Below, in pieces: positions 1 through 64,000 of a stretch of 64,000 bases of DNA (position 1 is its first letter; the number at the start of each line of letters is the position of its first letter). Location of the stretch: NCBI RefSeq assembly GCF_030068615.1, contig NZ_JASJOC010000004.1, positions 310,001-374,000 of the forward strand, given 5' to 3'. Below the pieces are notes generated by a model. That model did no database searches and was not told the DNA's origin. It saw nothing but the letters and a program-made list of their open reading frames with translations. The translations under genes and the position numbers were made by a program. The DNA comes from Halostagnicola sp. A-GB9-2. GTDB lineage: Archaea; Halobacteriota; Halobacteria; Halobacteriales; Natrialbaceae.

Positions 1-229
1 GCTCAACTGAGTACGATACTATCCTGATCTCGATTGATGGAAGCGGCGAGTCGAAAGCTCGCCGTCGTCTGTCTGTACGCGGACGGCGTCGCTACTCGAC
101 GAATTTCACCGTCGGTCGCTGGCCTCGAGGCGGGTCTGCTTTGTCTGATGACTGTCGCCTCGCGGTGGCGTTTCGAGCGGAGCGCTTATGGGTTTGTCAG
201 TCCTATCGTTGACAGCGACAGTCGGTCAT

Positions 230-982
230 ATGAACTCATACCTCCCATTTTCGATCGATTTTCACGTTCACTCCGATGACTCCTACGACGGGCACGAACC
301 GATCGAGCTCATCTTGGAACACGCCGCGGATATCGACCTCGACGGTGTCGTAATCACGGACCACGACGAAATCGGGGAGTCGCTCCGCGCGGCCGAGCTC
401 GCCCCGGAGTACGGTCTGGTCGGCATTCCAGGCGTCGAAGTCTCGACCCGACACGGCCACCTGCTGGCTATCGGCGTCGAAGAACGACCGAGTCCGGGCA
501 TGCCGTTCATGGAGACGGTCGAACACGTGCGCGAATTGGGTGGGATTGCGATCGTTCCCCATCCGTTCCAGCGCTCGCGCCACGGCGTCCGCAAGCGCCG
601 GATCAAAGACGCCGACGCAATCGAGGTGTACAACTCGATGGTCTTTACCGGCTATCGGAACCGCCGTGCGCGAACGTTCGCCAGAAAGCGAGAATATCCC
701 CAAATCGGTGCTAGCGACGCTCATTACCTCCCGAACGTCGGAAAGGCCTACACGGAGATTCTAATCGAACCCGAGCGACCGGTGGCGACGAAAGCCGATA
801 TCGACGGCGACGAACTCGTCGACGCGATTCTCGAGGGCCGAACACAAATCCGCGGAAAGCGCACGCCGATTCACAAAAGTACGGTCCAGTACGCCAAAGG
901 TGCCGTCCGAAAGTCGACGTACATGCTCACCAAGCGAGCGCCGCTAGTTCCGACCGTTCCCGCTTCGATGGACCGGCCCTGA
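230..982 (+). CDS. PHP-domain metal-dependent phosphoesterase
   Basis: A 250-residue protein with the PHP active-site pattern: HVHSD near residue 12, ITDHDE near 43, a glutamate in GVEVS, PHPF near 112 and GASDAH near 162. These His/Asp residues bind the catalytic metals in PHP phosphoesterases. The ATG at 230 is preferred because the PHP fold begins right after it; an in-frame ATG at 188 would add 14 residues unlike the family. The substrate is unknown: family members hydrolyse nucleotide or histidinol phosphates, or act as nucleases. It is convergent with the RecJ-like gene, and bases 1-229 upstream show no gene I can support. A second, more compact PHP protein lies at 15587-16363. Confidence 0.88.
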   Translation: MNSYLPFSIDFHVHSDDSYDGHEPIELILEHAADIDLDGVVITDHDEIGESLRAAELAPEYGLVGIPGVEVSTRHGHLLAIGVEERPSPGMPFMETVEHVRELGGIAIVPHPFQRSRHGVRKRRIKDADAIEVYNSMVFTGYRNRRARTFARKREYPQIGASDAHYLPNVGKAYTEILIEPERPVATKADIDGDELVDAILEGRTQIRGKRTPIHKSTVQYAKGAVRKSTYMLTKRAPLVPTVPASMDRP

Positions 983-1020
983 CTTTCTCGAGTCGCGACG
1001 TTTTCCGCTTTAATATCGCT

Positions 1021-2574
1021 CTATTCGAGCTGTTCGCCCACGATCTCGTCGGCTCGCTCGATGAACGCCGACTCTTTCCCGGCGGGAACCGTTGCACCGG
1101 CGGCGACGTCGTGACCGCCACCGTCACCGCCCACTGCCTGTGACGCATCGCTCATGACGACCGAGAGGTCGAGTCCGTTCCTGACGAGGCTGTGGGTCCC
1201 TCTTGCAGAGACCTTGATTTCGACATCCTCGCCGTCGTTCCCTTCCTTTTCGGCGAACGCGAAGATCGGCTTTCCAGTGGTGATTCCGTCGTTGCCCATC
1301 GCCATGCCGGCGACGATTCCCACGATGGTCTCTCGAATGCGGTCGCCTGCGTCGAACCACTGCACGTGCTCCTCGGTCGTTACACCCTCCTGTGTGACCA
1401 GATCGATCCCCTTCGAGAGGTTTTGCCGGTGATTTCGAAGGAGCGTTCGGGCTCTCTCGAGCGCCCCCTCGCGGTTTCCGAGGCAGACGCCCAGCCCGAC
1501 ATCAGCTCTTTCGTATCGCGCTGTAGCGTTTAAGAGCGTGGAAAACTCGCTCGCATCGCGGAGCTCCGTTCCGACCGGTTCGGCGCTTAGCACGTATGAG
1601 GTGCCCACGAGACCGTCGATTTTGGATGCCGGCACGCCGCTCGAGACGGCTCGCTGGACGAGCGCGCTCGCGACGGTTTGTTTTTCCTCGCCGGTCAGCC
1701 CGGACCAGCGCCGCCACTCGCCGTCGCGTTTCAACTCGAGGTCGAGCCCGTCGAGAAATCGGAGCGCGCCGTTCGAGTCGTTCGAGATGCCGGGAATGTA
1801 AACGTCGGTGGAGTACTCGAGCAGTTTCGGCAACGGACGGGTCTGTTTACCGTAAATCGCCAGGTCGGTTGCGGTCTCGAGGACGCCTGCTTCAACGCCT
1901 TCCTCGACGATCCCTTCGTTCGCGCCGTGGAGTTCGCCGCCGGAGGCTTGCATGTCGCCGACGGCTCCGACGACGGCGAGCGCGGCGAGGTCACGATTGT
2001 CCGCTTGTGGTCCCGTTCCGCCAGCGGGCGGGATTGTGGCGGTCCCGGTTCCACACTCTGGGTTTGCCCCGCTCTCGGCTTCGGCTCCGCCGTCGGTTGC
2101 GATGCTTCCGTCAGGTTCGTTCCCACCTCCGGACGTTTCCGCGAGCGCTCGAGCGAGGACGTAACTTGCCCCTGCGCCGGATAGCTCCGACGCGCCGTTG
2201 ATCCCGAACAACAGCGGATTGAGGTGGTACTCTGTCTCCCTGTCCGCGGGCTGGTGGTGGTCGGCGATGACGGGCGTGAACGCGCCATCGTCTTCGTGCT
2301 CGCCGATCACATCGAGCTGGCCGCTCCCGAAGTCCGTGAACAGCACCGTCTCGTACTCCCTGGCGGCGATTCCGGCGATCGCCTCCTCGTCGAGTTGTTT
2401 TTCGAAGACGGTTTCGAAGGGAATGTTCGCACGCTCGAGGGCGCTCGCGGCGATCGCCGCGCTGGTGAGTCCGTCAGCGTCGATGTGGGAGGCAAGCAGC
2501 ACTTCCTCGGCCTCGCATAGCCGCTTGGCGCACTCGCGGGCGCGATCGTCGAGTTCGGGGACGGGGCCTGACAT
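1021..2574 (-). CDS. RecJ-like DHH/DHHA1 single-strand nuclease
   Basis: A 517-residue DHH-superfamily phosphoesterase. Motif I HIDADG lies near residue 30, then VLFTDFGSG, the DHH motif in IADHHQP, VGAVGDMQ further in, and a glycine-rich DHHA1 motif (GGDGGGHDVAAGA) near the C terminus. Archaeal relatives are 5'-3' or 3'-5' exonucleases, and some bind GINS at the replication fork. Residues about 155-200 form a Gly/Glu/Thr-rich acidic insert with no recognisable fold, probably a halophilic loop. The ATG at 2574 (MSGPVPEL) is chosen; the frame stays open upstream to 2754 but that extension is basic and unlike the family. Confidence 0.87.
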   Translation of the reverse strand: MSGPVPELDDRARECAKRLCEAEEVLLASHIDADGLTSAAIAASALERANIPFETVFEKQLDEEAIAGIAAREYETVLFTDFGSGQLDVIGEHEDDGAFTPVIADHHQPADRETEYHLNPLLFGINGASELSGAGASYVLARALAETSGGGNEPDGSIATDGGAEAESGANPECGTGTATIPPAGGTGPQADNRDLAALAVVGAVGDMQASGGELHGANEGIVEEGVEAGVLETATDLAIYGKQTRPLPKLLEYSTDVYIPGISNDSNGALRFLDGLDLELKRDGEWRRWSGLTGEEKQTVASALVQRAVSSGVPASKIDGLVGTSYVLSAEPVGTELRDASEFSTLLNATARYERADVGLGVCLGNREGALERARTLLRNHRQNLSKGIDLVTQEGVTTEEHVQWFDAGDRIRETIVGIVAGMAMGNDGITTGKPIFAFAEKEGNDGEDVEIKVSARGTHSLVRNGLDLSVVMSDASQAVGGDGGGHDVAAGATVPAGKESAFIERADEIVGEQLE

Positions 2575-2928
2575 ACGTCTCGGTCGGTTGTGGGTCGGCT
2601 TCCGGGATAAAGTTGCGGTCCGGCGTGGAGTGACGCGTTCAGTTCTGCCTGCTACTACCGGATCGACATTCTGCGTGTCTGTTCTCCGTTGGATGGCTTC
2701 TGCGATGCTTTTCCAGTGATCTTCTCTGTGAAACAGCTGGTATCGATGAATCACTGAGTCGCATATTGGTGTGGGAGCTACCCCCCGGACTACCGTGCTA
2801 GTGAGTATTCATATTCGGCGTCGAGGACGATAGGCACGCCGGGTACACAGTTTTATGTCACAGCCCTAACTCCTATGGCGAATCCGAATGAACAATATGT
2901 CTATACCGAATACGATCATCTCCTATCG

Positions 2929-3921
2929 ATGACCCTCCCCAATCCAACACGGCGGGCCGTCGTTGGCGCGGGCGGACTCGCCGCTGCGCTCGGCGTTTTC
3001 GGCGGCACCTGGGCCCTCACCAACGGATCGGATGACCGCCCCGGCGCCTGGATTCTCACCTCCGGCTCGGTTCCGAGCAGTATCGATCGGCTCGTCCACG
3101 TTCGCGTCGACGACCTCCAGACGGACGATATCGCTCGAGCGGGTGCGTTGACGCTTCTTGATTCGCCCGCGTTCGCAGACGTACCCGACGCGATCACGTC
3201 GTTCATCGACCGTGAAACGGTTACTGACATCGAGGTCGACGGTCTCGCGAAACTGGTCCTCGTCGGTGACGACGACGGGGCGGCGGCGCTGGCGTGGGTA
3301 ACCTGGAACGAAGCCGACTTGCTGGCAGAACTCGAGTCGACCGCCGACGAGACGGCTGAAATGATCACCGACGACGACTCTCCGATTCACGTTGTTGGCG
3401 AGGCAGCTGTCGCGTCGATCACGGAAAACCTCTTTGTCCTCGGTGAGCGGGAGACGGCGACGTCGGTAGCGGCCGTCTGGAACGACAAATCCGATCCGTT
3501 GGCCGGTCCCCTCCTTGATGCGTTCACCGCAGCGACGCGAGAGGCGCCCGTTCGGTTCGCGGTTGAGCGCCCCGTTAGGAACTGCCGAGATACCGTCGGC
3601 GGCGAGGAGACGGCAAACCGGATTGGATACGTTTCCGGGGACGCGTTCGCCGAGGACGATGTACATGTTTCGACGGTAACGTTTCGAACCGACGAGTTCG
3701 ACGACGCCGAGGCGGTCGAGGAAGACGTGGTGTCCGCCCTCGGATTCGGCGGTCGGGACGACCTCCCTGCGGATGACATTTTCACTCACGACGGAATGCG
3801 ACATGTTTCACTCGACCGAGATGGGACACGCGTGATGCTGAACTACCGGGCGCCGGCTGACGAACCGACCGACGTAATCGACGCGCTGTTCGCCACGGTC
3901 GGGTGCGGGTACGGGACGTGA
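2929..3921 (+). CDS. hypothetical protein with Tat-like signal
   Basis: Unrecognised acidic protein of 330 residues from the ATG at 2929 (an upstream in-frame ATG at 2875 adds 18 residues). The N terminus reads TRRAVVGAGGLAAALGVFGG, a twin-arginine motif followed by a hydrophobic stretch, so export by the Tat pathway, common in haloarchaea, is likely. No lipobox cysteine follows. The rest is a soluble alternation of acidic and small residues without motifs I can name. It stands alone between the RecJ-like gene (divergent) and hemD (convergent). Confidence 0.75.
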   Translation: MTLPNPTRRAVVGAGGLAAALGVFGGTWALTNGSDDRPGAWILTSGSVPSSIDRLVHVRVDDLQTDDIARAGALTLLDSPAFADVPDAITSFIDRETVTDIEVDGLAKLVLVGDDDGAAALAWVTWNEADLLAELESTADETAEMITDDDSPIHVVGEAAVASITENLFVLGERETATSVAAVWNDKSDPLAGPLLDAFTAATREAPVRFAVERPVRNCRDTVGGEETANRIGYVSGDAFAEDDVHVSTVTFRTDEFDDAEAVEEDVVSALGFGGRDDLPADDIFTHDGMRHVSLDRDGTRVMLNYRAPADEPTDVIDALFATVGCGYGT

Positions 3922-4095
3922 ATCGCTCGGGGTCAACCCGTTGGAGAATCTTCGATTCTCGTGACTAAGCGAAGATAAGCTGAGCGCAGTTTCCGCGAGG
4001 TCTGCGAAACTGAGGGTTTTGCTTGATTACGAAACTCCTCGATTTCCGAACGGCCGGGGCATTCTCTTGGTCCGCTTGTAAACCGAGAAAACCGC

Positions 4096-4836
4096 CTACT
4101 CGAGTTCGGCGACCGTTTCCCGAGCCAGCGTCTCGAAGGTCGCTTCGCTCGAGACGACGTCGACGTCGACGCCGAGCTCCGCCGCCGTTGCCGCGGTCGG
4201 TTCGCCGATGACGCCGACGACGGCGTCGTTAAGCCCCTCGAGGGCGTTCGTTGTGTCCCCGTTCGCTCGCGCCCGCGCGGCCTCAAGGAAGTGTTCGACG
4301 GTCAGCGACGAGGTGAAACACGCCGCGTCGAGTCGCCTTTCTGCCGCGAGTTCGACCGAGTCGCCGCTTGCGTCGGGGCGAACGAGCCGGTAGAGGATCG
4401 TTTCGTGGAGGTACGCTCCCTCGCGTTCGAGGCCCTCGAGCAACACGTCGCTCCCGTGATCGCTGCGAGCCACCTCGACGCGCGCGCCGTCGACCTCGTT
4501 CGCGAGCCGCGAAACGAGTCCGCTCGAGGTGTACTCCTCGGGGACGATATCGACATCGTAGCCGACCTGGCGAAGGGCGTCGGCCGTCGCGGGACCGATC
4601 GCACAGACGGTCGCCTCGCCGGGTTCCCAGCCGGCGTCGGCGACGAGTTCCGCACCGGTCTTGCTCGTCAACACGACGTATTCGGCGTCGGTCCGTGGAA
4701 CCGCGTCGGTCGGTTCGACGGCCAGCATCGGGTCCGGAACGGGGTCGACCCCGAGTTCGGAGAGCAGGGCGGTCGCGGTTTCGATCCGATCGTCGTCGGG
4801 GCGGAAGACGGCGACCGAGGAGGTGTCTGTCGGCAT
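4096..4836 (-). CDS. hemD: uroporphyrinogen-III synthase
   Basis: A 246-residue protein with the two-lobed HemD pattern: an N-terminal lobe beginning VAVFRPDDDRIETATALL, the YVVLTSKTGAELV segment, AIGPATADALRQVG, and the C-terminal CFTSSLTVEHFL and VIGEPTAATAAELG. HemD cyclises hydroxymethylbilane to uroporphyrinogen III. It is the last gene of the operon hemC-cobA-hemD: its ATG lies 3 bases after the cobA stop. Sequence conservation in HemD is always low, so the assignment rests on these blocks plus the operon. Confidence 0.93.
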   Translation of the reverse strand: MPTDTSSVAVFRPDDDRIETATALLSELGVDPVPDPMLAVEPTDAVPRTDAEYVVLTSKTGAELVADAGWEPGEATVCAIGPATADALRQVGYDVDIVPEEYTSSGLVSRLANEVDGARVEVARSDHGSDVLLEGLEREGAYLHETILYRLVRPDASGDSVELAAERRLDAACFTSSLTVEHFLEAARARANGDTTNALEGLNDAVVGVIGEPTAATAAELGVDVDVVSSEATFETLARETVAELE

Positions 4837-4839
4837 GAA

Positions 4840-5679
4840 TTATCCCTCCGCGGAACCGTCTTCTCCCGTCTCGTAGTCGTTTTCGATGAACTCGACGACG
4901 GCCTCCCGGGTCGAGGCCACGTCGCCGATCACCGCCACGGCGGGCGGGGAGATGCCTTCCTCGTCGCGAACGCCGACGATGGTCTCGAGAGTCCCCGTCG
5001 CGACTTGCTGGCCCGGCCAGGTGCCGCGCTCGATCAGCGCGACGGGCGTTTCGGGAGCCATACCGGTCTCGAGAAGCGCCTTCGTGTAATCGGGAAGTCG
5101 GCCGACGCCCATCAGGACGACGATGGTGCCGCCCGTCGCGGCAAGTGCGTCCCAATCGACTGCGGACTCTTCTTTGGTCGGATCCTCGTGACCCGTAACG
5201 AAGCTCACGGAGGAGGCGTGATCGCGGTGGGTAACGGGGACGCCGGCGACGGCTGGCGCGGCGATCGCCGAGGTGACGCCGGGGACGACCTCGAAGGGAA
5301 TCTCGCGCTCGGCGAGGTACTCGGCCTCTTCGCCGCCGCGGCCGAACACGAACGAATCGCCGCCCTTGAGCCGAACAACGTCCTTGCCCTCGCGGGCGAG
5401 TTCGACGAGCCGCTCGTTGATCTCGGACTGGGAGGTGCGTTCGCCGCCAGCGCGTTTGCCGACGTCCTCGCGCCGATCCTCGGGAAGCGTCTCGATGATC
5501 TTCGGGCCCGGAAGCTTGTCGTGGAGAACGACATCCGCATCGTCGAGCAACCGTTTCGCTTTGACCGTCAGCAGTTCGGGGTCGCCGGGGCCGCTCCCGA
5601 CCAACGAGACGGTTCCGGCCGCTTGCTCGGCGTCGGAATCCGGGTCGCCGTCGTTGAACTGAACCGTGTCTCCCGTCAC
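4840..5679 (-). CDS. cobA: uroporphyrinogen-III C-methyltransferase
   Basis: SAM-dependent SUMT of about 279 residues. It contains [18 protein letters not shown], the [17 protein letters not shown] block, [20 protein letters not shown] and IVVLMGVG, all diagnostic of the CobA/CysG-A family that converts uroporphyrinogen III to precorrin-2, entry to sirohaem, cobalamin and the archaeal haem route. The frame is open to an ATG at 5760, but the GTG at 5679 sits one base after the hemC TAA and begins the acidic halophilic leader, so I use it; this start implies translational coupling. Only the methyltransferase domain is present; no CysG dehydrogenase is fused. Confidence 0.93.
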
Positions 5680-5680
5680 C

Positions 5681-6883
5681 TTACTTTCCCTCCGGTTGGT
5701 CCTCCCGATCCGGAAGATTTTGGTCGGTATCGGCTTCGTTCTCGTCGGTTTCCGTTTCACCGTCTTTTCGAGCCTCCGCGATCAGCTCCGCGGCACCGCG
5801 GTCTTCGAGGTCTCGTGCGAACTCGATGGCCGCGTCAGCGTGCGTTTCGACGGGGAGATCTCGATTCGCGAGAACGGATTCCTCGCCATCCCGGTCGAAG
5901 ACTGTGACTCGAGCCTGGACATATTCTCCCTGCACGATCGCGTAGATGCCGATCGGAGCGATACAGCCGCCGCCGAGTTCCGAAAGTAACGTTCGTTCGA
6001 CGGTCGTCTCGGCGCGACTGCGCGGGTGGTCGATCGCCGACTGGATATTTCGGGCCGTTTCACCGTCGGTTGCAGTCACCGCGAGCGCGCCCTGGCCTGG
6101 TGCGGGAACGAACGTCTTCTTCGAGAGTTGTTCGTACTCGACGTGGTGGGCCAGCCCGCTTCGCTCGAGGCCGGCTTCCGCGAGGACGATCGCGTCGTAC
6201 TCCGTCTCGATTTCGCGCCCGAGGGCCTGCTTTTCGATCTCCGAGAGGCCGTCGAACCACTCGTCGACGGTTTGATTATTCGTTTCGTCGTCTTCATCGT
6301 CGTCGGTGTTCTTGTCCTCGTAATCCGGCTTGTAGCCGCCGGTGTCGCCCTTTCGTTCCTTGTCGGCGTCGCTCCGTTCTGCGTGTTCTTCTTGCAACGC
6401 GGGTGCGAGGAGTTTCTCGAGTCGCGTGTCGACGTTTCCGCGGAGGGGCTCGACCTCGAGGTCGGGGCGTTCTGAGAGGAGTTGGGCGCGGCGACGGAGA
6501 CTCGAGGTTCCGACCGTTGCTCCTTCGGGGAGTTCCTCAAGCGACGTTCCGTCGGGTGTGACGAGGGCGTCGCCCGGCCGTCCGCGCTGGGGGATGGCCG
6601 CGGTAACGAGTTCCGACGGTTGCTCGGTCGGCATGTCTTTCATCGAGTGGATCGCGCCGTCGAGGTCGCCGTCGAGGACCCGTTCGTCGAGTTCCCGGAC
6701 GAACGCACCCGTCTTCCCCAGCCGGTGGATCAATTCGTCCCGAATTTGGTCGCCCGTGGTCTCGACGGTGACGAGTTCGACCTCATACCCTCGTTCCTCG
6801 AGTTGCTCCTGAACGAGGGCCGCCTGTCTTCGGGCGAGTGTGGACCCTCGTGTCGCCAGCCGCAATGTCCCGCGTGTTCTCAT
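5681..6883 (-). CDS. hemC: hydroxymethylbilane synthase (PBG deaminase)
   Basis: Condenses four porphobilinogens to hydroxymethylbilane. The start LRLATRGSTLARRQA, the block IHSMKDMPTEQP, GTSSLRRRAQL and RGNVDTRL, and the cofactor-bearing cysteine in LGGGCIAPIG are all present, so the enzyme should be active. At 400 residues it is much longer than the usual ~310: between RGNVDTRLEKL and YDAIVLAEAGLERSG lies a very acidic, poorly ordered insert (about residues 170-230, rich in Asp, Glu, Lys). The ATG at 6883 (MRTRGTLRL) is preferred over one 7 codons upstream. First gene of the hemC-cobA-hemD operon. Confidence 0.95.
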   Translation of the reverse strand: MRTRGTLRLATRGSTLARRQAALVQEQLEERGYEVELVTVETTGDQIRDELIHRLGKTGAFVRELDERVLDGDLDGAIHSMKDMPTEQPSELVTAAIPQRGRPGDALVTPDGTSLEELPEGATVGTSSLRRRAQLLSERPDLEVEPLRGNVDTRLEKLLAPALQEEHAERSDADKERKGDTGGYKPDYEDKNTDDDEDDETNNQTVDEWFDGLSEIEKQALGREIETEYDAIVLAEAGLERSGLAHHVEYEQLSKKTFVPAPGQGALAVTATDGETARNIQSAIDHPRSRAETTVERTLLSELGGGCIAPIGIYAIVQGEYVQARVTVFDRDGEESVLANRDLPVETHADAAIEFARDLEDRGAAELIAEARKDGETETDENEADTDQNLPDREDQPEGK

Positions 6884-7044
6884 AGACACAGATCCGGGCC
6901 TCACCTATGAAAAGCGCACGCTCTGTCTCCGTTCTGTCATCGAACGGTGCATTCGTGACCACTGAAGCCGAAGCTGTTCGTGAGAACGTTAGTCGAAGAT
7001 GTTCGTCAGGACGTTTTTGGTACCGTAACTGAAACTTGTTGTCG

Positions 7045-7410
7045 ATGGCAGAACAAACCCTGTACGACCGTCTCGGCGGCGAGGAAGCGATCGGTGCCGT
7101 CGTCGACCAGTTTTACGAATACGTTCTCGCCGACGACGATCTGGTCGGGTACTTCGAGGATGTAGATATGCAGGCCCAGCGCGCCCACCAGACCCAGTTC
7201 CTGAGCTCGGTCGCGGGTGGCCCCGTCGAGTACACGGGCGAAGATATGGAAACCGCCCACGACCATCTCGGGATCTCGCAGAAGGATTTCGACGTGATTG
7301 CACAGTACCTCGGGGAGACGCTGGCGGAGTTCGATGTCGACGAAGCGGACCGGAAGGCGGTTCTCGAGGCGGTCGGCCAGTACGAGGACGCGATCGTCAC
7401 CGCCGATTGA
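7045..7410 (+). CDS. truncated haemoglobin (group I)
   Basis: A 121-residue 2-on-2 globin. It starts TLYDRLGGEEAIGAVVDQFYEYVL, the typical A/B helices with the B10-type tyrosine, and carries an ETAHDHLGI segment with the probable proximal haem-ligating histidine. Length fits group I. Such proteins bind O2 or NO. An ATG three codons upstream (7036) is possible; MAEQTLYDRLGG matches the family better. It is divergent from the hemC operon, so haem synthesis and a haem protein share an intergenic region of about 160 bases. Confidence 0.9.
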   Translation: MAEQTLYDRLGGEEAIGAVVDQFYEYVLADDDLVGYFEDVDMQAQRAHQTQFLSSVAGGPVEYTGEDMETAHDHLGISQKDFDVIAQYLGETLAEFDVDEADRKAVLEAVGQYEDAIVTAD

Positions 7411-7505
7411 GAGCGTAGAAGCACGTGTCCTCGAGGAGCGGCGTTTCTCACTGTCACCGTCGAGGGTGGGCAAGTGCGTATCCCTGTCCGCCACTAGAGA
7501 GGGTG

Positions 7506-8273
7506 TCAGGGCGTCCCCGTCGACCGTCGTCGACGGAACAGATAGTACCCGGCCAGTACGGGCTGAATCGGGGCGGCGAACAGGCTCACTAGTGCGATAC
7601 CGAGGAAGAGCCCGGGATTCGGTTGCCACGACCCGTCCCGTGCACTGACGTAAGCGGCGTCCTGGTGGATCGCAATCGGAAACGTGCCGAACGCCACCGC
7701 ACCGGTGAGTGCGACTGCGGCCAGGAGCAGTCCCGGGATCGAGAAGACGACGGCGATTACCGCGGTAATCACTCCGAGTACGGTCGTCATCAGCGAGAGT
7801 GCGACGACGAGCCACCAGCCGTTCCATCCAGCTTTCGTCCCGGCCGCCCTGTGACGTCTCGCGAGATAGATGACCCCCGCCGCCGGCGCCCAGAGCAGTG
7901 CAAACGCTGCGTAGAGCCAGGGACTCGGCGTCCAGTTCGTGCTCGTGGAGTTCTTCGATCTCGAGTCGCCGTTCGAACTCGAGGATTCTTCTGCACTCGC
8001 AGTCCCCTTGGAGCTTGCGGCGGCGATCGAGTCAGACCGAACGTCGCGCGCGTCGACGAAGAGTGCAAGCATCATTCCAATCGTCAACAGGGTGTAGCCG
8101 AAGGTCCCGACCAAAAAGAGTCCCCACGCGAGGCCGGGGACGCCGGGGTCTGCCTCCTGAATGACTCCGATCGCTCCGACGCCGATCACCGGCGGAAAGA
8201 GAAAGCACAGCCGCTCGATAACCCGTCCCCAGTCGACAGCCGAAACACTCGAGGGCCGCTCGAGAGTAATCAC
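7506..8273 (-). CDS. multi-spanning membrane protein, unknown
   Basis: A 255-residue protein with about six or seven hydrophobic segments: residues ~18-38, 48-72, 118-138, 150-195 (two spans) and 225-245. A Ser/Glu/Asn-rich hydrophilic loop lies at ~80-110. The C terminus ends in a basic FRRRRS tail, suggesting it faces the cytoplasm. I do not recognise a transporter or enzyme signature. It is convergent with the truncated globin. Confidence 0.7.
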   Translation of the reverse strand: MITLERPSSVSAVDWGRVIERLCFLFPPVIGVGAIGVIQEADPGVPGLAWGLFLVGTFGYTLLTIGMMLALFVDARDVRSDSIAAASSKGTASAEESSSSNGDSRSKNSTSTNWTPSPWLYAAFALLWAPAAGVIYLARRHRAAGTKAGWNGWWLVVALSLMTTVLGVITAVIAVVFSIPGLLLAAVALTGAVAFGTFPIAIHQDAAYVSARDGSWQPNPGLFLGIALVSLFAAPIQPVLAGYYLFRRRRSTGTP

Positions 8274-8436
8274 GTATCGTGACGTTCCACCCTAGAACGG
8301 AAACGTCTGGCGTTGAGCGGTGTTCGGATCCCTTGTCTGGACTGGGAATTTGGAGCCGCTGGGAGCTTTGACGGTATTCCGAGCCGTTGTCTGCATCGAG
8401 AACGTTGTGAACGACCGCCTCTGACAATCGACCTCT

Positions 8437-9291
8437 CTAGAACAGCGCCTCGGGTTCCGTCGGCGGCGTTCGTTTGTGTTCGCTCTCTTCGTGGAGCCGT
8501 TCGACCTCATTTACCTTCTCGGGGGTCGTGTCGGTGAGGCGCGCGGTCACCGAAGCGGAGAGGTTTCCGTCGATGTAGAACGCCAATACGGCGTCGAGCG
8601 TGTTGTAGTCGAGTCCGAGTTCCTCCTCGTCGGTACCGTAGTCGACCATCCCGCCGGTCGGCGTCTTCTGAACGATCGACTCGTCGACGCCGAGGTAGGC
8701 GGCAACCTGTCGAACCTGCTGTTTGTAGAGGTTCGCGAGCGGGTTACAGTCCACCCCGCCGTCTCCGTACTTCGTCACGTAACCCGTCGCGAGCTCCGCG
8801 CGGTTTCCGGTTCCGAGGACGATCCTGTTCTCTCGGTTGGCGAGGAGATACGTGACGGTCATCCGGACTCGGGCGCTCGTGTTCCCCACGTATCGCCCCT
8901 CCCACTGATCCTCGGCGATATTCCCGCTGTCGGCGTCTGCGGTCTCGAGCACCTCGTTCATGATGGAGTCGATACCGAAGACGTCGTAGGAAATCCCGAG
9001 GTCGGTCGCGACGCGCTCGGCGTCGCTCATGTTTTCGTCCTCGTTTACCTCCTTCGGGAGGGTGACTCCGTGGACCGCGTCGGCACCGAGGGCTTCGACC
9101 GCGAGCGCCGCAGTCACCGTGCTATCGATACCGCCTGAGAGCGCGATTTCGACGCCGTCAGCGTCGGATGCGTCGACTCGTTCTCGAATGAATTCCAGAA
9201 GATGATCGGTCTGTTCTTCGATTTCGGTTTCGGAGAACCGAAGGTCGACTGGCTCGATCGACTCGTCGATCTGGTCGTAGATTTCGGGCAT
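8437..9291 (-). CDS. nadE: NH3-dependent NAD(+) synthetase
   Basis: Converts nicotinate adenine dinucleotide to NAD+ with ATP and ammonia. The P-loop ALSGGIDSTV lies near residue 50; GNTSARVRM, LGTGNRAELATGY and KYGDGGVDCNPLANLYK follow. At 284 residues it is the single-domain form with no glutaminase half, so free ammonia is the nitrogen donor. Downstream at 8274-8436 nothing is visible; upstream to 9460 there is no gene. Confidence 0.95.
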   Translation of the reverse strand: MPEIYDQIDESIEPVDLRFSETEIEEQTDHLLEFIRERVDASDADGVEIALSGGIDSTVTAALAVEALGADAVHGVTLPKEVNEDENMSDAERVATDLGISYDVFGIDSIMNEVLETADADSGNIAEDQWEGRYVGNTSARVRMTVTYLLANRENRIVLGTGNRAELATGYVTKYGDGGVDCNPLANLYKQQVRQVAAYLGVDESIVQKTPTGGMVDYGTDEEELGLDYNTLDAVLAFYIDGNLSASVTARLTDTTPEKVNEVERLHEESEHKRTPPTEPEALF

Positions 9292-9532
9292 GCAGGTGCC
9301 GGAGTAACCAGCTTGAGACTCATAATGGCCGTGCTTTCGAGCGCGCTCACCCGAGAGACGGGATCGTACACTGTTTCGAGTGTCGCCTCTCTCCGCGTTA
9401 CCGCTCCAAAAAACGCCGGATTCCCTGTATTCTTCCCGGCTAGCAACCCTTCCACTCTTTTATGAGATAGCCCACGACTTGTAGATGTGGGTTCGTTGCA
9501 GGTGTTGAGATTCTCTGCTCGAGATGAATTTC

Positions 9533-10879
9533 TTAGAGCGCTTCTTTGTACGCCTCGAGCGTCTCCTCGACGTCGGCTTCGGTGTGTGCGTAGCTGACGA
9601 ACTGACACTCGAACTGGTTCTGGCTGAGGAAGATACCCCGCTCTTTCATCTGTCCCCAGAACACGCGCCGCCAGCGGTCGGTTTCGGCGGCGCTTACATC
9701 CGCGGCGTTTTTCGGTGCGTACTCGTAGCGAGGGGAGTCGGGATCTTGTACGCAACCGAACTCCGATTCTCCCTCGAGCGCTCCCGTTCCGGGATTTTCG
9801 CGGGTGAAAATCACCTTGAACATGCTCGCCGTTCCCGCGACGGTGTAACTCGGCGCCTGGTCGGCGACGATGTCGGAGAGTCCCGATCGGAGCCGGTCTC
9901 CGAGCCCGTCGACGTGCTCGTAGACATCGTTCTCTGCGGCGAATTTCAGCGTCTCGAGGCCGGCGGCCATCGTCACGGGGTGGCCCGAGAAGGTGCCTGC
10001 CTGAAAGACGTCGCCCGCAGGCGTGAGTCCTTCCATGATCTCCGCTTTACCGCCGATCGCGCCGACGGGAAAGCCGCCGCCGATGATCTTGCCAAATGTC
10101 GTGAGGTCGGGGGTCACGTCGAGTTCGCTCTGTGCGCAGCCGAGTCCGCCAACGCGGAAGCCGGTAATTACCTCGTCGAAGATCAACAGCGAGCCGTACT
10201 CGTCGGTGATCTCTCGAAGGAACTCGTGATAGCCCGGAACGGGGTGGACGATGCCGTTGTTCCCGAGAATCGGCTCGGTGAGCACGGCGGCGATGTCGTC
10301 GCCGTGTTCCTCGAAGACCTCGCGGACGGCGTCTTCGTCGTTGAACGGCACTGGAATCGTGTGGTCAGAAAAGGAGACGGGAATCCCCGCCGAACTCGGT
10401 CCGCGCTCGTCGGCGTCGCCCTCGACGAGCGTCGATTCCTGCGCGCCGTGATAGCCACCCTGCATGACGACGATCTTGTTCCGGCCGGTGTGTCCTCGAG
10501 CCAGTCGAACCGCGGAGGTCGTCGCTTCGGTCCCGGAGTTGACGAACCGTATCTTCTCGACGCTCGGGACGTGTCGGACGACGAACTCCGCGAGGTCGAC
10601 TTCGATCTCGGTCGGCGCGCCGTACATCGGCCCCTCGCTCGCGTTTCGTTGAATTCCGGCTCGAACTTCCTCCGGGAGGTCGTGGCCGAGCAGTAGCGGA
10701 CCGAGTCCCATCACCCAGTCGACGTAGCGGTTGCCGTCGGCGTCGATGACGTGGCCGCCGTCCCCCTTCTGGACGAAAAAGGGGTACGGTTCGATCGCCG
10801 CACGAACTGCCGAATTCACGCCGCCTGGCATCACCGACAGTGCCCTGTCGTACAGGTCCCGCGAGTTGTCGTCGTTCAT
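9533..10879 (-). CDS. hemL: glutamate-1-semialdehyde 2,1-aminomutase
   Basis: PLP enzyme of 448 residues that makes 5-aminolevulinate in the C5 pathway. The start is [20 protein letters not shown]; then [27 protein letters not shown], the aspartate in [12 protein letters not shown], and the PLP lysine in [14 protein letters not shown]. The GSA-specific [14 protein letters not shown] is also present. Stands alone, but hemB is 2.4 kb away and hemC-cobA-hemD 2.6 kb away on the same strand. Glutamyl-tRNA reductase (hemA) is not in this window. Confidence 0.96.
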
Positions 10880-11046
10880 ATGCGGGCCTTACGTATCGGA
10901 CGACAAAGAAGTACCGAGGTTAGCCGATGACTGCTCGTCGGAGCGAAAAGAAACGACAGAAGTGAGCCGAACGAACCTCGTGGCGAGTCACAATGATCGA
11001 GCGGAGCAACGTCTTAAAATCGACAGTCAAATCGGAACCGATCCGA

Positions 11047-12708
11047 TCAGACTGCGTCCGTTCCGGTGTCGCCGGTGCGAACCTGCATCGCGCTTTCGAC
11101 GGGGAGTACGAAGATCTTGCCGTCGCCGGGTTCGCCGGTGTTAGCTCCCTCTCGGATCGCGTCGACGACGTCCTCTGCGGGGACATCCGCGACGACGCAC
11201 TCGATTTTGACCTTCTGGTGAAGGTCGACGGTGTACTCCTCGCCGCGCCACTGTCCCTTCTTGGCGGGCTGGGACCCGCGCCCGGAGACGTTCGTGACGG
11301 TGAGCGACGGCGCACCGCTTTCGGCGAGCGCTTTTTTCACGTCACCGAGGCGGTCCGGACGGATGATGGCGGTGATCATCTTGATTTCGCCATCGTTCGG
11401 GTTCCCGCCGTCGGTCCGAATTACGTTGTCAGTACCGGTGGCCGTGCCGCCGTCGGTGGCGACGTCGGGGCCGCCGAATTCGGGATACGTGTCGACGCCG
11501 TGCTCGGAGACGTCGAGTCCATCGCGTTCGTGCTCGGGGGTGACACGTGCCTGCCCGACCGCTTTGAAGGCACCCCAGATCACGGCAGTCGCGGCGATCG
11601 TCCAGGCGCTGATAAGGACGACACCGGTGACCTGTGCGACGAACGCGTTTGCAACGTTATCGACGACACCGGGTGCGGCTACGAACGGGAACAGGAGCGT
11701 CCCCAGGATACCGGCCGAGCCGTGAACGGGGAAGACTGCACAGACATCGTCGATTTTCAGGTAGTCCTCGACGGCCTTGAAGACGAGCGGAAGCTGTGCA
11801 CCGGCGATTCCGCCGACGACGAACGCGCCCCACCACGCGGTGGTGTCTGGAATTGCCGTGATTCCGACGAGGCCGGCGAGCAATCCATTAGCAACGTACA
11901 GTGTGTCGACTTTTCCGGTCATCGACCATGCGACGAGTCCAGCAGCCATCGCACCGCAGGCCATCGAAATCGTCGTGGTTGCGGCGACGCGACCGAGCTG
12001 GTCGCCCAGGAACACGCCATCGCCGAAGATCGCCGAGGTTCCGACGTTGAAACCGTACCAGCCGAAAGCGAGGATGAGCGTTCCCAGAACGGCGAAGGTC
12101 AACGAGTGGCCGGGAATAACGTTCGCCGAGCCGTCATCGTTGAAGCGGCCGATTCGTGGGCCGAGCATCCACGCTGCGGTAAGGCCGGCGAGACCGCCCA
12201 TACCGTGGACGATCATGCCACCCGCGAAGTCGGCGAACGGCGTGCCGGTGATCGTCTCGATGTATCCACCGGCCCAGGTGATCCCGGTGACAACCGGGTA
12301 GATCACCGCGGCCAGCAAGAACGTGTATCCAACGTACGCGCGAAGCTTCGCACGACCGGCTACAGCACCCGAAACGATGGTCGCCGCCGTCATCGCGAAG
12401 ACGGCACCGTACAACCAGTCGATCCAGCTACCGGCGTCACCGACGAACGCAGGCTCGAAACCAGCGCCGGCGACGGCGCTTTCGACGCCGACGCCGATGA
12501 GGAAGAACACCGTTACTCCGACGCTCCAGGTCAGGAGGTTCTTCGTCAGCTGATTTGCTACGTTCTTCGAGCGTACCTGCCCCGCCTCGAGCATAGCGAA
12601 GCCCGCGTGCATGAAGAAGATGAGGAACGTGACGACCAGAATCCAGGTACTATTGATCGCCTCGATCATCATCTCGGTGTCGGCCTGAAGAACCGTTGGC
12701 TCAATCAT
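11047..12708 (-). CDS. amt: ammonium transporter fused to PII protein
   Basis: A 553-residue fusion. Residues 1 to about 405 are an Amt/Mep/Rh channel with 11 predicted membrane spans; both pore histidines are seen, in MIVHGMGG and FPVHGSAG, and the conserved MLEAG and NPND-free linker follows. A Thr/Gly/Asp-rich linker (~405-438) leads to a complete PII (GlnK) domain from [11 protein letters not shown] to the end. The PII part keeps the T-loop tyrosine (RGEEYTVDL) and the nucleotide-binding [14 protein letters not shown] normally blocks the Amt pore as a separate protein, so this channel carries its own gate. A TATA box lies at 12832-12839. Confidence 0.95.
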
Positions 12709-13240
12709 GCGTGGATCACCTCGCTACCCGTTCCGAACGCACTGTCCCCAATACCGTTACGTATGTCCACACTATCTTTGTTTTGAGTCATGATTGTACT
12801 CCAAATCACGTTCGTTCCCGAGGTCTCACCCATATATAATGGTTGGCGTTGACAATCAGGTAGGAATGGTGGTGTAATAGGGAAACTCGGACAAATCTAA
12901 AGGCAATATAATGTGTATTAGGGCCTTGACTAGGACCGTTCGTCTTCTCACGTGCTTATACACTGACCGTCCGTCCACCGGGATTCGGATCGACCGTGGA
13001 AATTTTTGCGACGATTGAACGGATTTTGGCCTCTTTGGGCTTGCGCGCGGCAGATGTTGCCGCACGAGTGTCCCGGCTCGAGTGCATGTGAACGTTTGGC
13101 GGTTTCTGGCTGTTTTCAGCCATCTGTGGATAACATATTTATCGATCTCGAGTGAGATGGCATTTCTCGAAGAAGCGACCTCTTGTTTCACCACCACCGA
13201 CATACTCGAGTGCCGGATCATATGAGAGACTGGCTCTCGT
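12709..13240. other. 532-bp gene-free stretch between hemB and amt
   Basis: Contains the amt TATA box (12832) and a second AT-rich patch around 12900-12922. A 121-codon minus-strand frame at 12856-13221 is basic, has no family resemblance and crosses the promoter, so I do not call it. Nothing else recognisable. Confidence 0.6.
12832..12839 (-). promoter_or_regulatory. probable TATA box of the amt-PII gene
   Basis: The minus strand reads TTATATAT, a near-ideal archaeal box A. It is about 125 bases upstream of the amt ATG, so a leader of roughly 100 bases would be expected. No clear operator repeat is seen. Confidence 0.55.
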
Positions 13241-14290
13241 TTAGGACCCTGCCGATAGCCCTTCGGCGACAGTTTCTGCGAAGTACGTCAGAATTAGATC
13301 TGCACCTGCACGTTTGATCGACAGCAAGGACTCGAGCGCCACTTCGTCCAACTCGAGCCACCCCTTTTCCGCGGCGGCGTGAAGCATAGCGTACTCGCCG
13401 GAGACGTTGTAGGCCGCGATTGGGTGGTCGAACTCTCGCCGGAGATCGGAGACGATGTCGAGGTACGGTAGCGCCGGTTTGACCATCAAGACGTCCGCTC
13501 CCTGCTCGACGTCGAGTTCGACCTCCCGGATCGCCTCGCGCGCGTTCGCGGGATCCATCTGGTAGTGTCGTCGGTTTCCGAAGGAGGGTGCGCCGTCCGC
13601 GGCATCCCGAAACGGGCCGTAGAAGGCGCTCTCGTACTTCGCCGCGTAGCTCATGATCGGGACGCCTTTGAAGCCGGCTTCGTCGAGCGCCCCGCGAATC
13701 GCGCCGACCATCCCGTCCATCATCCCGCTCGGCGCGATCATATCCGCCCCGGACTCGGCGTGGGAGGTCGCGATCTTCTCGAGGGACTCGAGGGTCGCGT
13801 CGTTGTCGACGGTCATCGTATCGGTCGACACGGCGCCGTCGTGTCCACAGGTTCCTTCGGGGACGCCGCCGCCTCCACTCTCACCCCGGAGTTCCTCGGC
13901 CAACGGCCCGCAGTGGCCGTGGTCGGTGTACTCGCAGAGACAGACGTCGGTGATAACGTACGCGTCGGTCTCGCTCGTAATTCGTCGAGTCGCCTCCTGG
14001 ACGACGCCGTCTTCGGCCCACGCACGGGTCCCCTCGGGATCTTTCGATTCCGGAATGCCGAACAGCATGACGGCCTCGACGCCGGTCTCTCTGACTTCCT
14101 CGACGCGGGCGATCGCCTCGTCTACCGGGACGCGCTCGTGGCCCGGCATCGACTCGATCGGGACGCGTTCGTCCGTCGTCGCGTCGACGAAAATTGGTGC
14201 GATGAAATCCGACGGCTCGAGACTCGTCTCGCTCACCAGCGAGCGAATTCCATCTTGACGAAGCCGTCGTGGGCGATGAGTGAGGTCCAT
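13241..14290 (-). CDS. hemB: delta-aminolevulinic acid dehydratase
   Basis: Joins two 5-aminolevulinates to porphobilinogen. The 349-residue protein starts RPRRLRQDGIRSLVSET and has the cysteine-rich zinc site DVCLCEYTDHGHCG. It also has the active-site lysines in SYAAKYESAFYGPFR and VMVKPALPYLD-type context (LMVKPALPYLD) and the C-terminal RAGADLILTYFA. The three cysteines mark the zinc-dependent class. An unusual Gly/Glu-rich insert (ELRGESGGGGVPEGTCGHDG) sits directly after the zinc loop. Confidence 0.96.
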   Translation of the reverse strand: MDLTHRPRRLRQDGIRSLVSETSLEPSDFIAPIFVDATTDERVPIESMPGHERVPVDEAIARVEEVRETGVEAVMLFGIPESKDPEGTRAWAEDGVVQEATRRITSETDAYVITDVCLCEYTDHGHCGPLAEELRGESGGGGVPEGTCGHDGAVSTDTMTVDNDATLESLEKIATSHAESGADMIAPSGMMDGMVGAIRGALDEAGFKGVPIMSYAAKYESAFYGPFRDAADGAPSFGNRRHYQMDPANAREAIREVELDVEQGADVLMVKPALPYLDIVSDLRREFDHPIAAYNVSGEYAMLHAAAEKGWLELDEVALESLLSIKRAGADLILTYFAETVAEGLSAGS

Positions 14291-14420
14291 GTCCTTTCTT
14301 TCGTCGGGTCGCGCAAAAACAATGCGTTCGTTGTCTGGTTCGTTCCGCCGCGGTCGTCGCGCGCTCGAGAACCCGCCCAGCCGTTCCCTCGGAAGTCCGC
14401 CGTCTATTGATACCCTGTGG

Positions 14421-14807
14421 CTATCTGTTCTCTCTGGCGGGTGGGTCTCGTCTCACAATTCGACCGAACAGGTCCCTGTTATCCGCAATCCGGCGGTAGA
14501 GCGGCTCTCGCGCCTCTTCGGTACCGGGAAGTCGTCGAAAGGCCTCCGCGAGGTGTCTCGAGGATGTCTCGAGTCGCGTGCCGACCTCCTCGATCGCTTC
14601 GCCACAGGAGTAGACGGCGTCCTGGGTGAGGAGATGGGCACAATCTTCGTACTCGTCGGGGAGCCGGGCCAGTTGGTCCGGCGTGAGGTCCCGAAAGCCG
14701 ACGAGTTCGAACTCGCCGCGCTCGGCGGCGTACTCGGCACACCAGGTACAGAATCCGCAGTCGTCGTCGAAGACCAGCCGCGGCGTGGCCGATTCGGACT
14801 CGCTCAT
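14421..14807 (-). CDS. DCC-family (DUF393) thiol protein
   Basis: A 128-residue protein of the thiol-disulphide oxidoreductase DCC family. The eponymous DxxCxxC appears as FDDDCGFCTWC near residues 13-23, followed by GFRDLTPDQLARL and the RYR-like C-terminal half (REPLYRRIADNRDLFG). Members have a thioredoxin-like fold and no proven substrate. Convergent/adjacent to hemB with no operon link. Confidence 0.87.
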   Translation of the reverse strand: MSESESATPRLVFDDDCGFCTWCAEYAAERGEFELVGFRDLTPDQLARLPDEYEDCAHLLTQDAVYSCGEAIEEVGTRLETSSRHLAEAFRRLPGTEEAREPLYRRIADNRDLFGRIVRRDPPARENR

Positions 14808-14970
14808 GCTGGTACTTGTGGTCCGGCTACCAAAAGCTTCAGCACCGCGGAAGCTCCCTCGTGACGGCTGTCACGACGGTCCCGTCTCTCGAGGAGCAAC
14901 GTTCTCGCACTGTCCCAAAGCAACCTCTGCACTGTCTCAGACATCGAAGTCGCACGCACGCACGGAGGAA

Positions 14971-14981
14971 CATAAATTTAA
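14971..14981 (+). promoter_or_regulatory. TATA box of the ferredoxin gene
   Basis: CATAAATTTAA lies about 35 bases before the ferredoxin ATG at 15012, following a purine-rich GGAGGAA that could act as BRE. The spacing allows only a very short leader. Confidence 0.65.
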
Positions 14982-15335
<354 letters not shown>

Positions 15336-15361
15336 CTACGGACTGTCAGTTGCCGTCTGCG

Positions 15362-15526
15362 TTACTCAGCGCGGTCGACATCGACTTGCTCTTTCAACGT
15401 CTCGAGGCCGTCGGCCTCGGCGAGTTCCTGCAACCGCTCGCGGAAGTGTTCCTCGCAGAGGCCGACCCTGAGTCCGTCGGACTCGGCGGCGAAAGCGGCC
15501 TCGCGGTCGCAGTAGTGGCAATTCAT
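15362..15526 (-). CDS. small CxxC protein, halophile-specific (DUF6757-like)
   Basis: A 54-residue protein starting MNCHYCDREAAF with CxxC, then LCEEHFRERL, giving a C2-CH-type possible zinc site. The rest is an acidic helix. The ATG at 15526 puts the CxxC at residue 3; the frame runs 8 codons further up but that part is not family-like. I recall this short family only from haloarchaea and no function is known. Convergent with the ferredoxin gene. Confidence 0.72.
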   Translation of the reverse strand: MNCHYCDREAAFAAESDGLRVGLCEEHFRERLQELAEADGLETLKEQVDVDRAE

Positions 15527-15586
15527 GGACGGCCATTTGGGCCGAGACACATTGAAGCCTCCGTTATCGGTCGAAAACCCCCATTT

Positions 15587-16363
15587 CTAGCCTGACAGTT
15601 CGAGCTCGTGATACGCCTTCTTCGAGAGTCCCTCGAGACCGAGCTGTTCGCCGTGGGCGTCCGTTCCGCCGGTGACGAGCAGGTCGTTTCGCTCGATCGC
15701 TCGCTTGACCGGCTCGAGATCGACGGAAGCGCCGTAGGGATAGTGTAATTCGACGGCGTCGAGGTCGGCGGTAAGCTCGAGCGCCCGCTCCGGTTCCGGA
15801 TACCGAAGCGGATGAGCCAAGGAGACGACCGCCGCGGCTTCCGAGAGGAGCCGCTGGCCGCGCTCGAACGAGGGGATCTCCCGCGAAACGAAACAGGGTT
15901 TTCCGCTTCCGATTAGTTCGTCGAACGTCGCTTCGTAGTCGTATTCGGTGTCGGGGTGGTCTCCGACCGCGCGGGCGACGTGCGGTCGGCCGAAGCCGTC
16001 GTCGACGGTGACGCCGAGGTCGACGCCGAGGCGATCCTCGATACAGTCGACGATTTCCTGTCCGCGCTCGCGGCGGTTCGTCTGAATTCCCTCGAGGGTT
16101 TCCTCGAGTTCCGGCGTCGGCTCGAGTTCGTAGCCCAGCAGGTCGACGCGCTGGCCGTCGACCGTCTCGACGCGCAGTTCGATACCGTGGAGGATTGTCA
16201 CGCCGCCGCGCTCGATGACCGGCTCTTCGAACGGTTGGCGTCGGTCGTGGTCAGTGATCGCGACGATGTCGACGCCGTGGCGGCGGGCGGCATCGGGAAC
16301 CTCCTCGAGTTCTAAGCTCCCGTCCGAGCGGGTCGTGTGGACGTGGAGATCGGCGTAGGGCAT
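15587..16363 (-). CDS. PHP-domain phosphoesterase
   Basis: A 258-residue PHP protein. The motifs DLHVHTTRSDGS (residue 5), ITDHDRR (36), HGIELRVE, SLAHPLRYP and GGTDAHGE are in the order and spacing of the YciV/RNase AM-like subgroup, which hydrolyses 3'-phosphonucleotides or trims RNA 5' ends in bacteria. That link is by similarity only. Related to but clearly different from the PHP protein at the start of the window. Confidence 0.88.
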   Translation of the reverse strand: MPYADLHVHTTRSDGSLELEEVPDAARRHGVDIVAITDHDRRQPFEEPVIERGGVTILHGIELRVETVDGQRVDLLGYELEPTPELEETLEGIQTNRRERGQEIVDCIEDRLGVDLGVTVDDGFGRPHVARAVGDHPDTEYDYEATFDELIGSGKPCFVSREIPSFERGQRLLSEAAAVVSLAHPLRYPEPERALELTADLDAVELHYPYGASVDLEPVKRAIERNDLLVTGGTDAHGEQLGLEGLSKKAYHELELSG

Positions 16364-16401
16364 ACTGTGATCGAGTCAGTCCGGTCCTAAAGCCGTTTCT
16401 C

Positions 16402-16481
16402 ATACTGCCGGCTGTAAGTCGTTCAAGATTTTCGTCGCTCGGGGGGTGCGAAAATCTTCATATAGTTACAGCCGGCAGTAT
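16402..16481. repeat. 80-bp perfect nested inverted repeat (MITE-like)
   Basis: Outer arms ATACTGCCGGCTGTAA (16402-16417) and its exact reverse complement (16466-16481). After 7-base spacers on each side come inner arms AAGATTTTCG (16425-16434) and CGAAAATCTT (16449-16458), around a 14-base centre. The symmetry is too exact for chance. No coding capacity. Likely a miniature inverted-repeat element or a cruciform-forming regulatory structure between the PHP gene and the next small gene. Confidence 0.8.
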
Positions 16482-16648
16482 CACTGCTCCTCGCGGGAGT
16501 TTCGAGCCGCTGGTCGGTTCCGTATCGATCGACGTATTTCAAAATCGAGGTCTCCGATGGCGTCCTCGAGGGATGAGTCGGAGTACATTCTAGGACGATA
16601 TAGGCATATAATGTCTATCGACCTCCTAAAGAACGTTTATGGACAATG

Positions 16649-16655
16649 TTTATAA
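16649..16655 (+). promoter_or_regulatory. TATA box of DUF5789-like gene
   Basis: TTTATAA about 30 bases before the ATG at 16682, consistent with a leaderless or near-leaderless transcript. Confidence 0.55.
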
Positions 16656-16681
16656 TTATCGTTCACAACGGTTAGCGTGTA

Positions 16682-16969
16682 ATGTTGCTCAATGGCACCG
16701 GCGAGATGATCGACGCACACGAGTATCCCGCGACAACCGAGGAAATGATCGAGGCCTACGGGGAACGCACGCTCGAGCTCCCGAACGGCTCTGAATCCGT
16801 CGAGGAGGTACTCGCTCGCCTCGATTCGGAGACGTTCGAGTCCTCCGAAGAAGTGCGGTTTGCGGTCTACTCTGCCGTGAGCAAGAAGGCGGTCGGCCGC
16901 GTCGGCTACAGCGACCGCGACCCAACGCCGCTGGGAAGCCCCTACGCCCCCGAACAGGTGTCGTTCTGA
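16682..16969 (+). CDS. DUF5789-like small haloarchaeal protein
   Basis: A 95-residue acidic protein with the pattern HEYPATTEEMIEAYGERTLELPNG, then SVEEVLARL and AVSKKAVGRVGYSDRDP. I recognise it as a small family found across haloarchaea and annotated DUF5789; its function is unknown. Single gene, TATA box 30 bases upstream. The 267 bases after it hold no gene. Confidence 0.8.
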   Translation: MLLNGTGEMIDAHEYPATTEEMIEAYGERTLELPNGSESVEEVLARLDSETFESSEEVRFAVYSAVSKKAVGRVGYSDRDPTPLGSPYAPEQVSF

Positions 16970-17236
16970 GACACTCGCTCGAAATTGAGTCCCCCGTTTC
17001 GGGGTTTCCGTCCGTACTTCGTCCGGAATTCGCTAGTTGACGTGTTACTGGGTCACTCGAGTGATCTGTGCGAAATTCCGCGTCTTTTCTCCATACCTTC
17101 GTTCGTACGGGCGATCTGTCGCTGTAGGACCGCCAGCGGGCTGAGACCTTTCACTCTCGTGAACGTCTTTCTCTCGAGTGATCAGAACAACACTTTAGCT
17201 TCGTCTCACTACTGCGGATAGTGCGACTGCTCCGTC

Positions 17237-18283
17237 TCAAAACTGACCGAAATTCTCGAACTCGAGCGCGTCGTCTAACTCGAGTGGCACCGATCCCTTC
17301 TGATAGCCCTCGATGTGCCCGTTCGGCCGGGCTCGATAGACGACGGCGGGTCGGTGGCGAACGTCGGGCTGCTCGCCCCGAACTGCGTTCCAGTTGTCCT
17401 CGCGGAAACTCGAGCAGTCGACGAACAACACTGCGCCGCCGCCGTGTTCGGCGAGTTGGCCGTTGGTCTTCGTTTCGGCGGTATCCCGAACCGCGGCGAC
17501 CGGCCCCGCGGCGGCCCGGTTTGCGGGCGGCTGGGGTCGAGTTACTTCGACGAGCACGTTCGTTTCCGCGTCTTTCGCGCGGAAATCCAGCGAGTGTCCC
17601 GTCGTCACCTCGATCTCGGGCACCACGTCGTAGCCCGCGTCGACGAGGACTTTCGCGGCGATAAACTCGCCCATCGCCGCGCTCATTCGAACCCGGTCGA
17701 CGTGATCGCTGGTGCCGAGTTTTCCCGACATGACGTGTCGGTACTCATCAAGCGTGCCGCTCGAGAAGAACTCCTCGAAAAAGCGCGTCGATTCCCTGCG
17801 TCCGGCATCGGGGAAGCCGGCCGCGTGCTCGCGGAAAAAGGCTCGCGTGGATTCACGCCCGTCCTTGGACATGAACACGGGAAGGAAAAACCACGAGAGG
17901 TGCGGATAGTCGGCGAGCCACGGATCTTCCTCGTGGAGCGTCGAGAGTAATTCCCGCTGTGCCCACCGGGAGACGTGATACGGCACGTCGCGCCAGCCGA
18001 ATTTATCGGTTCGCCACAGCGCCGACGGCGTCTCGGTGTTGCCCATCCAGTAGGCCTCCTCCTCGTTTCGGGCGAACAGCGCGACGTCGTCGTTTGCCAT
18101 CTCGAATCGGTGGGTGTCCCACCCGCCGTTGATCCGATATCGCGGACTGACGGCTTGAGCGCCGATGTTGTTCCGAAGCGGTTGCAAAATTTCCTGTCGA
18201 ACCCGTTGCTCGCTCCAGTGGGCGGGCGAATAACGGAAGCGAAGCGGCCGTGCCACAGTGGCGAGTACGCGCTGAGCTCGCAT
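17237..18283 (-). CDS. DUF5784-like protein with nuclease-like motif
   Basis: A 348-residue haloarchaeal protein, probably of the DUF5784 family. The middle, VVPEIEVTTGHSLDFRAKD followed by NVLVEVTRPQPP (about residues 230-260), has the D-(x)n-E-x-T arrangement and beta-strand context of PD-(D/E)xK nuclease folds; this is my inference. The N-terminal half is Trp- and Arg-rich (LRFRYSPAHWSEQRV). The ATG at 18283 is chosen over an upstream one at 18313. Stands alone. Confidence 0.7.
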   Translation of the reverse strand: MRAQRVLATVARPLRFRYSPAHWSEQRVRQEILQPLRNNIGAQAVSPRYRINGGWDTHRFEMANDDVALFARNEEEAYWMGNTETPSALWRTDKFGWRDVPYHVSRWAQRELLSTLHEEDPWLADYPHLSWFFLPVFMSKDGRESTRAFFREHAAGFPDAGRRESTRFFEEFFSSGTLDEYRHVMSGKLGTSDHVDRVRMSAAMGEFIAAKVLVDAGYDVVPEIEVTTGHSLDFRAKDAETNVLVEVTRPQPPANRAAAGPVAAVRDTAETKTNGQLAEHGGGAVLFVDCSSFREDNWNAVRGEQPDVRHRPAVVYRARPNGHIEGYQKGSVPLELDDALEFENFGQF

Positions 18284-18401
18284 ACGTCTTCCCTTCTCTC
18301 GCTCATTGTGCATCTGGTGATACTCTCCGTTTCATACATGTTAACGACTGGTGCAACCGTTACCTTGATAAGAGAGAACTACTTACATGTTCATAGTTAC
18401 C

Positions 18402-18575
18402 ATGTCAATGGGTGCCTATGACGAAGACGAACACGAGCGGCGTGAAAAGCAAGCTTCCAAGGTGGACACGGATTTCGACGATGAGCGGACGATCCACCAC
18501 GGAACGGTCGAATACGATTCGGGCGATTCTGCGGACGAGCTCTTGAGCAAGTTCGAGGAGATCAAATCGAACTAG
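18402..18575 (+). CDS. DUF5786-like small acidic protein
   Basis: A 57-residue protein starting MSMGAYDEDEHERREKQ, strongly charged, with a DELLSKFEEI helix at the end. It resembles the haloarchaeal DUF5786 family of unknown function. Divergent from the DUF5784-like gene, sharing a 118-base upstream region. Confidence 0.75.
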   Translation: MSMGAYDEDEHERREKQASKVDTDFDDERTIHHGTVEYDSGDSADELLSKFEEIKSN

Positions 18576-18680
18576 TGGCGGATCGCTTCCGTTTCCGCTG
18601 GAATCTACCACCTCTACTGGCAGGTCCGTCGAGTCGAGGACAGGGGAACGACTTTGACCGTTCCGTCACGATAGTCAGCT

Positions 18681-18926
18681 ATGGGAACTGACTCGTGCGA
18701 TGGCTGCGGCCGACCGATCTCAGTCGCGGGCGGCATCGCCAATATCTGGACGTTCGGCGAGGACGACGGCAGCGACGGTACTGCGATGACCCTCGAGTTC
18801 GAGGACGGCTCGAGCCATCTATTGTGCTATCCCTGTCTCGGGGCGTTGCCCGACGAACCGACTGCCAAGGATATCGAGAAGTTAGAACGGGTCGACGAGG
18901 AGACATCCACACTATCGCTTCGTTGA
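18681..18926 (+). CDS. small zinc-finger-like protein
   Basis: An 81-residue acidic protein with two CxxC motifs, CDGC at residues 6-9 and CYPC near 49-52, which could bind one zinc ion. The C-terminal half (PTAKDIEKLERVDEE) looks helical. Not recognised beyond this. It lies just ahead of the tRNA-like gene on the other strand. Confidence 0.7.
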   Translation: MGTDSCDGCGRPISVAGGIANIWTFGEDDGSDGTAMTLEFEDGSSHLLCYPCLGALPDEPTAKDIEKLERVDEETSTLSLR

Positions 18927-18973
18927 GAGTGCTACTCCGCTAACTGTCGTTCGACAGCAGACGACAGAGAACA

Positions 18974-19060
18974 CGGAAGGGGTGGGATTCGAACGCCACG
19001 AGGCCTGAGGGCCTCCGCGGGCCAATGGCCCACGGTGCTCTTCCGCTGAGCGACCCTTCC
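18974..19060 (-). tRNA. class-II tRNA-like gene, isotype unclear
   Basis: Minus-strand cloverleaf of 87 bases: a perfect acceptor stem GGAAGGG/CCCTTCC, a D arm with stem GCTC/GAGC and loop AGCGGAA, and a long variable arm with stem GAGGCC/GGCCTC. The T loop is the canonical TTCGAAT. Two things are wrong. The anticodon arm can pair 9 bp (CCGTGGGCC/GGCCCGCGG, one G-U) and leaves no normal 7-base loop with T33. The T stem has a bulged C (GTGGCG against CCCAC). It may be a decayed tRNA, an unusually spliced one, or a tRNA-like RNA. Confidence 0.6.
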
Positions 19061-19231
19061 ACGTTCAGGTTCGAAGGGAGATTTCGTATTTGTAATCGAG
19101 TCCCTACCGTTCGGTAGGCGGCGGTTTCGGCATCTCTGTGGGCAGTGGTGTTCGACCGATACCCTGTCCCAAGACTCACTGACGGCGACGGTTCGGTGCT
19201 TTTAGGATCGAGCCCCTCCGTGAACCGAACG

Positions 19232-21112
19232 GTGAACACCGAGCGGATCTTCGAGGAGTTTCCCGCGCCGAGCTACCGCGGAACGCAGGAGACGGCCCTC
19301 CGAGACATACAAGACGCCTTCGAGGCCGGCAACGACGTCGTTCTCGTTCGAGCGCCGACGGGGAGCGGCAAGTCCCTGTTGGCTCGAGCGATCGCGGGCT
19401 GTGCCCAGACCGTCGAGGAGGCGGATCCGAGCGATCCCTCCGGAGCCTACTACACGACACCGCAAGTTTCCCAACTCGACGATGTCGCGGCCGACGACTT
19501 GCTCGCGGATCTGAACGTTATCCGCGGGAAATCGAACTACGACTGTATCCTCCCGAACGAGCGGAACACGCCCGTCAATCAGGCCCCCTGCGTTCGCGAA
19601 CGCGGGTACGACTGCTCGGTCAAACATCGCTGTCCGTACTTTTCTGACCGCGCGATCGCCTCGAACCGCGAAATCGCGGCGATGACGCTCGCGTACTTCA
19701 TGCAGACCGCGGGGAGCGAAGTCTTTCGAACTCGAGACGTCGTCGTCGTCGACGAAGCGCACGGGCTCGCCGAGTGGGCCGAGATGTACGCCACGATCCG
19801 GCTCGGCCCTCGATCGATCCCCATCTGGGAGGACCTTCGCGTTCCCGACATCGACGGCGTCGACCGCGCCGCACGCTACGCCGAGAATCTCGCCCAGACG
19901 TGTACCCGCAGAAAAGATGAATTACTCGAGCAGGAGACGCTCACACCCGCGGACGTTCGCGAACGGGATCGCTTTCAGGAACTCATCGGTGAACTCGAGT
20001 GGTTCGTCTCGGACTATCGGGATCCGGAGAGTCCGACGACCTGGCTCGTCGATCAGGAGCCGGCCGACGAAAACGAACAGGATACCGATTCGGACGGCAC
20101 AGACGACGAACTCGGCGGCCCGCTGACGATCAAGCCGATGAACCCCGAGCGATACCTCAGACACACCGTCTGGGATCGGGGAAACAAATTCGCGCTCCTC
20201 TCGGCGACGATTCTCAACAAAGAAGCGTTCTGCAGGCAGGTCGGACTCAATCCCGCGGACGTCGCCCTCGTCGATGTCGAACACACGTTCCCCGTCGAAA
20301 ACCGACCGCTGTACGACGTGACACAAGGGAAGATGACCTACGACGAACGCGACGAAACCCTGCCGAAGATCGCTCGAACGATCGTCCGGATCATGCAGGA
20401 ACACCCCGACGAGAAGGGGCTGGTCCACGCTCACTCCTACGCGATCCAGGAGCGACTGGCCGATCTCCTCCGGGATTTCGGCGTCGGCGAGCGAGTTCGT
20501 ACCCACTCGAGAGATGGCCGCGACGGCGACCTCGAGGCCTGGAAGGCGAGCGACGATCCGGACGTGTTCCTCTCGGTCAAGATGGAGGAAGCGCTCGATC
20601 TCAAGGGCGATCTCTGTCGCTGGCAAGTCCTCTGTAAAGCGCCGTTTCTCAACACCGGCGATTCGCGCGTCGCCCACCGCCTCGAGGAGGGCCAGTGGGC
20701 CTGGTACTACCGAACCGCGCTCCGGACGATTATCCAGGGCTGTGGTCGGGTCGTCCGCGCGCCCGACGACTACGGCGCGACGTATCTGGCGGACTCGAGC
20801 CTGTTAGATCTGTTTGATCGCGCACGCACAGACATGCCCGACTGGTTCGAAGCGCAGGTCGTTCGGATGGACCAGCCGTCGCTGCCCGCGTTCGAGCCTC
20901 GGACTGCGGTGGCTGAGGCGGGTGGTAGACGGTCGTCTTCGAGTCGTTCCGGGTTCTCTTCGTCTGCCGGTTCGAACGGCAGTTCCGGGTCCGGCAGCGC
21001 GTCCGGGTCCGCTGACGACGGTAACCGATCCTCGCGAGACAACAACCGATCCCGGAAGCGGAATTCTTCGCGCTCGAGTCCGTTGGCCGACGTCTGGGAC
21101 ACTGACGGCTAA
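19232..21112 (+). CDS. XPD/DinG-type ATP-dependent helicase
   Basis: SF2 Rad3-family DNA helicase of about 626 residues. Walker A RAPTGSGKS lies near residue 50, and a four-cysteine cluster runs from CILPNE through APCVRERGYDCSVKHRCPYF (residues ~98-132), as in the Fe-S domain of XPD. Then come VVVDEAHGLAEW (DEAH), LLSATIL, VFLSVKMEEALDLKG and IIQGCGRVVR. The last ~60 residues are Ser/Arg/Gly-rich and look disordered. I take the GTG at 19232 (VNTERIFEEF); an open frame to 19145 and a GTG at 19220 are alternatives. Roles in repair or replication are likely. Confidence 0.9.
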   Translation: MNTERIFEEFPAPSYRGTQETALRDIQDAFEAGNDVVLVRAPTGSGKSLLARAIAGCAQTVEEADPSDPSGAYYTTPQVSQLDDVAADDLLADLNVIRGKSNYDCILPNERNTPVNQAPCVRERGYDCSVKHRCPYFSDRAIASNREIAAMTLAYFMQTAGSEVFRTRDVVVVDEAHGLAEWAEMYATIRLGPRSIPIWEDLRVPDIDGVDRAARYAENLAQTCTRRKDELLEQETLTPADVRERDRFQELIGELEWFVSDYRDPESPTTWLVDQEPADENEQDTDSDGTDDELGGPLTIKPMNPERYLRHTVWDRGNKFALLSATILNKEAFCRQVGLNPADVALVDVEHTFPVENRPLYDVTQGKMTYDERDETLPKIARTIVRIMQEHPDEKGLVHAHSYAIQERLADLLRDFGVGERVRTHSRDGRDGDLEAWKASDDPDVFLSVKMEEALDLKGDLCRWQVLCKAPFLNTGDSRVAHRLEEGQWAWYYRTALRTIIQGCGRVVRAPDDYGATYLADSSLLDLFDRARTDMPDWFEAQVVRMDQPSLPAFEPRTAVAEAGGRRSSSSRSGFSSSAGSNGSSGSGSASGSADDGNRSSRDNNRSRKRNSSRSSPLADVWDTDG

Positions 21113-21175
21113 CGTGACCCCTCACGCCGTCATAGCTAACCGGTGGTAGAAACGCTCGAGTCACTCGAGATTGAT

Positions 21176-21593
21176 ATGGATCCACTCGGTACGGACGTGG
21201 ACGCTCTTATCCGGTTTCTGGCGTTACCCGTCGTCCTTTTCGTCGGAACCGGCTCCGAGCGGACGGTGTCATCGACGCGCGACGGACCGACCGGCTGAAC
21301 GGCGTCGTTTACTCCGTCGCGCTCCCGCTCGCGTTGCTCTGTGTCGGTGTCTCGCTCAAGGTCGACCTGTCGGCGATCGATTTCGGTGCGACCGGCTCCG
21401 TCGTCGCGCTGAAAATCGTCTGCATGCCGGTGCTCGCGTGGATCGTCTTCTCGCTGCTGACCGTCGACGAGGCGACGTTCTCGTGAGCGTCGTCATGCTC
21501 GGAACGTCGACGGCCGTCTCGATGTACGTCTTCGCCGCCGAACTCGAGGGCGACGAGGACCGGCTATCCGGTGGCGAAACGAGGTCGGGCTAA
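21176..21593 (+). pseudogene. wrecked copy of the AEC-type transporter
   Basis: Translated across frames this matches the intact transporter at 60085-60993. The start MDPLGTDVDALIRFLALPVVLF is followed by VGTG, then by a 1-base deletion, after which LRADGVIDARRTDRLNGVVY matches the N terminus. It then jumps directly to the C-terminal part (VALPLALLCVGVSLKVDLS). Another 1-base deletion after DEATF gives a stop, and the last ~20 residues are missing. About 155 codons are gone in the middle, so it cannot make a transporter. Confidence 0.85.
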
Positions 21594-21676
21594 AAGAGAT
21601 AGATCGCCGGCATCGCGACCATCGAAGTCGCCATCAGTATTGCGAACACCAGCGCGATGACCTGTCCTCTGTTCAT
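21590..21676 (-). CDS. 28-residue single-span membrane miniprotein
   Basis: Minus-strand ATG at 21676 to TAG at 21590 encodes 28 residues starting MNRGQVIALVFAILMATSM and ending PAIYLF: a basic N terminus plus one hydrophobic span. It is too short for standard gene calls. Codon use and the clean Arg-then-hydrophobic design look like a real small membrane protein; the antisense end overlaps the last bases of the transporter pseudogene. Unproven. Confidence 0.45.
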   Translation of the reverse strand: MNRGQVIALVFAILMATSMVAMPAIYLF

Positions 21677-21783
21677 TATTCACTGGTTCTGTCTCAACCT
21701 GTATGAATGTCACGGCTGTGTTCGCCGCTCGATGCCGTCGGCTCCCGAATCGTTGAACGTCGAGCGTTCACAACCGGATCGTT

Positions 21784-22941
21784 TCAGTCGATGACGGCGT
21801 CGAGAACGACGTGTTCGACGCCGGCGCTGTGACTTTTGACGCGACGCCGGTCGTCGACCCGCTCGAGCGTCCGCCCCGCCGTCTCGATGGCTCCTTCGAC
21901 CCGCTCGACCGGCCGCTCCCACAGGAGCGACTCGGGGGTCGCCTCGTGGTAGTGGACCGTTCCACCGGGCTCGAGTGCCTCGAGTGCCGCGGGGAGGAAC
22001 TCGTGGGCTTCGTCGGTTCGGGTGCCGGTTTCGTCACCGGGGTCACTGGACGGTTTCGGCTCGTTCCCGACGCCGTAGTAGCCCATAACCACTCGGTCGA
22101 CCTCGAGACCCTCAGCCAGCTCCCGGCAGTCGGTCATGTAGGCTTCGAGATCGGACTGAACCTCGTTCAACATCGCGTTCTCGAGGAGATACCGAAACGC
22201 GGTCGGATTGACCTCGGCGGCAGTCACCTTCGCACCGGCTCGCGCCATCGGGAGCGTGAAGTAGCCGATCCCGGCGAACATGTCGAACACTCGTTCACCC
22301 GCCGAAACGACCTCGCCCATTCGCGCTCGTTCGGCCTGATTCCCGGGCGAGAACATCACTTCTGTCGGATCGAGACCGTACTTCGTACCGTGTTCTACAT
22401 GGATCGTCTCGGTGTCGCGGTGGCCTGCAAGCAACCGCGTTCGCGGCTCCCGATAGGTCCCCGCAGTACCGTCGTTCGCGACGCCCTCGTCGGCGAGGAC
22501 GCTTTCGGCCTCGCCGTGAATCCCGAGTAGTTCCTCGCCAAGTGCTGTCTCGTCGGGGCAGTCCTCGGGAACCGTCACGAGGATTACCGATCCGACGACG
22601 GCCCACGAACCTGGAACCGTCTCGAGTTCAGCGTCGCTCCAGCCCCGTTCGGCGAGTCTGGTCTCGAGATCCGGACTCCGGTAGTCGGGGTCGATCTGGC
22701 GGATCACCTCGAGCACCGACGTCTCGGACGGCTGGGACGAAACCGGCAGTGCGACCGTTTCGGCGGTGTACTCGCGGACCCGTCGCTCGTCGTCGTAGAC
22801 ACATTCGGCTCGCAGGGATTCGGTTGCGGTTTCAGCGCGGGGCTTTTCGACGACGACGGCAAGCGGTGTGTCCGTTCTCGCCTCGAGCGTCGGGCTTTCC
22901 CCTTCGGGAATCGGACTCGCCCCTTCTGGCTCCTCAGTCAT
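21784..22941 (-). CDS. Trm5/Taw2-family tRNA methyltransferase
   Basis: Class I SAM-dependent enzyme of 385 residues. The VMFSPGNQAERARM block, motif I VFDMFAGIGYFTLPMARAG and the AAEVNPTAFRYLLENAMLN motif mark the Trm5/Tyw2 group, which acts on guanosine 37 or its wyosine precursor in tRNA. The catalytic-loop position that reads NLP in Trm5 is GYYG here, nearer to the Taw2 type; exact reaction uncertain. Starts 8 bases inside the end of the NMD3-like gene, so the two are co-transcribed and probably coupled. Confidence 0.85.
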   Translation of the reverse strand: MTEEPEGASPIPEGESPTLEARTDTPLAVVVEKPRAETATESLRAECVYDDERRVREYTAETVALPVSSQPSETSVLEVIRQIDPDYRSPDLETRLAERGWSDAELETVPGSWAVVGSVILVTVPEDCPDETALGEELLGIHGEAESVLADEGVANDGTAGTYREPRTRLLAGHRDTETIHVEHGTKYGLDPTEVMFSPGNQAERARMGEVVSAGERVFDMFAGIGYFTLPMARAGAKVTAAEVNPTAFRYLLENAMLNEVQSDLEAYMTDCRELAEGLEVDRVVMGYYGVGNEPKPSSDPGDETGTRTDEAHEFLPAALEALEPGGTVHYHEATPESLLWERPVERVEGAIETAGRTLERVDDRRRVKSHSAGVEHVVLDAVID

Positions 22942-24130
22942 CGCTCTCTGCCGGAAGGACGTGCAACCCGGCGCGGCTTTTCAGGACGGGGACCGTCTCG
23001 GCGTCGGGATCGAAGTAGTCGGGCCGGGATACCGTCTTCGCCTGATAGGTTTCGGGATCGAGGACCTGCACGGCGTTTTCGTCCTCGACGGTGACGACGG
23101 TCGTCTCCTCGGCGGCCTCGAGTTCGCCGAGCTTTCGGGCGTCGGGGGAGTTGCCTTCCTCGTAGTCCGCTTCGTAGTGCTCGCCCGTCGTTACGCGCGT
23201 TCCTTTGAGGTTTCCTCGAGCGCTCCGGACGAGGACGGGGCCATCATCGTCGTCTTCGTCGGCGAGTTCGATAATGTCGCCTGGTCGGTACGGCGGCAGA
23301 CGAACGGCGAAGGTGACGCGGTAGACCTCGTTTCCGTCGGAATCTTCCGTCACGAGCGTCTCGGCGTCGTTGATGGCCCCGCCGAACTCCTCGACCATCT
23401 TGTTCGAGATTTTCTTCCCGATTTTGTTGGTCGAGACCCGCATGTTCAGCCCGTCGGGCGTTTCGCTCATTTTGGTGATGAAGGCGTTGCGGTCTCCGGT
23501 CGCCTCCATTTCGGCGACGATATTATTCGCGATTTCTTTCGCGCGTTCGGTCTCCTCGGCGACCGGCGTCCGGTCTTCGGCGCGAATCTGGACGATGCTC
23601 GCGTAGTAGTCGCCAGCGATTCGGCCACAGCGCGTACAGGTCTGTCGAGCGATTCTCACGGGAACTGTTACTTGCTCTTCGACGGGTTCGCCGCGCACGA
23701 CACCCGTGAAATAACAGTGCATCCGGATCGTGTTCTCGTCGACCTGTTCGGGTTCGACCTGCCAGGCCACGTCTTCGGCGTCGACGTGAACGCCGAGTGC
23801 TTCGCTCACCTCTTCGATTGCGACGTCGGTGTAGTCGTCTGCACCCACGTCGACCCAGCGCTGTCCCCGGTGGACCGCTCCACACCGCGCACAAACCCGG
23901 ACGTCGACCTGCTGGGGTGCATCGACGAATTCGAAGTCCTCGAAGTAACACGCCCGGCAGAGGTCGCTTCCCTCGGTTCTCGGATCGGGGATCTCGCTCG
24001 TCTCGGTCCCGTCTCCCTCGTTCGTCGTCTCTGTCGTCTCGGTTGCATCCCCGGTTTCGGTCGCGTCGCTCCTGGATCGATCCGGAATCGGATCACCGCA
24101 GCGGGGACAGAACGCACGCGAATCAGCCAT
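22934..24130 (-). CDS. nmd3: NMD3-like zinc-ribbon protein
   Basis: A 398-residue archaeal NMD3 homologue. N-terminal zinc ribbons: CPRCGDPIP near residue 8, CRACYFEDFEF, VCARCGAVHRG, and CTRCGRIAGDYYASIVQIR further on. Eukaryotic NMD3 is the export adapter of the large ribosomal subunit; archaeal versions probably act in late 50S assembly. The ATG at 24130 is used (MADSRAFCP), three codons inside the longest frame. An acidic Thr/Glu spacer lies at ~15-40. Operon with the downstream methyltransferase. Confidence 0.9.
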   Translation of the reverse strand: MADSRAFCPRCGDPIPDRSRSDATETGDATETTETTNEGDGTETSEIPDPRTEGSDLCRACYFEDFEFVDAPQQVDVRVCARCGAVHRGQRWVDVGADDYTDVAIEEVSEALGVHVDAEDVAWQVEPEQVDENTIRMHCYFTGVVRGEPVEEQVTVPVRIARQTCTRCGRIAGDYYASIVQIRAEDRTPVAEETERAKEIANNIVAEMEATGDRNAFITKMSETPDGLNMRVSTNKIGKKISNKMVEEFGGAINDAETLVTEDSDGNEVYRVTFAVRLPPYRPGDIIELADEDDDDGPVLVRSARGNLKGTRVTTGEHYEADYEEGNSPDARKLGELEAAEETTVVTVEDENAVQVLDPETYQAKTVSRPDYFDPDAETVPVLKSRAGLHVLPAESDD

Positions 24131-24638
24131 TGACTCCACTTTGAGGCTGAGCGAGTTAAACGGCGCGCTCTCTCGCTTTCGATCCTACTCGAGGATATCT
24201 TGATCGCATAAAGCGATACCTCCTCCTTTCCGTTTGTGAGTGCTCCACACGAAACGAGGGGGTCCAGTTTGCGTCTGTCGATCTGACTGTCACTTCTTTC
24301 CACGCGAAATAGGGGGGTGAACTGGTCATGCTCGAGGAACGTTTCAACGCTACCGGTCGCGATCGGACGCGCTCGTCCCTCGCGTAGTCGGGTGATTTCC
24401 GGCCCTTCCTCGAGATATTCGGAGTGAATGTTGGGATCCCTCGGTCGGAAACCTCTATCACATGTGGAACTATCACACGATGAGCAAGACGAACGTCTGC
24501 CATACGTCAGATGGTTGCGTCTCGTTCATGTCAGACGTGCTTCCGTCATTGGATCTCGATAGGAAACAGGGGGGTTTCGCTCGAGCGCTCGCTCGTCGGT
24601 TTGACGACACTTATTTCCCCTCGAGTTATAGTCCCCAT

Positions 24639-25547
24639 ATGGACTGGCAACCGGACTGGGGGCTTCGCGCGCGAATGGGCCTCACGATGTTCCTGCTCTT
24701 CGGAGTGTACCTGTTTTTTATCGTTGCACTCACGACCGCGTTCGGTGGAACCGCCTCGAGTCTCCTCCTCGTCGCGTTGCTGTTCGGGAGCTTTTCACTG
24801 ATCCAATTTTTCTACAGCGACAAACTCACGCTGTGGAGTATGGGTGCCGAGGAGGTCGAATACGAGGAGTATCCGCAGTTACACGCCTCGGTGGATCGAC
24901 TCTCCCAGCAGGCCGATCTGCCGAAGCCGAAAGTGGCCGTCGTCGATTCGAAGGTACCGAACGCGTTCGCAACCGGGCGCTCGCCGAGCAATGCTGTCGT
25001 CGCGGTAACGTCCGGACTCATGCGAACGCTGGATCAGGAGGAGTTAGACGGCGTGCTCGCACACGAACTCGCCCACGTGAAGAACCGCGACGTGGCCGTG
25101 ATGACCATCGCTTCCTTTCTCTCGACCATCGCCTTCCTCATCGTTCGCTTCGGCGGCCAGACGATGATCTTCACCGGCGGTGGGCGAAGTCAGGGCGGCG
25201 GAAAGGGCGCGGCGGGGATTCTCGTCGCCATCCTGATCTCGCTAATCGTCTGGATCATCAGCTACGTTCTCATCCGCGCGCTCTCGCGCTACCGCGAGTT
25301 CGCCGCCGACCGCGGCGCGGCCGCCATCACCGGCAACCCGGGCGCGCTCGCGTCCGCGCTGATGAAAATTTCCGGTGAAGTCGATAAGGTACCCGATGAG
25401 GATCTCCGCGAGGAAGCCGAGATGAACGCCTTTTTCATCATCCCGCTCAAGTCCGGCATCGTCGGCCGACTGTTCAGCACCCACCCCTCGACGGAACGAC
25501 GGATCGAACAGCTTCGGGACCTCGAGCGCGAGACGGCGACGGCCTGA
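24639..25547 (+). CDS. htpX: HtpX-like membrane zinc protease
   Basis: M48 family protease of 302 residues. Two N-terminal spans (~15-60), the zinc motif AHELAHVKNRDV near residue 142, two further spans around 160-215, and the third-ligand region YREFAADRGAA. C-terminal STHPSTERRIEQL is typical. Members clear misfolded membrane proteins. The ATG at 24639 is chosen because a TTATTT box lies about 26 bases before it and the upstream in-frame stretch (24462 on) is not family-like. Confidence 0.93.
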   Translation: MDWQPDWGLRARMGLTMFLLFGVYLFFIVALTTAFGGTASSLLLVALLFGSFSLIQFFYSDKLTLWSMGAEEVEYEEYPQLHASVDRLSQQADLPKPKVAVVDSKVPNAFATGRSPSNAVVAVTSGLMRTLDQEELDGVLAHELAHVKNRDVAVMTIASFLSTIAFLIVRFGGQTMIFTGGGRSQGGGKGAAGILVAILISLIVWIISYVLIRALSRYREFAADRGAAAITGNPGALASALMKISGEVDKVPDEDLREEAEMNAFFIIPLKSGIVGRLFSTHPSTERRIEQLRDLERETATA

Positions 25548-25573
25548 ACGGTATGCATCGTGTCCAGAACGTA

Positions 25574-25825
25574 CTATTCCCACTTCGGCGCGTCATCGAG
25601 ATGTGCGTTCGCCTCGCGTGAGGTTCCGCGCATTTCGCCGATCAACTCTCGAGCCCGCTCGGCTCGCCAACGATATCCGTCGGCACGGAACTCGTTGGAG
25701 CTGGGCTTTTCGATGACGATTCGTCCCCTGGCCCCGCTCCCCCGACACGTCGGATCTCTCTCGGTCATGTCTGTCCGTGGTAACTTGTCTCTGTAGGCTC
25801 TGACGAAATCCTCTTCTTTAGACAC
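25574..25825 (-). CDS. small conserved-looking haloarchaeal protein
   Basis: An 83-residue frame from a GTG at 25825 (or an ATG at 25768): charged, with the block RDPTCRGSGARGRIVIEKP and a helical tail ending DDAPKWE. No family recognised with certainty. It is convergent with htpX (26 bases between stops). Composition is acidic-to-neutral, unlike most shadow frames, which supports it moderately. Confidence 0.5.
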   Translation of the reverse strand: MSKEEDFVRAYRDKLPRTDMTERDPTCRGSGARGRIVIEKPSSNEFRADGYRWRAERARELIGEMRGTSREANAHLDDAPKWE

Positions 25826-25875
25826 CTGATTCTATGAAACTACTGTTCACTACACATGCCAACCTTTTGCTCTGC

Positions 25876-25898
25876 GTGCGGTCGCTTCGCGACCGCAC
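25876..25898. repeat. 10-bp perfect hairpin
   Basis: GTGCGGTCGC, loop TTC, GCGACCGCAC. Sits at the edge of the transposase relic; may be an IS end structure or a terminator for the GTG-start gene's neighbourhood. Confidence 0.6.
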
Positions 25899-25937
25899 TC
25901 GGCAAAACGTTGATGAAAAGCACGTCGTCACCCCCTC

Positions 25938-25958
25938 AGCCGCGCCGTTGGCGCGGCT
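25938..25958. repeat. 9-bp perfect hairpin
   Basis: AGCCGCGCC, loop GTT, GGCGCGGCT, 40 bases from the previous hairpin. Same interpretation: structured end of a decayed mobile element. Confidence 0.55.
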
Positions 25959-26029
25959 TCGAGGGCTCCTTGGCCCGCTCGCTCACTGCGTTCGGTCGCG
26001 GGTGCAAGCGGTAACACCTCCGCCTGTAC

Positions 26030-26270
26030 TGATCGTTGGAGGGCTCGGTCGAGATTGTGGACGATACACGCAAGGACGATTCACGAAACTGCTTCCACCA
26101 TCGTTGTGAACGGACCAATCCCGTTCTCGCGGGCCATCGCCCGAATCTGCTGATCGTTGTGCCCCTTGTCTCCAAGCAAAACTCCGATTTCACTAACAGC
26201 TGGACGTTCTCTCCGGTTCCGAGGCCACCGTCCGTACACGAATTCTGACCGGAACAAAGACAGTGTACGT
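26030..26270 (-). pseudogene. eroded IS5-type transposase C-terminal fragment
   Basis: The minus strand encodes VLLGDKGHNDQQIRAMARENGI, the DKGYD-type block of haloarchaeal IS5-family (DDE) transposases. After a frame change comes KQFRE, and after one missing base IVLACIVHNLDRAL, the usual ending of such enzymes. At least two frameshifts and loss of the N-terminal half mean it is dead. No inverted-repeat ends or target duplication could be matched. Confidence 0.65.
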
Positions 26271-26286
26271 GTGCGTCGTGATAGAT

Positions 26287-26562
26287 ATGGCACAAACCGT
26301 CGATGAACTTCGGAATGAAATTCGGATCGCGGTCGGTCGATTTGAACGAGAGAGAACGACAGCGTTCACGAAAGAGGACCTCGCCGCAGTTTGTGATGTA
26401 GTGGGGTACGAGATTGACACGAGCGGGCGTCTGCCTCCGAAAGCAGAATTGAGGGCAGGAATCTTGAGGAAGATCGGTGCTGCACAAGAGCCCAATCCAG
26501 AGGATACATCGTCGTCGTTCCGGAAAGATGAGTTAGAAGCGATCATGGCTGCTGTTCAGTAG
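26287..26562 (+). CDS. small charged protein, unknown
   Basis: A 91-residue protein from the ATG at 26287 (MAQTVDELRNEIRIAVG), predominantly helical, with FTKEDLAAVCDVVGYEIDTSG and LPPKAELRAGILRKI. It resembles small haloarchaeal proteins often found beside insertion sequences; a DNA-binding or SAP-like helical domain is possible but not shown. The 5' end is close to the transposase relic on the other strand. Confidence 0.65.
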   Translation: MAQTVDELRNEIRIAVGRFERERTTAFTKEDLAAVCDVVGYEIDTSGRLPPKAELRAGILRKIGAAQEPNPEDTSSSFRKDELEAIMAAVQ

Positions 26563-26670
26563 GGCTTTTCTCGAGTAGTCTCCCCCTCTCCCATCGACAG
26601 AACCCGAACGTGCACTCGAGTGCGCGCGAAAATGGATGACTTCTAAGGTAGTTCCCACGACAATACGGAT

Positions 26671-27291
26671 ATGGGACTGCTGGACGGACTTCGTTCCGTA
26701 CTCGGCTTGCGCGCCGAGTCGGACGCCAAGCGAGACGCCGACCCCGACGACCTCTTCGGGATGAGCACGGCCTACTTCACCATGGAGGCCGAACTGGGCT
26801 ATGAATCGGCCGACGTCGGCGCGCTCTGTTTCTCCGGCGTCGACTCGAGCACCTTCCGCGAGGCCGTCTCGGAGGTCGAGGCGATCCTCGAGGCGGGCCG
26901 CGAGGAGACGGGCACCGAGTTCGAGGTCGCAGAAGACGACCACGGCTACAGGTGGGTAATCCTCGAGGAGAGCGATCCTGAGGATCTCATCACGAGCATG
27001 CATTTTGCGGCGGACACGTTCATCGAGCACGGCTACGGCTCGCGGCTGCTCGCGGCGGTCTTCGCTTACGAGGGGACCGGGGTCGCCAACGGCGACGGCC
27101 CCGCCTACTGGATCTACTCCTTCCGGCGCGGGCGCTTCTATCCGTTCGCTCCCCGCCCCGGCCGTGAGCGGGACTCGAGTGCTGAGTTCAAACTCGAATC
27201 GGTACTCGACGGCGAACTCGAGGTCGAGCGCGAGAAGGAGTACTGGTACCCGCTGTGGCCGAGTTCGTCCGGAACGCACCCCTGGGAGTGA
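26671..27291 (+). CDS. possible PspA-associated protein PspAB
   Basis: A 206-residue soluble acidic protein beginning MGLLDGLRSVLGL and then DPDDLFGMSTAYFTMEAELGY. It resembles the haloarchaeal family annotated as PspA-associated PspAB, of unknown mechanism, linked by name to envelope-stress PspA proteins. The C-terminal half is rich in aromatic residues (FYPFAPRPG, EYWYPLWPSSSG). No pspA gene is nearby, so the name is tentative. Confidence 0.65.
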   Translation: MGLLDGLRSVLGLRAESDAKRDADPDDLFGMSTAYFTMEAELGYESADVGALCFSGVDSSTFREAVSEVEAILEAGREETGTEFEVAEDDHGYRWVILEESDPEDLITSMHFAADTFIEHGYGSRLLAAVFAYEGTGVANGDGPAYWIYSFRRGRFYPFAPRPGRERDSSAEFKLESVLDGELEVEREKEYWYPLWPSSSGTHPWE

Positions 27292-27344
27292 GCGGTTTCG
27301 ACCAACCACATCCGTCGAATCGGCCGACGGGTTCGGTGCGTGCC

Positions 27345-27354
27345 GTATCTATTA
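27345..27354 (+). promoter_or_regulatory. TATA box of the beta-propeller gene
   Basis: TATCTATTAT about 30 bases before the GTG at 27382. This spacing excludes the earlier in-frame GTGs at 27340 and 27361 as starts. Confidence 0.5.
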
Positions 27355-27381
27355 TGCCCTGTGAGTCGCAACGGTGTGCCA

Positions 27382-28767
27382 GTGAGCGATTGGAACCAGT
27401 TCAGGAGCGATCACGAGAACTCCGGCCATCGGCGAGCCCCGACGCTCGAGGATCCGGATCGTCCCGACACATCTTGGGAGACCGAAATCAGCGGTTCCGT
27501 CGAGGCCTCGCCGGTTCTCGATCGCGACACCGTCTACATCGGCTCGAGCGCAGGGAACGTCTACGCGTTCGACAGGTACGAGGGCCGCCGCCGGTGGGTC
27601 TTCGAGACGCAACTGCCGATCGACTCGGCGCTCGTCGTCACCGGTGAGTCGCTTTTCGTCGTCGCATCCGACGGTACGGTGTTCGCACTCGATCCGGAAA
27701 CCGGCGAGCTCCGGTGGGAGGCCGAAGTCTCCGGTGGCGTCGAATCGGCACCCACGCTCTCGCGTGGAGTCCTCTTTATTGGCCACGTAGACGGCGTCTC
27801 GGCGCTCGCGGCCGAAACCGGTGAGGAGCTGTGGTTCCACGAGACTGACGCCGGAGTCGTCGGAACTCCTGCGACAACGGACAGGTTCGAAACGGATCAC
27901 GTCTACGTCGGAACCTATCAGGACGAAGTCCTCGCGCTCGAGACGGCGACCGGCGAGGAAGTCTGGACGGCTCCAACGAACGGCGCGGTCGTCGGCGGCC
28001 CGACCGTCGTTCCGGGCAACGGCGGCGCGGACGGAACCGACCCCCTCGGATCCGACGAACGACTTTCTCCTGCGCTCAGTTCGAAGGCGTCCGACGCCGA
28101 TACCGAATCCGGGAGTTCGTCCGCACTCGGGGACGACTCCGGTCGTGATATCGACACCACACAAGAAGTTGACCCGGCGGATGACACAGGTATCGCCAGC
28201 ACCGCAGCTGGAACAGATCTCGAGTCCAGCCAGACGGCCGTCGACACGGCTGAGAGCGGACAGGAACACCTCGCCGTCGATGGCGACATCGACGCGGGCT
28301 CCGGTGACCGCGTGTACGTTGCCGACGAGGGCGGGCTCCTCGTCGCGTTGAACGCCGAGACGGGCCAGTCCTGGTTTACTTACGAGATCAGAGATTCGTT
28401 TACGACCGCACCGACGGTCACCGACGACAGCGTGTTCGCCGGCGCGTCGGACGGCTACCTCCACATCACCGACACGATGTTCGGCAAGCGGAAACTCCGC
28501 GGGTGGCTCTTCGCGAAGAAGGGAATCAACCTCGACGGCGTCGCCCATGCGGAGCCAGCCGTCGTCGGTGACACCCTCTGTCTCGGCGACTCGAGCGGCT
28601 CGGTCTACGGAATCGACGTCGACGAACCGGACTTTGGCTGGCACTACCCGCTCGAGGAGGGCGTCTCGAGCGGCCCTGCGGTCTCGGACGGATCCCTGTA
28701 CGTGGTCACGGACGACGGTCGACTCTGCTGTCTCTCGTGGCGGGACGAAACTGCGGGCTGGGACTAA
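27382..28767 (+). CDS. PQQ-type beta-propeller repeat protein
   Basis: About 461 residues made of repeated blades with the PQQ/BamB signature: SPVLDRDTVYIGSSAGNVYAFD, VVASDGTVFALDPETGELRWE, GHVDGVSALAAETGEELW and others. Around residues 215-310 the propeller is interrupted by a long Ser/Asp/Glu-rich acidic linker. There is no signal peptide or membrane anchor, so it is probably cytoplasmic and may act as a scaffold rather than a dehydrogenase; no cofactor ligands can be judged. The GTG start at 27382 follows from the promoter position. Confidence 0.82.
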   Translation: MSDWNQFRSDHENSGHRRAPTLEDPDRPDTSWETEISGSVEASPVLDRDTVYIGSSAGNVYAFDRYEGRRRWVFETQLPIDSALVVTGESLFVVASDGTVFALDPETGELRWEAEVSGGVESAPTLSRGVLFIGHVDGVSALAAETGEELWFHETDAGVVGTPATTDRFETDHVYVGTYQDEVLALETATGEEVWTAPTNGAVVGGPTVVPGNGGADGTDPLGSDERLSPALSSKASDADTESGSSSALGDDSGRDIDTTQEVDPADDTGIASTAAGTDLESSQTAVDTAESGQEHLAVDGDIDAGSGDRVYVADEGGLLVALNAETGQSWFTYEIRDSFTTAPTVTDDSVFAGASDGYLHITDTMFGKRKLRGWLFAKKGINLDGVAHAEPAVVGDTLCLGDSSGSVYGIDVDEPDFGWHYPLEEGVSSGPAVSDGSLYVVTDDGRLCCLSWRDETAGWD

Positions 28768-28899
28768 TTCGATCCGTTCTCCTCAGCGCCGTCGAACGCT
28801 GGCCGCCAAAATTTCTCCCGACGGATATACTCTCGGGTACGAATCTGTTCGACCCCGCTACGTCCGGCACTTTCACTTTCACTTCCCTGTTAACGAGGC

Positions 28900-28907
28900 T
28901 TTATACG
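28900..28907 (+). promoter_or_regulatory. TATA box of radA
   Basis: TTTATACG 27 bases before the radA ATG, implying a leaderless mRNA. Just upstream (28871-28886) TTTCAC is repeated in TTTCACTTTCACTTCC. Confidence 0.7.
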
Positions 28908-28929
28908 GATACCGGCACAACGACTGAGT

Positions 28930-29961
28930 ATGGCAGACGCAGACCTCGAAGCACTCCCTGGTGTCGGACCGGCAACCGCAGACAAACTCTACGATGCAGG
29001 CTTTGATTCTTTCCAGAGTCTCGCCGTCGCCGCTCCGTCGGAACTCTCGAATACGGCCGATGTGGGCGAGTCTACCGCGAGCGATATCGTTCGCGCGGCC
29101 CGCGACGAAGCCGATATCGGTGGCTTCGAAACCGGTTCGACGGTTCTCGAGCGACGAAACGAGATCGGCAAACTCAGCTGGCACATCGACGAGGTCGACG
29201 AATTGCTGGGCGGCGGTATCGAGACCCAGTCGATCACCGAAGTGTACGGCGAGTTCGGTGCCGGGAAGTCTCAGGTCACCCACCAGATGGCCGTCAACGT
29301 CCAGCTTCCGAAGGAAGTCGGCGGACTCCACGGGAGCGCCATCTTCGTGGACTCCGAAGACACGTTCCGACCGGAACGTATCGACGACATGGTTCGTGGC
29401 CTCCCCGACGAGGCGATCGAAGCGACCCTCGAGGACCGCGAAATCGAAGGATCACCTGACGACGAAGCCACGCTTGACACTCTCATCGAGGACATCCTCG
29501 AGAAGATTCACGTCGCAAAGGCGTTCAACTCGAACCACCAGATGCTGCTCGCCGAGAAGGCCAAAGAACTAGCGAGCGAACGGGAAGACTCGGAGTACCC
29601 GGTTCGACTGCTCTGTATCGACTCGCTGACCGCCCACTTCCGCGCGGAGTACGTCGGCCGTGGTAACCTCGCCGACCGACAGCAGAAACTCAACAAGCAC
29701 CTTCACGACATCGACAAGGTCGGAAACCTCTACAACGCGGCCATCATCGTCACCAATCAGGTCGCCTCGAATCCCGACTCATTCTTCGGCGACCCGACGC
29801 AGCCGATCGGTGGGAACATCCTCGGCCACAAGTCCACGTTCCGTATCTACCTCCGAAAGTCCAAAGCCGACAAACGGATCGTCCGACTGGTCGACGCGCC
29901 GAACCTCGCCGATGGCGAGGGCGTAATGCGCGTACAGGACGAGGGACTGAAGCCGGAGTAG
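28930..29961 (+). CDS. radA: DNA repair and recombination protein RadA
   Basis: Archaeal RecA/Rad51 recombinase, 343 residues. An N-terminal helix-hairpin-helix domain ([20 protein letters not shown]), Walker [10 protein letters not shown] near residue 104, and Walker [12 protein letters not shown] near 222. The polymerisation/ATP-cap region [20 protein letters not shown] follows. It forms filaments on single-stranded DNA for strand exchange. No intein. Single gene with a strong promoter. Confidence 0.98.
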
Positions 29962-30016
29962 TCGGAAGCTGGAACCGTCCCGACACACTCGGAACTGTTC
30001 GCTCAATTATTGCTAT

Positions 30017-30421
30017 TCACTCGCTCGAATTACCCAATGCCTCGAGCGCCGCCTGACGCATCTCCGTAACCTCCTCGATTTGTTCTTTCTTGTCCTCGGG
30101 GTCCTCGAGTCCCTGCAACCAGTACAACGAACTGTAAAAGGCCACCAGCTTCCCGATCTCGGCTTCGGTTAGGAGACCGAGATCGCCCGCGGCCGACTCG
30201 TAGATAACCGGATTCTCGACGCTGGTCGTCACCCGTTCGTAGCCACCGTCGTCGATAATCTCGTCGACGTGTTTGTACGCTCGAAGTTCCTCGCTGAATG
30301 CCTGCCGGAGCCGCTTTGTCGCGTCGCGCTCGCGTTTCCAGTACAGCAGGTACGAGCCGGCTGCCGTCGCTATCGCTCCGATGACCGCGCCGAGGACGAA
30401 CCCGACCGCCGTTTCGACCAT
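30017..30421 (-). CDS. membrane-anchored helical protein, unknown
   Basis: A 134-residue protein with one N-terminal span (residues ~5-25, VGFVLGAVIGAIATAAGSYLL) followed by a basic WKRERDATKRLR, so the soluble part should be cytoplasmic. The rest is acidic and helical (EEVTEMRQAALEALG). Not recognised. Convergent with radA. Confidence 0.65.
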   Translation of the reverse strand: MVETAVGFVLGAVIGAIATAAGSYLLYWKRERDATKRLRQAFSEELRAYKHVDEIIDDGGYERVTTSVENPVIYESAAGDLGLLTEAEIGKLVAFYSSLYWLQGLEDPEDKKEQIEEVTEMRQAALEALGNSSE

Positions 30422-30567
30422 ATCGGACGAACGGTCGTCTCGAGGGTAAGCTATCGGGTTGCAACAGCACTGTCCGATGACGGCTAAACTATTGGTTGAC
30501 GAACGAGCGAGAACGAAATTGGGCCGGCAACGACGTCGAGTCCGAGAAGCTTTCGTTGAAAAACCGC

Positions 30568-30987
30568 TCAGTCTTCGGTCGATGTCTTCGATTTATCCAA
30601 CTCGCCGCGATAGATCTTCGCCCCGTCCTGTGCGACCTTCTCGGCGAGGACGGCACACTTGATCCGCATCGGCGAAATTTCGACGCCGAGCATGTCGACG
30701 ATGTCGTCCCGATCCATCTCGAGCAGTTCGTCGATCGTCTTCCCTGCGAGCTTTCCGGAGAGCATGCTCGCGGAGGCCTGACTGATCGCACAGCCGTCGC
30801 CGGAGAACGCGACGTGCTTGATCGTCTCCTCGTCGTCCTCGAGTTTGACGTCCATCTGGATCTCGTCACCGCACATCGGATTCTCCCCGACGTGCGTGAA
30901 GGTCGGATCCTCGAGTTCCCCGTAGTTTCGAGGACTCTTGTAGTGGTCGAGGATCTGCTGTCGATACATATCCGAGCCCATTCCCAT
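30568..30987 (-). CDS. sufU: SufU/NifU-type Fe-S scaffold protein
   Basis: A 139-residue IscU-fold scaffold. Three conserved cysteines are in NPMCGDEI, GDGCAISQASASM and RIKCAVLAEKV; DMYRQQILDHYKSPRN is the typical N terminus. It accepts sulphur from the cysteine desulphurase and assembles 2Fe-2S clusters. The desulphurase gene sufS is 0.7 kb upstream on the same strand with one small gene between. The ATG at 30987 is used; one at 30981 is equally possible. Confidence 0.93.
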   Translation of the reverse strand: MGMGSDMYRQQILDHYKSPRNYGELEDPTFTHVGENPMCGDEIQMDVKLEDDEETIKHVAFSGDGCAISQASASMLSGKLAGKTIDELLEMDRDDIVDMLGVEISPMRIKCAVLAEKVAQDGAKIYRGELDKSKTSTED

Positions 30988-31150
30988 GATTGGATACGGA
31001 TACGGCTGTCTGCTGTAAAAGGATTCCGGGGTCGCGTACTACTCGAGAAGTGCTCGACCGTGTCTCGTTTGCGGAGCGTCGATCAACTTGAGGACGGCTA
31101 CTGTTGCGTAAGAGACGTTCGATCGCTTCAAAGAAAGAACGGTTGATAGT

Positions 31151-31411
31151 CTATACTGCGTCCGAACCCTGGTCGGGATCGACCGGCGGGTTCAGGTAGC
31201 AGGCGTCGACGACGACTACCGCGCCGACGACCGCTGCGGGCAGCAGAGCGTACTGTACCGGAACGGCCAGTACGAACGCGGCGACCAGCGCAACCGCGAA
31301 CGCAATCGGGATGATCCCGAGTGCGAGGTCGTATCGGGTCGCCGCGGTGAGAACGTCGACCAGGGTCTCGAACGGATCCCGTTTGGGAACGTCCTGTGGT
31401 GTCTCGTACAT
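31151..31411 (-). CDS. small two-span membrane protein
   Basis: An 86-residue protein: a 30-residue acidic/basic start (MYETPQDVPKRDPFETL), two hydrophobic spans (~33-75) and the tail NPPVDPDQGSDAV. No family recognised. It lies between sufS and sufU. Its upstream region carries TTTCACTTTCAG, close to the repeat before radA. Confidence 0.65.
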   Translation of the reverse strand: MYETPQDVPKRDPFETLVDVLTAATRYDLALGIIPIAFAVALVAAFVLAVPVQYALLPAAVVGAVVVVDACYLNPPVDPDQGSDAV

Positions 31412-31668
31412 GGTTCTCACCTCGGCACTACTGAATACGTGACTGAAAGTGAAAAATCCCGCGTGGGAACAAATCACATACAGAGAGGCTGTCCGGCGAT
31501 ACTGTTTGTGGAACTCTCGCGGTCGTGTCACTTCACGATGACCGTGTTTGCCTACGCGAACAACTGGCGGTCTGGCGAGACGCACCGCGTCTCGCTGAGT
31601 TTCACTCGTTCACTTCGCTCACTCGTGAAACCGTCATCGATGGATCTCCTCGCACGGCAGTCGTCCGC

Positions 31669-32916
31669 TCACGCGAACAACTGCCGTGCGTCGTCGATCG
31701 CGTCGATCAGCTTGTCGATCTCCTCGCGCGTGTTGTAGACATAGAAGGACGCTCGAGCCGAGGCTGCGACGCCCAGTTTATCGTGCAGCGGCTGGGTACA
31801 GTGATCGCCGGCACGGACCGCAACCGTGTGGTCGTTCATGATTGAAGCGAGGTCGTGGGCGTGGACCGACTCGAGATTGAAGCCGACGAGACCGCTGCGA
31901 TCGGGGCCGGGTTCGGGGCCGTAAATTTCGACGTCGCCTTCGGCCTTGAGCTGTTCGTAGGCGTACTCGGCTAACTCCTCTTCGTGAGCCTGAACCCGTT
32001 CCATGCCGATCTCCTCGAGGTAGTCGATCGCAGCCTCGAGGCCGACGGCCTCGGCAATTGGCGGTGTGCCGGGCTCGAACTTCCAGGGGAGGTCCGCCCA
32101 GGTAGAGTCCTCGAAGGTGACCTTCCGGATCATACCACCGCCGTAGAGGTAGGGCTCCATCTCCTCGAGTAGCTGTTTCTTTCCGTAGAGAACGCCGATT
32201 CCGGTCGGACCAGCCATCTTGTGCCCGGAGAAGGCGTAGAAGTCGGCGTCGATCTCCTCGACGTCGACTGGTCGATTTGGAACGGCTTGTGCGCCGTCGA
32301 TAAAGGAGAGTGCGCCGTGTTTGTGGGCAATTTCGGTCAGTTTGGCGACCGGGTTGACGGTGCCGAGCGTGTTCGAGACGTGGACCGCCGAGAGGATCGC
32401 GGTGTCGTCGGTGATGCACTCGCGTGCGTGATCCATGTCGAGGCGGCCGTCCTCGTCGATCTGGATGTATTTGACCTCCGCACCCGTCTCGTGGGCTATC
32501 TGTTGCCAGGTGACCAGCGAGGCGTGGTGTTCCATCTCCGTGAGGACGACCTCGTCGCCGGGGCCGAGTTCGTTCAGGCCCCACGAGTAGGCGACGAGGT
32601 TCTCGCTCTCGGTCGTGTTCTTCGTGAAGATGACCTCTTCGCGGCCGCCGCTCGCGCCGATAAACTCGGCGACGCGGTCGTGGGCTCGCTCGTAGGCCTC
32701 CGAGGCCTCCTGACTGAGGTGGTGGATGCCTCGGTGGACGTTCGAGTTCGTGTACCGGTAGTAGTCGCTCATCGCGTCGATAACCGGATCCGGCGTCTGG
32801 GTCGTCGCCGCGTTGTCGAGGTAGACCACCTGCTGATCGTCGAACTCCCGCTCGAGAATCGGGAAGTCCGACCGGATACGCTCGATATCGAGCGTGCCGA
32901 CATTTCGTTGACTCAT
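31669..32916 (-). CDS. sufS: cysteine desulfurase
   Basis: Group II (SufS-type) PLP enzyme of 415 residues that supplies sulphur for Fe-S assembly. VYLDNAATTQTPDPV at the start, NVHRGIHHLSQEA, the PLP lysine in AFSGHKMAGPTGIGVLYG, and the catalytic cysteine in RAGDHCTQP. Pairs with the SufU-like scaffold downstream. Divergent from the ABC transporter genes at 33 kb. Confidence 0.96.
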   Translation of the reverse strand: MSQRNVGTLDIERIRSDFPILEREFDDQQVVYLDNAATTQTPDPVIDAMSDYYRYTNSNVHRGIHHLSQEASEAYERAHDRVAEFIGASGGREEVIFTKNTTESENLVAYSWGLNELGPGDEVVLTEMEHHASLVTWQQIAHETGAEVKYIQIDEDGRLDMDHARECITDDTAILSAVHVSNTLGTVNPVAKLTEIAHKHGALSFIDGAQAVPNRPVDVEEIDADFYAFSGHKMAGPTGIGVLYGKKQLLEEMEPYLYGGGMIRKVTFEDSTWADLPWKFEPGTPPIAEAVGLEAAIDYLEEIGMERVQAHEEELAEYAYEQLKAEGDVEIYGPEPGPDRSGLVGFNLESVHAHDLASIMNDHTVAVRAGDHCTQPLHDKLGVAASARASFYVYNTREEIDKLIDAIDDARQLFA

Positions 32917-33115
32917 TGGTAAATAAGAGGGACTGGAGACAAAACACTCCTTCGGTCCACCCCCGCCTTTACGGAGTCGACGCTCGACCGGCCAGCTACG
33001 CGGATCTGATGGCGTCGGCGCGTTGTCTCCGATACTTTCCGATGAGGGCCCGCTCCTTCTCGAGCTGAAACCCTGGCTGTCGAATTATAACGCACAATGT
33101 GGTAGGGCCCGCACG

Positions 33116-34111
33116 ATGGTTGCAATCCGCACGTCCGGTTTGACGAAACGATACGGCGACTTGACTGCAATCGCCGATCTCGATCTCGAGGTTCGAGAGG
33201 GGGAAGTGTTCGGGTTTCTCGGCCCAAACGGGGCCGGCAAGTCGACAACGATCAACACGCTGCTGGATTTTACGCGCCCGACCGAGGGGTCGGCAACGGT
33301 ACTCGGCTACGACGCTCAGGAGGAAGCGGATCGGATCAGTCCTCGCGTCGGCGTCCTTCCCGAAGGATTCGATTGTTACCCTCGATTGACGGGTCGCCGC
33401 CACGTCGAGTTCGCGATCGAGACCAAAGACGCCGACGACGACCCAGACGACCTTCTCGAGCGGGTCGGATTAGCTCCCGAGGATCGTCGTCGCCGAGCGG
33501 GCGAATACTCGACGGGAATGCGCCAGCGACTGGCGATGGCGATGGCGCTCGTCGGCGACCCCGATCTGTTGATCATGGACGAACCCTCCTCGGGTCTCGA
33601 TCCACACGGAATCCGCGAAATGCAAGAACTCGTCCGGAGCGAGGCCGACTCCGGGACAACCGTCTTCTTCTCGAGTCACATCTTAGAGCACGTCGACGCA
33701 GTCTGTGACCGAATCGGCGTGTTGAACGACGGCCACCTCGTCGCGGTCGACACGATCGAGGGTCTGCGCGAATCTATCGGCGGTGGTGCGACGATGACGC
33801 TTACCCTCGCGGACGCCGACGAACACGCTCGAGAGACTGCCGCGTCGATCGAGGGCGTTACCGCGGCCTCCGTCTCCGGGCAAACGCTCGAGTGCTCCGT
33901 CGTCGATCCACTGGCGAAGGCGACAGTCGTCACGGAACTTACGCGGACGGGCGCGACGATTCACGACATCCGAATCGAGGAGGTGTCCCTCGAGTCGCTG
34001 TTCACGACGTTGACGAACGGTGATAGTGAGCGAGCCCAGCGTTCGCACATTGCTTCCGAGGATACCACCGAACCTGTGACCCAGAACCCGGACAGCGAGG
34101 TGGCCGGATGA
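33116..34111 (+). CDS. ABC transporter ATP-binding protein
   Basis: A 331-residue ATPase. Walker A GFLGPNGAGKST, Q-loop region, signature YSTGMRQRLAMAMAL, Walker B LLIMDEPSSGLDP and the switch histidine in FFSSHILEHV. A C-terminal ~100-residue domain (LTLADADEHAR to SLESLFTTLT) is of the DrrA/NatA-like exporter type. Start ATG 33116 gives MVAIRTSGLTKRYGDL; the earlier ATG at 33023 lies before the probable promoter (AATTATAAC near 33082). It overlaps the permease gene by four bases (ATGA). Confidence 0.93.
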   Translation: MVAIRTSGLTKRYGDLTAIADLDLEVREGEVFGFLGPNGAGKSTTINTLLDFTRPTEGSATVLGYDAQEEADRISPRVGVLPEGFDCYPRLTGRRHVEFAIETKDADDDPDDLLERVGLAPEDRRRRAGEYSTGMRQRLAMAMALVGDPDLLIMDEPSSGLDPHGIREMQELVRSEADSGTTVFFSSHILEHVDAVCDRIGVLNDGHLVAVDTIEGLRESIGGGATMTLTLADADEHARETAASIEGVTAASVSGQTLECSVVDPLAKATVVTELTRTGATIHDIRIEEVSLESLFTTLTNGDSERAQRSHIASEDTTEPVTQNPDSEVAG

Positions 34112-34989
34112 CGTCGCATATCGCCACCGTCGCTCGAAAGGATTTCGCCGATGCTGGACGATCGAAATTGCTCTGGGGAATAGTCGGATTGTTCGTCGGC
34201 ATTGTTGTCATCGGGTACGTTGCTATCTGGGCTACTCTCGATGACGTGGTCGCCTCCGAAGCGCTCGGTTTCCTCAACTTTCCGATACAGGTTGTCCTGC
34301 CGGTTGCCGCACTTATCGTCGGCTATATGGCCGTCGTCGGCGAGCGCCAATCGGGAAGCATTAAGCTCCTGCTCGGGCTTCCACCGAACCGGACCGACAT
34401 CGTGCTCGGCAAATTACTCGGGCGAATCGGCGTCGTCGTGGTCGCTATTGTCATCGCGTTCATCGTCGCGTTCGTTCTCAGCTTGGTTCTGTTTCGGTCG
34501 GTCCCGTTCACCGACTGGCTCGCGTTCGGCGCGCTAACCGTGTTATTTGGAATCACGTTCGTCGGGATGGCTGTCGGGGTCTCTGCGAGCGTTTCCTCCC
34601 GCGGTCGATCAATGGCTATCGTCGTTGGGATCTACATGGTGTTCGTCGCCCTCTGGGAACTCCTCACCGCCGGTACGTACTATCTCATCTACGACGAGGG
34701 GCCACCCGTCGAAGTGGAAACGTGGTACCTACTGATCGATCAGTTCAATCCAATATTCGCATACACGAACTTCGCGAATTCCCTCGTCGACGGTGGTATC
34801 TTCCCCTTCCAGTTCCAGTACGGACTCGAGTCCACCGAAGCCTACCAGCTGACGCCGGCCGAGCGCTACGCCGGATCGGGTGACGCACCATTCTTCTTAC
34901 AGGAGTGGTTCGGCATCGTCGTTCTCCTGTTCTGGCTCGTCGTCCCCGTGGCTATCGGGTATTATCGATTCCAGAGAGCGGAGCTGTAA
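34108..34989 (+). CDS. ABC-2 type transporter permease
   Basis: A 293-residue membrane partner of the preceding ATPase, with about six spans (residues ~15-40, 58-78, 105-130, 140-160, 170-195 and 265-285). It starts MTSHIATVARKDFADAGRSKLLW, typical of ABC-2 exporter subunits that begin with a cytoplasmic helix. Substrate unknown; relatives export drugs, lipids or sodium. ATGA overlap with the ATPase indicates coupled translation. Confidence 0.88.
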   Translation: MTSHIATVARKDFADAGRSKLLWGIVGLFVGIVVIGYVAIWATLDDVVASEALGFLNFPIQVVLPVAALIVGYMAVVGERQSGSIKLLLGLPPNRTDIVLGKLLGRIGVVVVAIVIAFIVAFVLSLVLFRSVPFTDWLAFGALTVLFGITFVGMAVGVSASVSSRGRSMAIVVGIYMVFVALWELLTAGTYYLIYDEGPPVEVETWYLLIDQFNPIFAYTNFANSLVDGGIFPFQFQYGLESTEAYQLTPAERYAGSGDAPFFLQEWFGIVVLLFWLVVPVAIGYYRFQRAEL

Positions 34990-35043
34990 GTCGCGCGATC
35001 GGCCTTCTCGACCGCAGCTATCTCCTCATCGACCGCGGCCATC

Positions 35044-35334
35044 TCACATCCGCAACAACTGCGCGTGGACCGTCTCACCGACCTCGAGCACGTTCGCTTC
35101 GTCGACAATCCCTTCGTCGATCGCGAGGTCGACCGACTTCTGACCAACGATGTTAGCGACGGTCGCTCGAGCGAGGCTGTGTGCGACCGCCTCTTCGTCG
35201 GCGTCGTCGCCACCGTAAAACTCCTCGGTGACAGTCAAGGAGAAATCGTCGCTTTCGAAGGTTTCTCCGAGTACCGCCCGGTCACAGACGGCGACGAGCA
35301 ACCCCTCCGGCGTCTCGCGTTCCGTCACGAGCAT
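35044..35334 (-). CDS. DUF424 family protein
   Basis: A 96-residue archaeal protein: MLVTERETPEGLLVAVCD, VLGETF, LTVTEEFYGG, and the C-terminal NIVGQKSVDLAIDEGIVDEANVLEV. The family is widespread in archaea with no established function. The ATG at 35334 matches family starts; one at 35352 would add 6 residues. Directly follows the TPR gene on the same strand and is probably co-transcribed. Confidence 0.88.
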   Translation of the reverse strand: MLVTERETPEGLLVAVCDRAVLGETFESDDFSLTVTEEFYGGDDADEEAVAHSLARATVANIVGQKSVDLAIDEGIVDEANVLEVGETVHAQLLRM

Positions 35335-35364
35335 GTCTCTCTCAGATTCCATCGGTGGTTACGA

Positions 35365-36126
35365 CTACTCCTGTAGCTGCTGGCGCTCTTCAACGAGTCG
35401 CTCCTCTGCGCTCTCGCGCATCTCGTTGGCCTCCTCGGCGATCTCTTCTGCTTCGTCGTACTCGCCCAGTTCCTCGAGGATTCGCGCCTTCTCCTCGAGA
35501 ACCTGTGCGTTTCGCAGTCCGAGACGAATCGCATTGTCGATGCAGTTGTGGGCCTCCTCGGCGAGCCCCCGTTCCGCGAGGAAAAAGGCACGATTGAACC
35601 ACGCCTGTGCGAACCGCTCGTCGATTTCGACGGCCCGCTCGGCGTGCTCGAGTGCCTGTGCGGTCTCGCCGAACTCCCAGAGCGCGTAGGCCAGGTTCGT
35701 CTCCGCACTCGCCGCGTGCTCGCTCTCGTCGTCGATTCGAAGCGCCTCCTGGTGGGCACCGATCGCCTGATCGTACTCCTCGAGTTCCGAATGGGCGACA
35801 CCCTTGTTCACCCACGCCTCCTGTTCGACGAGGTCGTCTTCGGCGAAGTTGGCCGCCCGTTCGAAGGCTTCGGTCGCCTGCTCGTGGCGGTTGATCCGCA
35901 TGTAGCTCAGGCCGACCTCGAGCAGTTCTTCGGCATCGACGTCTTCGCTCCCGATATTCCGTTCGTCTAGGAGGTCCGTGACGGCCCGGGAGTCGACCGG
36001 GTCGACTTTCGTCGGATCGACGCCGAGCTCAGGCGGGTCGAGATCGAACTCGTCATACGACTGGTCGAGTCCCTCTCCCTCGGAGAACTGGTGTTCGGGA
36101 TCTCGGTCGTTCTCTCGTTCGGTCAT
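35365..36126 (-). CDS. TPR-repeat protein
   Basis: A 253-residue acidic protein with about four tetratricopeptide repeats between residues ~75 and 235 (for example ELLEVGLSYMRINRHEQATE, AWVNKGVAHSELEEYDQAIG, ETNLAYALWEFGETAQALEH, AWFNRAFFLAERGLAEEAHN). The C terminus is a charged helix ending ERQQLQE. TPR proteins are protein-binding adaptors; the partner is unknown. Precedes DUF424 by about 30 bases. Confidence 0.88.
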   Translation of the reverse strand: MTERENDRDPEHQFSEGEGLDQSYDEFDLDPPELGVDPTKVDPVDSRAVTDLLDERNIGSEDVDAEELLEVGLSYMRINRHEQATEAFERAANFAEDDLVEQEAWVNKGVAHSELEEYDQAIGAHQEALRIDDESEHAASAETNLAYALWEFGETAQALEHAERAVEIDERFAQAWFNRAFFLAERGLAEEAHNCIDNAIRLGLRNAQVLEEKARILEELGEYDEAEEIAEEANEMRESAEERLVEERQQLQE

Positions 36127-36270
36127 TGCAATTTTTTGGCGGCGACGACTGTTAAGACCTGCGACCCTCGACAACCGAGAATTCCTCAGTCCGCGCTCTA
36201 TTCCGCCGGCTTCTTCTCGAGCGTCGCGGCTCCCCGTTCGTTGAATACCCTCCCCACCGAATCGCTACCC

Positions 36271-36828
36271 ATGCGACTGTTCGTCAGCATCGACCTTCCC
36301 GAGACACTCACGGAGTCAGTCGCCGATCTCCAGACGGCACTCGAGGACGCCAGCGGGTTGAACTTCGTCGATCCTACCCAGGCGCATATCACGCTCAAAT
36401 TCCTCGGCGATGTCGACGAAGACCAGGTTCCGAACCTCGAATCCGAACTCGAGGCCGCCGTCGCCGATGCCAACATCGACCCGTTTACCGTTCGATTCGG
36501 CGGCCTCGGCGTCTTTCCGGACCTCGAGTACATCAGTGTTGTCTGGCTGGGCGTCGAAACGGGCGGCGATCAGCTTCGTCGGTTACACGAAACGATCGAA
36601 GCTCGAACGACGGCGATGGGCTTCGAACCGGAGGAACACGACTTCACACCACATGTTACGCTCGCGCGAATGGAACACGCAGGTGGGAAGGATTTGGTGC
36701 AGGAGGCGGTTCGAAATCGAGATCCAACTATCGGCGAAACCCGTGTTACGTCGGTTCGGCTGACCGAGAGTACGCTTTCGCGGGACGGACCGCGCTATTC
36801 GACGGTCGAGCGATTGTCGCTTGGATAG
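36271..36828 (+). CDS. thpR: RNA 2',3'-cyclic phosphodiesterase
   Basis: A 185-residue 2H phosphoesterase. The two HxT motifs are AHITLKFLG and PHVTLARM; MRLFVSIDLPETL is a typical start and VRLTESTLSRDGPRYS a typical end. ThpR (once called LigT, RNA ligase) opens 2',3'-cyclic phosphates to 2'-phosphates in RNA. The ATG at 36271 is preferred over the long frame opening at 36091. Confidence 0.94.
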   Translation: MRLFVSIDLPETLTESVADLQTALEDASGLNFVDPTQAHITLKFLGDVDEDQVPNLESELEAAVADANIDPFTVRFGGLGVFPDLEYISVVWLGVETGGDQLRRLHETIEARTTAMGFEPEEHDFTPHVTLARMEHAGGKDLVQEAVRNRDPTIGETRVTSVRLTESTLSRDGPRYSTVERLSLG

Positions 36829-36973
36829 TTGATCTCGTCGGAGTAGCCGATTTTCGAGTGCTCGAGTTCGTTGCTCGCCGATTTCGGTGGAAGTAGGGGG
36901 GTCGCGTCCCCACCGGAAGGCCACACAGTAACGCAAGCGCGTCTTTGATTACCACCGGCAGTTTACTCGTCGT

Positions 36974-37735
36974 ATGGATTTGGCGGTATTACGTGAAGAT
37001 ATGGTCGACGGGCTCGAATCCGCGGCCAAAGGGATCCTCATCGACAACGACATCGGCGTCGCGATGCGTGAGGTCCCTCGTCACGAGTTCTTCGACGACG
37101 AGCAGTTGGCGTACGCCGATCGGGATACCGACTGTCTGGGAACGCGAATCCTCGCCCCGAGCGTTGTTGCCCGCTTGCTACAGGTTCTTTCTCCGGAGGC
37201 GGACGACGACGTCTTGATCGTCGGTGCCGGGGTCGGCTACACGGCGGCCGTCACCGCCGAACTCGTCGGCGAGACGAACGTCCACGCGATCGATATCGCT
37301 CGCCCCGTCGTCTACGAGGCGCGAACGAACCTCGAGAACGCGGATTACGAAGGCATCCTCGTCGACTGTCGGGACGGCGCGTACGGACTTCCGGAGTACG
37401 CACCGTTCGATCGAATTCTTCTCGAGGCGGCCGCGGTTTCCCCGCCGCAAGCGCTTCTCCAGCAATTGGCTGACAGTGGCCGTCTCGTATATCCACAGGG
37501 GAGCCACACCCAACGGCTGACAGCCGTTTCGGCCGCCGGGTCACCGGTGGAAGTTGAACGTGGTGCCGTTTCGTTCGATCCGCTATTGGTCGAGGGTGAA
37601 CAGTCGGGTGCCGTCGAGCGAAACCGAACCGCTCGAGAGGATCGCGAACACGCCGTTCGACACGCCCAGTCTCGCCGGGGCTGGGAACAGGAGTGGATCG
37701 AGTGGGACGACGGGATCAGTCCTCGGTCACGATGA
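36974..37735 (+). CDS. protein-L-isoaspartate methyltransferase-like protein
   Basis: A 253-residue class I methyltransferase. REVPRHEFF, AYADRD and the SAM motif LIVGAGVGYTAAVTAEL followed by VHAIDIA and FDRILLEAAA fit the PCMT family. The usual GHGQTISAP before the SAM motif is replaced by LGTRILAPS, so it may have changed substrate. The C-terminal third (Arg/Glu-rich) is extra. Its last 20 bases overlap the convergent membrane protein gene. Confidence 0.82.
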   Translation: MDLAVLREDMVDGLESAAKGILIDNDIGVAMREVPRHEFFDDEQLAYADRDTDCLGTRILAPSVVARLLQVLSPEADDDVLIVGAGVGYTAAVTAELVGETNVHAIDIARPVVYEARTNLENADYEGILVDCRDGAYGLPEYAPFDRILLEAAAVSPPQALLQQLADSGRLVYPQGSHTQRLTAVSAAGSPVEVERGAVSFDPLLVEGEQSGAVERNRTAREDREHAVRHAQSRRGWEQEWIEWDDGISPRSR

Positions 37736-38168
37736 TGTCGTTGTTCGCCTGCTCGTCGACGTAGTCGGTGCTCGTCGGCGGATGGACGTCGACCTCAAGC
37801 GTTCCCGTTCCCTGCCCCTGTCTGATTTCGGGCTCGAGGTTCAGTATGGTGGTCCCGTCGCTGTCCGTTTCGTTATCTACAGTTTCATTGATCGACGCGC
37901 TCCCGCTCGAGACGATGACGGTCGCGCCTTCGACATCGTTTCCGTCTTCGCCAATAACGGTTATATTGACGTCTTCTTCCGCACCCGCGGGAATCGTCGT
38001 CGGATCGATTTCGACGTCGACTTCGGTCTCCGAGAGCGTTCCGATGCCGCTGAGCATGTTCATCATGATCCCGAGGCAGGCGACGCCGACAACGAGTGCG
38101 ATGACGAGCCGAATCGGGAGTCCTTCGATCGCTCGATCGTCCTCGTGAAATCGTGAGAGCGTTCGCAT
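37716..38168 (-). CDS. membrane-anchored extracellular-type protein
   Basis: A 150-residue protein with one span near residues 18-42 (GLPIRLVIALVVGVACLGIM) after a short acidic start, and a Thr/Glu/Asp-rich beta-type domain (DPTTIPAGAEEDVNITVIG, EGATVIVSSGSA). The layout resembles pilin-like or Ig/carboxypeptidase-regulatory-like surface proteins of haloarchaea. Convergent overlap with the PCMT-like gene by 20 bases. Confidence 0.72.
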   Translation of the reverse strand: MRTLSRFHEDDRAIEGLPIRLVIALVVGVACLGIMMNMLSGIGTLSETEVDVEIDPTTIPAGAEEDVNITVIGEDGNDVEGATVIVSSGSASINETVDNETDSDGTTILNLEPEIRQGQGTGTLEVDVHPPTSTDYVDEQANNDIIVTED

Positions 38169-38271
38169 ACGCCGTTTGGCAGACTATTGGTATATAAACT
38201 CACGTCTTGCTCAGCGTGAGCGGATAGTCTGTTCGCGTTCCGTTGTCTCCGTCTGCTCGAGCGGTCAACTA

Positions 38272-38304
38272 CCCACCCTAAGCGCCATTGGCGCTTAGGG
38301 TGGG
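38272..38304. mobile_element. solo hairpin like an IS200/IS605-IS1341 end
   Basis: A 16-bp perfect stem (38272-38287 with 38289-38304) and a one-base centre, preceded by TCAACTA and followed by GGCTTGTC. Haloarchaeal IS1341/TnpB elements often carry ends of this design, but no tnpA/tnpB gene is next to it. It could also be a bidirectional terminator. The following 140 bases (38305-38444) show no gene. Confidence 0.45.
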
Positions 38305-38444
38305 GCTTGTCCATGAACTCGGCCTCGAACCCTCCGGGTGGGCGTTGAAATGAGGAGATTACTCCAACGAGATCAGCATCTTCAGAACTCGAGAATCCCG
38401 TGAGACAACAAGCTGGTTGCTCACGAGTTTAAAATTCGAAAAAG

Positions 38445-38466
38445 CGCCCGAGGCGGGATTTGAACC
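38445..38466 (-). repeat. 22-base copy of the tRNA-Asp 3' end
   Basis: Exact copy of the last 22 bases of the tRNA-Asp gene (discriminator, acceptor 3' strand and T arm part), 159 bases from the full gene at 38604. It diverges exactly at the T-stem. About 70 bases on, GGGTTCAACTCCC faces it in the opposite orientation, a second T-arm-like piece. Confidence 0.8.
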
Positions 38467-38553
38467 GAAGGAAGACGATCCTGCTCGGCTCGAGGAGCCT
38501 GCGCGGGGCTGCGACTTCCAGGGTTCAACTCCCTTATGCCGTCCGCTCATGAA

Positions 38554-38581
38554 GACGAGCACACGCTACGCGGTGCTCGTC
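38554..38581. terminator. hairpin 3' of tRNA-Asp copy 1
   Basis: GACGAGCAC and GTGCTCGTC pair perfectly, with three more inner pairs and one bulged A. Lies 23 bases beyond the tRNA 3' end; may end or process the transcript. Repeated at 39357-39384 and 40160-40187. Confidence 0.5.
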
Positions 38582-38603
38582 GAAATTGTTCGCGGAAGAA
38601 AGA

Positions 38604-38676
38604 CGCCCGAGGCGGGATTTGAACCCGCGTCACAACCGTGACAGGGTTGTATGATGGGCCACTACACCACCCGGGC
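38604..38676 (-). tRNA. tRNA-Asp(GTC), copy 1
   Basis: 73 bases including discriminator G. The acceptor is GCCCGGG/CCTCGGGC-type (with a G-U/T pair), the anticodon stem ACAAC/GTTGT encloses the GTC loop, and the T arm has TTCAAAT. Reads aspartate codons GAC/GAU. An AT-rich TTAATACC-type box lies about 30 bases upstream (minus strand), so it looks transcribable. Identical to copies 2 and 3. Confidence 0.95.
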
Positions 38677-39244
38677 ACCTGACAATCATTCCTTTCCCGG
38701 TGATGGTATTAAGGCTTTCCAATCGAGGGCCGCGTGGTAGTGCGAAACGGGGACGTCGAGGCAATTCTCGAGCGTTCGAACTTGGCTTTCCGTTTGCTCC
38801 GCTTTGGCTCTCCTATTCCGGAGAAGTTTGACGTCGTAGCTACCAGTCCTTAAGAGGTGTGCCCCTCCACTACGAGCGTAACCGGGATCGCTACTTTTGG
38901 AGGTGGCCGTCGATGATGTTGGTGCGGATCGAACCCGCGCGTTCGGACTTGTATTGTTGTTTGCGGTCGGAATGCAACTTTGGATCACTACCTGGATCGG
39001 GGTTATGAACTACAGTTTCTCACCGCTCTGCTAACGATGGGACTCGCCATACTGCATTGTAGCTGGATAGTTGATGATCTCAGTTCTCGTTTGCCACAGC
39101 TGTTGTTCGCTCGAGAAGTAGAATCAGGTACGGCTCGAGGTGGAATTTGGACCCAGTAGAGCCGTTCCGGGCGGTGCGACTACTTGTATCCAAATCCCTT
39201 GTTAGGTTTTCGAGAACAAGCGACTCGCTTCGGTCGTCGTATTA
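38677..39244. other. spacer with scattered tRNA-arm-like fragments
   Basis: No protein gene. It carries several T-arm-like pieces: GGATCGAACCCGCG (near 38926), GGAATTTGGACCCA (near 39141) and ATCCAAATCCC (near 39188). These look like eroded tRNA genes. The same sequence recurs at 39480-40047. Confidence 0.5.
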
Positions 39245-39255
39245 GTTCTCGAAAA
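39207..39255. repeat. 11-bp inverted repeat before the tRNA fragment
   Basis: TTTTCGAGAAC (39207-39217) and GTTCTCGAAAA (39245-39255) flank 27 bases and end two bases before the second tRNA-Asp 3'-end fragment. Recurs 803 bases later at 40010-40058. Confidence 0.65.
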
Positions 39256-39257
39256 AG

Positions 39258-39278
39258 CGCCCGAGGCGGGATTTGAAC
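39258..39278 (-). repeat. 21-base copy of the tRNA-Asp 3' end
   Basis: Second copy of the tRNA 3' end, 149 bases from full copy 2. GGGATTTGAACTA (39268-39280) faces TAGTTCAAATCCC (39319-39331) as a perfect 13-bp inverted repeat, so two T-arm pieces lie head to head. Confidence 0.8.
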
Positions 39279-39406
39279 TACGGTCGAACGACCTCGCTTC
39301 GCTCGGTTGCGTGCTCTTTAGTTCAAATCCCTTATGCCGTCGTTTCCGCTCACGAAGACGAGCACACGCTACGCGGTGCTCGTCGAAATTGTTCGCGGAA
39401 GAAAGA

Positions 39407-39479
39407 CGCCCGAGGCGGGATTTGAACCCGCGTCACAACCGTGACAGGGTTGTATGATGGGCCACTACACCACCCGGGC
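39407..39479 (-). tRNA. tRNA-Asp(GTC), copy 2
   Basis: Same 73-base sequence as copy 1 and the same upstream promoter-like region. Confidence 0.95.
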
Positions 39480-40060
39480 ACCTGACAATCATTCCTTTCC
39501 CGGTGATGGTATTAAGGCTTTCCAATCGAGGGCCGCGTGGTAGTGCGAAACGGGGACGTCGAGGCAATTCTCGAGCGTTCGAACTTGGCTTTCCGTTTGC
39601 TCCGCTTTGGCTCTCCTATTCCGGAGAAGTTTGACGTCGTAGCTACCAGTCCTTAAGAGGTGTGCCCCTCCACTACGAGCGTAACCGGGATCGCTACTTT
39701 TGGAGGTGGCCGTCGATGATGTTGGTGCGGATCGAACCCGCGCGTTCGGACTTGTATTGTTGTTTGCGGTCGGAATGCAACTTTGGATCACTACCTGGAT
39801 CGGGGTTATGAACTACAGTTTCTCACCGCTCTGCTAACGATGGGACTCGCCATACTGCATTGTAGCTGGATAGTTGATGATCTCAGTTCTCGTTTGCCAC
39901 AGCTGTTGTTCGCTCGAGAAGTAGAATCAGGTACGGCTCGAGGTGGAATTTGGACCCAGTAGAGCCGTTCCGGGCGGTGCGACTACTTGTATCCAAATCC
40001 CTTGTTAGGTTTTCGAGAACAAGCGACTCGCTTCGGTCGTCGTATTAGTTCTCGAAAAAG

Positions 40061-40081
40061 CGCCCGAGGCGGGATTTGAAC
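40061..40081 (-). repeat. 21-base copy of the tRNA-Asp 3' end
   Basis: Third copy of the tRNA 3' end, again followed by the 13-bp inverted T-arm repeat (40071-40083 with 40122-40134). Confidence 0.8.
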
Positions 40082-40209
40082 TACGGTCGAACGACCTCGC
40101 TTCGCTCGGTTGCGTGCTCTTTAGTTCAAATCCCTTATGCCGTCGTTTCCGCTCACGAAGACGAGCACACGCTACGCGGTGCTCGTCGAAATTGTTCGCG
40201 GAAGAAAGA

Positions 40210-40282
40210 CGCCCGAGGCGGGATTTGAACCCGCGTCACAACCGTGACAGGGTTGTATGATGGGCCACTACACCACCCGGGC
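40210..40282 (-). tRNA. tRNA-Asp(GTC), copy 3
   Basis: Third identical gene. Only its first ~25 upstream bases match copies 1 and 2, then the sequence changes (CACTCTTAAGG instead of TGGTATTAAGG). This is therefore probably the ancestral promoter context and the edge of the duplication. Confidence 0.95.
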
Positions 40283-40579
40283 ACCTGACAACCATTCCTT
40301 TCCCGGTGACACTCTTAAGGATTCTTACTCGGTTGCTGTATGGTAGTCGATCTCGAGGAGGGTCGTTTCTCTAAGAAAAATCAACGAAACAACAGTTCCC
40401 AAAAGGGATTTAACTGATAACGGGGTATTTTGGAGTGTGAACGGCTACTCCGGTCAGGTTTGGCCGGCCGGATAGCGCTACGCTTGCGTCCGACTTAGAA
40501 ACTCTTAACTGCCTGCCGCCGATACGTCACTGTAGTATCTCGTGACAGCAGCTTCTCTCCCCATAGCCCAGCACAACCC

Positions 40580-40807
40580 ATGGTAGACGTAAGCCAACAC
40601 GAACTCGTTCCAGAGCACACTATCCTCGAGGACGATGTCCTCGATGAAGTACTCGACGAGTACGACATCGACCGTACAGACCTGCCGAAAATCAAACGCA
40701 ACGACCCCGCACTGCCCGACGACGCAGAGATCGGGGACGTAATCAAAATCGTTCGGGATTCACGAACGACTGATCAGGCGGTAATTTACCGACTCGTGGT
40801 GGAATAA
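40580..40807 (+). CDS. rpoH: RNA polymerase subunit H
   Basis: A 75-residue Rpb5-like subunit ([40 protein letters not shown]). Binds the jaw of the polymerase. First gene of the large polymerase operon; its TAA is immediately followed by the ATG of rpoB''. The 270 bases upstream hold no gene; a GATTTAACTG patch near 40408 may be part of the promoter. Confidence 0.98.
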
Positions 40808-42388
40808 ATGGCAACAGAACTTAACAGAGAAAAACGACGGGACATTTCGCGCGAATATTTCTCGAGGGAACGACTCGCAGAACACCACTACCGTTCGTTC
40901 AACTCCTTCCTTAACCGGGGGATGCAGCGGGTGGTCGACGAGAAGGAGACGATCGACACGGACATCGGCGACAAGGAAGGCGAGGAACCAGTCCACGTCG
41001 AACTCGGTGACGTCCGTGTCGTCACGCCCCGCGTTCGGGAGGCCGACGGCTCCGAAGAGCTACTTTACCCACAGGAGGCTCGACTCCGGAACATCACCTA
41101 CTCCGCGCCGGTCTTCATGGAGATGTCCATCGTCAAGGGCGAGGAGGGCGACCAGCGGGTCGTCGACTCCACGGAGACGAAGATCGGTCGGATGCCGGTC
41201 ATGGTCGGCTCCGATAAGTGTAACATCGCGGGCTTTTCCGATCAGGAACTGATCGACATCGGCGAAGACCCCGCCGATCCCGGTGGCTACTTCATCGTCA
41301 ACGGCTCCGAGCGCGTGCTGATGACCAGCGAGGACCTCGCACCGAACAAGATCCTCGCGGAGTACGACACCAAATACGGCGACGAGATTCAGGTCGCCAA
41401 GACGTTCTCCCAGCGCCGTGGCTATCGCGCACTCGTGCTGTGTGAACGGACGCGAGACGGACTGCTCGAGGTTTCGTTCCCATCCGTATCGGGCTCGATC
41501 AACTTCGTCACGCTCGTCCGCGCACTCGGCCTCGAATCCGACGAGGAGATCGTCCACAAGGTGTCGAACGACCCCGAGGTCGTCAAGTACATGCTCGAGA
41601 ACCTGGAGGAAGCGGAAGTCCAGAGCGAAGAGCAAGCGATCGAGGAACTCGGGAAACGCGTCGCCTCCGGTCAGGGCAAGAACTACCAGCTCAAACGGGC
41701 GAACTACGTCATCGATCGGTACCTGCTTCCCCACCTCCACGAGGACGGTGTCGAGGAAGAAGACGTCCGAATCAACAAGGCCCACTACCTCTGTCGGATG
41801 GCCGAGGCGTGTTTCGAGCTCGCACTCGACCGCCGAGAATCCGACGACAAGGACCACTACGCGAACAAGCGACTGAAGGTCAGCGGCGACCTGATGAAGG
41901 ATCTGTTCCGAACTGCGCTGAACAAGCTGGCCCGGGACGTGAAGTACCAGCTCGAGCGTGCAAACATGCGAAATCGTCAGTTGTCGGTCAACACCGTCGT
42001 GCGATCGGACGTGCTCACCGAACGCCTCGAGCACCCGATCGCGACGGGGAACTGGGTTGGCGGTCGTTCGGGCGTCTCTCAGCTGGTCGACCGAACTGAC
42101 TTCATGGGAGTTCTTTCTCACCTTCGCCGTCTGCGGTCGCCACTTTCGCGGTCGCAGCCACACTTCGAGGCGCGGGACTTACACGCGACCCAGTGGGGTC
42201 GCATCTGTCCCTCGGAGACGCCGGAAGGACCGAACTGCGGACTGGTGAAGAACTTCGCGCAGGCGATGGAACTCTCCCAGAACGTCGAGGACGAACAGGG
42301 ACTCAAACGCGAACTGGCATCGATGGGGGTCGAAGGAATTCCGGGCCTCGAAGGCATCGAGCGTACGACATCGCCAGCAGACGACTAA
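40808..42388 (+). CDS. rpoB2: RNA polymerase subunit B''
   Basis: N-terminal half of the beta-like subunit, 526 residues, split from B' as in haloarchaea and methanogens. FSRERLAEHHYRSFNSFL at the start; the fork region with RLRSPLSRSQPHFEARDLHATQWGRICP-type sequence ends in PSETPEGPNCGLVKNF, followed by an acidic tail. Forms protrusion and lobe of the polymerase. Six bases separate it from rpoB'. Confidence 0.98.
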   Translation: MATELNREKRRDISREYFSRERLAEHHYRSFNSFLNRGMQRVVDEKETIDTDIGDKEGEEPVHVELGDVRVVTPRVREADGSEELLYPQEARLRNITYSAPVFMEMSIVKGEEGDQRVVDSTETKIGRMPVMVGSDKCNIAGFSDQELIDIGEDPADPGGYFIVNGSERVLMTSEDLAPNKILAEYDTKYGDEIQVAKTFSQRRGYRALVLCERTRDGLLEVSFPSVSGSINFVTLVRALGLESDEEIVHKVSNDPEVVKYMLENLEEAEVQSEEQAIEELGKRVASGQGKNYQLKRANYVIDRYLLPHLHEDGVEEEDVRINKAHYLCRMAEACFELALDRRESDDKDHYANKRLKVSGDLMKDLFRTALNKLARDVKYQLERANMRNRQLSVNTVVRSDVLTERLEHPIATGNWVGGRSGVSQLVDRTDFMGVLSHLRRLRSPLSRSQPHFEARDLHATQWGRICPSETPEGPNCGLVKNFAQAMELSQNVEDEQGLKRELASMGVEGIPGLEGIERTTSPADD

Positions 42389-42394
42389 CCAATA

Positions 42395-44224
42395 ATGAGT
42401 AGCCAACAACGAGAAGCCAAGGTGTACGTGAACGGATCGCTGGTGGGGACACACGAGGATCCGCACGAACTTGCCGAACAGATCCGCGAAGCGCGACGTA
42501 TCGGCGACGTTTCGGAGATGGTCAACGTCTCCGTGAAAGATCGCACGCGCGAAGTAATCATCAACGCCGACGCCGGACGAGCGCGACGGCCCCTACTGGT
42601 CGTCGAGGACGGCGAACCGCGAATTACCGACGACGAGATCGAAGCGCTTCGTAACGACGAACTCGAGTTCGAAGATCTCGTCGCCCACGGCTACATCGAG
42701 TTCATCGACGCCGAGGAGGAAGAGGACATCTACGTGGCCGTCGAGGAGGACGATCTCAACGAACGCCACACACACCTCGAGATCGACCCGCAGCTCATCT
42801 TCGGGATCGGTGCGGGGATGATTCCGTATCCGGAACACAACGCCTCGCCGCGCATTACGATGGGTGCGGGGATGATCAAGCAGTCGCTAGGACTGCCGTC
42901 AGCGAACTACCGAATTCGTCCGGACACGCGCCAGCATCTGCTACACTACCCGCAGCTCTCGATGGTCAAAACGCAGACGACCGAACAGATCGGCTTCGAC
43001 GACCGACCCGCCGCACAGAACTTCGTCGTCGCCGTGATGAGCTACGAGGGGTTCAACATCGAGGACGCCCTCGTCATGAACAAGGCCTCGGTCGAACGCG
43101 CGCTCGCTCGCTCGCACTTCTTCCGGACCTACGAGGGCGAGGAACGACGCTATCCGGGCGGTCAGGAAGACCGCTTCGAGATTCCGTCACAGGACGTCCG
43201 CGGTGCTCGAGGCGAGGATGCCTACACGCACCTGGATGAGGACGGACTGGTCAATCCCGAAACGAAGGTCGACGAAAACAGCGTGCTGCTCGGGAAGACG
43301 AGTCCACCGCGCTTCCTCGAGGAGCCCGACGACATGGGTGGCCTCTCGCCACAGAAACGACGGGAGACCAGTGTCACGATGCGCTCGGGAGAGAGCGGCG
43401 TCGTCGACACGGTTACGTTGATGGAAGGCGAGGACGGCTCGAAGCTCTCGAAGGTCTCCGTGCGCGACGAACGGATCCCCGAACTCGGGGACAAGTTCGC
43501 GTCTCGGCACGGCCAGAAGGGAGTTGTGGGCCACCTCGCACCGCAAGAAGACATGCCCTTCACCGAAGAGGGTGTCGTCCCCGACCTCGTGCTTAACCCG
43601 CACGCACTGCCGTCGCGGATGACCGTCGGGCACATCCTCGAGATGATCGGCGGGAAACTCGGTGCGATGGAAGGACGTCGCGTCGACGGAACGCCGTTCC
43701 TCGGCGAGGACGAAGACGAACTTCGAGGCGGACTCGAGGAGTCCGGCTTCGAGTCGTCAGGGAAGGAGACGATGTACTCTGGCATCACGGGCGAGAAGAT
43801 CGAGGCCGAGATCTTCGTCGGGATCATTTTCTACCAGAAGCTCTACCACATGGTCTCGAACAAACTGCACGCTCGCTCTCGCGGGCCCGTGCAGGTTCTT
43901 ACCCGTCAGCCGACAGAGGGTCGTGCCCGTGAGGGTGGACTCCGTATCGGTGAGATGGAACGGGACGTTTTCATTGGCCACGGTGCGGCGATGACCCTCA
44001 AAGAGCGACTCCTCGACGAATCCGACCGCGAGTTCATCAACATCTGCGGGCAGTGTGGGATGAGCGCAGTCGAGAACGTCGAGCAGCGCCGGGTCTACTG
44101 CCCGAACTGTGACGAGGAGACCGACATCCACGAAATCGAGATGAGCTACGCATTCAAGCTCCTCTTGGACGAGATGAAGGCGCTGGGTATCGCACCACGA
44201 CTGGAACTAGTAGACGCCGTCTAA
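42395..44224 (+). CDS. rpoB1: RNA polymerase subunit B'
   Basis: C-terminal half of the beta-like subunit, 609 residues. [16 protein letters not shown] at the start, the hybrid-binding region [28 protein letters not shown] and [23 protein letters not shown] zinc ribbon near residue 550 has CGQCGMS and [10 protein letters not shown]. Continues the operon; rpoA' starts four bases later. Confidence 0.98.
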
Positions 44225-44227
44225 CCC

Positions 44228-47191
44228 ATGCAAAACAGCACACCAAAAGACATTGGATCGATAAACTTCGGGCTCATGGAGCCCGAAGAGTATCGGGAGA
44301 TGAGCGCGACGAAGATCATCACCGCGGACACGTACGACGACGACGGGTTCCCCATCGACATGGGGCTGATGGACCCGCGATTGGGCGTTATCGACCCCGG
44401 TCTCGAGTGTAAGACCTGCGGTAAACACTCCGGGTCGTGTAACGGTCACTTCGGCCACATCGAACTGGCCGCGCCGGTTATCCACGTCGGCTTTACGAAA
44501 CTCATTCGACGGCTCCTTCGAGGAACCTGTCGAGAGTGTTCGAAGCTCCTGTTGACCGAAGACGAGCGGGACGAGTTCCGCGACGACATCACGGAATCTC
44601 GAAAACTGGGGCGGGACTTAAACGACGTCACCAAAGCGGCGATCCGGCAGGCTCGAAAGAAGGATCGGTGTCCACACTGCGGCGAAATTCAGTACGACAT
44701 CGATCACGAGAAGCCGACGACCTACTACGAGGTCCAGCAGGTTCTCACGAGTGAGTTCTCTCAGCGTATCGCCGGTGCCATGCAGGGCGATGAAGAGGAA
44801 GGCATCGAGCGAACGACGCCGGACGAACTCGCTGAAAAGACCGAAATCGAGATCACTCGAGTCAACGAGATTCTCTCGGGATCGTTCCGTCCGCGCGAGA
44901 GCCAGCGAAAGGCTATCGAGAAGGCACTGGACATCGACCTGACTGAGGAGGACACAAACAAGCTAATGCCGAGCGATATCCGGGATTGGTTTGAGAACAT
45001 TCCCGACGAGGATATCGAAGTGCTCGGAATCGATCCCGACCGTTCCCGTCCGGAGTGGATGATCCTCACCGTCCTTCCGGTCCCGCCCGTGACGGCACGA
45101 CCGTCGATCACGCTGGATAACGGCCAGCGTTCTGAAGACGACCTCACGCACAAGCTTGTGGACATCATCCGGATCAACCAGCGGTTCATGGAGAACCGCG
45201 AAGCCGGTGCGCCACAGCTGATTATCGAGGACCTCTGGGAACTGCTGCAGTACCACGTCACGACGTTCATGGACAACGAGATTTCCGGAACGCCGCCAGC
45301 CCGACACCGCTCGGGTCGACCGCTCAAGACCCTCAGTCAGCGACTCAAGGGTAAGGAGGGGCGTTTCCGCGGATCCCTTTCGGGGAAGCGTGTGAACTTC
45401 TCCGCCCGGACTGTCATCTCGCCGGACCCGACCCTTTCGCTTAATGAGGTTGGTGTCCCCGACCGGGTCGCATCGGAGATGACCCAGACGATGCTCGTCA
45501 CAGAGCGAAACGTTGAGGATGCGCGACGATACGTCGCGAACGGACCGAACTCACACCCCGGTGCGAACTACGTTCGCCGACCCGACGGCCGTCGGCTGAA
45601 GGTCACCGAGAAGAACTGCGAGGCACTCGCAGGAATGACCGAAGATTCCGACGCGGAAGGGATCCAAACGATCGGTCCCGGCTGGGAGGTCAACCGACAC
45701 CTCATTGACGGCGACATCGTGATCTTCAACCGCCAGCCATCCTTGCACCGGATGTCGATTATGGCCCACGAGGTCGTGGTCATGCCGTACAAGACGTTCC
45801 GTCTCAACACTGTCGTCTGTCCGCCGTACAACGCTGACTTCGACGGTGACGAGATGAACATGCACGCGTTACAAAACGAGGAGGCACGCGCCGAAGCGCG
45901 CGTCCTCATGCGCGTGCAAGAACAGATCCTGAGCCCCCGCTTCGGTGAGAACATCATCGGCGCGATTCAGGACCACATCTCCGGGACGTACCTGCTGACA
46001 CACGACAATCCGCGGTTCAACGAGACACAGGCACTCGACTTGCTTCGTGCGACGCGGATCGACGAGCTGCCGGAGCCGAGCGGTATCGATGACGAAGACG
46101 AACCGTTCTGGACTGGCCACGATGTCTTTTCCGAACTCCTGCCGGACGATCTCAACCTCCACTTTACCGGCACCGTCGGCGAGGACGTGACCATCGAGGA
46201 CGGACAGCTCCTCGAGGGCACCATCGCCGAGGACGAGGTTGGCGAGTTCGGTGGAGAGATCGTCGACACAATCACAAAGGAGTACGGGAACACCCGCGCT
46301 CGAGTCTTCATCAACGAAGTCTCGACGCTGGCGATGCGTGCGATCATGCACTTCGGGTTCTCGATCGGGATCGACGACGAGACGATCCCCGGAGAGGCTC
46401 AGGATCGCATCGACGAGACGATCCTCGATGCGAACGACCGCGTCGAGGAACTCATCGACGCCTACGATGCGGGCGAACTCGAGAGCCTGCCCGGCCGAAC
46501 GATCGACGAAACCCTCGAGATGAAGATCATGCAGACGCTCTCGCGGGCACGTGACAACGCGGGTAACATTGCGGAGGAGCACTTCACGGAGGATAACCCG
46601 GCCGTAGTCATGGCCGAATCCGGAGCGCGTGGCTCGATGCTCAACCTGACCCAGATGGCCGGCTGTGTCGGCCAGCAGGCAGTTCGGGGAGAGCGTATCA
46701 ACCGCGGCTACGAGGACCGGACCCTCTCGCACTACGAACCGAACGACCTCTCGGCTGAGGCACACGGGTTCGTCGAGAATTCCTACACGAGTGGACTCAC
46801 ACCGCGCGAGTTCTTCTTCCACGCGATGGGTGGCCGCGAAGGGCTGGTCGACACGGCAGTCCGGACGTCGAAGTCCGGCTACCTCCAGCGCCGGCTGATC
46901 AACGCGCTCTCGGAACTCGAGACCCAGTACGACGGGACCGTTCGAGATACGAGCGACACGATCGTTCAGTTCGAGTTCGGCGAGGACGGCACCTCGCCAG
47001 TCAAGGTCGGCTCCGACGAGGAACACGCCGTCGACGTCGACGGAATCGCCGACCGCATCGTCGAGGCCGAGTTCGAGGACGACGCCGAGAAGGCGGCGTT
47101 CATCGGTCCGAAACAGGAGACGACGAACCTCTCCGAGCACGCGGACAGTCGTCGATTGCCCGACGGCGCGGAGGTGAGCTCCGATGACTGA
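44228..47191 (+). CDS. rpoA1: RNA polymerase subunit A'
   Basis: Clamp and catalytic subunit, 987 residues. Zinc sites [17 protein letters not shown] (about residue 59) and [10 protein letters not shown]; the magnesium-binding [10 protein letters not shown] near 537; [20 protein letters not shown] before it; bridge-helix region [20 protein letters not shown] near the end. Overlaps rpoA'' by 8 bases. No intein. Confidence 0.98.
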
Positions 47192-48377
47192 GATTGCCTA
47201 CGACGTCAGCGAGGACACGATCGTTCTCGTCGAAGATTCGGATCTGCCGCGACGACTCAAAGACAACGTCTACGAGACGATCGAAGCTCGAGACGCGCTC
47301 ACGAACGAGCAGATCAACGAAATCGTCACCGCCGTCGAGAACAAGTACGTCGATACGCGAGTCGATCCGCTCGACCCCGTCGGCACCGTCTCCGCGCAGT
47401 CGATCGGCGAACCCGGGACGCAGCTGACGATGAACACGTTCCACTACGCCGGCGTCGCGGAGATCGACGTGACCCAGGGGCTTCCACGCCTCATCGAGCT
47501 TGTCGACGCACGGAAGACGCCGGATACACCGATGATGACGGTGTTCCTCGAGGACGAGTACGCGACCGAACGCGAGAAAGCCCACGAGGTCGTCTGGAAG
47601 ATCGAGGCGACGCAGATCCTCGCACTCGGTGACGTGTCGACGAACGTCGCCGACATGCGCGTTCAGATCTCGCTGAACCAGGACACGCTCGAGGAGCGAA
47701 TGATCTCCGCCGAAGCGGTCGCGGGGATCATCGAAGACAACCTCGGCGTGAAGACAGTCCAGCAAGGGCCAACGATCGAATTCGGTCCCGAAGAGCCGTC
47801 CTACCGCGATCTCCTTCAGCTCGTTGAAGAGCTTCGGGATATCACGTTCAAGGGTATCGAAGAGGTCTCTCGGGTCGTTATCCGGCGCGAAGAGTTGGAC
47901 GACGGCAACGAGGAGTTCGTCCTCTACACCGAGGGGTCGGCCTTCGGCGACGCGCTCGCGATCGAGGGCGTCGACGCCTCGCGAACGAAGTGTAACAACA
48001 TCCACGAGATCCACCGCAATCTCGGGATCGAAGCCGCTCGAGAGACGATCATCGAGGAGACGAACAACACGCTGGCCGAGCAGGGGCTCGACGACGTGAA
48101 CGTTCGGCACCTGATGCTTGTCGCCGACATGATGAGCAACGAAGGAACGATCGAGTCGATCGGTCGCCACGGCATCTCCGGATCGAAAGATTCCGTCCTC
48201 GCACGGGCGGCGTTCGAGGTCACGGTCAATCACCTCCTGAACGCGGCGATCCACGGCGAGATCGACGAACTCGACGGCGTTACGGAGAACGTCATCGTCG
48301 GCAAACCGATCAAGCTCGGAACCGGTGACGTCGACCTGCGGATGGGATCGACCGGGCCGAGTAGTCAAGCCGACTGA
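47184..48377 (+). CDS. rpoA2: RNA polymerase subunit A''
   Basis: C-terminal part of the beta-prime-like subunit, 397 residues: [22 protein letters not shown] (trigger loop), [21 protein letters not shown], and the jaw and cleft region to [10 protein letters not shown]. Starts inside the end of rpoA'; its TGA shares a base with the next ATG. Confidence 0.98.
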
Positions 48378-48796
48378 TGGGCGTCACCCTCGAGGACGAG
48401 GCACGTCAGTACCTCGCGGCCTTCGAAGACGCGACCGAGACGACGGGCCAGGACTGTCTCGTCGACGACGACCAGTTGTTAATCGTGGTCGAAAGCGGCG
48501 AGATGGGCGAGGCGATCGGGCCCGGCGGACAGAACGTGATGCAGTTCGAGGACCGCGTCGACAAGTCGGTTCGGCTCGTCGAAGACGCGGATGACCCCGA
48601 GACGTTCGTCGCGAACACGCTCGCGCCGGCTGCGGTGTACAACGTAACGGTCAGCGAGAACGACGACCTCGTGGCTTACGTCGAGGTCGCGGACGAAGAC
48701 CGCGGCGTCGCGATCGGTTCGAACGGCGAGACGATCGAGCGGGCACGCACGTTGTGCGACCGGCACTTCGGATTCGACGACGTGCAGTTGATCTGA
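48377..48796 (+). CDS. nusA: NusA-like transcription factor
   Basis: A 139-residue archaeal NusA homologue made of two KH domains only; GEMGEAIGPGGQNVMQFE is the first GxxG RNA-binding loop and VAIGSNGETIERARTL the second. Lacks the N-terminal polymerase-binding and S1 domains of bacterial NusA. ATGA-coupled to rpoA''. Probably acts in transcription elongation or termination. Confidence 0.94.
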   Translation: MGVTLEDEARQYLAAFEDATETTGQDCLVDDDQLLIVVESGEMGEAIGPGGQNVMQFEDRVDKSVRLVEDADDPETFVANTLAPAAVYNVTVSENDDLVAYVEVADEDRGVAIGSNGETIERARTLCDRHFGFDDVQLI

Positions 48797-49044
48797 CGCG
48801 GTCGCGAGTTTCCTTTTGCGAGAAACGAGTTGACTCGAGGGACGTCTTTCGCGATGGGGGGTTCGAGATGCGTTCCGAAACGGGAAAGACGAGTTGTCGG
48901 CGACCATTCCGACACCTCCTGCCCGCCGAGGGGCGCTACGCCGCGTTCTGCCCGTAACTCGAGTCGTTATGAAACGCGCTCAGATTCCTCGAGGGGGGTA
49001 CCTCGAGCGTTCTCGGGACGTAACGCCGACTCCAAACAGGGATG

Positions 49045-49050
49045 CTTAAG
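49045..49050 (+). promoter_or_regulatory. possible TATA box of rpsL
   Basis: CTTAAG 27 bases before the rpsL ATG, suggesting a second promoter inside the rpo-ribosomal cluster. Confidence 0.45.
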
Positions 49051-49074
49051 TGCCTCCGTCGGATACCGACGTGC

Positions 49075-49503
49075 ATGGCAAACGGCAAATACGCCGCGCG
49101 CAAGCTCAAGAAGGACCGCCAGAATCAGCGGTGGTCCGACTCTGACTACGCGCGCCGTGCACGTGGACTTCGAGAGAAGTCCGACCCGCTCGAGGGTGCC
49201 CCGCAGGCTCGCGGGATTGTCCTCGAGAAGGTTGGTATCGAGGCAAAACAGCCGAACTCGGCGATTCGAAAGTGCGTCCGAGTGCAGCTGATCAAGAACG
49301 GAAAGCAGGTCACCGCGTTCTGTCCCGGTGACGGTGCAATTTCGTTCATCGACGAGCACGACGAAGTGACCATCGCCGGTATCGGTGGAGCGAAGGGTCG
49401 TGCGATGGGTGACCTTTCCGGTGTTAACTACAAGGTTGACAAGGTCAACGGTGTCGCACTCAAAGAACTCGTTCGCGGAAACGCGGAAAAACCGGTGCGA
49501 TAA
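49075..49503 (+). CDS. rpsL: ribosomal protein S12
   Basis: A 142-residue small-subunit decoding-centre protein. [20 protein letters not shown] is the archaeal start; then [15 protein letters not shown] and [15 protein letters not shown]. The ATG at 49075 is preferred over the ORF start 11 codons earlier. Followed after 2 bases by rpsG. Confidence 0.98.
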
Positions 49504-49505
49504 TC

Positions 49506-50114
49506 ATGGCGGCAGAAGACCAACCAGACCCAGATGCACCCGCCGGCGATGCTGATGTTTCAGCGCAGCTGTTCGGCAAGTGGGACATCGGCGAGATCGA
49601 GTACGGCGACCCGTCGACGGAGCGATACATCAACGCGACGCCCGTTGCTCACACCGCGGGCCGACACGCGAGCAAGCAGTTCCAGAAGTCCCAGATCTCG
49701 ATCGTCGAGCGCTTCATCAACCGGCTGATGCAGACCGAAGAGAACACGGGCAAGAAACAGCAGACGCTGAACCTCGTCCGTGAGGCCTTCGACATCATCC
49801 ACGAACGCACGGAGGAAAACCCCGTGCAGGTGCTCGTCTCGGCCGTCGAAAACGCCGCACCTCGAGAGGAGACCGTCCGCCTGAAATACGGTGGCATCTC
49901 CGTTCCGAAGGCGGTCGACGTCGCCCCACAGCGACGTGTCGACCAGTCGTTGAAGTTCATCGCCGACGGCGTCCAGAGCAACTCCTTCAAGACGCCGACG
50001 CCCGCTGAAGAGGCGATCGCGAGCCAGCTGATCGGTGCCGCGGACTACGACGTCCAGACGTACGCGATCAGTCAGAAAGAAGAAAAAGAGCGCGTTGCGG
50101 CCGCCGCACGCTAA
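49506..50114 (+). CDS. rpsG: ribosomal protein S7
   Basis: A 202-residue 16S-head protein. A 20-residue acidic N-terminal extension precedes LFGKWDIGEIEYGDPS; ERFINRLMQTEENTGKKQQT and APREETVRLKYGGISVPKAVD are conserved. Last gene of this block; the next gene is on the other strand. Confidence 0.98.
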   Translation: MAAEDQPDPDAPAGDADVSAQLFGKWDIGEIEYGDPSTERYINATPVAHTAGRHASKQFQKSQISIVERFINRLMQTEENTGKKQQTLNLVREAFDIIHERTEENPVQVLVSAVENAAPREETVRLKYGGISVPKAVDVAPQRRVDQSLKFIADGVQSNSFKTPTPAEEAIASQLIGAADYDVQTYAISQKEEKERVAAAAR

Positions 50115-50391
50115 CGCGTTTTTCACTTTTGTTTTCAGCCCCTCGGGAGCGATAGCTCTCGTTTTCACGGTAGGCGGTTTTGAGTGGTTTCGGATCTCTA
50201 CTACGGCGATTTGTCGCCACAGCACTCGAGAGCACAACCATCTTCGTGACGGCCCTCGAGCAATCGACGGGAGATGTCGTCAGAGATCACGCGGTGATGG
50301 TTCAGAAACCAACTCGCACACGCTTGTCCGGGCCGTAGCTCTCATCCGGGACGGAGTCGTTCGTTCTCTCGAGCACGCGGTCGCCTCGGCT

Positions 50392-51147
50392 TCAGTCCGC
50401 CGCTACGGTGTCGTCGCTGACGTAGGATCGCGTCGCGTCCACGAGCACTTGCTTGTAGGAACTCGAGTCCGGTTCCTCGGTCAACTCTCGAAACCGTTCT
50501 CTGAATCCCTCGAAATCGATGCCGGGGGCGTCCATCGCGGCCGCGTGGGCGAGGTCGTACAGTCGGTGGTCGTCCTCGAGGAGGTCGTGACGTTCGGCCA
50601 GCGCCAGCGCAAACGCGGCGTTGACTGCGGTGATTTCGGGGTCGGCGCTCGGCGAGATTCGCTCGAGGCCGGGTCTCGAAGGCGGGTTCGGCCGATCCGC
50701 GACCGCCGCCGCGAGCGAGGACTCGAGGAAGGCAAGTAGTTTCTCGCCGGGGCCCACCGAGAGGGTGATGTCGTCGGCGTAGATGTCTTTCATGTGATTG
50801 GCGATCTGGTAGCAGTGGGCGAGTTTTCGGCGCTCGACGCGCTTGCCCGCGAGCGAGAGGTAGAGTACTTCGTCGATGGACTGGGTGTGAGAGGGGTGGG
50901 CCTCCTCGTGGCGGGCCATATGGGCGAACTCGTGGAGGGCGAGTTCGCTGGCCATCGCGCTCGAGGCGACCTGTCTCGAGATGTTCAGCACGTGGTAGTC
51001 ATCGTAGTGGGCGGCCCAGGTCCGTTCGTCGGGGTCGTCTCTGAGACGAACGGTAACGGGGAGTGAGAGGTCGTGTTCGGTTTCGAAGCGGTCACGGGCG
51101 CTGAGAAAGGGGGCGGCGGGGCCCGATCCGTGCACGCGGATATCCAT
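50392..51147 (-). CDS. HExxH protein, possible metalloprotease
   Basis: A 251-residue haloarchaeal protein with [13 protein letters not shown] near residue 72, an HExxH pattern that could bind zinc, and no signal peptide. It is annotated in halophiles only as an unknown-function family (I believe DUF5781). The C-terminal half is acidic and helical. The ATG at 51147 is used; the frame runs to 51294 but that extension is not conserved-looking. It lies antisense between rpsG and the EF-2 gene. Confidence 0.75.
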
Positions 51148-51397
51148 GGTTATCAGTAGCAAGGGCTGGTCATGTATGTCTTTTTCGCCCGTTCGTCGGC
51201 GTCGAGCACTGTTGCTCGAGTCGGTGGGGGTTTTGATTGCGATGAGATCCGCTGAAGGTTCCGTTCTGCCGGTTCGATCTTGCGTGGTATTCACTCACGG
51301 AAACGGGAGATTCACGTCATCCAGCGGGTTATTGTCTCGATTTCCGACGCCAGCGAAACACTACCCTTTTGACCCCACTGCCGGTAAAGGTGGATAT

Positions 51398-53584
51398 ATG
51401 GGCCGACGCAAGAAGATCGTACAGGAGTGTGAACGGTTGATGGACGAACCGGAGAACATCCGGAACATCGCTATCGCCGCTCACGTTGATCACGGTAAAA
51501 CGACGCTTTCGGACAATCTGCTGGCCGGTGCCGGCATGATCTCCGACGACACTGCCGGTGAACAGCTCGCGATGGACACGGAAGAAGACGAGCAGGAACG
51601 TGGGATCACCATCGACGCGGCGAACGTTTCGATGACCCACGAGTACGAGGACACGAACCACCTCATCAACCTCATCGACACGCCGGGCCACGTCGACTTC
51701 GGTGGCGACGTAACCCGTGCGATGCGTGCCGTTGACGGTGCGCTCGTCGTCGTCGACGCCGTCGAGGGTGCCATGCCACAGACCGAAACGGTCCTCCGGC
51801 AGGCGCTTCGCGAAGGCGTCAAACCGACCCTGTTCATCAACAAGGTCGACCGCCTGATTTCCGAACTGCAGGAGGGTCCCGAGGAGATGCAACAGCGTCT
51901 CGTCTCGGTCATCAACGACGTCAACGAACTGATCCGGGGAATGACCCAGGATATGGACGACATCGAGGACTGGACGGTCTCCGTCGAAGACGGTACCGTC
52001 GGCTTCGGTTCCGCACTCTACAAGTGGGGCGTCTCGATGCCGTCGATGCAACGGACCGGCATGGACTTCGCCGAGATCATGGAACTCGAGCGCTCGGACA
52101 GTCGCCAGGAGCTCCACGAGAAGACGCCGCTGTCGGACGTCGTGCTCGACATGGTCTGTGAGCACTTCCCGAACCCAGTCAACGCACAGCCGCGTCGTAT
52201 TCCGCGGGTCTGGCGTGGCGACGCCGAATCCGAACTCGCAGAGCAGATGCGCCTCGTCGACGAATCTGGCGAAGTCGTTCTGATGGTCACCGATATCTCG
52301 ATGGACCCACACGCCGGCGAGATCGCCAGCGGTCGTGTCTTCTCGGGAACACTCGAGAAGGGCCAGGAACTCTACGTTTCCGGGACCGCGGGCAAGAACC
52401 GCGTTCAGTCCGTCGGTATCTACATGGGTGGCGAACGCGAGGAAGTGGACAACGTTCCGGCAGGGAACATCGCCGCCGTCACCGGTCTTCGGGATGCGAT
52501 CGCCGGTTCGACCGTCTCGAGCGTCGAGATGACGCCGTTCGAATCGATCGAGCACATCTCCGAGCCGGTCATCACCAAGAGCGTCGAAGCACAGACCATG
52601 GACGACCTGCCGAAGCTGATCGAAACGCTCCGACAGGTCTCCAAGGAGGATCCAACGATCCAGATTACGATCAACGAGGATACGGGCGAACACCTGATCT
52701 CCGGTCAGGGTGAGCTCCACCTCGAGGTTATCACCCAGCGTATCGAGAAGAACCAGGGGATTCCGGTCAACACCGGTGAACCGATCGTTGTCTACCGCGA
52801 AGCGATCCAGCAGGCCAGTGATCAGGTCGAGGGGATCTCGCCGAACCGCCACAATCGTTTCTACATCTCCGTCGAGCCGCTCTCGGAGGAACTTGTCGAC
52901 ACGATTAAGATGGGCGAGGCGTCCATGGACATGCCCGAGCAGGAACGCCGCGAAGCCCTGCAGGAATCCGGCATGGACAAAGATGACTCCCAGGACGTCG
53001 AGCACATTCACGGCTCGAACATCCTGCTGGACCAGACGAAAGGTATCCAGCACTTGAACGAGACGATGGAGCTGTTCATCGAGGGACTCGAGGACGCCCT
53101 CGACAACGGTCCGCTCGCGAACGAGCCGGTCCAGGGAACGCTCATCCGACTTCACGACGCACGGCTCCACGAGGACACCATCCACCGTGGCCCTGCACAG
53201 GTTATCCCGGCAACGCGAAACGCCGTCCACAAGTCGCTGATCGACGGCCAGATCAAGATGCTCGAGCCGATGCAGGACTGCCGTATCGACGTGCCGAACG
53301 ACCACATGGGTGCCGCCTCCGGCGAGATCCAGGGTCGTCGTGGCCGCGTCGACGACATGTACCAGGAAGGAGACCTCATGGTCGTCGAGGGTATCGCGCC
53401 CGTCGACGAGATGATCGGATTCGCGAGCGACATTCGCTCCGCGACCGAGGGTCGCGCCTCCTGGAACACGGAGAACGCAGGCTTCGAGGTCATGTCCGAC
53501 TCGCTCCAGCGTGAGAAGGTTATGGAGATCCGAGAGCGCAAGGGTATGAAACTCGAGCTGCCGCCGGCTATCGAGTATATCTAA
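51398..53584 (+). CDS. fusA: translation elongation factor 2
   Basis: Archaeal/eukaryotic-type EF-2 GTPase, 728 residues. G1 AHVDHGKTT (residues 28-36), G3 [11 protein letters not shown]4 NKVDR; domain IV carries the diphthamide histidine in [16 protein letters not shown]. It drives ribosome translocation. The ATG at 51398 ([13 protein letters not shown]) matches the family; the open frame to 51146 is not coding. The TTTTGA about 30 bases upstream may be its TATA box. Confidence 0.98.
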
Positions 53585-53835
53585 GGCCGTTCTGCGGATC
53601 GCGTTTTGCGGATATCGCCTTTTCGATTGTCCCTTCGGTTGAGAGCCGCTTCTTCGTTCCGTATACGATTATTGAATCGGCTGCAGTTGCTGGTCTTAGT
53701 TATTCTTATCAGCGAAACGTAAATTCTGAGCACCAAGTTGTGCCGGTAGTTGTCGTTTCGTTGAAACAGTTAACGTGGCGGTCTACAGGCTGAACAGGCC
53801 GAGTGTCTCGAGTAAGCAACTGGCCGTGCGTCTCG

Positions 53836-55215
53836 TTATTCGCGCTCGCCCGCTCCGAGCGCACTCTCACCGACTTTCTCGTGGCCCTCGATAACTTCCT
53901 GACCGCCCATGTACGGCCGAAGCGCCTCGGGAATCGTCACGGTTCCGTCGTCGTTCTGATGATACTCGAGGACCGCCACCATCACTCGAGGAAGCGCGAG
54001 CCCGGAGGCGTTCAGCGTGTGCAGGTACTCGGCTGATTCGTGTCGCTCGGGTCGGTATCGAAGCCCGGCGCGACGAGCCTGGAACTCCTTGAAGTTCGAC
54101 GCCGAGGAGACCTCGAGCCACCGGCCGCCTTCCTCGGGGCCGTCTTCCATGTCGTCGCCAGGCGACCAGACTTCGATGTCGTAGGTCTTGGCCGAGGCGA
54201 AGGTCAGGTCGCCGGTACAGAGCTCGAGGATTCGGTAGGGAAGCTCGAGTTTGCGCAGGACTTCTTCTGCTTCCCCGAGCAACGACTCGAGGCGCTCTTC
54301 GCTGTCCTCGGGGTCGACGAAGTTGACCAGTTCGACTTTGTTGAACTGGTGGACGCGGACGATGCCCCGCGTCTCGGTCCCGTGCTCGCCGGCTTCGCGT
54401 CGGAAGTTCGGCGAGTAGGCTTGATGCTTGAGCGGGAGGTCATCGGAAAGCAGGATCTCGTCGGCGTACATGTTGGTGACCGAGACCTCCGCGGTCGGAC
54501 AGAGCCAGAGGTCGTCGTCGTCGTACGCTTCCTCGTTATCCCCGCTGAGGCGGTAGGCGTCGTCGGCGAACTTCGGAAGCTGGCCGGTTCCGCGCATCGA
54601 CTGGCTATTGACCGGGACCGGCGGGAAGATATCGACGTAGTCCTGCTCACGGTGGACGTCGAGCATAAACTGGATCAGCGCGTGCTCGAGGCGGGCACCG
54701 TCGCCTTTCAGGAAGTAGAAGCCGGAGCCGGTCGTCTTCGCGCCGCGAGCCTCGTCGATGATATCGAGTTCCTCGCCCAAATCGTAGTGGGGGACGACCT
54801 CCTCGGGCAGGTCGTGCTCGCCGTCAAAGCCCCAGCGGCGGTGTTCGACGTTGTCGGCCTCGTCCTCGCCGACGGGGACGCTCTCGTCGGGGACCTGTGG
54901 GATTTCGAGCATCTGCGCTTCGAGTTCGTCCTCGAGTTCCGAAGCCTCGGATTCGACGTCCTCGATGTCGGCTTTGAGCGACTGCGATCGCTCGATGGCT
55001 TCCTCGGCCTCGTCGTCTTTGCCCTCCTGTTTCAGTTCGCCGATCTGAGAGCTAATCTCGTTGCGCTCGTGACGAAGCTCGTCGCCGCGTGCTTTCAGTT
55101 CGCGCCAGCGTTCGTCGAGGTCGAGGATCTCGTCGAAATCGACGTCGGTCCCTCGATTCTCGAGAGCGTCGCGTACCGCGTCAGGGTTCTCGCGTAGATA
55201 AGTCCGATCGAGCAT
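53836..55215 (-). CDS. serS: seryl-tRNA synthetase
   Basis: Class II synthetase of 459 residues. The N-terminal coiled-coil arm (residues ~25-105) binds the tRNA variable arm; then TTGSGFYFLKGDGARLEHAL, LPLKHQAYSPNFRREAGEHG (motif 2), and the C-terminal SASNFKEFQARRAGLRYR with LNASGLALPRVMVAVLE (motif 3). The ATG at 55215 begins MLDRTYLREN; the longer frame to 55497 is a shadow of the divergent gene. Confidence 0.97.
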   Translation of the reverse strand: MLDRTYLRENPDAVRDALENRGTDVDFDEILDLDERWRELKARGDELRHERNEISSQIGELKQEGKDDEAEEAIERSQSLKADIEDVESEASELEDELEAQMLEIPQVPDESVPVGEDEADNVEHRRWGFDGEHDLPEEVVPHYDLGEELDIIDEARGAKTTGSGFYFLKGDGARLEHALIQFMLDVHREQDYVDIFPPVPVNSQSMRGTGQLPKFADDAYRLSGDNEEAYDDDDLWLCPTAEVSVTNMYADEILLSDDLPLKHQAYSPNFRREAGEHGTETRGIVRVHQFNKVELVNFVDPEDSEERLESLLGEAEEVLRKLELPYRILELCTGDLTFASAKTYDIEVWSPGDDMEDGPEEGGRWLEVSSASNFKEFQARRAGLRYRPERHESAEYLHTLNASGLALPRVMVAVLEYHQNDDGTVTIPEALRPYMGGQEVIEGHEKVGESALGAGERE

Positions 55216-55408
55216 TGAACGGTGATTCTTTGTCACTCGGCAAAACCGTGTCGGAAGACGACGTTTTCCGTGAATCAAATCGCAACGAGACCGCCCGATC
55301 CGGAACGAGTGGTCGTAATCCGTCTCGGGATGACTCATATCGGCACTGTCTGCTTCGAAGCCGCAGTTCGCGGGAAACGCTTTTTTGCCGGGGGCGCAGT
55401 TCTCCGCT

Positions 55409-56617
55409 ATGGATCCGTTCGAGGGCGAAGCGTCGTCGCGGCCCGTCGAATACGAGCCCGTCAGCGTCAAAGACGTCCTGGTTGAGATGAAAGACACCGC
55501 GGAACTGCTGATAGATCTGTCCTACTCCGCGGTTTTACACCGTAACGAAGAGCTTGCGACGGAGGTCCTTCGGTTGGAAGAGCGCATGGACGTCCTCGAG
55601 CTTCGCGCGCGAATGAGCTTGATGATGGCCGCTCGCAGTCCGGACGAAGCAGAACAGCTCGCGCCAGTGCTCGGTATCGTCGCCGCGGCGGGACTGATCA
55701 GCGACGCCGCCGGCGATATCGCGAAGATCGTCCTCGAGGATATCAGACTTCCCGAGGCGATGCGCGCGGCGCTCCCCGAGGCGGTCGAGATGCTCGTCCG
55801 CGGCGTTGTCGACGGCGATTCCGAGTACAAGGGCCGGACGCTCGAGGATATCGACCTCGAATCTAAAACCGGCGTGCGGGTTATCGCACTTCGCCGGGGT
55901 GAGGAGTGGTTGCTCAATCCTGGTCCGACGACCCGTATCGAGGCCGATGACGTCGCGTTTCTTCGCGGCCCCGAGTCGTCGATCGGCGACGTGTTCGAAC
56001 AACTCACCGGCAAGCCCTACGACCCGCCGGCGACAGATGCGCCGGCGATCGACGACTTAGAGCGCGCCGTCGACACGATTGTGCACATGAAGAACCTCTC
56101 GGAGCTGGCTGTCGATCTGGCTTATAGCTCTATTCTCTTCGACAGCGAGGAACTTGCCGAGGAAGTTCGAAACCTCGAGGTCGAAGTCGACGCCATGGAG
56201 TCGCGCTTCGAAGCCTGGACGCTGCGAGCGGCCGCCGACGCCGAAGACCCGGTCGCGCTTCGGGGACTGATTCACCTCGGCAGCAGTACGGAGGTCATCA
56301 GCGACGCCGCAGTCGACATCAGTGAGGGCGTTCTCAGGGATATCGACGTTCACCCGGTCGTCCACCTCGCGGTCCAAGAGAGCGACGAGATCCTCACTCG
56401 CGTCGAACTCGAGGAGGGAAGCGAACTCGACGGCACGTCCGTGACCGCTGGCGTTCCCGACGTCGATGCGACGATGTCCGTTATCGCGATCCGTCGCCCT
56501 GAGGAGGGATGGCTGCTCGTCGGCGAAGCCGGCGCGACACTCCGCGGCGGGGATGTTCTCATTTCGAAAGGGACGCGAACGGCGGCCGACGAGTTCGAAA
56601 AATTAGCGCGGGCCTGA
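55409..56617 (+). CDS. double PhoU/TrkA-C regulatory protein
   Basis: A 402-residue cytoplasmic protein with an internal duplication. Each half is a PhoU-like helical domain (residues ~25-115 and ~215-300) followed by a TrkA-C/RCK-C domain (ALRRGEEWLLNPGPTTRIEA near 155-175; AIRRPEEGWLLVGEAG near 360-375). RCK-C domains sense small ligands and gate cation channels. Neighbours are two half-MgtE transporters on the other strand, so a Mg2+/cation regulation role is plausible. The ATG at 55409 lies 8 codons inside the longest frame. Confidence 0.85.
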   Translation: MDPFEGEASSRPVEYEPVSVKDVLVEMKDTAELLIDLSYSAVLHRNEELATEVLRLEERMDVLELRARMSLMMAARSPDEAEQLAPVLGIVAAAGLISDAAGDIAKIVLEDIRLPEAMRAALPEAVEMLVRGVVDGDSEYKGRTLEDIDLESKTGVRVIALRRGEEWLLNPGPTTRIEADDVAFLRGPESSIGDVFEQLTGKPYDPPATDAPAIDDLERAVDTIVHMKNLSELAVDLAYSSILFDSEELAEEVRNLEVEVDAMESRFEAWTLRAAADAEDPVALRGLIHLGSSTEVISDAAVDISEGVLRDIDVHPVVHLAVQESDEILTRVELEEGSELDGTSVTAGVPDVDATMSVIAIRRPEEGWLLVGEAGATLRGGDVLISKGTRTAADEFEKLARA

Positions 56618-56648
56618 CTCGCGGGGCATCGGCCGTTCGCGGCAATCG

Positions 56649-57026
56649 TTACCGCTCGTCGAGGACGTATTTTCCGACGGCGAGGACGAGGACGAGACTG
56701 ATCAGTATCATCGCCCCCTGGGAAATCGCGGCGACGCTTGAGTCGACGCTTTCTCCGGTGACCAGTGCGATGATGTCCGGGATTCCCCGGAGGGATCCCA
56801 TGACTCCCAAGAGCGCCAGGACTCCGACCCCGTAGATGCTCAGCCGTTCTCGATTCGTTTTCCGGCCGATGGCACCCAGAGCGGTGATCACCACGCCGAA
56901 GATGGCCGGGATTAGCGCCGTGACACTCGCGAAGTCAGAAAGTACGTAGGCTCCGATGCCCAGAGCGACGAGGACGATTCCGAGCACGATCGAGAGCGTC
57001 GTCTGGAGGGTTCCGTTATCGTTCAT
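56649..57026 (-). CDS. small four-span membrane protein
   Basis: A 125-residue protein with four hydrophobic segments (~10-30, 36-55, 62-82, 95-117): LSIVLGIVLVALGIGAYVL, VTALIPAIFGVVITALGAIG, and so on. Not recognised. It lies between the double PhoU/TrkA-C gene and the two transporter halves and may belong to the same locus. Confidence 0.75.
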   Translation of the reverse strand: MNDNGTLQTTLSIVLGIVLVALGIGAYVLSDFASVTALIPAIFGVVITALGAIGRKTNRERLSIYGVGVLALLGVMGSLRGIPDIIALVTGESVDSSVAAISQGAMILISLVLVLAVGKYVLDER

Positions 57027-57106
57027 ACTGATGCATGTCGGCGACTGTGAATAAGCGTTTCTCGAGATCGTTCGTTGAATCCACGCTCGTCCCTTCCCGG
57101 TGCCGA

Positions 57107-57685
57107 TCAGAAGCCGAGCACGAGCGCCGAAACGCCGATGAAAATAACCATCCCGAAGACATCGACGACGTTCGTGACGATCGGGATCGTCGTGTCGTCG
57201 GGGTCGATCCCGAGCTGGAACGAGGCGTACGTCGCGGCGAAGCTGGAGATGACCGCAATCACCACGACCGACATCCCGCTGATCAGCGAAATCGTCAGCA
57301 GCACCGACAGCGGGAGCGCGGCGCCGATGACCTGCCCGATGAGCCACGCGCCGACCGCGAGTGCGGTGAATATCGTCGCGCCGAGGGCGAGGACGGCAAG
57401 GACGTTCGCCCACAGCTCTCGATCGCGCGGATCGAAATCTGTCGTCCCCAGGTGAAGCCGCGTCGAGAGCCTCGAGCTCAATATCGCGCCGAGGTTTCCG
57501 CCCATGTCGACCATTGTCGGGACCATGACGGCGAGCAACCCGTACTCGGTGAGCATTTCCTCTGCGTCCTCGAGTGTAATCCCCGCGATCAGCACGATTA
57601 CGGTGAGAACGATCAACAGCGGGAACATGTTGCCGACGATGCTCCGGACGTCCCACGTCCCGAGCGAGCCCTGCGGAACGACCAT
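57107..57685 (-). CDS. MgtE/SLC41-type half transporter, second half
   Basis: A 192-residue membrane protein with about five spans. VPTMVDMGGNLGAILSSRLS and the C-terminal GIDPDDTTIPIVTNVVDVFG are the two conserved blocks of the MgtE membrane domain, including the Asp-Pro-Asp pore region. It lacks the cytoplasmic N and CBS domains of bacterial MgtE. Its ATG shares a base with the stop of the first half (TGATG), so both are made together. Confidence 0.88.
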   Translation of the reverse strand: MVVPQGSLGTWDVRSIVGNMFPLLIVLTVIVLIAGITLEDAEEMLTEYGLLAVMVPTMVDMGGNLGAILSSRLSTRLHLGTTDFDPRDRELWANVLAVLALGATIFTALAVGAWLIGQVIGAALPLSVLLTISLISGMSVVVIAVISSFAATYASFQLGIDPDDTTIPIVTNVVDVFGMVIFIGVSALVLGF

Positions 57686-58254
57686 CAGACGATCACCTCG
57701 ACGATGCCGATGGCGAACAGCAAGAACAGCATGCCGAAGATGTCACCGAGCGTGGTGACGATCGGGCCGACGAGGTTGTCCGGGTCGTACCCGTACTTGT
57801 AGCCGGCGAAGATCAACGCCAGCAGTCCGAATATCAACACGAACGAGGTTAGTACGCCCGCGATGAGCATGATCCCAATGAACTCGTAGAGTGCGGCGGA
57901 CTCCCAGCCGATGATCTGGAGTGCGAGCCACGTTACGACGCCGATCACGACCGAGATGCCGATACCGTTGATAAACGACGCCACGACCGCGTTCACGAGT
58001 CGCTCGTTCCAGTCGAATCGCGGTTCGATCAGTCCCTGGTGGAGTCCGCTCGAGATGCGTCCGCCGAGCGCGCCGTAGACGTTTCCTCGCGTGGCCAGAA
58101 AGACGGGAACCATCACGAGTAAGCCGGGAAATCGTTCGACGCTTTCGACCATTCCCTCGAGTACTAATCCGGCGAAGAGGCCGCCGCCAAGCGCGATGAG
58201 TAGGATGGGGATCGCTTCACGGTAGATCGACCAGACGTCACCGCGGACACTCAT
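57685..58254 (-). CDS. MgtE/SLC41-type half transporter, first half
   Basis: A 189-residue paralogue of the next gene: VPVFLATRGNVYGALGGRIS and GYDPDNLVGPIVTTLGDIFG align with the same two MgtE blocks. The pair probably folds as a two-half pore for Mg2+ or other divalent cations, like the SLC41 arrangement where both halves are in one chain. Confidence 0.88.
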   Translation of the reverse strand: MSVRGDVWSIYREAIPILLIALGGGLFAGLVLEGMVESVERFPGLLVMVPVFLATRGNVYGALGGRISSGLHQGLIEPRFDWNERLVNAVVASFINGIGISVVIGVVTWLALQIIGWESAALYEFIGIMLIAGVLTSFVLIFGLLALIFAGYKYGYDPDNLVGPIVTTLGDIFGMLFLLFAIGIVEVIV

Positions 58255-58380
58255 ATCTGTGACTCACACAGTACCCTGTTAAACCTAACGAGAAGGGACT
58301 CTGACGACCGGATATCGGGATCTCGTCGCTTCGGATGAGGTATTTCAATCGGGCGGACGACTGGCGACGGATGGACAGGA

Positions 58381-58387
58381 TTTTAAG
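58381..58387 (+). promoter_or_regulatory. TATA box of the rpl39e operon
   Basis: TTTTAAG 29 bases before the rpl39e ATG. Confidence 0.55.
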
Positions 58388-58412
58388 CCAGCGTGGGCTA
58401 GACCAGCCCACT

Positions 58413-58565
58413 ATGGGTAAAAAATCGAAGGGCAAGAAAAAACGTCTCGCTAAGCTCGAGAACCAGAACAGCCGTGTTCCGTCCTGGGTCATGCTCAAGA
58501 CCGACATGAACGTCCAGCGAAACCCGAAGCGACGCAACTGGCGTCGTAGCGACACCGACGAGTAA
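58413..58565 (+). CDS. rpl39e: ribosomal protein L39e
   Basis: A 50-residue basic exit-tunnel protein: [19 protein letters not shown] then [16 protein letters not shown]. Family length and start are exact; the ORF opens 26 codons earlier but that part is upstream of the promoter. First of rpl39e-rpl31e-tif6. Confidence 0.97.
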
Positions 58566-58573
58566 GGATATCT

Positions 58574-58852
58574 ATGAGTGCAACTGATTTCGAAGAACGT
58601 GTTGTTACCGTCCCACTGCGCGATGTGAAGAAGGGTGCAAACCACGAAGCCGCAGGTCGTGCAATGACAATCATCCGCGAACACCTCGCAAAACACTTCG
58701 CGGTCGACGAAGACGCCGTCCGACTCGACCCCTCGATCAACGAGACCGTCTGGTCGGAAGGCCGATCGAACCCGCCGCGAAAGCTTCGCGTTCGCGCCGC
58801 GCGATTCGACGAAGACGGCGAGGTCATCGTCGAGGCCGAGGTCGCCGACTAA
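58574..58852 (+). CDS. rpl31e: ribosomal protein L31e
   Basis: A 92-residue large-subunit protein: [49 protein letters not shown]. Starts 8 bases after L39e and is followed by the aIF6 TTG one base after its stop. Confidence 0.97.
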
Positions 58853-58853
58853 C

Positions 58854-59519
58854 TTGCTACGTGCCTCCTTCACCGGATCGTCCTATATCGGCGTCTTCGC
58901 CCGTGCGACCGATTCGTGTCTGCTCGTCCGGCCCGATGCCGACGACGACACCGTCGACGGGCTCGCCGAGGAACTCAGTGTCGATCCGGTACGGACGACA
59001 GTCGGTGGCTCCTCGACGGTCGGCGCGCTCGCGACGGGCAACGAAAACGGCTTGCTCGTCAGCACGCGTGTCCTCGAGATCGAACGCGAGGAGATCGAAG
59101 ACGCCGTCGGCGTTCCCGTCGCGGAGCTTCCGGGAAGTATCAACGCCGCCGGAAACGTCGTGCTGGCCAACGATTACGGCGCGTACGTCCACCCCGATCT
59201 GCCGCGCGAAGCGATCAAAATCGTGAAAGACACCCTCGAGGTGCCGGTCGAACGCGGCGACCTCGCGGGCGTTCGGACGGTCGGGACAGCCGCCGTCGCG
59301 AACAACACGGGCGTCCTCTGTCATCCAAAGGCGACCGACGCGGAACTCGACTTGCTCGAGGAGGCACTCGACGTCCGGGCTGATGTCGGAACGATCAACT
59401 ACGGCGCTCCGCTCGTGGGCTCCGGGTTGCTCGCAAACGAGTCGGGCTACGCCGTCGGAGAGAATACGACGGGGCCCGAACTCGGTCGGATCGAAGACGC
59501 GCTCGGCTACATCGACTGA
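58854..59519 (+). CDS. tif6: translation initiation factor 6
   Basis: A 221-residue anti-association factor that binds the large subunit and prevents premature joining. The repeat structure of the pentein fold is visible ([66 protein letters not shown]). It must start at a TTG (58854), right after the L31e stop; no ATG or GTG exists near the conserved start, so the start is coupled and non-canonical. Confidence 0.95.
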
Positions 59520-59696
59520 GTCGTCGACTGGATCGACTGAGTTGCCGAGACCGGTTTATTGATTCAGCAAACGTGTTTTCTTACGGGTTTGTCCTTTAAT
59601 CCTGTATTCGACTTTGGGCCCGTATTAGTCCTCACCCGAGCCGCTGGTGGAGTGAGTCTTGCGGGTACTCTCACCGGATTGTTTCAGTGGCGATAA

Positions 59697-60008
59697 TCAC
59701 TGTTTCTCGAACTTGTGCCGAACGATATCGCTCTCGTCGTCCCACTCGAAGTGGTCGTGAGCGTGTTCGAGCATGGCTCTGTACGTCTCGAGATCCTCGA
59801 GGCCTTCGGCCCGTGCGTCTTCGTCGGTCAGGTCTCCCAGCGTGCGCTCCGTGATCTCGGTGACTTCGAACGTCGTCCCGTCGATGGCGAACGTATCGCC
59901 CGGGTCGGCGTACTGATGGCCGCGGTGGATCTGTGTGATCTCGCCTTCGAGAGCCTGTTCGCGCATTCGTTCGCTCGGCAGGAGTTCGCCTGGTTCGATC
60001 TCGCTCAT
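59697..60008 (-). CDS. ASCH-domain protein
   Basis: A 103-residue soluble protein with GEITQIHRGHQYADPGDTFAI, a beta-strand region, and LGDLTDEDARAEGLEDLETY, the usual ASCH (PUA-like) C-terminal pattern. ASCH domains bind RNA or act as nucleases. It lies on the opposite strand, inside what is otherwise a translation gene block. Confidence 0.85.
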   Translation of the reverse strand: MSEIEPGELLPSERMREQALEGEITQIHRGHQYADPGDTFAIDGTTFEVTEITERTLGDLTDEDARAEGLEDLETYRAMLEHAHDHFEWDDESDIVRHKFEKQ

Positions 60009-60084
60009 AGCTCGAGTTCGCTCGCCAGGAGGAAAACTGTTCAGCTGCTCGAGTCGGTACCAGTCGTTTGCTCCGCCTCTCGAG

Positions 60085-60993
60085 TCAACTCACGAGCGTG
60101 ATGAGAACGAACAGCGTCGCAATAGAAACCAGCGTCGTCGCGAAGACGTTCAACGACGCGAACTCTTCATCGCCGCCGAGTTCGTTCGCGAACACGAACG
60201 TCGAGACGGCCGTCGGCGTTCCAAGCATGACAACGCTCGCGGTGAACGTTGCCTCGTCGACGGTCAGCAACGAGAAGACGATCCAGGCGAGCAGCGGCAT
60301 ACAAACGATTTTGAGCGCGACGACCGAGCCGGAAGCCCCGAAATCGACCGACGGAAGATCGACCTGCAGAGATGCACCGACACAGAGCAGTGCGAGCGGA
60401 AGCGCGAACGCGCCGACGATGTCGAGTCCGCTCACCGCAAGCGGGGGAACGGTGACCGACGACGACCCGACGCCGAGCCCGGTGATCAGTGCGAGGAGAA
60501 CCGGATTCGTGAGGAGTCCTCCGAGTTCTCGGCCGATTTTCGTCTCCGCTTCGTTGACGAAGACGAGAATCAGAACAGTGAGGGGTACCTGAACCAGCGA
60601 AAGGATTCCGAGAACCACGCTCGCGATGGCGGTTACCTCGGCGTCGAACGTCGCCGCGACCAGCGGAAGCCCGAGATAGCCGAGATTCGAGTGATACGAT
60701 TGGACGATGGCGACGCTCTGGCGCGGCCTCGAGGACCGATTTCGGTGGACGAGCCAGGCGAGCCCCGCCGTCGAGAACAGGACGAAGAGCAGTCCGACGA
60801 GCAGGGCCGGGGTGAGGAGTTCACCTATCGCTTGATCGTACGTCGAGATGAAGATGAGTGCCGGAAGCGCGACGTAGTAGGCGATATCGTTTAGCCGCGC
60901 GGTTCTGCTCGTATCGAGTATCTCGCTCGCTCGTAATCCGGTCCCGACGAGTAATAACACGAGCAGGGCTAGCAGACGCCCGACAACCTCCAT
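60085..60993 (-). CDS. auxin-efflux-carrier (AEC) family transporter
   Basis: A 302-residue membrane protein with about 10 spans: LLALLVLLLVGTGLR at the start, YYVALPALIF, the conserved YHSNLGYLGLPLV in the middle and VVMLGTPTAVSTFVFANELGG near the end. AEC proteins move organic anions or hydrophobic solutes; substrate unknown. The intact parent of the pseudogene at 21176-21593. It carries the 11-base direct repeat TCGCGCTTCCG at the places where the pseudogene is deleted (60862-60872 and 60397-60407 on the minus strand). Confidence 0.9.
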   Translation of the reverse strand: MEVVGRLLALLVLLLVGTGLRASEILDTSRTARLNDIAYYVALPALIFISTYDQAIGELLTPALLVGLLFVLFSTAGLAWLVHRNRSSRPRQSVAIVQSYHSNLGYLGLPLVAATFDAEVTAIASVVLGILSLVQVPLTVLILVFVNEAETKIGRELGGLLTNPVLLALITGLGVGSSSVTVPPLAVSGLDIVGAFALPLALLCVGASLQVDLPSVDFGASGSVVALKIVCMPLLAWIVFSLLTVDEATFTASVVMLGTPTAVSTFVFANELGGDEEFASLNVFATTLVSIATLFVLITLVS

Positions 60994-61148
60994 GCCCCCG
61001 CACAGTTCGTGCGGTGTCTTTTACCGTTCGGTTTGGCGCAAATCTGTTCATAATTCGTTATCCTTGTCCGAGCGGATTGGGTCGTCATCCAGACACGACA
61101 CCGGATGGGAAGGCAAGGTTCTTCCGGCTCCCCGACGGAGCAATGGGC

Positions 61149-61325
61149 ATGAGTGAATTCAACGTTAGCGGTCGATTCAAAAACCGAGATGGTTACGCAC
61201 CGTTCGAGACGACGATCGAAGCCGAGAACGAGAACGTCGCTCGCGAGCACGTGCTTTCCCAGATTGGGAGTCGACACGGCGTCAAACGAACCGGAATCGA
61301 ACTCGAGGAGGTATCCCAGCAATGA
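61149..61325 (+). CDS. rplX: ribosomal protein LX (L18Ae-like)
   Basis: A 58-residue archaeal large-subunit protein: MSEFNVSGRFKNRDG, FETTIEAENENVAREHV, GSRHGVKRTGIELEEV. Start at 61149 or the ATG two codons before. Its stop overlaps the prefoldin start (ATGA), and the order LX-prefoldin alpha-ftsY is conserved in archaea. Confidence 0.95.
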   Translation: MSEFNVSGRFKNRDGYAPFETTIEAENENVAREHVLSQIGSRHGVKRTGIELEEVSQQ

Positions 61326-61780
61326 GTAGTCAGCAGGAACTCCAGCAGCTCTCCCAGCAGATTCAAGAGCTCGACGAGCAGATCGAAGCGCTCGAAGGGA
61401 ACGTCGAAGCGATCCAGCAAGAGCAGACCGAAGTCGACGAGGCGATCGAAGCCGTCGAAACCCTCGAGTCGGACTCGGTCGTGCAGGTTCCCCTCGGTGG
61501 CGGCGCGTACGTTCGTGCAACCGTCGAAGATATCGACGAAGTGATCGTCGAACTCGGTGCCGATTACGCAGCAGAGTTTGAGCGAGAGGGCGCAGTCGAC
61601 ACGCTCGAGAACAAAAAGGAGAACCTCGACGACGAGATCGACGAGGTCAACGCACAGATCTCCGAACTCGAAGCAGAGAGTTCGCAACTCGAGCAGCAGG
61701 CTCAGCAGATGCAACAGCAAGCGATGCAACAGCAGATGCAGCAGATGCAGGGCCAGCAGGGTCAAGGTCCTGACGAATAA
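61322..61780 (+). CDS. pfdA: prefoldin subunit alpha
   Basis: A 152-residue chaperone subunit: an N-terminal coiled coil (LQQLSQQIQELDEQIEALEG), central beta hairpins (VQVPLGGGAYVRATVED), a second coiled coil and a Gln/Met-rich tail (LEQQAQQMQQQAMQQQ). Forms a hexamer that hands unfolded proteins to the thermosome. Overlaps rplX by 4 bases. Confidence 0.97.
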   Translation: MSSQQELQQLSQQIQELDEQIEALEGNVEAIQQEQTEVDEAIEAVETLESDSVVQVPLGGGAYVRATVEDIDEVIVELGADYAAEFEREGAVDTLENKKENLDDEIDEVNAQISELEAESSQLEQQAQQMQQQAMQQQMQQMQGQQGQGPDE

Positions 61781-61794
61781 GCCGTCTACGACCC

Positions 61795-63198
61795 ATGTTC
61801 GATAACCTGAAGGAGAAACTCGGGAGCTTCCGGAAAGACGCCGAAGAGGCCGCCGAAGAGAACGTCGAGGAAGTCGAAGAGCCTGCAGAGGACCTCGCAG
61901 ATGATGCAGTCGCCGAAGGCGAAAGCGAGACAGTCGCCGAGGCGGATGCAGGTAGCGAGACCGCCGACACAGCGGCGAGTCCGGACGCGTCCGAGGAACC
62001 ACGAACAGATACCGTCAACGCGACACAGGACGGTTCTTCGGCCGATTCGGAACTCGAGAGCGACGTAACTACGGCCGAGGTATCGGGTGGGTCGGCGACG
62101 ACGTCCACCACTGATACCGCTTCGATCGACGAGGAGCCAAGCGACTCGTCGACGGGAATCAGTAGTTCGTCCCCGTCGGGAACCGCCGGCGTAACGGCGG
62201 GAACTGAAACTGACGAACCGGTGACGGCGGATTCGGACGCGACTGGCGACGCGGAAGCCTCGGATACTGCGGAGACGGACGAGGGCAGCGAAAGCGACGA
62301 TAACGGTTCGACCGGCTTCGGTCGGAAGGCCAAATCGCTTGTTCGCGGGAAGTTCGTCATCGAGGAAGAAGACCTTGAGGCTCCGCTTCAGGAACTCGAG
62401 TTCGCGTTGCTCTCGAGCGATGTCGAGATGGGCGTCGCGGAGGAGATCCTCGACAACATCCGCGACGAACTGATCGGCGAGACGCGGACGTTTACGACGT
62501 CGACGGGCGATGTCGTCGAGGAGGCGCTCCGAGATGCGATCTACGACGTCATCAGCGTCGGCCAGTTCGACTTCGACGAGCGCATCGCGACCGAAGACAA
62601 GCCGATCGTCATCATCTTCACCGGCGTCAACGGCGTCGGGAAGACGACCTCGATCGCGAAACTCGACCGGTACTTCGAGGAACGCGGCTACTCGAGCGTG
62701 ATGGCCAACGGCGACACGTATCGTGCGGGTGCCAACGAGCAGATCCGCGAACACGCCGAGGCGCGGGACAGCAAGCTCATCGCCCACGATCAGGGCGGGG
62801 ACCCCGCCGCAGTGTTGTACGACGCCGTCGAGTACGCCGAAGCGAACGATATCGACGTCGTCCTCGGCGATACGGCGGGTCGGCTCCACACTGACGAAGG
62901 GTTGATGGATCAACTCGAGAAGATCGGTCGCGTCGTCGGCCCCGATATGACCCTGTTCGTCGACGAGGCCGTCGCCGGACAGGACGCGGTGAACCGCGCT
63001 CGAGAGTTCGACGAAGCCGCCGAGATCGACGGGGCGATTCTGACGAAGGCGGACGCCGACTCGAACGGCGGCGCGGCGATTTCGGTGGCTCACGTTACCG
63101 GGAAACCGATCCTGTTCCTCGGTGTTGGCCAGGAGTACGACGATCTCGAGCGGTTCGATCCCGAGGAGATGGCGGATCGACTGCTCGAGGACGAGTAG
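61795..63198 (+). CDS. ftsY: signal recognition particle receptor FtsY
   Basis: A 467-residue SRP GTPase. The first ~180 residues are a very acidic, Ser/Thr/Glu-rich A domain, which probably tethers it to the membrane. Then the N domain and the G domain: FTGVNGVGKTTSIAKL (P-loop), NGDTYRAGANEQIREHAEA, LGDTAGRLHTDEG and the GTP-specific TKADADSNGGAA. Follows prefoldin alpha by 14 bases. Confidence 0.97.
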   Translation: MFDNLKEKLGSFRKDAEEAAEENVEEVEEPAEDLADDAVAEGESETVAEADAGSETADTAASPDASEEPRTDTVNATQDGSSADSELESDVTTAEVSGGSATTSTTDTASIDEEPSDSSTGISSSSPSGTAGVTAGTETDEPVTADSDATGDAEASDTAETDEGSESDDNGSTGFGRKAKSLVRGKFVIEEEDLEAPLQELEFALLSSDVEMGVAEEILDNIRDELIGETRTFTTSTGDVVEEALRDAIYDVISVGQFDFDERIATEDKPIVIIFTGVNGVGKTTSIAKLDRYFEERGYSSVMANGDTYRAGANEQIREHAEARDSKLIAHDQGGDPAAVLYDAVEYAEANDIDVVLGDTAGRLHTDEGLMDQLEKIGRVVGPDMTLFVDEAVAGQDAVNRAREFDEAAEIDGAILTKADADSNGGAAISVAHVTGKPILFLGVGQEYDDLERFDPEEMADRLLEDE

Positions 63199-63318
63199 TC
63201 GTTGTCGAGGGTAGGTTCGGCTCGAGTCCGATGCGACGGTTCTCGTATTTGTGCGATGTTCCGTGGTTGCAAGCGCCCGGATCAATTTCTTAGTCTCCGC
63301 TATTGTAACCGGCTTGCC

Positions 63319-64000
63319 ATGGCTATCGACACAGTTCTCGTGGTCGGTTCGACGGGTACGCAAGGCGGGGCCGTCGCCCGGCATCTCCTCGAGCGGGATT
63401 TCGAGGTGCTTGCGCTGACTCGAGACAAAGACAAACACGAGTCACACCAACTCGCCGAGCGCGGGGCCGAGATCGTCGAGGGGAGTCTCGAAGAGAAAAA
63501 CAGCATCGAACCGCTCGTCGAAGCTGCCGACGGCGTCTTCTTGATGACTAACTACTGGGAACACGGCTACGACGACGAGGTCGAACAGGGACGGAACGTG
63601 ATCGAACTGGTCGATGACGTGGGAGTTGATCACTTCGTTTTCTCCTCGGTCGGCGGAGCCGAACGCGACAGCGGCATTCCCCACTTCGAGTCGAAGTGGG
63701 AGATCGAAACGATGATCGACGACCGCGAACTCCCGGCGACGGTCGTCCGTCCGGTCTTCTTCGCCCAGAATCTCGAGGGCTTTCGCGAATCGATCGAGGA
63801 CGGGACGCTCGCGATGGGACTCGAGCCGTCGAACCCGTTGCAGGTCCTCGACGTCGAGGACCTCGGCGCGTTCGTTGCGGACGTGTTTGCCGATCCCGAG
63901 GCTCACGAGGGCGAATCTTGCGAATTCGCGAGCGACGAACTCTCCCTTCGCGCGATGGCCGTTCGCTTTGCAGACGTGCTCGAGACGCCGGTTCGCGCTC
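63319..64000 (+). CDS. NmrA-like NAD(P)-binding protein (cut by window end)
   Basis: Opening 227 codons of an NmrA/HSCARG-type atypical dehydrogenase: VLVVGSTGTQGGAVARHLLE is the dinucleotide-binding glycine motif, with FVFSSVGGAERDSGIPHFES and VVRPVFFAQNLEGF later. Such proteins sense NADP(H) or act as reductases on unknown substrates. The 3' end lies beyond base 64000. Confidence 0.88.
   Translation, partial: MAIDTVLVVGSTGTQGGAVARHLLERDFEVLALTRDKDKHESHQLAERGAEIVEGSLEEKNSIEPLVEAADGVFLMTNYWEHGYDDEVEQGRNVIELVDDVGVDHFVFSSVGGAERDSGIPHFESKWEIETMIDDRELPATVVRPVFFAQNLEGFRESIEDGTLAMGLEPSNPLQVLDVEDLGAFVADVFADPEAHEGESCEFASDELSLRAMAVRFADVLETPVRA

What the first reader, a model, noticed from the sequence alone, without database searches (positions are those of the whole stretch)
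38551..40305. tRNA-Asp locus in a three-copy tandem array with an exact 803-bp period
The full tRNA-Asp genes start at 38604, 39407 and 40210, exactly 803 bases apart, and the spacers, hairpins and tRNA fragments keep the same offset. Two units appear identical. Apparent identity implies a very recent expansion or continuing gene conversion. It could raise tRNA-Asp dose, useful in a proteome rich in aspartate, or be an unstable intermediate.
Basis: partly seen in the sequence, partly recalled or inferred. Interest (0 to 1): 0.72.

Follow-up and report, generated by a model that had tools for sequence, protein, structure and literature searches.

The report
Haloarchaeal tRNA-tail hairpin repeats; duplicated tRNA-Asp
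A salt-loving archaeon carries three tRNA-Asp genes because a block was recently duplicated, and the odd hairpins and tRNA scraps between them belong to an apparently undescribed family of DNA hairpin repeats behind many tRNA genes in this order of archaea, each ending in a copy of its own tRNA's tail.

Summary
Three tRNA-Asp(GTC) genes lie on the minus strand, exactly 803 bp apart; 938 consecutive bases are identical at that offset. There are two full units plus a 155-bp partial third. Copy number is unremarkable: two clustered tRNA-Asp genes upstream of rpoH is the family norm, and 9 of 64 sampled loci have three or more. Promoter types show the array arose by unequal crossing-over between the two ancestral copies.

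The spacers' "hairpins and tRNA fragments" are the real find. [quoted passage not shown] In this genome 16 of 40 tRNA genes have a trailing copy of their own 3' end (0.3 expected on permutation); two other families show it too. The H2 signature occurs in 339 of 392 Halobacteriales genomes, 4 of 164 outside the order. The hairpins are tRNA-specific. Their stems show no significant G-U excess over A-C, unlike real tRNA stems (47 vs 0), so they look like DNA palindromes rather than selected RNA. Rfam and my literature search hold no match. Mechanism of spread and function are inferred.

The parts
38551..40309 (-). tandem array: two identical 803-bp units plus a 155-bp partial third
   Evidence: 938-nt perfect identity at offset 803 plus 17 nt
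38604..38676 (-). tRNA-Asp(GTC), distal copy 1
   Evidence: Rfam RF00005 60.1 bits, ARAGORN
39407..39479 (-). tRNA-Asp(GTC), duplicate of the distal copy
   Evidence: same upstream 60 nt as copy 1
40210..40282 (-). tRNA-Asp(GTC), rpoH-proximal copy
   Evidence: different promoter type
38445..38465 (-). copy of the 3'-terminal 21 nt of tRNA-Asp (end of trailer unit 1)
   Evidence: exact 21-mer
39258..39278 (-). copy of the 3'-terminal 21 nt of tRNA-Asp (end of trailer unit 2)
   Evidence: exact 21-mer
40061..40081 (-). copy of the 3'-terminal 21 nt of tRNA-Asp (end of trailer unit 3)
   Evidence: exact 21-mer
38542..38597 (-). hairpin H1 directly behind tRNA copy 1
   Evidence: read from sequence; unit fold z = -4.6
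39343..39400 (-). hairpin H1 behind tRNA copy 2
   Evidence: fold z = -3.8 for H1 alone
40146..40203 (-). hairpin H1 behind the rpoH-proximal copy
   Evidence: identical to the H1 of copy 2
38455..38533 (-). hairpin H2 of unit 1 (different core from units 2 and 3)
39268..39331 (-). hairpin H2 of unit 2: anti-T-loop arm, core, T-loop arm
   Evidence: pattern hit, z = -3.7
40071..40134 (-). hairpin H2 of unit 3
   Evidence: pattern hit
39142..39255 (-). second, degenerate trailer unit: H1-like palindrome 39207-39255 and eroded H2 39142-39198
   Evidence: inverted repeats read from sequence
39945..40058 (-). duplicate of that degenerate unit
   Evidence: +803 copy
38705..38720 (-). distal-type promoter motif GGAAAGCCTTAATACC
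   Evidence: shared with distal copies of two congeners
39508..39523 (-). duplicate of the distal-type promoter motif
40310..40324 (-). rpoH-proximal-type promoter motif (GAATCCTTAAGAGTG)
   Evidence: shared with proximal copies of two congeners
40580..40807 (+). divergent rpoH, followed by RNA polymerase B and A subunit genes; syntenic anchor
   Evidence: start sequence found at a similar distance in most loci

Best explanation
There are two layers. (1) The 803-bp array is a recent product of unequal crossing-over. The ancestor had the usual pair of tRNA-Asp genes (distal and rpoH-proximal, each with its own promoter); misaligned recombination through the shared tRNA plus H1 (about 155 bp) gave distal-spacer-distal-spacer-proximal. 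(2) What lies in the spacers are tRNA-trailer palindromic repeats. A unit sits behind a tRNA gene and consists of a palindrome H1, a short linker and a hairpin H2, and ends with a direct copy of that tRNA's 3' end. H2 looks like the T-arm of the duplicated 3' end with a palindromic core inserted at the T-loop, so its outer stem pairs the T-loop with its complement. My inference is that these are small non-autonomous DNA palindromes that grow and swap at hairpin tips, using the tRNA 3' end as recombination or insertion target. The tRNA stays intact because its 3' end is duplicated. Units then multiply in tandem and are exchanged between tRNA loci. Shown: architecture, tRNA specificity, taxonomic spread, core swapping, lack of a significant sense-RNA signature. 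Inferred: the mobilising mechanism and the absence of a cell function.
For: Array: perfect 938-nt identity; copies 1 and 2 share the distal promoter type, copy 3 has the proximal type, as in two-copy congeners. Trailer units: 69 units behind tRNA-Asp in family genomes, up to three in tandem at about 157-bp period. Own-3'-end copies behind 16/40 tRNAs in this genome against 0.3 permuted (maximum 3 in 2000); 9/29 and 9/27 in two other families against about 0.6; upstream 0, 0 and 3. H2 pattern in 339/392 Halobacteriales genomes with 0 in the reversed-pattern control; 4/164 outside the order. In this genome 13 of 15 H2 sites lie in tRNA trailers (against the tRNA list). All 8 elements behind tRNAs with a non-TTCAAAT loop carry the matching complement (two through a G-U pair); T-stem pairing 3.45/5 against 2.85 +/- 0.13 permuted, 0 of 5000. 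Stem mismatches: G-T 94 against A-C 112; tRNA stems 47 against 0; no significant excess in a wider set. Cores 80-94% alike shared between different tRNAs in fixed orientation. Congeners have swapped, absent or nested cores at the same tRNA.
Against: No transposase, integrase or transposition event has been tied to the units. Fixed orientation relative to the tRNA is not expected of a freely inserting palindrome. H1 shows a slight, non-significant G-U excess (145 against 114, p = 0.09). Covariation and order-wide retention could also mean a function. The unit count rests on one draft assembly.
Confidence: 0.58

Rival explanations
1. The units act as RNA: H1 and H2 in the pre-tRNA trailer help termination or 3'-end maturation, or release a tRNA-like small RNA, as proposed for the E. 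coli tyrT repeats.
For: Position directly behind the tRNA with U-rich stretches; strong folding (z -3.7 to -6.7); tRNA-specific pairing; wide conservation.
Against: No significant G-U over A-C excess in stems, against 47:0 in tRNA stems. Units are absent or changed at the same tRNA in congeners. Many tRNAs lack them.
Confidence: 0.2
2. The fragments are att-site scars or decoys: 3'-end copies left by, or kept against, integrases that target tRNA 3' ends.
For: Same tRNA segment as in known haloarchaeal tRNA integrations, for example a 22-nt duplication in Haloquadratum (PMC3119063).
Against: Units are 130-170 bp with a conserved two-hairpin architecture and cores shared between tRNAs; no integrase recognised near the locus by reading the ORFs; scars would not carry a matching anti-arm.
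Confidence: 0.1
3. The 803-bp duplication is an assembly artefact and the cell has one spacer and two tRNA-Asp genes, like its relatives.
For: Draft genome of 38 contigs; units 100% identical; two copies is the norm.
Against: Short-read assembly tends to collapse, not invent, exact tandem repeats (general knowledge); other family loci carry three or four copies with different periods.
Confidence: 0.12
4. Selection for tRNA-Asp dosage, because the acidic halophile proteome uses much aspartate, drove and keeps the third copy.
For: Each copy has its own promoter-like motif; multiple tRNA-Asp genes are common in the family.
Against: 12 of 64 sampled loci have a single gene and most have two, so three is not needed; identity points to recency rather than selection.
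Confidence: 0.12

Closest known systems
E. coli tyrT trailer repeats (rtT RNA family)
   Same: Tandem repeats behind a tRNA gene, each containing the 3'-terminal part of that tRNA (tyrT details from my own knowledge; rtT summarised in PMC4986893).
   Different: Unrelated sequence (no Rfam rtT match); archaeal; behind many different tRNAs with tRNA-specific hairpins; no RNA product shown.
PATE and SMR palindromic mobile repeats of Haloquadratum (PMC3119063)
   Same: Short non-coding palindromic elements of haloarchaea; SMR-A elements insert into palindromes of other elements, like the nested cores seen here.
   Different: Not described as linked to tRNA genes; no tRNA 3'-end duplication; PATEs carry IS605-type ends.
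tRNA-integrated proviruses and integrative elements (attL/attR)
   Same: Duplicate the tRNA 3' end and leave the tRNA intact.
   Different: Kilobase elements with integrase genes; here 130-170 bp without genes, present behind a large share of all tRNAs.
Casposons
   Same: Can insert at tRNA 3' ends with target duplication (known from literature).
   Different: Large Cas1-encoding transposons; the units here hold no gene, and no anti-T-loop hairpin is known for casposons.

Membership tests
rtT / tyrT repeats | repeat unit behind a tRNA gene containing the tRNA's own 3' end | tested here: met
rtT / tyrT repeats | sequence/structure match to the Rfam rtT model | tested here: not met
   no hit at E<=1 in the window locus or at gathering score in 8 further loci
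rtT / tyrT repeats | stable RNA released from the tRNA transcript | not testable with these tools
   no transcriptome data; strand test argues against a selected sense RNA
PATE/SMR/MITE-type mobile palindromes | copies dispersed over many unrelated sites | tested here: not met
   13 of 15 H2 sites in this genome are in tRNA trailers; only the short tip motif is dispersed
PATE/SMR/MITE-type mobile palindromes | presence/absence at orthologous sites in close relatives | tested here: met
   congeners differ in presence, core type and nested insertions at the same tRNA (by inspection); exact empty-site borders not resolved
PATE/SMR/MITE-type mobile palindromes | related autonomous transposase | not tested
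   no transposase was searched for
integrase attachment scars | integrase gene or remnant near the fragment | tested here: inconclusive
   none recognised by reading ORFs at 34-44 kb; no profile search was run
tRNA gene array by unequal crossing-over | junctions inside a segment shared by the two parental copies, promoter types sorted accordingly | tested here: met

The most novel reading that the evidence does not exclude
Halobacteriales carry a previously undescribed class of genetic element: palindromic modules that target tRNA genes by copying the host tRNA's own 3' end and building a hairpin complementary to that tRNA's T-loop, so that one family adapts its ends to each tRNA. This would be either a new mobilisation mechanism acting on tRNA T-arms or a clade-wide tRNA-trailer system.
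Probability: 0.4. Interest if true: 0.85.

Novelty: new variant of a known kind. Interest (0 to 1): 0.64.

Why it matters
tRNA 3' ends are the classic landing sites of mobile DNA, yet a repeat class that copies the 3' end of each host tRNA and is present in most genomes of a well-studied archaeal order appears not to have been described. If confirmed it gives a tractable system for how short palindromes spread without genes of their own, explains frequent tRNA copy-number change at such loci, and warns that tRNA fragments near haloarchaeal tRNAs are not automatically provirus scars.

Tried and rejected
Asp-specific debris or a single integration scar: rejected because the same architecture occurs behind many tRNAs and across the order. 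A known Rfam RNA: no match. A selected sense RNA: disfavoured by the G-U against A-C test with a tRNA positive control. Carriage on plasmids or phages: distant blastn with the unit gave only one 66-bp plasmid match, inside the tRNA, and short phage matches within the tRNA part of the query, several at annotated tRNA genes. Naming the organism with an exact spacer 24-mer: no hit. The ARAGORN tRNA-Asn(att) call at 18973 is not supported by the Rfam search. Raw hit counts were not used as gene counts, because two genomes showed more hits than full genes at the locus.

Full report
OBSERVATION. The window is a stretch of a 4.68-Mb haloarchaeal draft genome (38 contigs; own position G000:C33:310001-374000). 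Three tRNA-Asp(GTC) genes lie at 38604-38676, 39407-39479 and 40210-40282 on the minus strand, divergent from rpoH at 40580. At offset 803 the sequence is identical over 938 consecutive bases (38551-39488) and over 17 more after one mismatch. The array is thus two full units and a 155-nt third that holds the tRNA and its immediate flanks. The unit occurs nowhere else in the genome. The claim is confirmed; only the strand and the partial nature of unit 3 need adding.

HOW THE ARRAY AROSE. In the family, tRNA-Asp genes upstream of rpoH are usually paired: of 64 loci read in full, 12 have one gene, 43 two and 9 three or more (the loci were chosen from those listed). In two congeners (G001, G002) the distal and rpoH-proximal copies have recognisably different promoters. 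In the window, copies at 38604 and 39407 carry the distal type and the copy at 40210 the proximal type, except for the first 25 nt upstream of the tRNA, which are shared apart from one base. This is what unequal crossing-over between the distal and the proximal copy of a two-gene ancestor gives. Zero substitutions in 938 nt make it recent. That the count is correct in the cell rests on the assembly and was not testable here.

WHAT IS IN THE SPACERS. Reading in the tRNA sense, each tRNA-Asp is followed by a unit of 149-159 nt: a palindrome H1 directly behind the gene, a linker, and a hairpin H2 that runs straight into a perfect copy of the last 21 nt of tRNA-Asp. H2 pairs GGGATTTGAA with TTCAAATCCC, that is, the T-loop and T-stem strand of the copied tRNA end with their complement, around a core. 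Folding is far stronger than in shuffles (z -3.7 to -6.7). Across family genomes 69 such units were found behind tRNA-Asp, up to three in tandem, for example a 157-bp period in L084. H1 and H2 cores come in several interchangeable versions.

NOT ONLY tRNA-Asp. The first hints were spacer matches at tRNA-Ser, -Arg and -His genes of congeners. A survey of all tRNA loci of this genome shows copies of the tRNA's own 3' end, mostly 71-155 nt downstream of many tRNAs, and none upstream. With a stricter score (at least 10 of 13 nt after the T-loop) 16 of 40 tRNAs qualify, against a mean of 0.3 and maximum of 3 when tRNA labels are permuted; in genomes of two other families 9 of 29 and 9 of 27 qualify against about 0.6 (29 and 27 are the tRNAs among the 30 best-scoring loci of each genome). 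The three upstream matches in one of these are probably due to tandem tRNA genes. The H2 signature GATTTGAA-N25-55-GTTCAAATC is present in 339 of 392 Halobacteriales genomes, with zero hits of the reversed pattern in every genome, and in only 4 of 164 genomes of the phylum outside the order. In the own genome 13 of 15 sites of a slightly wider pattern lie behind tRNAs, one inside a tRNA and one elsewhere.

tRNA SPECIFICITY. In 31 analysed elements the anti-arm fits the tRNA it stands behind. All eight behind a tRNA whose loop is not TTCAAAT carry the corresponding complement, two through a G-U pair, and the T-stem extension pairs better with its own tRNA (3.45 of 5) than with permuted ones (2.85 +/- 0.13, 0 of 5000 as high). 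The cores, by contrast, are shared between different tRNAs within and between genomes at 80-94% identity, always in the same orientation relative to the tRNA. So the ends follow the host tRNA while the centres move.

RNA OR DNA. If the hairpins were kept as RNA on the tRNA strand, G-U pairs should be tolerated and A-C should not. With a scoring that treats both alike, in-helix G-T and A-C occur 57:57 in H2 and 37:55 in H1. The positive control, acceptor and T stems of tRNAs of three genomes, gives 47:0. A second set gives 14:29 for H2 cores and 145:114 for H1 (p = 0.17 and 0.09). The palindromes therefore look maintained or formed at the DNA level; a weak RNA role of H1 is not excluded.

TURNOVER. 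Between congeners the same tRNA can have a unit, none that I recognise, or one with another core: tRNA-Val(tac) of G001 and G002 keeps a nearly identical H1 but has different cores, tRNA-Ser(gga) of G001 has an extra hairpin nested in the core loop, and several tRNAs of G001 lack H2 (by inspection). The tip motif CGAACGnnGTGAGCG occurs 13 times in the genome, about a third of them in tRNA trailers, so the smallest hairpins are dispersed even though the full units are tRNA-bound.

MECHANISM. Shown: architecture, tRNA specificity, distribution, core exchange, absence of a significant sense-RNA signature, and a duplication at tRNA-Asp whose junctions and promoter types fit unequal crossing-over. 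Inferred: that these are small non-autonomous palindromes which grow or insert at hairpin tips, among them the T-arm of a duplicated tRNA 3' end, and spread by recombination between tRNA loci; that they have no or little function for the cell; and that their homology promotes tRNA copy-number change as seen in the window. I give this reading 0.58 overall; the array mechanism alone I would put near 0.85.

COMPARISON WITH THE KNOWN. The nearest relative in architecture is the tyrT repeat region of E. coli (rtT RNA), where units behind a tRNA gene contain the tRNA's 3' part; rtT is summarised in PMC4986893, the repeat details are from my own knowledge, and the primary paper was not held. There is no sequence match in Rfam 15. 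Haloquadratum has small mobile palindromic repeats (PATE, SMR) of unexplained mobilisation, some inserting into palindromes of others (PMC3119063), but not tRNA-linked as described. tRNA 3' duplications in haloarchaea have been described for proviruses. Nine literature searches in an open-access library found no description of the present units; subscription papers are not covered, so novelty is provisional.

VERDICT. The array itself is an ordinary recent tandem duplication. The repeats it contains are the surprising part: order-wide, tRNA-specific, apparently undescribed, and open to simple tests.

Noticed in passing
window 25880-26090, minus strand: Another hairpin-rich stretch with the tip motif CGAACGCAGTGAGCG and two further GC-rich palindromes, in a region without a predicted tRNA.
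   Followed up: partly
window 18973-19061: ARAGORN calls tRNA-Asn with anticodon ATT; not supported by the Rfam tRNA model genome search, probably a false positive.
   Followed up: partly
window 38922-38945 and 39725-39748: TGCGGATCGAACCCGCGCG looks like an eroded T-arm of a further tRNA-like remnant in each spacer.
   Followed up: no
window 38270-38310: Near-perfect palindrome CCACCCTAAGCGCCAATGGCGCTTAGGGTGG between the array and the next gene, possibly a terminator or another palindromic repeat.
   Followed up: no
L033, L050, L055 (G082, G063, G053): Four tRNA-Asp genes arranged as two close pairs 77-90 bp apart; G101 (L059) has three at about 257 bp: independent tandem amplifications of tRNA-Asp in the family.
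   Followed up: partly
L044, L054, L082 (G079, G083, G016): The two tRNA-Asp genes are 2.7-2.9 kb apart instead of 0.3-1.3 kb, suggesting an insertion between them.
   Followed up: no
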